From: Phycisphaerales bacterium
Lineage (GTDB): Bacteria; Planctomycetota; Phycisphaerae; UBA1845; PWPN01
Assembly (NCBI GenBank): GCA_012729595.1
Contig: JAAYCU010000296.1
Span: 1-32,939 of the forward strand
Direction: 5' to 3'
DNA length: 32,939 nt
Shown: in pieces, positions 1 through 32,939 of the stretch
How positions within the stretch are numbered: position 1 is the first letter of the stretch
Layout of the letters: every line of letters starts with the position of its first letter
Notes under the pieces: model-generated
Seen by the model: only the letters and a program-made list of their open reading frames with translations
Databases searched by the model: none
What the model was told of the DNA's origin: nothing
Program-made: the position numbers and the translations under genes

Positions 1-2
1 AG

Positions 3-116
3 GCCCGCACGCCACGGGCACTGCTACGCGCGATCACTCAAGCCTTGCAGGCCGTCACAGCCGAGGATGCCGAGGGGTGGTTTCAACATTGCGGCTATCG
101 ATACACCCAATCGTGA
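3..116 (+). mobile_element. IS630-family transposase, C-terminal fragment (runs off window start)
   Basis: The reading frame is open from base 3 to a TGA at 114-116. It encodes 37 residues ending in E-G-W-F-Q-H-C-G-Y-R-Y-T-Q-S, preceded by a helix with L-R-A-I-T-Q-A-L and T-A-E-D-A. The tail pattern (helix, then G-W-F-x-H-C-G-Y and stop) is characteristic of IS630/Tc1-like DDE transposases of bacteria. The catalytic domain lies outside the window. The element probably ends within about 10 bases after the stop, because methyltransferase coding sequence on the other strand starts at about base 124. A TA dinucleotide, the IS630 target, sits at 124-125. The terminal inverted repeat cannot be confirmed without the other end. 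Confidence 0.7.
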
Positions 117-123
117 AATGCTC

Positions 124-288
124 TAAGAGGCCCGTTCCGCAGCCATAGTCCAGCAAGTCCATATACGGTTCGAGAGCTATTTGGCCAGCAATTGCTTGCC
201 CAATGGCTTCTACCAACCGGACTCGTGTCGGATTTTGGTCCCACTCGGCCGCCGCCGAATCAAAATGGTTTTCCGTCGGTTCATGCAT
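124..288 (-). pseudogene. class I SAM-dependent methyltransferase, truncated at the insertion element
   Basis: Reading from ATG at 288, the product starts M-H-E-P-T-E-N-H-F-D and reaches L-L-D-Y-G-C-G-T-G-L-L, the glycine-rich SAM-binding motif I of class I methyltransferases, at about residues 45-55. Homology stops there and the frame runs into the end of the IS630-type element before a stop at base 55. A normal family member would have 150-200 more residues after motif I. The gene is therefore cut in its cofactor site and is probably non-functional. The N-terminal pattern F-D-x-A-A-x-x-W-D resembles the widespread Methyltransf_11/25 type enzymes; the substrate cannot be told. No strong Shine-Dalgarno is visible before the ATG. 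Confidence 0.65.
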
Positions 289-636
289 CAGGACGGGGAA
301 GTTAACGTAAACGAAAGCCCATGTAAAACCCTGAAACCGGCTTCGTCCCGAAAGCTTCGTTGTTGTCCGACTTTCGATTACCAGGGATACGCGATCCTTA
401 GCGGTATTTTGCTTGAGAGGTTATTCATTATAAGACAGAAAAACAGGTCCAGGAGTACCGGATTGGTCGTTGCCAACAGGTAGTGTCCGATCTGCGGTCG
501 GGTTACGAATAGCTTGTAATCTGCCCGCGTTGCTATCGGGTATACCTGTTGTTGTAGTTGGCGTCTGCCGATATTATCCGACGCGGCCGACATCTTTGGT
601 GACGATGGTCCGTCGGCTTACTGTTTCGGATATAGC
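289..636. other. intergenic region without recognisable gene
   Basis: About 350 bases between the truncated methyltransferase and the ATP-grasp gene. Open frames here (for example 378-593 on the minus strand) have no recognisable domains and no ribosome binding site. Composition is more AT-rich than the flanking genes. It probably carries the promoters of the two flanking genes, but no convincing -35/-10 pair was found. Confidence 0.5.
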
Positions 637-1677
637 ATGATTGAGAATTATCCTATGCAACCAGGGGCGGGTAAGGGACGCCGGCAGGTTCGGATCTTGT
701 TCACCTGTGCGGGGCGTCGCGTGGAACTGATTCAGGCGTTCCTGCGTGCCGGCCGGGCCTTGGGACTCAAGGTGATTGCCCATGCGGCCGACACGGAAGC
801 GCATTTCGCGACCGGCTGTCTGGCCAGTAAGTCCCACAGGGTTCCCGCGACGACCAACCCCAGCTATATCCCGAAGCTATTAGCCATTGTGCGACGATAT
901 AAAATTGACCTGCTTGTTCCTTTGTTGGATATGGAGTTGGCTAAGCTGGCCGATGCCAGAGCGGCCTTTGGGAAAGTCGGCTGCGGCGTGTTGGTTTCCT
1001 CGCCGGAAGTGGTCCGTATTTGTCGGGACAAGTTGGCTACATTTGATTTTCTCACGAGAAACAACATCGATACTCCCATGACCTGGCCGGCCGCAATGCT
1101 GCAAAAGAAGTCTCGGCATAACTTCCCATATTTCCTTAAGCCGCGGAAAGGAAGCGCCAGCAAGGGAAATTTCGTTCTGCGTAATAAGTCTGATTTGCTC
1201 GCCTTAGTTCCACAAGTGCCGGAGGCAATTATCCAGGAGTACGTTGAAGGTGTAGAATATACGCTGGATGTGTATTCTGGGTTGGATGGTAAACCGCGTT
1301 GCGCGGTGCCTCGGCGGCGGCTGGAGGTCCGTGGCGGAGAAGTAACCAGGGCTTCCACTTATTGGCATAAAGACATTATTCAGGCAGGTTTACGGGTTGT
1401 GGAAGCCTTGGGTGAATGTGTTGGTGTAATAACCATCCAGCTTATTATGGCACCTGAAGGGCGAATCAGGATTATCGAAATCAATCCTCGTTTTGGTGGG
1501 GGGGTGCCTCTGGCCATCCAGGCCGGCGCGGACTTTCCAAAATGGCTGCTGATGGAATGGCTGGGACGCAGGCCGCGGATTCGTCTGAGCCAGTTCCGAT
1601 CAGGAGTGATCATGCTCCGCTATTACCAAGCCTATTTTGTGCATGATAGCGAGCGCATGGGAAGTAAGGGTTCTTAG
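637..1677 (+). CDS. ATP-grasp domain protein (carbamoyl-phosphate synthase large-chain-like ligase)
   Basis: A 346-residue protein with the three-part layout of ATP-grasp ligases. The N-terminal Rossmann-like part has R-I-L-F-T-C-A-G-R-R near residue 18 and L-V-P-L-L-D-M-E near 100. The ATP-binding middle has F-L-K-P-R-K-G-S-A-S-K-G near 165, followed by I-I-Q-E-Y-V-E-G-V-E-Y-T-L-D-V. The C-terminal metal-binding segment is I-E-I-N-P-R-F-G-G-G-V-P near 285. Such proteins join a carboxylate to an amine or other nucleophile using ATP. Stand-alone members of this type (PylC or CarB-like) occur in capsule and modified-sugar clusters, but the substrate here is unknown. The HAD gene follows after 30 bases. 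No good ribosome binding site supports ATG 637; in-frame ATG 655 is an alternative. Confidence 0.8.
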   Translation: MIENYPMQPGAGKGRRQVRILFTCAGRRVELIQAFLRAGRALGLKVIAHAADTEAHFATGCLASKSHRVPATTNPSYIPKLLAIVRRYKIDLLVPLLDMELAKLADARAAFGKVGCGVLVSSPEVVRICRDKLATFDFLTRNNIDTPMTWPAAMLQKKSRHNFPYFLKPRKGSASKGNFVLRNKSDLLALVPQVPEAIIQEYVEGVEYTLDVYSGLDGKPRCAVPRRRLEVRGGEVTRASTYWHKDIIQAGLRVVEALGECVGVITIQLIMAPEGRIRIIEINPRFGGGVPLAIQAGADFPKWLLMEWLGRRPRIRLSQFRSGVIMLRYYQAYFVHDSERMGSKGS

Positions 1678-1707
1678 CAATAATACATCCTTTCCAAGGC
1701 AGTGGTT

Positions 1708-2391
1708 ATGGTCAGGATTCCAGGTGTACAAGCGGTGGTTTTTGACCTGGATGATACTCTATACCCGGAAAAATCCTTTGTTTTCAGTGGTTTTGAGGCC
1801 GTCGCGGCACAGCTTGGACGGCGGGTACCCTGTCCGTTTGACGCGGCGGCTCGCATGCGCTTGCTGTTCGAACAAGGGGTCCGCGGTCGCATTTTTGACC
1901 AGTTGTTAGCTGAGATGCATTGTGCGGAAGCGGCTGATTTGATCCCGCTTATGATCGAATGGTATCGTACCCATTGGCCGAGCATTGAATTGTTCGTAGA
2001 TGCGGAACGGGCCTTGAACGATATGCGGTCGAGATTCCGTCTGGCCTTAGTTAGTGATGGGCCGTTGGCAATGCAGCGGAACAAGGTTTCCGCCCTTGGG
2101 TTGGCTGACCGGTTGGATTTGATTATCCTTACCGATCAATGGGGGCGTGAATTCTGGAAACCCCATCCGCGAGCGTTTGAAACCATCCAGAATACATGGG
2201 GGCTGGAGGGACCGGCCTGCTTATATGTCGCCGACAATGTCGAAAAAGATTTTTTATCACCGTTGCGGTTGGGGTGGCGAACCGTCCGGGTACATCGTCA
2301 AGGTGGAGTTTACGAAAATGCCCAAGCTGCTGAAGACGGCCAGCCGGAGTTTGAGGCTGGCAGCCTTTCTGAGATTGAGTTAACTACTTGA
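1708..2391 (+). CDS. HAD-superfamily hydrolase (phosphatase, HAD-IA type)
   Basis: A cytoplasmic phosphatase of about 227 residues. Motif I, V-V-F-D-L-D-D-T-L-Y-P, contains the nucleophile Asp13 and general acid Asp15 (numbered from ATG 1708). Motif II is L-A-L-V-S-D-G, the motif III lysine lies in the W-K-P-H-P-R-A-F segment, and motif IV is Y-V-A-D-N-V-E-K-D-F. A helical cap follows motif I, as in subfamily I. A GTG at 1702 is in frame, but ATG 1708 has AAGG at 1696-1699 at normal spacing and is preferred. The gene is co-directional with the ATP-grasp gene 30 bases upstream, so the two probably share a transcript and a pathway. The pairing suggests modification of a sugar-phosphate or cell-surface precursor, which is inference only. 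Confidence 0.82.
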   Translation: MVRIPGVQAVVFDLDDTLYPEKSFVFSGFEAVAAQLGRRVPCPFDAAARMRLLFEQGVRGRIFDQLLAEMHCAEAADLIPLMIEWYRTHWPSIELFVDAERALNDMRSRFRLALVSDGPLAMQRNKVSALGLADRLDLIILTDQWGREFWKPHPRAFETIQNTWGLEGPACLYVADNVEKDFLSPLRLGWRTVRVHRQGGVYENAQAAEDGQPEFEAGSLSEIELTT

Positions 2392-2884
2392 TATGAAAGT
2401 AGATGCAGTGGAGTCGGTTCGTCTTGATAGACTGCTGGTCTACTTGCAAATATTTATGTTTGATGCCTTATAAGGTAGACGAGGCAAGAAAAAGACTGGC
2501 AGGGGGACTAATTGCGAGAACTCTCGCTGGCGTATAACGATACTATTGATTAGTGGCAAGGATGTAGAGCTTGCAGGGATAGCTGCCGCCGATTACGAGA
2601 AAACCTTATTTTTGGTTATACTCCCTCAACAGCTCTCCGGATTGATGCCGATAACTATTTGTCTTTTTATTGTTTGTGATGAATCGGCTAGTCAGCAAGT
2701 TGGCCGATAACGGGTTTGGAGCGATTGGAGTACTTGGCCTGACGGATCGGTCACTGTTTGAGTTATAGGCCCCCTCAAGGCCTGATTGGCTTGAGCTGAT
2801 GCCCTGGTGGGACCGCCTTATCGGTCTACGCTATCCGGTCCGGCTTAGTTATCGATGGCTGATTTTGTTGCTGGATGAACGATT
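2392..2884. other. long leader/intergenic region before the polysaccharide operon
   Basis: Nearly 500 bases with no convincing gene. Very short frames exist (for example ATG 2394, 26 codons; ATG 2680, 29 codons) but have no homology that I recognise. There is an imperfect hairpin at about 2774-2796 (CTCAAG / CTTGAG arms) without a T-tract. A possible promoter is listed separately. The length suggests regulatory content or a decayed gene. Confidence 0.45.
2593..2622 (+). promoter_or_regulatory. possible sigma70-type promoter upstream of the polysaccharide operon
   Basis: A -10-like TATACT at 2617-2622 matches five of six consensus positions. An 18-base spacer separates it from a weak -35-like TTACGA at 2593-2598. 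It would give a leader of about 255 bases before the exporter gene. AT-rich stretches produce such matches by chance, so this is only a candidate. Confidence 0.25.
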
Positions 2885-4504
2885 ATGAGGCTTGTATCTC
2901 ATAGGTATACGAATACTAGGCGGTGGGCGACCATCGGTTGTGTTACGGTGCTGCTTTGCGGCACCGGATGCGTATCGCCCTGGTGGAACGATTTTCTGAA
3001 TCCATCCGAACTGGGCAATTTTCGGGAGGCCCGGGTCACGGAAATCCTGCGTAGCAGTAGTTTTCGTGATACCCCCAAGGAGATATCCGGCACTACAGAC
3101 CCGACCCCCGAGGATCTGGTGGCGTTGGTGGAGGCTTATAAAATCGGCCCGGGCGACATGGTGGAAATTCGTATTCTCGATCTGCTCGCAAAGGATGCGG
3201 AAAGCGTTTTTCAGCCGCGGGTGGACGATCTGGGGTGGATCACGGTTTCGCAGTTGGGCCATATCAATGTCGAGGGGTTGACGGCTCGTGATCTGGAGCT
3301 GGAACTTAAGAACAAAGCTAAAGAAAAAGGGATTTTCGGTCCGGACTACGAGCCGACCGTGTTGGTTTCCGTTCTTGATCAGCGCCAGCGGTTGTTCAAC
3401 CTTTCGGGCGCAGTCCGACAATCCGGCATGTATGCGATGCCTCGTTCCGATTACCGTCTCCAGGAAGCGATCAACCAAGGTGGTGGTTTGGACGATTTGG
3501 TCCGTTGGGTGTATGTGACACGCGATCAGCTGCGTCCATTAGAGGTCAGGGATACAAGTAAACCTTACTCCACCGGGGCCCCCTTGCCCACTGCCGGGCA
3601 GCACGGAACAACTCCGCCGGTTTCGCCGGCATTTCTTTCGGAAATGGCCGGAAGCCCTAACCCCCCGTCGGCCGGTACTGGTACACCGGGAGACCGGGCC
3701 ACTGCCGTACGGGAGGACATCGATACCGCCGAAGCCCGACGAGAGTTGGAGGAGGTCTTGGAGCTTCCCGGAAATCAAGGGGGACCGGTCACCGACCCGA
3801 ACGAAGCTCAGCCACCATTTATCTTTGTTAATGATCGTTTTATCGAAGCCCCGAAAACCGATTCACAAGACCCTGCGCCCGTGCCGGTGAGCGAGCCGGT
3901 CGCCGCTCCGGCACCGACTCCGGAAATCGTGGATTGGGCGGAGCTGGTGGCCGAGGGTCGTCAGCGCATCATCAAAATCCCGGCCGACAAGCTTCGTCAA
4001 AGCGACAGCAATTACAACATCGTCATTCGGCCGGGCGACTGGATTCGATTGGAAACCGGCCCAACCGGCAGCTATTACGTCATGGGGCATGTACGTAGTC
4101 CGGGTAACCGAAGCCAGTTGAGTTACGCCTTCGGGGGTGAAGATGTGACCATACGACAGGCGCTGGCCTCGGTGGGTGGCTTGGATCCTCTGGCCTGGCC
4201 TTCGCGTTGCGAGCTGGCCCGCAAGCTGGAAGGCGATCGGGTTGAAATCACCCAATGGAATCTGGCCCGAATCATCGATGGGCGGGATCCGGACATCTAC
4301 CTTAAGCCGGGCGACGTAGTCAACGTCGGCACGCATGCGATGGCTATGTTGTTGTATAAGATCCGCAACGGATTCCGTCTTGGTTACGGGTTTGATTTTT
4401 CCTATAGCCGCAACTTCGCGGATATTGATAGCTTTGGCGGGCAGGTGAATCCCGACACGCGGCGCCGGGCCGACCTGCAGCGTCGTTTTCCGAATTTATT
4501 CTGA
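2885..4504 (+). CDS. polysaccharide export lipoprotein, Wza-like (Poly_export/SLBB)
   Basis: A 539-residue outer-membrane exporter candidate. The N-terminus is a signal sequence (T-I-G-C-V-T-V-L-L-C-G-T-G-C) with a lipobox-like end at Cys29. Residues ~85-205 form the Poly_export plus SLBB region: Y-K-I-G-P-G-D-M-V-E-I-R, then L-G-x-I-x-V-x-G-L-T-A-R-D-L, then L-S-G-A-V-R-Q-S-G-M-Y. A Pro/Ala/Thr-rich segment follows (about 220-345). A second SLBB-like unit comes next: I-R-P-G-D-W-I-R-L, V-M-G-H-V-R-S-P-G-N, A-L-A-S-V-G-G-L-D, and L-K-P-G-D-V-V-N-V. Proteins of this family form the channel that carries exopolysaccharide over the outer membrane. At 539 residues it is longer than Wza (about 380), mainly through the linker. 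The exosortase follows after 16 bases. Start ATG 2885 has only a weak GGA upstream. Confidence 0.87.
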   Translation: MRLVSHRYTNTRRWATIGCVTVLLCGTGCVSPWWNDFLNPSELGNFREARVTEILRSSSFRDTPKEISGTTDPTPEDLVALVEAYKIGPGDMVEIRILDLLAKDAESVFQPRVDDLGWITVSQLGHINVEGLTARDLELELKNKAKEKGIFGPDYEPTVLVSVLDQRQRLFNLSGAVRQSGMYAMPRSDYRLQEAINQGGGLDDLVRWVYVTRDQLRPLEVRDTSKPYSTGAPLPTAGQHGTTPPVSPAFLSEMAGSPNPPSAGTGTPGDRATAVREDIDTAEARRELEEVLELPGNQGGPVTDPNEAQPPFIFVNDRFIEAPKTDSQDPAPVPVSEPVAAPAPTPEIVDWAELVAEGRQRIIKIPADKLRQSDSNYNIVIRPGDWIRLETGPTGSYYVMGHVRSPGNRSQLSYAFGGEDVTIRQALASVGGLDPLAWPSRCELARKLEGDRVEITQWNLARIIDGRDPDIYLKPGDVVNVGTHAMAMLLYKIRNGFRLGYGFDFSYSRNFADIDSFGGQVNPDTRRRADLQRRFPNLF

Positions 4505-4520
4505 CGAGAGCGAAAGACGT

Positions 4521-5459
4521 TTGTTGACAGCGACATCCATTCAGAGGCGTACCCCTTTAAACCCGACGGTGATGATCGGGCAGTTCGCGGTCTTGATGTT
4601 GATCGTCGCCGTGTTGTACCGGCACGTCCTGACCGGGCTGGTATATTCTTGGAAAAACAATTCGGACTGGTCGCACGGGTTTATCATTCCGTTTTTCAGC
4701 CTTTATTTTCTCTATACACAACGGCACCGCTTCCCTGCGACCTTGCGTAACCGCAATGCCCTTCCTCAGTTGGCCGGGGCCGCGTTACTGGTGCTGTCGT
4801 TCGGGCTGTTTATCGCCAGCATTTTCTATAAGATGGAGTATCCTAAGCGTTGCTCGCTCTTGTTGAGCATGCTGGCCGTGATTTTGATGGTCTGGGGCTG
4901 GCCGGTATTCCGTTGGAGCTGGTTTGCGGTGGCCTTTTTGATGTTCGCCGTTCCCCTGCCCCATCGGGTATTCCAGGAACTTACCATGCCCTTGCGGGGC
5001 GTGGCCGCGGTGGTTTCGGCCATGGTTCTGCAGTTTATTCCGGATATGTTCGCCGAGGCTCATGGCACGGTGGTGGAATATATTTATCGGGGGCAGGCGG
5101 ACGTGTTGGATGTCGAGCGGGCCTGTAGCGGCATGCGCCTGCTGATGACCATGATGGCCTTGGGGGTGGCCATGGCCTTCATGCATGACCGGCCGTTGTG
5201 GCAGCGTTTGGTGATGGTCTTATCCTGCGTGCCTATCGCCATCTTCTGCAATGTTGTACGGGTCACCTTGACCGGCCTTCTGGTGGTCTTCGGCCGAGCG
5301 GACCTGGCTCACGGTACCTGGCACACCCTGATGGGGCTGGGCATGCTGTTCGTGGCCTTTGCCCTGTACGGGGCGATTTCCTACGTGTTGAATCATTTGT
5401 TCGTGGAGGAGGCGGAAGCGGACGAGTCCGTGGCGGCCACAGGAGGTTTGGGCGGATGA
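4521..5459 (+). CDS. exosortase (PEP-CTERM protein-sorting transpeptidase)
   Basis: A multi-pass inner-membrane protein of 312 residues with about eight hydrophobic segments. It carries the exosortase catalytic set: Cys202 in E-R-A-C-S-G-M, Arg247 in F-C-N-V-V-R-V, and His268 in H-G-T-W-H-T-L-M-G. The early motif S-D-W-S-H-G-F-I-I-P is also typical. Exosortases recognise and cleave C-terminal PEP-CTERM signals and are normally encoded with exopolysaccharide genes, as here. The protein at 11424-12020 bears such a signal. The given start is TTG 4521; ATG 4572 is a plausible shorter start that keeps all membrane segments. The stop overlaps the start of the next gene (ATGA), indicating translational coupling. 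I cannot assign the exosortase subtype. Confidence 0.9.
   Translation: MLTATSIQRRTPLNPTVMIGQFAVLMLIVAVLYRHVLTGLVYSWKNNSDWSHGFIIPFFSLYFLYTQRHRFPATLRNRNALPQLAGAALLVLSFGLFIASIFYKMEYPKRCSLLLSMLAVILMVWGWPVFRWSWFAVAFLMFAVPLPHRVFQELTMPLRGVAAVVSAMVLQFIPDMFAEAHGTVVEYIYRGQADVLDVERACSGMRLLMTMMALGVAMAFMHDRPLWQRLVMVLSCVPIAIFCNVVRVTLTGLLVVFGRADLAHGTWHTLMGLGMLFVAFALYGAISYVLNHLFVEEAEADESVAATGGLGG
5441..5446 (+). promoter_or_regulatory. ribosome binding site deciding the Wzz/BY-kinase start
   Basis: A perfect AGGAGG nine bases before ATG 5456, inside the 3' end of the exosortase gene. It decides the start against an upstream in-frame extension and fits coupled translation through the ATGA overlap. Confidence 0.8.
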
Positions 5460-7711
5460 CCACGATGCCGATGACGGTCCAGGAACGCTTACCTATGCCC
5501 CTTATCCAGGCGGCCCGGGCTCCGGCCGGGCCGGGCAGCGGATTCAACGTCAATGATTTTCTACGCATTCTCAAGCAGCGGATTTTCCTGATAATTTTCA
5601 TTTTCCTTTTCATAGGAGCGGCCACGACCGGTCTGACTTTTTATCTACGGGCCCACTACCCTTTATGGCGTGCCAGTTCGGCCATTCAGGTCGAGGCGCC
5701 GGGGATCAAGATGCCCATGCAACTGGGCGGCGAGATGCGCGTTCAGTCGGACGTGATCGACCGGTTCGTCAACGACCAGGCCGTGTTGCTGAAAGATGAG
5801 CTCCTGCTCGGCGAGGTTTTGCAGGACGCCGCCGTGCGGGCCACGCAATGGTTCAATACGCAGGATCGTCCTCTGATCGAATTGCGGGACAAGCTGCGTA
5901 TTCGCCAGATCCCCCAGACCAGCTACCTGGAAGTAAGCTTTTCCACGCACGTGCCGGACGACGCCCCGGTGATCGTCAACGCGGTCGTGGCCAGATATTT
6001 GCATCGGGTGACAACGTCCTCCCAGCAAGAGTTGACCGAAGAACTGGCCAGCGTACGCGAACGTGTCCGGCTTTTGGAGCAGGATCTGGAGCGCATCCGA
6101 AACGAGCGTCAGCGTTTTCAGGAAAATCAAATGGGCACCGTCGGCCTGAACGCCGGGATCAATGTGATCACCGACACGTGGCGTATCCTGGCCGATCAGG
6201 TGACTCGCCTGGAATCGGAGAAACTTCAGTACCAGACGGCCTACGAAAACATGACCGCGGTGGATGCCAGTCAGATCGCCATTAGTCCGCAAATGATTCA
6301 GATGATTCAGCGGGATCCTCAGATCGCGGCCTTGCAGAACCAGTTGCTCGGCCTGAATCAGGAACTGCAGGCCCGTCAGGAGGAGGGGCTGGGGCCGAAT
6401 CATCGTGCCCTGACGGATATCCAGGCTCGGATCATGGTGGTGGAGAGTTCGCTGCTGGAACTGCAGCGTCGACGAGAGGCGGAGATTCGGGAGAACGAAG
6501 TCAATTCCGCCTACACCTTCTATGTCAACGCAGCCCAGGCGGAGCTTCAGTTACGCGAAAGACTGATGGAGGCCGAGAGCAAGCAGCGAGACCTGGATCG
6601 CAACTTGGCGGTTTATCAGAGTTATGATGAACGTCTGCAGGAACGTACTGAGCAGCTTCGACAGGTGACGGCGTATGCGGATCAGTTAAACATGGTGATC
6701 GCCGAACGTGGGGCCGTGCGAGTGCGGCAGCGGGTCCGGGCAATCAAACCACTGGAACCTTATTTTCCGAACTTCAAGGTTATGATTCCCGCCGGGGCGA
6801 TGGCCGGCTTGATGCTCGGGCTGGGGCTGGCATTGCTGTTGGAGTTCATGGACACCTCGGTCAAGACTACGCGGGATCTGATCAGGCACGTGCATATCCC
6901 CATCCTGGGCACGGTGCCCGACCTCGACGATGAGGAAATCGACCTGGAGAAAATCGAGCTGGCCGTGCATCTGGCCCCGAGATCGATGATTGCCGAAGCC
7001 TTTCGCACCTTCCGCACCAACCTGTTGCTTAGCGCGCCGCTCGATCAGCAACGCCTCGTATTGCTGACCAGTGCCAAGCCGGAGGAAGGCAAGACGGCGG
7101 TGTCCATAAATCTGGCCGCCGCTATTGGGCAGAGCGGCCGTCGGGTCTTACTGGTGGACGCCAATTTCCATCAGCCCGCGTTACGCGCCCATTTCCCGAA
7201 TCTTCCGGCGGAAGGCTTGAGTAACATCCTGATCGGACAGCGTAAGTTAGACGATTTAATTCATCATACCGAGTTGCCGAACCTTGATGTGCTGAACAGC
7301 GGACCGATTCCGCCCAATCCCGCGGAATTACTGGCCGGCGGCTATATGGGGCAGTTCCTTAAAGAAGTCGCCGAACGCTACGAGCAGGTGATTATTGATG
7401 GTCCGCCGGTTCTGTTGCTCAGCGATGCGTTGGTTCTGGCCGGCTCGGTTGACGGCGTGATCCTGGTTTGCCGGGCCAAGGTGAGCCAGCGTGGAACGGT
7501 CCTGCGGGCTCGCGAGCAACTCGAACAGGTCAACAGCCGTATCCTCGGGGCCGTGCTTAACGCCGTGCAAGTCGCTCGGGGCGGCTACTATCGCGAACAG
7601 ATTCGCAGCTATTATGATTACCAGCCCGCCGAGGTACTGGCCGCGGAGAGTGAGGCCCGTCTATCCGCCAAGCCTGACGACGAGGAACTCGACCACGAAT
7701 CCCAAGGGTAA
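5456..7711 (+). CDS. polysaccharide chain-length determinant fused to BY-type tyrosine kinase (Wzz/Wzc-like)
   Basis: A 751-residue fusion. A Wzz-type region comes first: cytoplasmic N-terminus, membrane segment ~40-62, and a long periplasmic part with coiled coil ~180-430. A second membrane segment lies at ~442-463. The cytoplasmic kinase domain has a Walker A-like P-E-E-G-K-T (Lys546), a Walker A'-like V-L-L-V-D-A-N (Asp568) and a Walker B I-I-D-G-P-P (Asp648). The tail has clustered tyrosines (G-G-Y-Y, S-Y-Y-D-Y), the usual autophosphorylation site. Such proteins set polymer length and control export through phosphorylation. ATG 5456 is favoured: AGGAGG lies at 5441-5446, and the start overlaps the exosortase stop. 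A longer frame back to 5198 is only overlap with the exosortase gene. Confidence 0.92.
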   Translation: MTTMPMTVQERLPMPLIQAARAPAGPGSGFNVNDFLRILKQRIFLIIFIFLFIGAATTGLTFYLRAHYPLWRASSAIQVEAPGIKMPMQLGGEMRVQSDVIDRFVNDQAVLLKDELLLGEVLQDAAVRATQWFNTQDRPLIELRDKLRIRQIPQTSYLEVSFSTHVPDDAPVIVNAVVARYLHRVTTSSQQELTEELASVRERVRLLEQDLERIRNERQRFQENQMGTVGLNAGINVITDTWRILADQVTRLESEKLQYQTAYENMTAVDASQIAISPQMIQMIQRDPQIAALQNQLLGLNQELQARQEEGLGPNHRALTDIQARIMVVESSLLELQRRREAEIRENEVNSAYTFYVNAAQAELQLRERLMEAESKQRDLDRNLAVYQSYDERLQERTEQLRQVTAYADQLNMVIAERGAVRVRQRVRAIKPLEPYFPNFKVMIPAGAMAGLMLGLGLALLLEFMDTSVKTTRDLIRHVHIPILGTVPDLDDEEIDLEKIELAVHLAPRSMIAEAFRTFRTNLLLSAPLDQQRLVLLTSAKPEEGKTAVSINLAAAIGQSGRRVLLVDANFHQPALRAHFPNLPAEGLSNILIGQRKLDDLIHHTELPNLDVLNSGPIPPNPAELLAGGYMGQFLKEVAERYEQVIIDGPPVLLLSDALVLAGSVDGVILVCRAKVSQRGTVLRAREQLEQVNSRILGAVLNAVQVARGGYYREQIRSYYDYQPAEVLAAESEARLSAKPDDEELDHESQG

Positions 7712-7761
7712 TCTCTCTGCGCGACGCGGAACCTGAAAACCATCCCGGAGGCATATAGCCG

Positions 7762-8973
7762 GTGCGTATCGTATTGGGCCTGATGTCTGGGACCAGCGGA
7801 GACGGCGTGGACATGGCGGCCGTGGCGGTTCGTGGCACCGGGCAGTCTATGCGGGTCCGTTTTCTATGGCATGAACATCGCTCTTTCGGCCGGTCTTTGC
7901 GTCGTCGCTTGCTGGAGGTAATGGCTCCCGCGACGATTCGGACGGAGGAACTGGCCCGCTTGAACATCGAATTGGGAAACGTTTATGGTCGGGCGGTAGT
8001 CGCGGCCATAAACAAGTATGCACATGTTGGACGGCCGGAACTGATCGGCGTGGCCGGTCAGACGGTATGTCATCTGCCGGATCGCAGGGCCGGGCGAACG
8101 GTTACTTTTCAGATCGGTGAGCCGGCCCGCGTAGCGGCGGCTACCGGCCTATGTACGGTCGGCGGGTTTCGCCAGTCCGATACGGCGGCCGGAGGGCAAG
8201 GCGCTCCGCTGGTGCCGTGGACCGATTGGATTCTCATGCGCAGCCGACGCGTCTCCCGTGCCATACAGAATATCGGAGGAATCGGCAACGTGACCTGGCT
8301 GCCGGCCGCCGGCGGTCCGGAGACAATCCAGGCTTTCGATACCGGTCCCGGGAATATGCTGATCGATGCCCTGGCGGAAATCGCTTCAGGGGGTCGGCAA
8401 CGCATGGATAGGGGAGGGCAGAGGGCGGCGCGCGGCCGGATTTTGGAGGGGGTGTTGAAACGATGGATGAAGCATCCTTTTTTGCGGCTTGCCCCTCCTC
8501 GGACCACCGGGCGGGAAACGTTCGGAAAGGTTTTCGTGGAAGCGGAGCTGCCTCGGTTGCGGGCCTCCAGCAGATCGGCCGATGACTGGCTGGCGACAGC
8601 AACGGCTTATACCGCCCGGTCCATCGCCGAGGCTTATCGTCGGTATTTGCCCGGCTTCCAGGCCGTTTGCTCCGTGACTCCCTCGGAAGAACGAAGAGCC
8701 GCGAAAGTCTACGTCCGGAAAATGCTTGATCTTCCCGAAATCATTGTTTGTGGAGGGGGAGCACATAACCCTACTCTTCTGGATATGCTTTCCATGGCCT
8801 TTGGGGGGGCTTGTATTCGCTCCATCGATTCCCTGGGTATCCCTGCTCAGGCGAAGGAGGCGGTCAGCTTCGCCATTCTGGCCGCCGCCCGCATGGATCT
8901 AACCCCTGCCAATGTTCCCAAGGCCACCGGTGCAAGACAGGCGGCCGTCCTCGGTCAAGTAATCGTTCCATAG
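7762..8973 (+). CDS. anmK: anhydro-N-acetylmuramic acid kinase
   Basis: A 403-residue cytoplasmic kinase of the AnmK family. It opens and phosphorylates 1,6-anhydro-MurNAc to MurNAc-6-phosphate in peptidoglycan recycling. Visible hallmarks are the N-terminal phosphate-binding loop G-L-M-S-G-T-S-G-D-G-V-D (residues 6-17), G-V-A-G-Q-T-V-C-H near 95, N-I-G-G-I-G-N-V-T near 172, F-D-T-G-P-G-N-M-L-I-D-A near 193, and V-C-G-G-G-A-H-N-P near 330. It is about 30 residues longer than the E. coli enzyme. The start is GTG 7762 with GGAGG at 7747-7751. It lies 50 bases after the BY-kinase gene on the same strand, so it may be the last gene of the polysaccharide operon. The link with export is not obvious. 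Confidence 0.93.
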   Translation: MRIVLGLMSGTSGDGVDMAAVAVRGTGQSMRVRFLWHEHRSFGRSLRRRLLEVMAPATIRTEELARLNIELGNVYGRAVVAAINKYAHVGRPELIGVAGQTVCHLPDRRAGRTVTFQIGEPARVAAATGLCTVGGFRQSDTAAGGQGAPLVPWTDWILMRSRRVSRAIQNIGGIGNVTWLPAAGGPETIQAFDTGPGNMLIDALAEIASGGRQRMDRGGQRAARGRILEGVLKRWMKHPFLRLAPPRTTGRETFGKVFVEAELPRLRASSRSADDWLATATAYTARSIAEAYRRYLPGFQAVCSVTPSEERRAAKVYVRKMLDLPEIIVCGGGAHNPTLLDMLSMAFGGACIRSIDSLGIPAQAKEAVSFAILAAARMDLTPANVPKATGARQAAVLGQVIVP

Positions 8974-9694
8974 TTTAATATTATCTCTGTTATGTTAACT
9001 GGTTGCCTGCCTGGATCCTGCGTTATTGTTCCAGAATGGGTCATATTTGTGTTTTTGGGTGTGGAAGTTCCCTGCTCCTCGGCCTACTATTGAACAGGGT
9101 AAGCAACCGAACTGTTGCGCCTGCAAAGACTTGGATGGGGTGGGATAGTTCTTCTCTTTTCTTATTTGGGATATGCAGAACGGTGGCTGCATGGTTCTTA
9201 ACATCATTCTTCTCGAAGGTTTGTGCTTCACAAGATGGTAATATGTGCGGCTTGTATGGATGTCTTGAGAGTCTCGTAAAAATATGGAAAAGGCCTCTGT
9301 ATTTCGCCAAAATATCCTTGCAATTCCAGGCCGGTGGGTTACAATGAACTTCGTCTTGGGAGTGAGAGTAGTGAGGAGCGAAAAGATTTGCAAATTGGTT
9401 ACTCGCTTCTTCGATCAGATGAATACAATTAATAGGCGACTTCGGCGGCCCTGGACTGCGGGATGTTCTTTTCCGATGGGCCGGCCGGCGGTGTCCTTAG
9501 ACAAGTCATTAGTGGTGTGTTTTGTAGGGTAAGTTTTTTTGGAGAAAAGGTCTCCTGCGGTCGGCGGTATCGTGCACTGTCGGCAATAATGGGGTAGATC
9601 GAAGCGCGGCTATGCCCTTAGCCGGGTCACTGTCTTTCGGCCCGTTAACGCGATGTTCGGAGGCCGGGAAATTTAGAAAAGGAGGATCGGGATC
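8974..9694. other. 721-base intergenic region, no gene recognised
   Basis: Stops and composition argue against coding: codon use in the open frames (9003-9347 plus, 8995-9393 minus) is unlike neighbouring genes and no domain is visible. There is a small hairpin at about 9541-9555 (GGAGA / TCTCC) preceded, not followed, by a T-run. The region probably holds the promoter and leader of the dockerin gene, since no terminator-quality hairpin was found after anmK. Confidence 0.5.
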
Positions 9695-11215
9695 ATGAGG
9701 AAATGTTTTGTGATGGCGGCGATCGTGGCCGTGGTTTCCACGGGTGCGGCGCTGGGACAAAGTACGGTGACGTACACGCTGGGGTTGGGCGGCGACAACC
9801 AGGCCGATGTTTACGAGGGTGGCCCTCCGCCGCAGTTTCCGATGTTCGACACGAGTGGCGCCACGGCATATATCGAGAGCGACGGCGCGACGTTTGACAG
9901 TGTTGTAAATCCGGACGTGACCTGGAGCGTGAAGATCGGCGTTTCGGGTGTGCACGAAGGTGGTCTCTCCGATGGTTGGGAGCCCAACGGATTGGCCAAC
10001 TTTGTGTTCAGTCTTGAGCTGCGCGATGCGGCCAATGAGTTGGTCAGCACAGTGGATTTCCACAGCACGATCAACGATGGCGATGACGATGGGTGGCGCG
10101 GCCAGAATATCGGCCCTGACCCGTTGCATTGGGCGGCGTTTACTTTCATTTACAACATTAATGATGCCGGCGTTCCATACGCCCCCGGCCGAGTGATTGA
10201 TCCGCTCGAATACGGCGGACCTGGCCTGACCCAGTACCAGTATCCGAGCAAGTACGGGGTGGAAGACAGCGTAGACGAACCTTTAGCCGAGGCAGCCCCG
10301 GACGGTACGCTCATGGGCATGGGTGCTGGTTATCCGCAATATGTCGCGGCCGAGCTTCTTGATAGCGGCGGCTACCCGATATCGGATTATTTCTTTGGTG
10401 TAGGTATGGACGAGCTGTCATATTGGGGCTACGACGGCCTGGGCGTGGTGCCCGTGGCCGAGGGCCAGATGGATATTAGCGCATTGGCCCCTGGCACTTA
10501 TACGCTCAAGCTGATCTCCAAGAAAGACGGCGAGAACGTCAGCAACAACATTCTGGAAGGTGATTTTGAGCCAGATTATGATGTGGTGAACGCTTTCGCC
10601 GATCTGGCCAACGTCGTGGTCGAGGACCAGATTACGTTCGTGGTCGCTGGCGGCATTGAGCCCGAGGCTCCTGAGATGATCGCGGCTTCGTCCGTGATGC
10701 TCCACGGGACGGCCGGTGATTTTGGAATCGATATCATGCAGCCCGCGCCGTATGCCGTCGAGCCGCGCGAGGAAAACATTGTTGCCCAGCATCGCCTGGT
10801 CTTCGTGTTCGATCAGACGATTGATATCAGCGGTGCTTCGGTGATATTGTCCAGTGGGTCTGTTGCCGGTCTGAGTCTGGCCACCACTTACGTGACCGAC
10901 GATACGTTGGTGGCGACCATGGCGACGCAGCCGACGAACAACGCCTGTCTGCAGATCAACGTGAGTGGCGTGACGGATGCTGCTACCGGCGGATGCACGA
11001 TGGCCCCGGCCACCCTTTACGTGCGTATGCTCAAAGGCGATGCGAATGCCAGCGGCGGCGTCAATATTACTGACTTGAGTTATGTCAAGGGGCGGTTGTT
11101 CGCTGGGGTCACTACTGCCAATTTCCGTGCCGACGTGGATGCCAGCGGTGGTATCAACATCATGGACGTGAGTGCGACCAAGGGTAATCTGTTCGGTTCG
11201 GCGGTGTGTCCATAA
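9695..11215 (+). CDS. secreted protein with C-terminal type I dockerin
   Basis: A 506-residue exported protein. The signal peptide is M-R-K-C-F-V-M-A-A-I-V-A-V-V-S-T-G-A-A-L-G-Q. A perfect AGGAGG lies before ATG 9695. The main body (about 25-340) is rich in Asp, Gly and aromatics and has no catalytic motif that I recognise. Residues ~350-440 look like an Ig-like beta-sandwich (R-L-V-F-V-F-D-Q-T-I-D-I-S-G-A-S-V-I-L). The last 60 residues are a dockerin with two calcium-loop repeats: G-D-A-N-A-S-G-G-V-N-I-T-D-L-S from about 448 and D-V-D-A-S-G-G-I-N-I-M-D-V-S from about 480. Dockerins bind cohesins. In planctomycetes they occur on many secreted proteins outside cellulosomes, and no cohesin gene is seen here. 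Confidence 0.87.
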   Translation: MRKCFVMAAIVAVVSTGAALGQSTVTYTLGLGGDNQADVYEGGPPPQFPMFDTSGATAYIESDGATFDSVVNPDVTWSVKIGVSGVHEGGLSDGWEPNGLANFVFSLELRDAANELVSTVDFHSTINDGDDDGWRGQNIGPDPLHWAAFTFIYNINDAGVPYAPGRVIDPLEYGGPGLTQYQYPSKYGVEDSVDEPLAEAAPDGTLMGMGAGYPQYVAAELLDSGGYPISDYFFGVGMDELSYWGYDGLGVVPVAEGQMDISALAPGTYTLKLISKKDGENVSNNILEGDFEPDYDVVNAFADLANVVVEDQITFVVAGGIEPEAPEMIAASSVMLHGTAGDFGIDIMQPAPYAVEPREENIVAQHRLVFVFDQTIDISGASVILSSGSVAGLSLATTYVTDDTLVATMATQPTNNACLQINVSGVTDAATGGCTMAPATLYVRMLKGDANASGGVNITDLSYVKGRLFAGVTTANFRADVDASGGINIMDVSATKGNLFGSAVCP

Positions 11216-11238
11216 GGAAGATTTGGTTTCGTGACCGG

Positions 11239-11270
11239 GTTTCGGGCCCGGTTCAAGACGGGCCCGAAAC
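11239..11270 (+). terminator. hairpin after the dockerin gene, likely terminator or mRNA 3' end
   Basis: A perfect 12-bp GC-rich stem (11239-11250 with 11259-11270) and an 8-base loop, 24 bases after the dockerin stop. The following sequence has only a short T-run (about 11279-11282), so it is weaker than a textbook intrinsic terminator. It could instead stabilise the upstream mRNA. Confidence 0.6.
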
Positions 11271-11423
11271 TCGGAAAGTTTTGAAAAGTGATGATAAGTG
11301 GGTTTCCTGGGAAGCGTTTTCCCGGGGAAAAGCAAGAGGGAAAAGAAGTACAGTCAACGTAGTTCCGCTTCGGATCGGGGGATAGTATCTTTCGGACGCA
11401 GCGGAGAGAAAAGGAGAATGAAA

Positions 11424-12020
11424 ATGAGAAAAGGTTTAGTGGTTTTGATGTTGTTGGCTTGGCCGATGGCCAGCTTCGGTGCGGTTGACATGAATCTGCT
11501 GGGCGGGTCTGTGGATTTCAATCCCGATGAGGATACGTCTATCGACGTTGTCATCCAGGTGGTCGCCGACTCACCATTTGACGGCCTGGAATGGATGTTG
11601 ACGACCAACTCCGCTATGGACACTATGTGGAGCGTTTCGAACTTGGACGCTTCGGCCAACGTAACCGCCTTGAGTAATGCTTACCCGCTCTATACTATGC
11701 TCGCGACACCTGGGACGACGTCCCTGGCTGACGCAGGTTCGATGGGCCGCGAGGTGTGGTTCCGTGATTTCGGGCTTACCGCCGCTGGCACCTACTCTTT
11801 TCTTACCGTGACCCTGGTTCCGCTGGTGGATATGGAGCCATTCATTAACCAGAGCATGACGCTAACCACCGCGGATGATGGTTTATATACGGCTACCAAT
11901 CAAGAGCCGGGTGAAGGCCCCTTGGGCGGTAGCGCTTTGACGATCAACATCGTTCCCGAACCGGCCAGCGCCCTGTTGCTGCTGTTGGCGGTGCCCTTTA
12001 TTCGCCGTCGCACGGCGTAA
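11424..12020 (+). CDS. PEP-CTERM sorting-signal protein
   Basis: An exported protein of about 198 residues. The signal peptide is K-G-L-V-V-L-M-L-L-A-W-P-M-A-S-F-G-A. The C-terminus is a classic PEP-CTERM tripartite signal: V-P-E-P, a hydrophobic stretch A-S-A-L-L-L-L-L-A-V-P-F-I, and basic R-R-R-T-A. The middle (V-D-F-N-P-D-E-D-T-S-I-D-V-V-I-Q-V) looks like a beta-sandwich without catalytic motifs. The exosortase at 4521-5459 is the natural processing enzyme. ATG 11424 is chosen because AAGGAG at 11411-11416 gives 7-base spacing; ATG 11418 is too close, and the open frame from 11298 has no signal at its start. It is flanked by two hairpins and so is probably transcribed alone. Confidence 0.88.
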   Translation: MRKGLVVLMLLAWPMASFGAVDMNLLGGSVDFNPDEDTSIDVVIQVVADSPFDGLEWMLTTNSAMDTMWSVSNLDASANVTALSNAYPLYTMLATPGTTSLADAGSMGREVWFRDFGLTAAGTYSFLTVTLVPLVDMEPFINQSMTLTTADDGLYTATNQEPGEGPLGGSALTINIVPEPASALLLLLAVPFIRRRTA

Positions 12021-12082
12021 GTAGAGAAATGGAATGGGATTAGCCCGCGAGGGGTAATCTTCGATCCAGAAGTGTTCTTCCC

Positions 12083-12118
12083 GCAAGGCCGGTGGCTACA
12101 CCGGCCTTGCAGTTTTTT
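12083..12118 (+). terminator. intrinsic terminator after the PEP-CTERM gene
   Basis: A perfect 12-bp stem (12083-12094 with 12099-12110), a GCTA tetraloop, then AG followed by six T (12113-12118). It starts 62 bases after the stop codon. This is the strongest rho-independent terminator in the window. Confidence 0.92.
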
Positions 12119-12518
12119 AGGATGTCTCCGGGCTCGTCCCATCAGCGTTTGCCGGTTAAGAGGGTCATAGAGATAGCAGCCCCTTCAAATATCCATGCAG
12201 GATAGCCCGGACCGTCTGGCAATAGTGTATTCAGGTTTTCGACCGTCCCCAATCCGCCAATCTATTATCCGAATTATTTCAAAAGTAAGCTTGGTTGATG
12301 ATGACAGATTGACTTGCTACGTCGATTGTGATCCGGTCAAATACGCGATAAATGTGCCTGACACAAACGGTCGAACGCATAAAATTCTGTTTGGAGGAGG
12401 ATTACTTTCACCCCATCCGCAGCATTCAAGATGCGATTTTCCTGGCAGGGGAGCTATGGTTCGCATATGCCTTGATTACCAAGTCATTGGCTGATAATCT
12501 GGACGATGGCTACGATAT
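12119..12518. other. intergenic region before tRNA-Arg
   Basis: 400 bases without a supported gene. An open frame at 12195-12494 (99 codons) lacks a ribosome binding site, shows no domain, and has codon use unlike the neighbours. The tRNA promoter should lie within about 60 bases upstream of 12519, but no clear -35/-10 pair was identified. Confidence 0.45.
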
Positions 12519-12592
12519 ACGCCCGTAGCTCAGTTGGATAGAGCACGGGATTTCTAATCCCGCGGTCGCTGGTTCGAGTCCAGCCGGGCGTG
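12519..12592 (+). tRNA. tRNA-Arg (anticodon UCU)
   Basis: A full cloverleaf can be folded by hand. The acceptor stem has seven pairs (12519-12525 with 12585-12591) and the discriminator is G12592. The D-stem GCTC/GAGC has a GG-containing loop. The anticodon stem is CGGGA/TCCCG with loop TTTCTAA, giving anticodon TCT at 12553-12555. The T-stem is GCTGG/CCAGC with loop TTCGAGT. The variable loop is five bases. The 3' CCA is not encoded. It reads AGA (and probably AGG) codons. Confidence 0.95.
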
Positions 12593-12779
12593 TTTGTGTG
12601 TGGGGGGGATCGTTGGGCATGACCGCGTAAAAGGCCTGGCCTCATCTCCCATATTCTAAGGCCCGATTAATGGTGATAGCCCATTTGTTACCGGACGGCG
12701 GTAAAGAACTCAGCCCCATACGGTCGATATCGAAGATTACAGGCCATGATGGGCGAAGAATACGACATATGGGTGGAAT

Positions 12780-13781
12780 ATGCGTTACCAACATTTTATT
12801 TATCTGCTGACAGGTTTATTCCTGGGATGCAGCGGTCCGCTATCGCCCTTTGCCGAATTGCGTTCGAAAGATGCCCTCCAGAAAGGCCGACAGCACTTGG
12901 CCGAGGAAGAGGTAGACGCAGCCCTGGAGGAGTTTCAAAACGCCATCGATTTGAACCCCAAGCTGGCGTTGGCGCATTCCGGTCTGGGAGGAGTCTATCG
13001 GCTTAAGGGTGATTACGCTGCGGCCGCCAAGGCTTTCGCCGAGGCGGTCAAACTCGAACCGGAAAACTTCGAGAACGCTCACGCGCTGGCCCAGATGTAT
13101 CACAAACTCGTCTGGTACGCCGATGCTGTCCGCGCTTATCTGCATGCCTGCGAGCTGGATCCGACCAATTTCGAGGCCCGATTTAACCTTGGCGTCTGCT
13201 ATCATCAAGCGGATGAGCTGGAAGCCGCGATCGACGCATATACGAAAGCAATTGATATTGATCCCTCGCATCCGGCCCCACATATCAACCTCGGAGCCGC
13301 CCTGCACAATCGTGGGCAATATTTTGAGGCCATCCGGGCCTATAACGAAGCCCTCGAACTGGACCCGCGCCAGCCGATGGTATTGACGAACCTGGCCAAT
13401 ACTTTGCTGGCTCAAAGCCGTTTCCCCGAAGCCCGGAACTCCCTGCGGTGGGCTCTGGAGCTGGCACCGGACATGGCCTTGGCTCATGAACGGCTGGGTT
13501 ATTGCTGTTTCCGACTGCGCCAGTATCCGGAAGCCCTGGACAGTTACCAGCGGGCCGTGGACTTACAGCCCGATTTAGCCGATGCCCATACCGGCCTGGG
13601 TGTCTGTCGCATGGCCCTCTATCTTCAAAAGCCGACCGATCGCGATTTGCGTCGTCTGGCCATCGAGGCCTGGCAACGCTCGCTGGCCCTCAATCCCAAT
13701 CAGCCCAGGATCCGGAATCTGGCCAAGAAATACCAACTATCCGATTCGGAAACATCCGCGTCCATGATGGATTTGCCCTGA
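12780..13781 (+). CDS. TPR-repeat lipoprotein
   Basis: A 333-residue protein with a short signal sequence (Y-L-L-T-G-L-F-L-G-C) ending in a lipobox-like Cys17. It is followed by about eight 34-residue tetratricopeptide repeats with the usual A-x-x-x-F/Y, G-x-x-x-x-x-x-x-x-A and D/E-P pattern (for example A-I-D-A-Y-T-K-A-I-D-I-D-P). TPR arrays are protein-docking scaffolds. Members with lipid anchors occur in envelope assembly systems, including exosortase-linked exopolysaccharide loci, but the partner here is unknown. ATG 12780 is preferred because it gives the signal sequence; a GGTGG lies only three bases before it. A longer overlapping frame from 12746 is not in the same frame. Confidence 0.8.
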   Translation: MRYQHFIYLLTGLFLGCSGPLSPFAELRSKDALQKGRQHLAEEEVDAALEEFQNAIDLNPKLALAHSGLGGVYRLKGDYAAAAKAFAEAVKLEPENFENAHALAQMYHKLVWYADAVRAYLHACELDPTNFEARFNLGVCYHQADELEAAIDAYTKAIDIDPSHPAPHINLGAALHNRGQYFEAIRAYNEALELDPRQPMVLTNLANTLLAQSRFPEARNSLRWALELAPDMALAHERLGYCCFRLRQYPEALDSYQRAVDLQPDLADAHTGLGVCRMALYLQKPTDRDLRRLAIEAWQRSLALNPNQPRIRNLAKKYQLSDSETSASMMDLP

Positions 13782-13894
13782 GGCCCGCCGATCGGCTCGA
13801 CGGCCGTTAAAACCTGCCCCGCTGCTGGCCGTACTTATTCGTACAGTTAAAGATTGATCCGTCCCGTGGAGTAACCTTCCTGGTTGCGGTATGG

Positions 13895-13900
13895 TACAAT
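13895..13900 (+). promoter_or_regulatory. extended -10 element directly before tsaB
   Basis: TACAAT at 13895-13900 preceded by TGG forms an extended -10 box (TGn-TACAAT). It ends seven bases before ATG 13908, so transcription would start at or next to the A of the start codon. There is no Shine-Dalgarno upstream of the ATG. This points to a leaderless mRNA. The -35 region (about 13872-13877, TAACCT) is weak, as is common for extended -10 promoters. Confidence 0.5.
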
Positions 13901-13907
13901 TCCCGCC

Positions 13908-14624
13908 ATGAGTACGGAACATAGACGGATCCTGGCCCTGGAGACCTCCGGGCGTATGGGCAGTGTTGCGCTGGGCGACGGTCGGGGCTGGTCGGTATCG
14001 GCGCGGCTCTCCGGGAACATGAAGCATACCAGCGAATTGTTGCCGGCTGTTGAACGGTTGCTGTGCGAACAGAGCTGGGCGACCGATTCGCTGACCGACA
14101 TTTTCGTCTCGGTCGGACCGGGTAGTTTTACCGGATTGCGTATCGGTGTGACCGCCGCCCGGACCCTCGGTTGGTCAGTTGGTAGTCGGATCGTGGCTGT
14201 TCCAACTCTGGCGGTGATTGCCTGCAATGCCTTGGAGTTCGTGCCGACCCCCGCTCATGTGGCCGTGGTTCTGGACGCCAAACGTCAACAGGTGTTTACT
14301 GCGGCCTATGCCCTTACCGGCGGTCGCTATCGACCTTTGTTCGATGCCTGCCTGGTCGATCCTCGGGAGTTTCTGGCTCGATGTCCGCGTCCGCTGGCCG
14401 TTCTCGGGGAAGGGGTCGACTATCATGGCGAGGCGGTAGCCGATAGCCGTGTCGATGTTCTGCCGCGCGAATTATGGCCGGCCCGGGCCGAGCATGTTCT
14501 TACCGTCGGTCTCGAACTGGCGGATGCCGGCTGCTACACCTTGCCCGGAGACCTGTTGCCAATGTACATCCGCCGGCCCGAAGCCGAGGAAAAATGGGCA
14601 TTACTCCACCCTGAAAAAGCCTGA
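13908..14624 (+). CDS. tsaB: tRNA threonylcarbamoyladenosine biosynthesis protein TsaB
   Basis: A 238-residue protein of the ASKHA fold. TsaB partners with TsaD and TsaE to transfer threonylcarbamoyl to A37 of ANN-decoding tRNAs. Visible family marks are the N-terminal I-L-A-L-E-T-S-G-R-M-G-S-V-A-L, then H-T-S-E-L-L-P-A-V near residue 43, and the highly conserved V-S-V-G-P-G-S-F-T-G-L-R-I-G-V-T-A-A near 69. L-D-A-K-R-Q-Q-V-F follows in the middle. The length is normal for the family (about 230). ATG 13908 is chosen over upstream TTG 13884, because the latter lies in promoter-like sequence and adds eight non-conserved residues. The catalytic partner tsaD is not in the window. Confidence 0.92.
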   Translation: MSTEHRRILALETSGRMGSVALGDGRGWSVSARLSGNMKHTSELLPAVERLLCEQSWATDSLTDIFVSVGPGSFTGLRIGVTAARTLGWSVGSRIVAVPTLAVIACNALEFVPTPAHVAVVLDAKRQQVFTAAYALTGGRYRPLFDACLVDPREFLARCPRPLAVLGEGVDYHGEAVADSRVDVLPRELWPARAEHVLTVGLELADAGCYTLPGDLLPMYIRRPEAEEKWALLHPEKA

Positions 14625-14779
14625 CGCGTCATCGATCGGTTCTTGTGTTGCTGATGGGGGATAGCCCGATCGCCGATAGACGGTAAGCGATCCGCTTCGA
14701 TTGCCATGTGTCGTGGCGATATAGTTTATCGGACTACTGGTCGGATGGGCCGATTAAGAACGCCGGCGGGAGATAAGTT

Positions 14780-17107
14780 GTGCCAATACGAATCGTGTTA
14801 ATCGTCATGCTCTTGGTTTCTCCTCGGATGGCGAAAGCGCAGGATTTGACCAATGGTAAATGGCTGGTCGACCTCGGACGGGACTACCCGCTTTCGGCGC
14901 AGGCCGGCTTGTCAGCCGCGGACGGGCAGATTGCCCTGCTGTTCATGCAGGCGGCCCGCCGGATCGAGCCGGATCTGGCCGAGGCCTGTCACTGGTCTTA
15001 CGATCTCCTGCTTGCTTTCGGCCGCGAAGCCGAGGCCCTGGATAGCCTCGGGCGCTACGTCATGTTGCAGCCTGACGATCAACCCGCTTATCTGGATTGG
15101 ATCGATCTTAGCTTGCGGAATCTCCAGGTCGCCGAGCAACGGGTCGAGTTCTGCCGCGAGCATCTGGACCGAAAGAACCAACCCGCCGAAGTGCTCAGCC
15201 ATCTGCATCGCCGACTGGCCGAGGTTTATTTCAATCGCGGAGATGTGGCCCAGGCGGTACGGGAGGCGGAGTCGGCCGTGGAGGCTTATCCCTGTAATCT
15301 GGCCGCGGTGATGCTGCTTGACCAATTGCATAGCAATCAGGCCGGGCCGGTCGCCCAAGTTCAACATTTGCTTCGGCTGCTGGCCTGCAATCCGGCCGAT
15401 ATCGGGAGTACACGACGCTTAGCCGAGTTGCTTTATTGGGAGGGCGTCCCGGCCGAGGCCGACCGCTGGTATAAACATGCTATCAGTCTTTACGAACACA
15501 TGCCGCCGTATAGCGCTCCACCGGAATTGCTGTTGGCCCGGGTATCGGCTCTCATCGACTCCGGGGGGCTCGATCAAGCCGAGTATCTCCTTCGCCAGGT
15601 CAACGAAAGCCACCCCGATCGAATCGATGGGCGGTTGTTGAATGCCCGGCTGGCCGAAAAACGCGGGGATCCCGCAACCGCCAGACGGCATATCAAGGCG
15701 GCCTCCGAGTCGGTGAAATTTATGTTGGCCAACGTCGGCCCCACTGCTCATTTAGATCCAGGTGTGCTGGCGGAAATGGCCTGGTTTTTCGCTCATTACG
15801 ATGCCCAGCCGGCCGTAGCGGAAAGACTGGCCCGTGCCGTTTTAGCGGAGCAGCCGGATTCGCCGGTTGCGAAACGGGCTTTGGGTAGCGCTTTGCGGCA
15901 AGCAGGACGCGACGATGACGCGATCGATCTTCTTAAGCCTCTGGCCGGTAGCGATGCGTGGGCGGCCGTCGAGCTGGCTCGGGTATTGGACAGTCAATCG
16001 CGTACCGGCGAGGCCAGAGCATATTTACAGGCGGCCAGCACCCAGCCGACCACCGGCGAGCAGCGGGCGGCCCTGGCGGAGATTATGGGCGGGCCGACCT
16101 CGGCTTCCGCCTCCGCCCCCATGGATTCCACGACGACCGAGAATATCCGAGCCGCTCTTGAAAGTTTTGACGCGGTCGCGATCGACTATCCCCTTTATAC
16201 CTCGAGATACTTGCAGGTTAGTGTACGTCCGGCGGAAACGGATTTTCTTCCCGGTCGTCCGTGGTGGTGTGATTTCGAGCTGAAAAACAACGGCCCCTTT
16301 GCGATAACACTCGGACCGGGTCAGATGACCGATGCCGATTTACTTTGTATCGTCGAGACTGTCGGCGATCGGCGGCGAACCTCCGGGGCGTCGCTGCGCA
16401 TTTCGCTCAATCGAAAGATTCGATTGGCCCCTGGGGAAACGATTGTTCACAGACAGACCATCGATATCGGAACGATTCGTGCGGGTATGATCGGTACACC
16501 GCGGATGGACCACCAGGTCAGTGTGGCGGCGGTTCTCTCGCCGATAGCTACCGGCTATGAAAATGGGTGGGCGGTTTGGAAGGCGGGGCTCGGTGGGCTG
16601 GAACTGGCTCCGATTCGTTTCCGTCGGCGGGCCCTGGGGGCAAGTCGGCAAGCACTGGACACGGTGCTCGGAGTCGTCCGGAGCGGGTCGGTTGCGGATC
16701 GGATTCGGGCGGCGGAAATTCTGGCCATGCTGCTCGCCGAACAGCAGCATCTGGCCGCCGGTCGTCTGAACTATAAGGCGGCCCGGTTGGATATGCCCGC
16801 GCTGCAAAGCGCTATTCTCGGCGCACTCCGCGATAGAGAGTGGTCCGTGCGGGCCCGCGTGACCGAGTCGTTACGCTGGTTCGTGCTCGACGAAGCCGGC
16901 ACGCGGCAGGCGATGGAGTTGCTGAACGATGAGCATTGGCTGGTCCGCGGTCTGGCTATGCGTATGCTCACCGATCATTTCGCGGATAAGTTTCTCCCCG
17001 TTCTCGAGCGTTACGCGGAAAGCGATTCTGATCCCTGGTGCCGAGAATTTGCCGCCGCCTTACACAAGCGGACGCTGGAGAAGCAGCCGCCTCCACCATC
17101 GGAATAA
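14780..17107 (+). CDS. large secreted TPR/HEAT-repeat protein
   Basis: A 775-residue protein starting at GTG 14780 (GGGAG at 14768-14772). The signal peptide is I-V-L-I-V-M-L-L-V-S-P-R-M-A-K-A-Q. Residues ~50-440 are a series of degenerate TPR-like helical pairs (for example G-D-V-A-Q-A-V-R-E-A-E-S-A-V-E-A-Y-P and R-Q-A-G-R-D-D-D-A-I-D-L-L). Residues ~470-620 look like a beta-sandwich (V-R-P-A-E-T-D-F-L-P-G-R-P, F-E-L-K-N-N-G-P). The last ~150 residues look like HEAT repeats (S-V-A-D-R-I-R-A-A-E-I-L-A-M-L, D-R-E-W-S-V-R-A-R-V-T-E-S-L). No catalytic residues are evident, and the layout is that of a periplasmic scaffold. It is co-directional with the next, very large secreted gene. Confidence 0.78.
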   Translation: MPIRIVLIVMLLVSPRMAKAQDLTNGKWLVDLGRDYPLSAQAGLSAADGQIALLFMQAARRIEPDLAEACHWSYDLLLAFGREAEALDSLGRYVMLQPDDQPAYLDWIDLSLRNLQVAEQRVEFCREHLDRKNQPAEVLSHLHRRLAEVYFNRGDVAQAVREAESAVEAYPCNLAAVMLLDQLHSNQAGPVAQVQHLLRLLACNPADIGSTRRLAELLYWEGVPAEADRWYKHAISLYEHMPPYSAPPELLLARVSALIDSGGLDQAEYLLRQVNESHPDRIDGRLLNARLAEKRGDPATARRHIKAASESVKFMLANVGPTAHLDPGVLAEMAWFFAHYDAQPAVAERLARAVLAEQPDSPVAKRALGSALRQAGRDDDAIDLLKPLAGSDAWAAVELARVLDSQSRTGEARAYLQAASTQPTTGEQRAALAEIMGGPTSASASAPMDSTTTENIRAALESFDAVAIDYPLYTSRYLQVSVRPAETDFLPGRPWWCDFELKNNGPFAITLGPGQMTDADLLCIVETVGDRRRTSGASLRISLNRKIRLAPGETIVHRQTIDIGTIRAGMIGTPRMDHQVSVAAVLSPIATGYENGWAVWKAGLGGLELAPIRFRRRALGASRQALDTVLGVVRSGSVADRIRAAEILAMLLAEQQHLAAGRLNYKAARLDMPALQSAILGALRDREWSVRARVTESLRWFVLDEAGTRQAMELLNDEHWLVRGLAMRMLTDHFADKFLPVLERYAESDSDPWCREFAAALHKRTLEKQPPPPSE

Positions 17108-17293
17108 CTTACGATGTCATCACGAGCGGAATTCGCGGGAGAATCCGCTCGAACCGTCCATATCTATTGCTTATTGTATATCCCTCCATATCCGCAATCT
17201 GGTCATGGCCGAAATATTTGACATTCGCGAAACGGGCCCATACTTTGCGGGTCGGATACGAGTGTCCTATATGCGTCCTTGAGGAGGTCGATT

Positions 17294-20200
17294 ATGTCGT
17301 TGAACATTTCGCAGGTCGCGATTGCCTTTCGGGTGTCCATGGCGGTGCGGATTCTGGCGGTTACGGGTTTAGTGGCGGCGGCGGAACCGCTCGACGGTCC
17401 GATTCGAAGCGATCGCTATACCCCGACTGCCGGTGGTTGGCAAATTCTCCTGGAATGCGATGAGGCCTATCGCGAAACCGCCGAACGGCTCCGGGCGGCC
17501 GAGCCTGCCTTGATCCAGGCAGACACGCAAAGGCTTACGCCCAACGCTCCTATCGGCACGCTGGTGGACAACCCTCGCAATCATCTGGTGACGCTATTTC
17601 CGCCGGGCGATAAGTCGCTCATTTGGACTGATGCTGAATTGGCCAAGAGCCCTCGGGTAAATTTCCGGCCGCTGATCCTTGCTTATAACAGTCCTCGCTT
17701 CCTCATGGAGTATCATTCCGCTGGTGGATTGCTAGGCCATTTACAGATCGGGCTTGTCCCGGAAAAAGGTCCAGGCCGATGGTTTCACGATTGGTCACGG
17801 ATCGAGGTTCGTTATATCCACGGACGGTTGGAATACAAGCTGACCGACCCGGATTATCCCGATACGACTGTAAGTCTCACGGCTTCCCCACTCGCCGACT
17901 CGGCGGGACTGATTGTCAAAGTACATATCGCCAATCCGCCATCCGGGGCAACGCTGGTTTGGACGTACGGCGGGGCTTCCGCTTTCTTTACGAACTGGCA
18001 AACCTGGGCTCCGGAGTTGCAGTTTGCCCCCCATCAATGCGCGAAAGATCATTATGAGATTGACGATGCCTGTTTCAAGTTAACTCGCGGGTTCGATGAC
18101 TCTGATGCGATCACCAGCGGAGATGGGAAGCTCATATGTATGATGCGGATTCTGCCCGAGTGGCAGGCCCGACTTTGCCTGGGCAGCTCCTTTCAAGGGC
18201 ATAATGGGTTGGGTAGTCCCGAACAGTTCCGCGGCGATCCGGCCCTGCTGTTGCAGGCCACCCGCTGGGTCGAGAAATCGGGGGACCATGTCGGACAAAA
18301 TTGCGTTGCTGTGCAGAAGGTTGCTTTGGAACAGGACGTTACCGAGGGGTATATCCTGGTCGGGATGGGTGGAAATATCCGGCAAGCTCTTCAGTCGCCG
18401 GCGATTACCTGGCAAGAGTCCCTGGCCCGCAACGAATCCATTGCCGGGCGGATGGTCACCCGCACTCCGGATCCGTATCTCGACGCGGCGGCGAGCCTGA
18501 TGGCCTTCGCCAATGATGGAACCTGGGGCGGACAGGCCTACGTCCACGGTGGCTGGTCCTGGCGTTTCGCTTATCTCGGATGGCGTATTTTGTTCGGCCC
18601 GACCTGCTATGGGTGGACCGACCAAGTCGCTAAAAGTATTCGAAATCATTGCCAACTGGGACTTATCACCGAAGGGCCCGATCAGGGTGGACTGAGCCAC
18701 TACTTGGAAAGCCCCGGTTTTTTCTACAACATGAACGAGGTCTTCCTCGATATGGTGGCCCATTACTATGAATACACCGACGATCTGGCCCTGATGCAGG
18801 AAATCTATCCCGTACTCGAGGGCATGCTGGAACGACAGAATCGCCGGCTGCGTCCGACCGCGGAGCCGCTGTACGAGAATGCCCTAAACACCTGGATCAG
18901 CGATTCGCATTGGTATATTCGAGGCCAATGTACGCAATCCTCGGCTTACATGTTGCGGGCCTACGAGTTTATGGCCGGTCTGGCCGAACGATTGGACCGT
19001 GATCCCGGCCCCTTCCGTGAGCACGCCCTGGCGATCCGCGAGGCCATCAACAGAGTCCTGTGGCAGAAGCGCTTAGGGGTCTTTGCCGAGTACCAGGATA
19101 CGCGGGGGCACCGACTCCTACACGGTGAACCGGAAGTGCCCACCATCTATCATTCCGCCGAGTTCGGAGCCGCTGATCATCTCCAGATCCTGCAAATGTT
19201 GCATTGGGCGGATACCCATATCCGTCAAGAGCAGACGCCGGGCGAGGGCATGCTGTACTGGAGTGCCAACTGGTATCCTAACCTTGGTCGATCCTACACG
19301 CACAGCACTCATGATTTGGCTTACGCCGAACAATTCAACTTTGCCGAAACGAACTATCTTGCCGGCCGGTCAGATACCGGCTACAGGCTCCTTCGAGCGG
19401 CTCTTTCCGGGATGTTTAATGGGCCAATGCCTGGGCAACTCGGTTGCCCGGTCTTCGTGGACGGGATGCAGCGAGGCCACTATGCTTTTGCTGACGCCAG
19501 CAGCATGTTTGCCCGCGCTGTTTACCAAGGGCTGTTCGGTATCCGTGTTGATCGACCGCGACGTGTCGTGCATCTGACTCCGCAACCACCTGAGTCATGG
19601 CCGGAAGCCGCGATCGATGCGCCGCACTTTTCCTACCAGTTCAAGCGTGCGCCCGGAAGTGTGCGGATCGATTGGCGATCACCGGTGGTTACCGCGGTTA
19701 AACTGAGTCTGTCAATCAAGGCGGCCCGGATTCAAGGCGTTATGATCGACGGTCAATCCGCGAAGTATGAGCTGCGTCCGGGCTCAGGCTTGACCTGGGT
19801 GGATACGCTGGCCGGGGAAGCGCTGTCCGGTACAATTCAGATTTCCTACACGCCAGATACTCCGGTCATACCTCCCGTTATGGCCACACGCCAAGGTCAA
19901 CTATTTGAGCTCGACCTGCCGGCAGGGAAAGCATCCAGATGGTCAGACCCTCAGGGTCTTCTGAGTGATGCGCGGCTTGAAGGGGATCGTCTTATCGGGA
20001 AAGTGGTTGGCGATTCCGGGCCCGGTCTCCTGTTTGTCTTGGAAGACGCCGCGGACTGTCCCAGATGGATACCCGTTGCCCTCGATATTGCATCAGAAAC
20101 CCCGAAACCTGTTCGTCGCTGGCAGGCTCCCGAACCCATCGACAGAGATCTGGCTCGCTGGCATATGATCGATTTGTCCGGCTTCTACAATGCCGAAGTT

Positions 20201-20857
20201 TCCGAAGTCCCGAAACGTCTTGCGGCCGGAGCCATCGCCCCCGAAATGCCCGCCGACCAGGTCGGCTTTCATTATTGGTTGGAGCATGTGACTTACCGGA
20301 CGCCCCCCCCCTCGGATCAGGCATGGCGAGACCGAATCGATTCAGAGGGTATGGCCTGGACCGCCGATGGAGTTCCATTTCGGAGCCCTGGCCAAGGCCC
20401 CAATATTTCCGCGGTGGCCATACTCAATCGTGATTTTCCGGAAACCGTATCCTTCCCCGTGGGGGCGGCCGGTCGAACGCTTTATCTGATGATCGGCGGC
20501 ATGACTCATCCGATACAGAGTCACGTGACGAACCTGCGGGTCAGTTTGCGCTACCGAAATGGTGACGCCGAGAGCCACGATCTGGTTAATCCTTTCGATA
20601 TCGGCGACTGCTGGAGTACCTATTTCGGCCCATACTTCGATACGCCGGCCAACGGGTTCGAGAATATCGGGGGGCGCAAAGGGCCGCGCGGTCGTTGCGA
20701 GGTGGCGGATATTACCCAACCGGTAGCGGTGGATACGATCGCTCACCTGCTGGCCTTCCCGCTCAAGTCCGGGGAGGAGCTTCAGGAAGTGGAAATCCGA
20801 GCGATTGCCAATGATGTGGTTTTTGGCGTAATGGGAGCTTCGGTCATGGTTCGCTGA
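17294..20857 (+). CDS. very large secreted glycosidase-like protein (six-hairpin type; DUF4450-like)
   Basis: A protein of about 1187 residues starting at ATG 17294, with GAGGAGG at 17281-17287. A TTG 17279 start is possible but unneeded. The N-terminus is hydrophobic (V-R-I-L-A-V-T-G-L-V-A-A-A), suggesting export. The centre, about residues 400-760, is rich in aromatic and acidic motifs typical of (alpha/alpha)6 glycosidases: V-H-G-G-W-S-W-R-F-A-Y-L-G-W-R, G-L-S-H-Y-L-E-S-P-G-F-F-Y-N, H-S-T-H-D-L-A-Y-A-E-Q-F-N, and G-Q-L-G-C-P-V-F-V-D-G. N- and C-terminal parts look like beta-sandwiches. The overall layout resembles the uncharacterised DUF4450 group; that name is from memory and unsearched. 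The substrate is unknown, presumably a polysaccharide. Confidence 0.72.
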   Translation: MSLNISQVAIAFRVSMAVRILAVTGLVAAAEPLDGPIRSDRYTPTAGGWQILLECDEAYRETAERLRAAEPALIQADTQRLTPNAPIGTLVDNPRNHLVTLFPPGDKSLIWTDAELAKSPRVNFRPLILAYNSPRFLMEYHSAGGLLGHLQIGLVPEKGPGRWFHDWSRIEVRYIHGRLEYKLTDPDYPDTTVSLTASPLADSAGLIVKVHIANPPSGATLVWTYGGASAFFTNWQTWAPELQFAPHQCAKDHYEIDDACFKLTRGFDDSDAITSGDGKLICMMRILPEWQARLCLGSSFQGHNGLGSPEQFRGDPALLLQATRWVEKSGDHVGQNCVAVQKVALEQDVTEGYILVGMGGNIRQALQSPAITWQESLARNESIAGRMVTRTPDPYLDAAASLMAFANDGTWGGQAYVHGGWSWRFAYLGWRILFGPTCYGWTDQVAKSIRNHCQLGLITEGPDQGGLSHYLESPGFFYNMNEVFLDMVAHYYEYTDDLALMQEIYPVLEGMLERQNRRLRPTAEPLYENALNTWISDSHWYIRGQCTQSSAYMLRAYEFMAGLAERLDRDPGPFREHALAIREAINRVLWQKRLGVFAEYQDTRGHRLLHGEPEVPTIYHSAEFGAADHLQILQMLHWADTHIRQEQTPGEGMLYWSANWYPNLGRSYTHSTHDLAYAEQFNFAETNYLAGRSDTGYRLLRAALSGMFNGPMPGQLGCPVFVDGMQRGHYAFADASSMFARAVYQGLFGIRVDRPRRVVHLTPQPPESWPEAAIDAPHFSYQFKRAPGSVRIDWRSPVVTAVKLSLSIKAARIQGVMIDGQSAKYELRPGSGLTWVDTLAGEALSGTIQISYTPDTPVIPPVMATRQGQLFELDLPAGKASRWSDPQGLLSDARLEGDRLIGKVVGDSGPGLLFVLEDAADCPRWIPVALDIASETPKPVRRWQAPEPIDRDLARWHMIDLSGFYNAEVSEVPKRLAAGAIAPEMPADQVGFHYWLEHVTYRTPPPSDQAWRDRIDSEGMAWTADGVPFRSPGQGPNISAVAILNRDFPETVSFPVGAAGRTLYLMIGGMTHPIQSHVTNLRVSLRYRNGDAESHDLVNPFDIGDCWSTYFGPYFDTPANGFENIGGRKGPRGRCEVADITQPVAVDTIAHLLAFPLKSGEELQEVEIRAIANDVVFGVMGASVMVR

Positions 20858-21005
20858 TCCATGCTGTTGCCTTCCGGCCCAGGATCGGCGTGGTAAGCTT
20901 GCCCCTGTCGCACGGAGACAGTCCCTGCTTCGTACTTGAGTAGCTTTCCAGGAATGAGCCGCGATGGTGCTACGCTTCGTCTGATCCAGCGGGTATTCTT
21001 CGCCC

Positions 21006-21946
21006 TTATCGGTCTTGGCTTACAGGGTTATCTTCAATCTGACTCCATTCGCTGAAAGATCCGTCATATAGGCGTACGTCGTAGCCGAGGTATTTGAGCA
21101 CGAAGTAGGAAAGCGAGCCCTGTCCGCCGGTCCGACAGTAAGTGATTACCGGCTGGTTCGGTTGAAGATTAGATTGTGTATAGAGCTGACGGAGCTGGTT
21201 CGCCGGACGCAGCACCGGTTTCTCCGTGTCCAGTAGAGTGTCGTTACAGAAAACGTTGACGGCCCCGGGAATATGCCCGCCGCGCGCAATTCCCTGGCCG
21301 GGATCGGTGCCGGTGTAATTCGCGGGTGAGCGAGCATCGACGATGGCGACCCACACGTCCAGGCCGTCGTTTTTCGCCTGCACCAGGTCACGCACTGCTG
21401 CAGATGAACGATAACTTCGGGGCGGGGCCTGGGTACGAAATCGGAAGTCCGTACTACGGGCGGGCTGGTAGAGAGAGGACGCCCCTCGGCTTTCCAGGTG
21501 GCCAACTGACCGTTCAGAAGGGCGGCTTGATCACCCAGTCCCAGATAATCCAAGGTCAGATACGCCCGGGCGGCCGATATACCGAGTTGCTCATCGTAGA
21601 TAACGATACGGCTGTTGTTGTGGATACCCAAACGCCGGACCAGTTGAACCAGATCGGCCAATGGGGGCAGTTCGTTTTCAACACCGTCACGAACTTGGGA
21701 TATGTCCGACCAGTCTACGAAACGGGCCCCTTCTATATGCCCCTGGTCATACCCTAGTCTGCTGTGGGCGACATGAAGAATAGCCAGGTTTGGATCGCTC
21801 AGGTGGTCGGCCAGCCAGTTGGTGGAGACCAGCATGGAGGACCGCGGCGAAGGCGGAAGGTCTACGGCCGTTCGTTCCACGTAAGGCTGGCTCGAGCAGC
21901 CGGCCACGGCGCTGCTGACAATCACTGCCAAGAGCATATATCGCAT
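21006..21946 (-). pseudogene. two-domain rhodanese (sulfurtransferase) lipoprotein, frameshifted
   Basis: The start is ATG 21946 with GGAG at 21957-21960. The signal sequence ends at a good lipobox, A-V-A-G-C (Cys17), so this would be an anchored extracytoplasmic sulfurtransferase. The first rhodanese domain (non-catalytic) reads V-S-T-N-W-L-A-D-H-L through V-I-Y-D-E-Q to about residue 184. At about 21395 the frame breaks: the downstream frame (V-R-D-L-V-Q-A-K-N-D-G and D-A-R-S-P-A-N-Y) continues the second domain, with active-site loop T-Y-C-R-T-G-G-Q-G-S. Adding one G after the CAG-CAG pair restores a normal protein of about 313 residues. The frame otherwise continues as unrelated sequence. 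It is either a recent mutation or an assembly error; both halves are well preserved. Confidence 0.82.
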
Positions 21947-21963
21947 GATCGGTTATCTCCATA

Positions 21964-21991
21964 TATATAAGCTTCCGAGGCTTGGTGCCAA
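21964..21991 (-). promoter_or_regulatory. possible promoter of the rhodanese gene
   Basis: On the minus strand TTGGCA (21991-21986) and TATATA (21969-21964) are separated by 16 bases. The predicted start of transcription (about 21957) falls on the Shine-Dalgarno, which weakens the case; a nearby alternative is likely. Confidence 0.28.
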
Positions 21992-22049
21992 ATTACACTC
22001 TGCTGTTATGATCCAAGTCTTTATCCCTATTGTAGTTCTAGAATTTATG

Positions 22050-22078
22050 TTGACCATGATAAAGAATGATTGCATATC
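22050..22078 (+). promoter_or_regulatory. possible promoter of the S41 peptidase gene
   Basis: TTGACC at 22050-22055 is a good -35 match, with a 17-base spacer to CATATC at 22073-22078, a poor -10. The position, about 80 bases before the start codon in the divergent intergenic region, is reasonable. Confidence 0.3.
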
Positions 22079-22158
22079 CTGCGAGCTGAACGGATAATAG
22101 TGATCATCCTTATTAGGGCCGGGCCGAACCACATCAGAAAATATTGAGGAGAATCATC

Positions 22159-23376
22159 ATGTTTCGACAATACCTGACCGCGGGAGTTGTGTCTTGCATG
22201 GCGATAGTCTTGATGGGGCAGGGGTGTCCGTCAGCAGGTGGGGGCGGAGGTGGCGGGGGCGGCAACGGTGGCCAGACCACGACCGGTTCGCAAGGATTGT
22301 TCGACCAGGTCTGGGACGATTTCGACCGCAACTACTCATATTTCACCTATAAGAACATCGACTGGGACCAACTCAAGGCGACGTATCGACCGGAATTCGC
22401 GGCCAACCTGAGCGCGGACGAGTTTGTCGATCGGCTTGTTCCGATGCTGAGCGAGCTGAGCGACTGGCACGTAGCCGTCCAGCGCGCCGATGGCACGTGG
22501 GTAGGCACTGAGACGGAGGAGATACCAAATAATTACACGACTACGCCGCGCAATCGTTACACCCTCGACGGCTATCAGACTCTCGGTGATAACGTGATCT
22601 GGCATGCCTGGTTCGAGAACAATCTCGCCTATCTGCGGATCGATACGCTGGAAACCGGGGCTTGGAACGGGATAACGGACGATGACATCGAGACTCTATT
22701 TCAAACCTATGCCGACGCGGCGGGAATGATCATCGATATCCGCCCCAACAGCGGGGGCAACGAGAACAACGCCATGCGGATCATGTCGCGGCTGATCGGC
22801 GCGGCCGTAACTTACGGGTATGTCGAGACGCGCGACGGCCCCGATCATGACGACTTCGATGAGCTGGTGGAAAAGACGCTCACGCCGAGTACGGGCACGC
22901 GGTTTAACGGCCCGGTCGTCGGGCTGATCGGCCGGCGGTGCATGAGTTCGGCCGAGTGGTTTACCCTCATGCTGCGGGCGGCCGGCGCGAAGCTGGTGGG
23001 GGACACCACCCGAGGTGCCTCGGGCAATCCGCGGGAGTTCGGTCCGCTGTCCAACGGCGTCAAGTATATGCTTTCCACCTGGATCGCCTACGCGGCCGAA
23101 GAAACCGGCGGCGTAGGGTCGGAGATCGAGGACCACGGCATCGCCCCCGACGTAGCCATCGCTCCGGATAACAGCTTCGACGGCGAGCACGATTACGTCG
23201 TCGAGGAGGCGATAACTCAATTACAGGCCATGATCGACGGGTTAGATGACGATGATGCCGACGATGACGATTGGCCGTGGGAAGACGACGATTGTTTATA
23301 CGATTGTCTGGCAGACTGCGATGAGGGGGATGGATTCTGCCAAGATCTTTGTGTTGAGATATGTGCTGATTTTTAA
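22159..23376 (+). CDS. S41-family peptidase lipoprotein with acidic, cysteine-patterned tail
   Basis: A 405-residue protein; GAGGAG at 22146-22151 sets ATG 22159. The signal sequence ends in L-M-G-Q-G-C (Cys23, lipobox-like), followed by a run of nine glycines as a linker. The S41 core has L-S-D-W-H-V-A-V (His104), I-D-I-R-P-N-S-G-G-N near 195, and R-R-C-M-S-S-A-E-W-F with Ser263/Ser264 as nucleophile candidates. The following G-D-T-T-R-G-A-S-G-N-P lacks the catalytic lysine of CtpA-type enzymes, so a tricorn/IRBP-like Ser/His layout is likely. The last ~45 residues are an Asp-rich stretch and then six cysteines spaced C-x3-C-x3-C-x6-C-x3-C-x3-C (Cys379 to Cys402). The substrate is unknown. 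Confidence 0.87.
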   Translation: MFRQYLTAGVVSCMAIVLMGQGCPSAGGGGGGGGGNGGQTTTGSQGLFDQVWDDFDRNYSYFTYKNIDWDQLKATYRPEFAANLSADEFVDRLVPMLSELSDWHVAVQRADGTWVGTETEEIPNNYTTTPRNRYTLDGYQTLGDNVIWHAWFENNLAYLRIDTLETGAWNGITDDDIETLFQTYADAAGMIIDIRPNSGGNENNAMRIMSRLIGAAVTYGYVETRDGPDHDDFDELVEKTLTPSTGTRFNGPVVGLIGRRCMSSAEWFTLMLRAAGAKLVGDTTRGASGNPREFGPLSNGVKYMLSTWIAYAAEETGGVGSEIEDHGIAPDVAIAPDNSFDGEHDYVVEEAITQLQAMIDGLDDDDADDDDWPWEDDDCLYDCLADCDEGDGFCQDLCVEICADF

Positions 23377-23389
23377 CAATAGGTTAACA
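23373..23389 (+). promoter_or_regulatory. candidate PHO box, distal pair
   Basis: Two identical TTAACA hexamers at 23373-23378 and 23384-23389, exactly 11 bases apart (five-base spacer). The first overlaps the stop codon of the S41 gene. The 11-base direct-repeat layout is that recognised by PhoB/PhoP-type response regulators. It may be a secondary or auxiliary site for the pst operon. Confidence 0.55.
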
Positions 23390-23432
23390 ATAACGCAATA
23401 TTCGGGGATTTCCGGACGTTGCGGGCGTAGTC

Positions 23433-23486
23433 TTAGCGCAATCTTAACAATTCCTTCAAACGACAATAACAGGCCAACCCTAAAGT
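23433..23486 (+). promoter_or_regulatory. candidate PHO box array and -10 element of the pst operon
   Basis: Four hexamers in strict 11-base phase: TTAGCG (23433), TTAACA (23444), TTCAAA (23455), ATAACA (23466). A -10-like TAAAGT follows at 23481-23486, ten bases after the last repeat. That matches activator-dependent Pho promoters, in which the repeats replace the -35 box. The array lies about 120-175 bases before pstS. The response regulator gene is not in the window. Confidence 0.65.
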
Positions 23487-23607
23487 CACATTGGCTGAAG
23501 GGTTTTTCCACGGCTGAAGTACCGTGATGATATGGCTTCTGCCCGTGCCTGTTGGGTATGTATTGGCTAAGGCATTTCTCCAATTTATGTGCAGGAAGGA
23601 GTGAGTC

Positions 23608-24468
23608 ATGACACTTAATCGTACCTGGATAGTCGGGCTGACCATGGTCGGCATGACGGCGATGTTGGCCGGTAATGTGTTCGGTCAGGAAGGCGAAACG
23701 ACGAAGGGGGCGGTTACCATTCGGCTGGACGGTTCGACTACCGTGGGCCCGGTCGTTAAGGAGTTCGCTGCTTACTACATGAAGAACAATCCGGAGGCGA
23801 ACATCACGGTAAGCGAATCGGGCAGCGGAAACGGGGCCAAGAGCCTGATTAATGGTATGTGCGAAGTGGCCAGTATGTCCCGATTCATGAAGGATAACGA
23901 GTTCAAGGCGGCTATCGACAAGGGGGTGTATCCGGTGGCCCATGCCATTGCCGTGGATGGTATCGCGGTGGTTGTGCATCCGGCCAATCCGGTCAAGGGG
24001 TTAACCAGCGAACAGGTGCGGGATATTTATACGGGCAAGATTACCAACTGGAATCAAGTGGGCGGGCCGGATCGGGCGATTATCGTGATAAGTCGGGACA
24101 CCAACAGCGGTACCTACGAGTGTTTCGAGGAAATTGCATTACAGAAAGAGCGGATGGCTGCCAATGTGGAGTATGTCGGTAGCAATGGAGCCATGCGTCA
24201 ACGGGTGCAGAGTACGCCGACCGCCATCGGCTTTTTAGGCTTGGGCTTCACCGATCGGACGGTAAAGGCGCTGGAAATCAATGCCGTGGCTCCGAACCGT
24301 CAGACGGTCGTTTCTGGTCGGTACCCGATTGCCCGGCCGTTGTTCCTATTCACCAACGGATGGCCACAGATGGGCACCCATCTGCACGCATTCGTGAATC
24401 TGTACCTGACCCGGAAGGGGCATGAGATTATTGAGGCTATCGGGTTCGTGCCGGTTACGGATTACTGA
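23608..24468 (+). CDS. pstS: phosphate-binding periplasmic protein of the Pst transporter
   Basis: A 286-residue binding protein with a GGAAGGAG site before ATG 23608. The signal peptide runs M-T-L-N-R-T-W-I-V-G-L to V-F-G-Q. Phosphate-contact motifs of the PstS-like family are visible: R-L-D-G-S-T-T-V-G-P near residue 36, E-S-G-S-G-N-G-A-K-S near 72, and I-S-R-D-T-N-S-G-T-Y-E near 165. Y-T-G-K-I-T-N-W-N-Q-V-G-G is also diagnostic. It delivers periplasmic phosphate to PstC/PstA. It has no lipobox, so it is probably soluble in the periplasm. It is the first gene of pstSCAB-phoU, under the 11-base repeat array. pstC starts 37 bases downstream. Confidence 0.94.
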   Translation: MTLNRTWIVGLTMVGMTAMLAGNVFGQEGETTKGAVTIRLDGSTTVGPVVKEFAAYYMKNNPEANITVSESGSGNGAKSLINGMCEVASMSRFMKDNEFKAAIDKGVYPVAHAIAVDGIAVVVHPANPVKGLTSEQVRDIYTGKITNWNQVGGPDRAIIVISRDTNSGTYECFEEIALQKERMAANVEYVGSNGAMRQRVQSTPTAIGFLGLGFTDRTVKALEINAVAPNRQTVVSGRYPIARPLFLFTNGWPQMGTHLHAFVNLYLTRKGHEIIEAIGFVPVTDY

Positions 24469-24505
24469 CCGGGCCGCTGAGTACGGGGAAAGAGTGGAGT
24501 GTGCA

Positions 24506-25678
24506 ATGGAGCCGGCCCAATCCATGACATCCCGACAGGCGCCCGGGCGGCGCAATGCTCTGGTGCTTAGCAAACGTGCCAGCCGGCTTAATCGGTTGGC
24601 TGCCCTGCTGGGCCATGGTCTGTTGCTATTGCTTACCCTGAGTTCCGTCCTGTCGGTCCTGTTCATCTTCTATTTCATTATCCGGGACGCTATTCCATTC
24701 TTTCAGTTACGCGGCTTCCGTGAATTCTTTGCCGGTACGCAATGGTATCCTTCGGCGAATCCGGCTTCGTTCGGGGCCTTTCCGATCTTTTTGGGCAGTA
24801 TGCTGGTGACCGCCGGAGCCGTGATGGTCGCGGTCCCATTCGGGGTTTGTGCCTCGGTCTGTTTGAGCGACATTCTGCCTTTTACTCTGCGTCAACTGGT
24901 CAAGCCGGTCATCGAGATACTGGCCGCGATTCCATCGGTGGCTTTCGGGTTTTTTGCCTTGGTGGTTTTCGCCCCGCGATTGCAGGCCGACGGAGGAGGA
25001 TTGTTGTCCGTGGCCTCCTGGATGATCGGGGCGCCGGTGGCGGGGCTGACGGCGTTTATCCTGAGCGATCTGCTCACGGCGGGGCTTTCGGGGACAGCCC
25101 GGTGGGTTGGTCGTGGGCTGTTACTGGTTGTGCTTGGCGCTCTGGCGTTTTGGGGGTTGTGGGCAGCGGGAAGCTTTTTCCGAAGCTTGGACATCTCCAG
25201 CGGAACCAACGCTCTGAACGTCTCCATTATCTTGGGGATTATGGCTTTACCGACCGTCATCAGTGTTTCGGAGGACGCCCTGCAGGCGGTCGGCCGTGAG
25301 TTGCGGGAGGGGGCTTATGCCCTCGGCTCGACACGGGCGGAGACTTTGTTGCGCGTGGTGATGCCGGCGGCCAGTAGCGGAATATGCGCGGCGGTTATTC
25401 TCGGGGTAATGCGGGCTTTTGGCGAAACCATGGTAGTCTGGATGGCTTCAGGAAATGCGGCCCATGTTCCCAGCCCGTGGTACAACCTGCTTCAGCCGGT
25501 GAGGACATTGACCGCCACTATCGCCGGGGACATGGGCGAGGCGGATCATGTCACCGGCTCGGAACGCTATCACGTCTTGTTTGCAATGGCCTTGGTTTTG
25601 CTGACCGTGTCGTTCGTGTTCAGTTGGTTGAGCGAGCGGGTCGTGAGCCGGGCTGTGCGGATTAGAGGGGGGCAGTAG
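24506..25678 (+). CDS. pstC: phosphate ABC transporter permease PstC
   Basis: A permease of 390 residues. ATG 24506 is preferred, with GGAG about eight bases upstream; the open frame back to 24422 overlaps pstS and is not supported. About seven or eight hydrophobic segments are visible. The conserved cytoplasmic coupling loop is E-G-A-Y-A-L-G-S-T-R-A-E-T-L-L-R-V-V-M-P-A-A-S, followed by G-V-M-R-A-F-G-E-T-M-V-V. It is longer than E. coli PstC (319): an extra hydrophobic hairpin (G-R-G-L-L-L-V-V-L-G-A-L-A-F-W-G-L-W) sits between the V-F-A-P-R and S-I-I-L-G-I-M-A-L-P-T segments. With PstA it forms the membrane channel. One base separates its stop from the pstA start. Confidence 0.93.
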   Translation: MEPAQSMTSRQAPGRRNALVLSKRASRLNRLAALLGHGLLLLLTLSSVLSVLFIFYFIIRDAIPFFQLRGFREFFAGTQWYPSANPASFGAFPIFLGSMLVTAGAVMVAVPFGVCASVCLSDILPFTLRQLVKPVIEILAAIPSVAFGFFALVVFAPRLQADGGGLLSVASWMIGAPVAGLTAFILSDLLTAGLSGTARWVGRGLLLVVLGALAFWGLWAAGSFFRSLDISSGTNALNVSIILGIMALPTVISVSEDALQAVGRELREGAYALGSTRAETLLRVVMPAASSGICAAVILGVMRAFGETMVVWMASGNAAHVPSPWYNLLQPVRTLTATIAGDMGEADHVTGSERYHVLFAMALVLLTVSFVFSWLSERVVSRAVRIRGGQ

Positions 25679-25679
25679 C

Positions 25680-27023
25680 ATGCAACTGGCTTCCCGAAAA
25701 CTGATCGATCGGTCGTTCACCGGATTGAGTGTCTTTTCCATTGTGCTGGTGGCCGGTGCCCTGGTCATTATTCTGACGCCCATTGTGGGCCGGGGAATGG
25801 GCGCGGTGTTTTTCCGGGGCACGGTCGAGCATCGCCAAGTGCAGTTGGATCTTTTCGGACACGGTCGCGGCGAGGATATTGCCGCCGAAGTCGCCGCGGC
25901 CGAGGAAGCCCGTCGTCAGGTGTACGTGCTTATCGCGGAATTCGAGCAGGAACTGGCCGATAGTATACGTGCCCGGCGGCAATACGCCGAAGCCATGGAG
26001 GAGGTGAAGGCCGGTCTGCGCGAGCTGCTCGGGCCGTTTCCGGGCGAGACGCCGGTGCTATACCGCGAGCGTTATGGGCAGACCCGTTGGGACCGCGCGC
26101 AGATTAAGCTTCAGCGGGTGCTTTACGCGGAAACCTATGACTATTCCGATCCGACCCAAATGGGCCAAAAAGTACTGACGCCGCGGGTTGAGGAATTCGC
26201 GGGCACCTCGCTCGAACCTTTGTTTACCATCCTGCCGGCCCGGCTGGAGGAGATGCTGCGGCCGCGACCGACTTTTTACTGGCGGTTTTTCACGAACACG
26301 GCCACGGCGGATTATTCCTTCGGAGGCATTTGGCCGGACATCCTTGGTACATTCTATCTGACTTTCTGGACGATATTGTTCGCGGTACCGATGGGCATCA
26401 TCTCGGCCATTTATCTGGTGGAGTACGCCCGCGAAGGTAACCGGATCGTCGTTCTGGTCCGGACATGCATTAATACCCTGGCCGGCGTGCCGAGTATCGT
26501 TTTTGGTTTGTTCGGCCTGGCGTTTTTTATCAATACGCTAAGGGTTTCGGAGGGGCGCAGCGTTCTGGCCGGATCCTTGACCTTGGCCCTGCTGATTCTA
26601 CCACTGGTGATCCGTTCGGCCGAGGAGGCTATCCGAGCGGTCCCGCATACCTATAAGGAAGCCTCGCTCAGCCTGGGGGCGGGGCAATGGCGGACGATTG
26701 TCCGGGTGATTCTGCCGGCGGCCTTGCCAGGCGTCCTAACCGGTGTGGTTATCAGCATGGGGCGGGCAGCCGGCGAAACCGCCCCCATAATCTTCACTGC
26801 CGCCGTAAGCGTAGCTAGGCCCATGGGGCTCTGGTCTGGACTTTCCGAGCCTACCCACGCCCTGCCCTGGAGCGTATATACGCTTTGCACCGAGCACAAA
26901 ACGGTTGACGAAATACGCCACGTGCAGTACGGAATGGTATTTACCCTGGTACTGATGGTACTGTTATTGAATTCGGTGGCGATCTTGTTGCGGGCTCGAA
27001 TATCCCGAAAATTGAGAGGGTAA
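25680..27023 (+). CDS. pstA: phosphate ABC transporter permease PstA, with large periplasmic insertion
   Basis: A 447-residue permease, against about 296 in E. coli. The first membrane segment lies at ~12-40. A soluble insertion of about 175 residues follows (~42-218), including a charged helical stretch probably forming a coiled coil ([13 protein letters not shown], then [11 protein letters not shown]). The typical permease core comes next: [32 protein letters not shown], and the coupling loop [15 protein letters not shown]. Related enlarged PstA proteins are known. The insertion could interact with PstS or the phosphate sensor kinase, which is inference. Its stop overlaps the pstB start (TAATG). 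Confidence 0.92.
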
Positions 27024-27853
27024 TGATGGCGGTGATGACCGGGAATATTACTATTCAGTCGTGTAAGCCAACCGATCCACAGCCCTCGACGGCAGATTGG
27101 AAAGCCCATGTGCGGGCGGAGGATTTCTCCGTATTTTATCATCGCAACGAAGCGGTCAAAAAGGTTACGTTGGATATCCCCGTCGGGCAGGTGACGGCCA
27201 TCATCGGACCGAGTGGTTGCGGGAAGAGTACCTTGTTGCGGGCTATCAACCGCATGAACGATTTGATTCCCGGTTGCCATACAACGGGTCTGCTGGCCTT
27301 GGACGGAGTGGATATATACGGGCCGCAAATCGATGTGACCGCTCTGCGACGCAAGGTCGGTATGGTTTTTCAGAAGCCGAACCCCTTTCCGAAGACGGTG
27401 TTCGACAACGTGGCTTACGGACCGCGGATTCATGGGGTGCGTCGTCGGGCTCATCTGGCTGAGATCGTTGAGCGTAGTTGCCGACAGGCGGCCTTGTGGG
27501 AGGAGGTCAAGGATCGGCTGCATGAGAACGCCTTGGGCTTATCGGGTGGGCAGCAGCAAAGGCTGTGTATCGCCCGGGCCCTGGCCGTCGAGCCGGAGTT
27601 GTTATTGATGGACGAGCCGACCAGTGCTCTGGACCCCATCGCCACGGATCGGATCGAAAGCCTGATCGCAGAGTTGCGCGGGCGGTATACCATTGCGATC
27701 GTGACCCACAACATGCAACAGGCCGCGCGTGTGTCCAACTTGACCGCGTTTATGTATATGGGCGAGCTGGTCGAGGCCGCGGTAACTGATCGTATATTCA
27801 CCAATCCCCAACAGCGGTTAACCCAGGAGTATATTACAGGACGATTTGGATAA
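27023..27853 (+). CDS. pstB: phosphate ABC transporter ATP-binding protein PstB
   Basis: A 276-residue ATPase that powers phosphate import on the inner face of the membrane. All motifs are intact: Walker [10 protein letters not shown] (residues 62-70), the PstB-typical L-R-A-I-N-R-M-N-D after it, Q-loop F-Q-K-P-N-P-F-P, signature L-S-G-G-Q-Q-Q-R from residue 173, Walker [14 protein letters not shown] from about 194, and H-loop [10 protein letters not shown]. The C-terminus [10 protein letters not shown] is standard for PstB. The start overlaps the pstA stop; ATG 27026 is an alternative. phoU follows after four bases. Confidence 0.97.
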
Positions 27854-27857
27854 GCTT

Positions 27858-28520
27858 ATGTCCACACAGTTTTTACAAATGCTGGATGTTCTGAGACGCC
27901 GTTCGCTGCGGATGGCCAGTGCGGTGGAGGATGTATTATCCGAGGCCTTCGAGGCGTTGACTCGTGTTGACCACGGCCTGGCCAGAAGAGTAATCGATCG
28001 CGACGCGGAGATCGACCGGGAAGAGGTCGAGGTCGAGGCGGAGGTTATTCGGCTGATTACCCTTTTTCAGCCGATGGGTGCCGATATCCGGTTCCTCTGC
28101 ACCGTCCTGAAGGTCAATAACGATCTCGAGCGCATCGCCGATTGCGCTGTGAATATTGCCGAGCGGGTGATGCATTTGGATCCCGCCCTGGACCGTGAGC
28201 CGGATGAAGATATTCGTAATATCTGCCCGGTGATCCAGCGCATGCTTCGGAGAGTGGTGCAAGCCTATGCGGCCAGCGATGTGGCCGAGGCCAGGGAGAT
28301 TCGCGGGGAGGACGAGATCGTAGATATATTTTACGGAGAATTCATAAGAAAGATGGTAACCCAGGCGGCCGAGGCCCCGGAGCGGATGGCGACCCATCTC
28401 GATATCCTGAGTGTTGCCAAGAACCTGGAACGCATCGCGGACCATGCGACGAACATAGCGGAAGATGTGATCTTTCTTACGACCGGCCAAATTGTCCGAC
28501 ATGGTCGGGCAGATGGGTAA
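27858..28520 (+). CDS. phoU: phosphate signalling complex protein PhoU
   Basis: A 220-residue all-helical protein. It contains the duplicated PhoU metal-binding signature: N-D-L-E-R-I-A-D-C-A-V-N-I-A-E and, about 100 residues later, K-N-L-E-R-I-A-D-H-A-T-N-I-A-E. PhoU links the Pst transporter to the phosphate sensor kinase and represses the Pho response when phosphate is plentiful. ATG 27858 is chosen over TTG 27846, which overlaps pstB and has no site. It ends the pst operon; a 214-base gap to the porin gene suggests a separate promoter there. Confidence 0.95.
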   Translation: MSTQFLQMLDVLRRRSLRMASAVEDVLSEAFEALTRVDHGLARRVIDRDAEIDREEVEVEAEVIRLITLFQPMGADIRFLCTVLKVNNDLERIADCAVNIAERVMHLDPALDREPDEDIRNICPVIQRMLRRVVQAYAASDVAEAREIRGEDEIVDIFYGEFIRKMVTQAAEAPERMATHLDILSVAKNLERIADHATNIAEDVIFLTTGQIVRHGRADG

Positions 28521-28587
28521 CTGATTCGGCCTGGTTGCTGACCTGTCTAAGCAGATACTTACGCATATGGAACATTTCAACTTGGTT

Positions 28588-28600
28588 GCATATTATATGC
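28588..28600. repeat. 13-base palindrome upstream of the porin gene
   Basis: GCATAT-T-ATATGC is a perfect inverted repeat with a single central base, in the phoU-porin gap. Related GCATAT half-motifs recur at 28563 and 28618. It could be an operator for a dimeric regulator; AT-rich palindromes also occur by chance. Confidence 0.35.
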
Positions 28601-28677
28601 GACCATACTCGACAGACGCATATCTTGATTGGAAGTAAACGAAAATATTACGCAGCATACTCAATACATGCGCAGGC

Positions 28678-28694
28678 TTAATATTCTCTTAATA
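28678..28694 (+). promoter_or_regulatory. 11-base-phased TTAATA direct repeat (second candidate PHO box)
   Basis: TTAATA occurs at 28678-28683 and 28689-28694, exactly 11 bases apart, with a weaker third unit (GCGACA) in phase at 28700. The phase is the same as in the array before pstS, but the hexamer differs at one position. A -10-like TATAAA lies at 28730-28735, farther away than at pstS. The placement would bring the porin under phosphate control. Confidence 0.4.
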
Positions 28695-28734
28695 CTTGCG
28701 CGACACACTGCCTGTTGTTGAAGGATTCTTATAA

Positions 28735-30108
28735 ATGCGACAAGGGAGACATGGCATGGGAACATGTGGCGTCGGAAGGGCATGGTTGGTTTCTTGGTTG
28801 CTTTTGTGCACGCCGGCGGTTGGACAAAGCGCCCCGGAAAGCACGGCGCCGGAGGTTGGACTAAACCTCCCGGAAAGCACTGCGTCCGCTACCCAACCCA
28901 GTCCGCCGTCGCGTAAACCGTATGATCCTTGGACCAGCAAGGAAATGACTGGCGACTGGGGTGGGTTACGTACCGAATTGCGGGATATTGGGATCGATTG
29001 GGAACTGACCTATCAGCAGCAGTTTCAGCAGAACTATCGCGGAGGCCTGCAAACCCATAACGGGCATCGATTATCCGGTACGTACGACTGGGTATTGCGC
29101 CTGGATTTCGAGAAGATCGGACTGATGCCCGATGCGGGTTTTTATTTCAAGGCCAAGGGGGGCTATTCCGATGGGATCAATCCGCACAAGGTGGGGGCCT
29201 CCAGCTATGCCAACGTCAATTCTGATGTCGGCGGCGACAAGGCGATTTATGTCAACAAATGGTGGTTCTGGAAGAAGTTCGCGGACAAGAAAATCGAGTT
29301 ACGCCTCGGCGTTCTGGAACTGAACAAGGACCTGTTCGACGTCAGCCCTTACGCCAACCACGAAGACAGGGATTTTCTGAACCGCCTTTCTATTCGGAAC
29401 CCGACCATTCCACTTGGCACCGGGATGGGGGCGTTTGTCAAAATCGAGCCGGTAGACTGGTTCTATTTTCAGTCGGCGGCGATAGATACGCAGGCCAGGA
29501 AATACCGTACGCAGTTTGACACCGCCTTTCATGACGAGGCCTGGTACACCGGCCTCTGGGAAATGGGCGTGACCCCCAAGTGGTCGTCGGCCAAAGGCCC
29601 CATGCCGGGCAATCTGCGGGTTGGCTGGTGGTACAACCCGACCTTTCGCGAGGTCTTCAAGGATACGATGAAAGGGCTGCGCAAGCCGGAGTATCGCGGG
29701 GACGATGTCGGTTTTTACCTGGGTGCGGATCAACTGATCTGGAAGGAAAACGACGATCCCAAGGATAAGCAGGGGTTGGGGTGGTACGGCCGCTACGGGT
29801 GTGCCCACGGCGATATCAACAAGATCAGCGACTACTGGGCCACGGGTTTGTCCTATACCGGATTATTGCCGGGCCGGGATAAGGATGTTTTCGCCTTCGG
29901 GGTGTCCCAGGCGATTCCCTCCGGTCAGTACCGTCGCGAAAAGAAACCCGAGGCTTGCCGCGAGACAGTTTACGAATGGTTCTATAAGTGCTACGTGACC
30001 CCCTGGTTTATCGTATCGCCTGACTTGCAGGTGGTGGTCGATCCGGGCGGTACGAAATCAGGTCGCGACGCCATTGTTGGCGGCGTGCGTATCCAGCTTA
30101 TTTTCTAA
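28735..30108 (+). CDS. OprB-type outer-membrane porin
   Basis: A protein of up to 457 residues. The signal peptide is R-A-W-L-V-S-W-L-L-L-C-T-P-A-V-G-Q, then a Pro/Ser/Thr-rich stretch. The OprB hallmark is M-T-G-D-W-G-G-L-R-T-E-L-R-D-I-G-I (about 68-85). Alternating amphipathic strands follow up to a C-terminal strand, V-G-G-V-R-I-Q-L-I-F, ending in Phe as outer-membrane barrels do. OprB proteins are called carbohydrate-selective porins, but context (after pstSCAB-phoU, with 11-base repeats upstream) suggests a role in phosphate or phospho-ester uptake here. Two starts are possible: ATG 28735 (AAGGA nine bases upstream) or ATG 28756 (GGGAG seven bases upstream). The latter would place TATAAA at 28730 as a -10 box. 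Confidence 0.85.
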   Translation: MRQGRHGMGTCGVGRAWLVSWLLLCTPAVGQSAPESTAPEVGLNLPESTASATQPSPPSRKPYDPWTSKEMTGDWGGLRTELRDIGIDWELTYQQQFQQNYRGGLQTHNGHRLSGTYDWVLRLDFEKIGLMPDAGFYFKAKGGYSDGINPHKVGASSYANVNSDVGGDKAIYVNKWWFWKKFADKKIELRLGVLELNKDLFDVSPYANHEDRDFLNRLSIRNPTIPLGTGMGAFVKIEPVDWFYFQSAAIDTQARKYRTQFDTAFHDEAWYTGLWEMGVTPKWSSAKGPMPGNLRVGWWYNPTFREVFKDTMKGLRKPEYRGDDVGFYLGADQLIWKENDDPKDKQGLGWYGRYGCAHGDINKISDYWATGLSYTGLLPGRDKDVFAFGVSQAIPSGQYRREKKPEACRETVYEWFYKCYVTPWFIVSPDLQVVVDPGGTKSGRDAIVGGVRIQLIF

Positions 30109-30135
30109 CGTTGATTTGAAAGGTGGAGTGATCAG

Positions 30136-30351
30136 ATGAGCAGTAAAGGCGGTATGATCCGCGCGATCAAGATTTCGGTTCTCATGGTGCTCGGTGCCCT
30201 GTCGCTTGGCAGCAGTTGTGCCGCGGATATTCGCTACAACATCGTCCAGGGCGGATTAGGTTTCGTCAAATCCACTACCGCCGATGTCGCGGGTACGGCA
30301 TTTCCCCTGGCCGACTGGCTGGCCGCGATTCTCGCTAGCCCGGCGCAATAA
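30136..30351 (+). CDS. small exported protein of unknown function
   Basis: A 71-residue protein with a strong site (GGTGGAG at 30122-30128) seven bases before ATG 30136. The N-terminal half is a signal sequence (I-R-A-I-K-I-S-V-L-M-V-L-G-A-L-S-L-G-S-S-C) that could be lipid-modified at Cys28, although the lipobox is imperfect. The mature part of about 43 residues (A-A-D-I-R-Y-N-I-V-Q-G-G-L-G-F-V-K) has no motif that I know. It lies 27 bases after the porin gene on the same strand, so it is probably co-transcribed and may be a partner of the porin. Its stop faces the convergent deacetylase gene 12 bases away. Confidence 0.7.
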   Translation: MSSKGGMIRAIKISVLMVLGALSLGSSCAADIRYNIVQGGLGFVKSTTADVAGTAFPLADWLAAILASPAQ

Positions 30352-30363
30352 AGTGTTGGGTTG

Positions 30364-31272
30364 TCAGGAATTCAGCAGACAGAGTTCGGGATGGTCTTCC
30401 GGAGTTTGTGCCGGGTCATCAATAGAGTTGAGTCGCAGTACCTCCCCGACTGATGCGAAACGGAACTCCGCGAAAAGACGGCCCAGTCTGGCTGGTACGC
30501 GCGAACGCCAGAGGGACTGCATGAAGTATCGTTTGCTGGATATGGAGTACCCCTGTTGTCGGAACCAACTTACCTCGCCGGTGGCCATTTCGTAGGGGTG
30601 CAGATAGAGGATGGCCGGTCGACCTTGGCGATTAAGGCTGCGAATGCCGGCGGCCATTAACGCTGCGGGCAGCAGACGCGTGTAACCCCCGCCGCATAGT
30701 GGGAGATTCCAGCCGGCCAGTCGGACCGTCGTGAGCGGAAATTCCCACAAGTCGCAGTCTGCCCAGCGGTACGGAAAACGCGGAGCGTCGGGGATGCCGT
30801 AGCGCCGCTTGCGAACGGGGAATATGCTCGAACTGTAGCAGAAGCCGTTGCGGGAGAGTATCGGCCCGGCCCAGCTTGATCTGTTGGTGATGGAGAATGC
30901 GGGAGCCCGGTATCCGATGGGGCGTCGGCCGCTCTGGCTTTCGATCACGGTTGTCGCTTGCCGGATGTCCGCTTCAAATTGCTCCGGAGTCAGGTTGTAG
31001 ATCAGTTCGTGGCCGTAACCGTGCGAGCCGATCTCATGGCCGGCGGCCGCCACCGCCGGCAGCAGATCGGGGTACTGCTCGCAAACCCTGCCCAGGGCGA
31101 AAAAAGTGGCCCGCACCTTGTGGGCATCAAGGAAATCCAGCAGGCGATACACGTTTTCAACCACCCGTGGGGTCACGGGCAGACGCGGATCAAGCACCGC
31201 CTGACCCCAGTCTTCCAGGTCCACGGTCATGGCGTTGATCGGCTCGGGATGGTGCCGGTTATGGAATCCCAT
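30364..31272 (-). CDS. polysaccharide deacetylase, exosortase-system type (NodB domain plus DUF3473-like tail)
   Basis: A 302-residue protein from ATG 31272. NodB motifs are in order: motif 1 A-M-T-V-D-L-E-D-W (catalytic and metal-binding Asp), motif 2 H-E-I-G-S-H-G-Y-G-H (metal His pair), motif 3 G-Y-R-A-P-A-F-S-I, then W-E-F-P-L-T-T-V-R and L-Y-L-H-P-Y-E. The tail R-R-Y-G-I-P-D-A-P-R-F-P-Y through F-A-S-V-G-E-V-L resembles the DUF3473 part of deacetylases found with exosortases. It would remove N-acetyl groups from the exported polysaccharide. No signal peptide is seen, so it may be cytoplasmic. The open frame reaches TTG 31362 but starts there inside decayed sequence; ATG 31230 is a shorter option. 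Confidence 0.87.
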   Translation of the reverse strand: MGFHNRHHPEPINAMTVDLEDWGQAVLDPRLPVTPRVVENVYRLLDFLDAHKVRATFFALGRVCEQYPDLLPAVAAAGHEIGSHGYGHELIYNLTPEQFEADIRQATTVIESQSGRRPIGYRAPAFSITNRSSWAGPILSRNGFCYSSSIFPVRKRRYGIPDAPRFPYRWADCDLWEFPLTTVRLAGWNLPLCGGGYTRLLPAALMAAGIRSLNRQGRPAILYLHPYEMATGEVSWFRQQGYSISSKRYFMQSLWRSRVPARLGRLFAEFRFASVGEVLRLNSIDDPAQTPEDHPELCLLNS

Positions 31273-31358
31273 ACTTCGTAATTTATCGGAAGTATCCGAG
31301 GCCGACTTGTGTTCTCGCTCCGGGCACCGAGGGGGATGAAGCGTTGGAATTGCAGGCC

Positions 31359-31543
31359 TCAAGCCCGGCTTTCGGTTCCGCCCGTATCCGCCTTGGCCAC
31401 GGCGTTGAGGAAACGGGTGTACTAGGCCAGCGTCACCATGTCCCGCATGATCGCGTACTCGTAAGCTACCGCCCCAAACCCGGTATCCGCGTCCGCCTGG
31501 TTCCGCGTGTTACCCACGGTTACGGTCCGGAAGCCCGTCAGAC
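31359..31543 (-). pseudogene. remnant of a SUMF1 / formylglycine-generating-enzyme-like domain protein
   Basis: On the minus strand, downstream of the RHS fragment and in another frame, a 60-codon stretch reads F-R-T-V-T-V-G-N-T-R-N-Q-A-D, then T-G-F-G-A-V-A-Y-E-Y, then V-T-L-A-stop-Y-T-R-F-L-N-A-V-A. This matches the start of SUMF1-type domains common in planctomycete secreted proteins (pattern T-G-Y-G-A-V-x-Y-E-Y ... V-T-x-x-Q-Y-x-x-F-L-N-A-V-A). A TAG replaces the expected Gln codon CAG, and a TGA ends the stretch at 31359-31361. The rest of the domain is missing. It has no start, no site and two stops, so it is debris. Confidence 0.65.
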
Positions 31544-32235
31544 CCGGCGGCTTGCAATGAGCCGCTCAGATCGATACCCCAGGTAAACCAGCTTTGGGTG
31601 ACGTTATTGCCGTTGAGCACCATGACGACGTTCCAGCCGTCCCACACGAAGCGCTCGGTCAGGGCGGCCGACAGGGTCCAGCTCGACCCGCTCCGCGTGT
31701 AAACCCTTTTCTCGACCCGACGGCCGACGTAATCGTACGAGAACTCGTACATGTAATCGTTCGCGGACGGATTGCGCGGCTCGACGCGGATCAGGCGGTT
31801 TTCCGCGTCGTAGGCGTAATCGTTGCGCCCGTCCTGGAGCAGGTTTCCGTCGTTTTCGCTTTCGTCCTGGCTCGGGTCATAAACGAACGTCTCCGACGGA
31901 TCGGTCGTGCCGGTGTACTGGTTCAGGTTGTTGACGGCGTAAATCGTGGGATCCTGGGCGTCGTCCAGCCGGAACGTTTCCCGGTTGCCGATCGGGTCGT
32001 ACGCATATTCGAAGGCGAACGGGGCGGCCGTAGGGGTCGTCTGGGCCGTCCCCTGCCAGCGGTCGGCGGAGGTCAGCTCATTACGATCATTGTACCCGAA
32101 CACCAGATTGTGCTGCGTAAAGGCCGTCCCGCTATGGACCACGTTCGTCCGCCGGCCGAGGTTGTCGGTGACGTAATCGTACTTGGACACCGGCGTCTGC
32201 TGGCCGTCAACCGTATTCTCGACGTAATCGAGCAT
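31510..32235 (-). pseudogene. RHS-repeat protein fragment, truncated at both ends
   Basis: 241 codons of an RHS/YD-repeat protein: Y-D-Y-V-T-D-N-L-G-R-R-T, then F-E-Y-A-Y-D-P-I-G-N-R, L-N-Q-Y-T, Y-A-Y-D-A-E-N-R-L-I-R-V, F-S-Y-D-Y-V-G-R-R-V-E-K-R, F-V-W-D-G-W-N-V, and T-W-G-I-D-L-S-G-S-L-Q. RHS proteins are normally over 1000 residues and end in a conserved core followed by a variable tip, often a toxin. Here only the last few repeats remain. Homology stops at about 31548, before the core's end, where SUMF1-like sequence begins in another frame. The 5' side ends at about 32240 without ribosome binding site. It is a displaced fragment and probably not functional. Confidence 0.78.
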
Positions 32236-32279
32236 GTCACATTCAAGCCATATTAGTCAATATAGGTGACTGTCCCCGA

Positions 32280-32822
32280 TTATCCTTCTTTACCCGTCCA
32301 TAGTATACGGGTTGGTCCCTCACGGGAAGTCCATCGCAAAATCCATAGACTACTCTCTTGATCATAATCAAATACATACGCTATGCTTGGGGACAGTCTG
32401 ATGATTATCCCCCAATCCTCGTGACGCGAATCGTGTTTACCTGTATTTGTTCGTATTATATGAATCCTAATAGGATGTATGTATGTCAATAACGGGAACT
32501 GCTCATCATTCATATCGCTGAGGCTGCCTGTGTATGGAATGGTTCCATTCTGCAAACCATTAATAAGGTCGAGACATTCTTGTGCAAGTATTTGTGGTGG
32601 CATGGCGGCAGCAATCGTATACGCTCGCTTATCCTGGCCGAGGCTGTATGCAATTGTATATAGACGTGCTGGATTGTAGATAATAATTAATGTCAGACAC
32701 ACCAAGGCAACTGTGAGTATAGTACTACGCTTATAGTATCGTAATATGTTGTATGCAAGGAATGCAAATATTAATACCGTAAGTAGCCATGCGACGATAT
32801 ATAGACTACTATTAGTCCCTGA
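32280..32822 (-). pseudogene. membrane protein of unknown function, apparently 5'-truncated
   Basis: The frame is open from 32822 down to TAA at 32280. The first usable start is TTG 32708 or GTG 32705 (141 codons), but the upstream part of the same frame encodes a clear membrane segment (Y-I-V-A-W-L-L-T-V-L-I-F-A-F-L-A-Y). A second segment follows (I-L-T-V-A-L-V-C-L-T-L-I-I-I-Y), and then a soluble domain with Q-E-C-L-D-L-I-N-G-L-Q-N-G and S-L-W-I-L-R-W-T-S. This suggests that the original start was lost near 32822, next to a hairpin at 32832-32850. DNA here is much more AT-rich than the rest of the window, which points to foreign origin. I recognise no family. Confidence 0.5.
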
Positions 32823-32831
32823 TCAAGCGTA

Positions 32832-32858
32832 GCGCGAAGGATTTTCGCGCATTCTTTT
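32832..32858 (+). terminator. terminator-like hairpin with T-rich tail
   Basis: A perfect 7-bp stem GCGCGAA / TTCGCGC (32832-32838 with 32844-32850), a 5-base loop, then ATTCTTTT. It is oriented for the plus strand, but no plus-strand gene ends just before it. It may be a leftover of a lost gene or the boundary of an inserted segment. Confidence 0.4.
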
Positions 32859-32930
32859 GAAAAAAGTACTCGAAATGCCCTTGGTTTTGCGTATAAATGG
32901 GTAGGTTCAAGGATCAACCCAAGTTATGCA

Positions 32931-32936
32931 AGGAGG
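32931..32936 (+). promoter_or_regulatory. ribosome binding site of a gene starting at or beyond the window end
   Basis: A perfect AGGAGG in the last nine bases, with a possible -10 (TATAAA at 32892-32897) upstream. The start codon would lie beyond 32939. This indicates that the next plus-strand gene begins immediately outside the window. Confidence 0.4.
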
Positions 32937-32939
32937 CAT

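Follow-up and report, generated by a model that had tools for sequence, protein, structure and literature searches.

The window analysed here, 32,939 nucleotides of a Phycisphaerales bacterium (contig JAAYCU010000296.1), carries the phosphate-uptake genes in the order pstS-pstC-pstA-pstB-phoU, followed by a gene for an OprB-family porin (Table 1). The repeats that are the subject of this analysis lie 5' of pstS, where they adjoin an S41 peptidase ORF (22144-23376) with an acidic, cysteine-containing tail, whose stop codon is located inside the first TTAACA. An Rfam scan of the window returned one tRNA and nothing else, and the pst leader thus contains no known RNA element. Directly 3' of the porin is a 71-aa, secreted-looking ORF (30136-30351), and a similar small ORF is seen by eye between porin and pstS in a related genome (G005, locus L014). 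Beyond the porin, a DUF3473 polysaccharide deacetylase (30364-31362) belongs to the same exosortase/exopolysaccharide group as the polysaccharide export protein, exosortase EpsH, and Wzz/ATPase protein encoded at 2885-7711.

Table 1. Coordinates of the pst operon, the porin gene, and their candidate Pho regulatory elements in the window
Feature	Position	Strand	Basis
TTTAAC-n5-GTTAAC pair, probable extra Pho box	23372..23388	+	Third-best window site, 18.4 bits
TATTCG, weak -10-like hexamer, 10 bases 3' of upstream pair	23399..23404	+	Sequence only; 3/6 TATAAT matches
Pho unit 1, CTTAGC	23432..23437	+	Sequence; identical string CTTAGCGCAATCTTAAC also 5' of pstS in G003, G011, G023
Pho unit 2, CTTAAC, equal to consensus	23443..23448	+	Sequence and relatives' motif
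Pho unit 3, CTTCAA, degenerate	23454..23459	+	Sequence; unit 3 of the genome's own phoB operator similar (CTTCAC)
Pho unit 4, AATAAC	23465..23470	+	Sequence
-10 hexamer TAAAGT, 10 bases 3' of unit 4	23481..23486	+	Sequence; -10 phase kept in relatives
pstS, phosphate-binding protein	23608..24468	+	TIGR02136 over cut-off
pstC, permease	24506..25678	+	TIGR02138 over cut-off
pstA, permease	25680..27023	+	BPD_transp_1 and operon position
pstB, ATPase	27023..27853	+	TIGR00972 over cut-off
phoU	27846..28520	+	TIGR02135 over cut-off
Second Pho operator, CTTAAT-n5-CTTAAT, before porin gene	28677..28693	+	Second-best window site, 22.3 bits
CACACT, -10-like, 10 bases past second porin-operator unit	28704..28709	+	Sequence; relatives' spacing rule
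OprB-family porin, presumed Pho-regulated outer-membrane channel	28735..30108	+	OprB, E 4.1e-37

The first-pass annotation had described six TTAACA-like repeats before pstS, a pair and a run of four, with a -10 element ten bases after the last. Its coordinates are correct and the 11-base spacing is exact within each group, although units 1, 3, and 4 of the run prove to be degenerate. The distance to the -10 element depends on the register: in the CTTAAC register of the relatives, the spacer between unit 4 and TAAAGT is AGGCCAACCC, 10 bases, whereas 9 bases are counted from ATAACA. As the full set of the window, the six repeats were incomplete, since the porin operator at 28677 had been missed. 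A search of the 4.1-Mb genome for the exact string TTAACAnnnnnTTAACA gave one match, that in the window. With a weight matrix built from relatives alone, the main array reaches 27.0 bits (p 3.8e-10 per position), a score expected by chance 2.5e-5 times per window and 0.003 times per genome. The de novo motif behind this matrix, trained with the window excluded, ranks the site at 23428 first, that at 28673 second, and that at 23368 third; with the relatives' matrix, all other window positions score at most 9.4 bits, apart from shifted and reverse-strand overlaps of these three sites.

Conservation before pstS in relatives had been set beforehand as a refutation test, and the repeats were found to be conserved. 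The pstS loci compared came from genomes belonging to the same family or order as well as from named genomes. Within 38 pstS upstream regions, [CT]TAA[CT] pairs are found 11 bases apart 28 times (in 19 of the 38), 22 apart 13 times (in 10), and 33 apart 6 times (in 6), while any other distance accounts for at most two pairs. Dinucleotide shuffles of these regions (500 trials) gave on average 0.18 sequences with an 11-base pair and never more than 2, a comparison that overstates independence because the relatives share ancestry; this concern is limited by the spread over several phyla and by the held-out matches given below. Arrays of four units are also present in G003, G009, and G011, as well as in records from Phycisphaerales, Phycisphaerae, and Sedimentisphaerales (L110, L115, L116). 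Expectation maximization with a motif width of 33 bases, run on 48 pstS and phoB upstream regions of relatives with the source genome left out, recovered cTTAACnnanTcTTAAC, an 11-base repeat present in approximately 79% of them; within 400 bases of pstS, no operator was found in G008 and some others. Around 36 relatives' sites, 20 of 48 TATAAT-like hexamers fall into one of the eleven possible phases. Peaks are seen at distances of 26, 37, and 48 bases, counted from the first unit, which places them past the second, third, and fourth unit, respectively. Such peaks are as expected if the -10 element starts 15 bases past the last TTAAC, whatever the number of units. Judged by this conservation, the array is almost certainly a functional Pho operator.

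A period of 11 bases is near the helical repeat, and at 46% G+C the array region is less G+C-rich than the window (57%), features that would also suit AT-rich, helically phased DNA acting as a curvature or UP-like element that aids RNA polymerase with no dedicated regulator. This explanation is extremely improbable, since the strand-asymmetric unit keeps a C after TTAA, the reverse strand of the 38 upstream regions holds no [CT]TAA[CT] pair at 11 bases, and the matches cluster 5' of pstS, of phoB, and of one type of porin gene.

Further targets were sought with a second model, R1, which was derived from 31 sites in relatives and excludes the source genome. In the 4.1-Mb genome (406 contigs), the only R1 match at E<=10 is the pstS array itself (E 0.22). 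A three-unit pattern that tolerates up to three mismatches is matched at three places: before pstS, before phoB, and where an unrelated ORF starts. The reversed control of this pattern also has three matches, so that the identity of the genes rather than the number of matches carries the weight. Two-unit patterns that allowed mismatches lacked specificity, their reversed control matching as often or more, and matches on contigs C43 and C308 were set aside as lying inside unrelated ORFs. The operator of the genome's own phoB (locus L043), CTTAACATGGACTTAATCACATCTTCAC, starts 123 bases 5' of the phoB ATG and is composed of CTTAAC, CTTAAT, and CTTCAC, separated by ATGGA and CACAT and followed by TAGTAT. 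This PhoB-like gene lies on contig C140 with a histidine-kinase gene adjoining, and the phoB-phoR pair is not adjacent to pst in the source genome; phoB is found within 4 kb of pstS in G009, G016, G003, and G007. Operators also stand 5' of phoB in G002, G007, G008, G009, G013, and others. The best family for the C140 protein is TIGR02154, at 236 bits against a cut-off of 296, and the PhoB-like proteins of all relatives searched are likewise below this cut-off; its identity as PhoB thus rests on the best match, the synteny in relatives, and its own operator. The first-pass reading of PhoB/PhoP binding is supported: the geometry, the position 5' of pstS, the retention in relatives, and the same operator at the genome's phoB-phoR are all borne out.

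Direct repeats in tandem are a common trait of the OmpR/PhoB class (PMC3973317), the genome encodes at least one other full-length regulator of the OmpR type (C118), and the PhoB profile has 46 genome matches, mostly to the receiver domain. The array could thus be bound by a different OmpR-family regulator that also uses 11-base direct repeats, rather than by the phosphate-responsive PhoB. This is very unlikely, given that the same operator stands before phoB as well as before pstS, neighbouring genes in several relatives, and that the best PhoB match is the C140 protein, with 235.9 bits compared with 185.1 for C118.

The array is very probably the Pho operator of pstSCAB-phoU under PhoB-like control, with phoB-phoR and the porin as further targets; binding, activation, and control by phosphate are what we infer from the sequence arrangement. 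In the established model of PhoB, its effector domains occupy direct repeats in head-to-tail order and make contact with the sigma factor (PMC4415409; structure via PMC3973317). By analogy, under phosphate limitation the PhoR-like kinase would phosphorylate the PhoB-like regulator, both encoded on C140, and phosphorylated PhoB would bind the four 11-base CTTAAC-type units head-to-tail on one face of the DNA as two dimers. Since the last unit ends 10 bases before the -10 element, bound PhoB is predicted to substitute for the -35 element and recruit RNA polymerase, switching pst on under phosphate starvation. The same PhoB may act at its own phoB-phoR promoter and at the promoter of the OprB-family porin, which would make up an uptake regulon with autoregulation. 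The array is a clear yet ordinary case of a well-known class of bacterial switch.

The porin operator connects an OprB-family porin with phosphate uptake; it scores 9.6 bits with R1. Operators are also seen before OprB homologues in several other genomes. The OprB homologues make up a large family of paralogues, most of which have no operator: 6 of 27 carry one at >=14 bits, compared with 1 on the reverse strand, and thus only a subset of such porins appears to be Pho-controlled.

In the relatives' register, the TTTAAC of the upstream pair is at 23372 and the GTTAAC at 23383. This pair is probably an additional Pho box: its score with the relatives' matrix has an expectation of 0.022 per window, and the exact TTAACA pair exists in one copy genome-wide. 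The run of four may instead be the sole operator and the pair a chance likeness where the peptidase ORF ends, an account that is less favoured and yet has an appreciable probability, since the pair overlaps the stop codon, reaches 5.7 bits with R1, has a weak -10-like hexamer downstream, and is out of phase with the array, the distance from 23383 to 23432 being 49 bases. It is doubtful that TATTCG marks a possible second start.

In Bacillus subtilis, PhoP boxes consist of TTAACA-like hexamers, TT(A/C/T)A(C/T)A, with a period of approximately 11 bases. The repeats at 23373, 23384, and 23444 fit this consensus, and the first-pass annotation had likened the hexamer to the Bacillus unit. Of the published units found, the cyanobacterial SphR box, CTTAACCT, comes closest; it has 3-base linkers and occurs in three or more tandem units (PMC1906773). 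It shares with the present array the first six bases CTTAAC, the 11-base period, and the tandem units before pst genes; however, it belongs to another phylum, and positions 7-8 of the window units are GC, AA, AC, and AG rather than CT. The E. coli PhoB unit is CTGTCAT (PMC4415409), and is absent from the array, which reads CTTAGC, CTTAAC, CTTCAA, and AATAAC. E. coli PhoB, approximately 41% identical to the planctomycete PhoB, likewise has 11-base direct repeats before pst and phoB that replace the -35 element and end about 10 bases before the -10, and the E. coli phoB promoter, read from its sequence, has the same arrangement of units and -10 within one base. The difference lies in the unit, CTGTCA there and CTTAAC here, and in the number, which is often four here.

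A candidate for the molecular basis of this difference lies in the protein. Arg201 of E. coli PhoB contacts a guanine specifically (PMC3973317), and both Arg200 and Arg201 are replaced by small residues in planctomycete PhoBs, in which Ala or Ser occupies position 201 and Ser, Thr, Ala, or Val position 200. Outside the planctomycetes, Gly, Ser, His, or Trp at position 201 accompanies CTTAAC-type boxes, and Arg201 accompanies TG-type boxes in both loci where the type is clear, with one exception (L162). The loci compared comprise L105, L116, L145, L147, L171, and L178 (CTTAAC-type; Gly/Ser201) and L137 and L140 (TG-type; Arg201). The association of Arg201 with box type has p ~0.02 with relatedness ignored; by the count of exact 11-base pairs, neither box type wins in 16 of the 32 loci that lack Arg201 and in 10 of the 13 that have it, and the comparison is only suggestive because this count misses many degenerate operators. 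The correlation, drawn from few and partly related cases, suggests that a change of residue 201 would explain the shift from CTGTCA to CTTAAC. That residue 201 of the PhoB recognition helix alone sets the box, Arg giving the TG-type and Ala, Ser, Gly, or His the CTTAAC-type in several phyla, is a tentative proposal to which we assign somewhat less than an even chance. According to a published comparison, cyanobacterial SphR, the box of which is also CTTAAC-type, retains the residues that contact DNA (PMC1906773), and this may speak against the rule. If the rule is true, the class of box would be predictable from the PhoB protein.

The expectation that the repeats would supply a motif for the planctomycete Pho regulon holds within the order (pstS, phoB, OprB porin) and only partially across the phylum. 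Among 29 further planctomycete pstS upstream regions, mostly of other classes, 9 reach >=14 bits, compared with 2 on the reverse strand. In several distant planctomycetes (L262, L266, L272, L277, L279), the pstS units drift to CTTCAC or CTTCAT. CTTAAC-type boxes also precede pstS in Ignavibacteria (L178), in a Chlorobiota record (L171), in some Desulfobacterota (L145, L147), and in others; by its distribution in these sequences, the box type is no planctomycete invention. A literature search, conducted mainly at the level of titles and abstracts, found no description of a Planctomycetota Pho box, and the tested motif together with the -10 rule allows Pho regulon annotation in this largely uncultured group.

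Over 81 genomes of the order, R1 has a match in 39. Held-out matches stand before pstS in L202, L204, L205, and L221, before phoB in L222 (at 325 bases), and, as a four-unit array, before an OprB homologue in L194; others, before unrelated or unidentified ORFs, may be due to chance. Pho-like sites are also located in L197 and L218, both of one family, before related secreted proteins with an ITE(Y/W)MY start and a PEP-CTERM-like end, which are possible new members of the Pho regulon.
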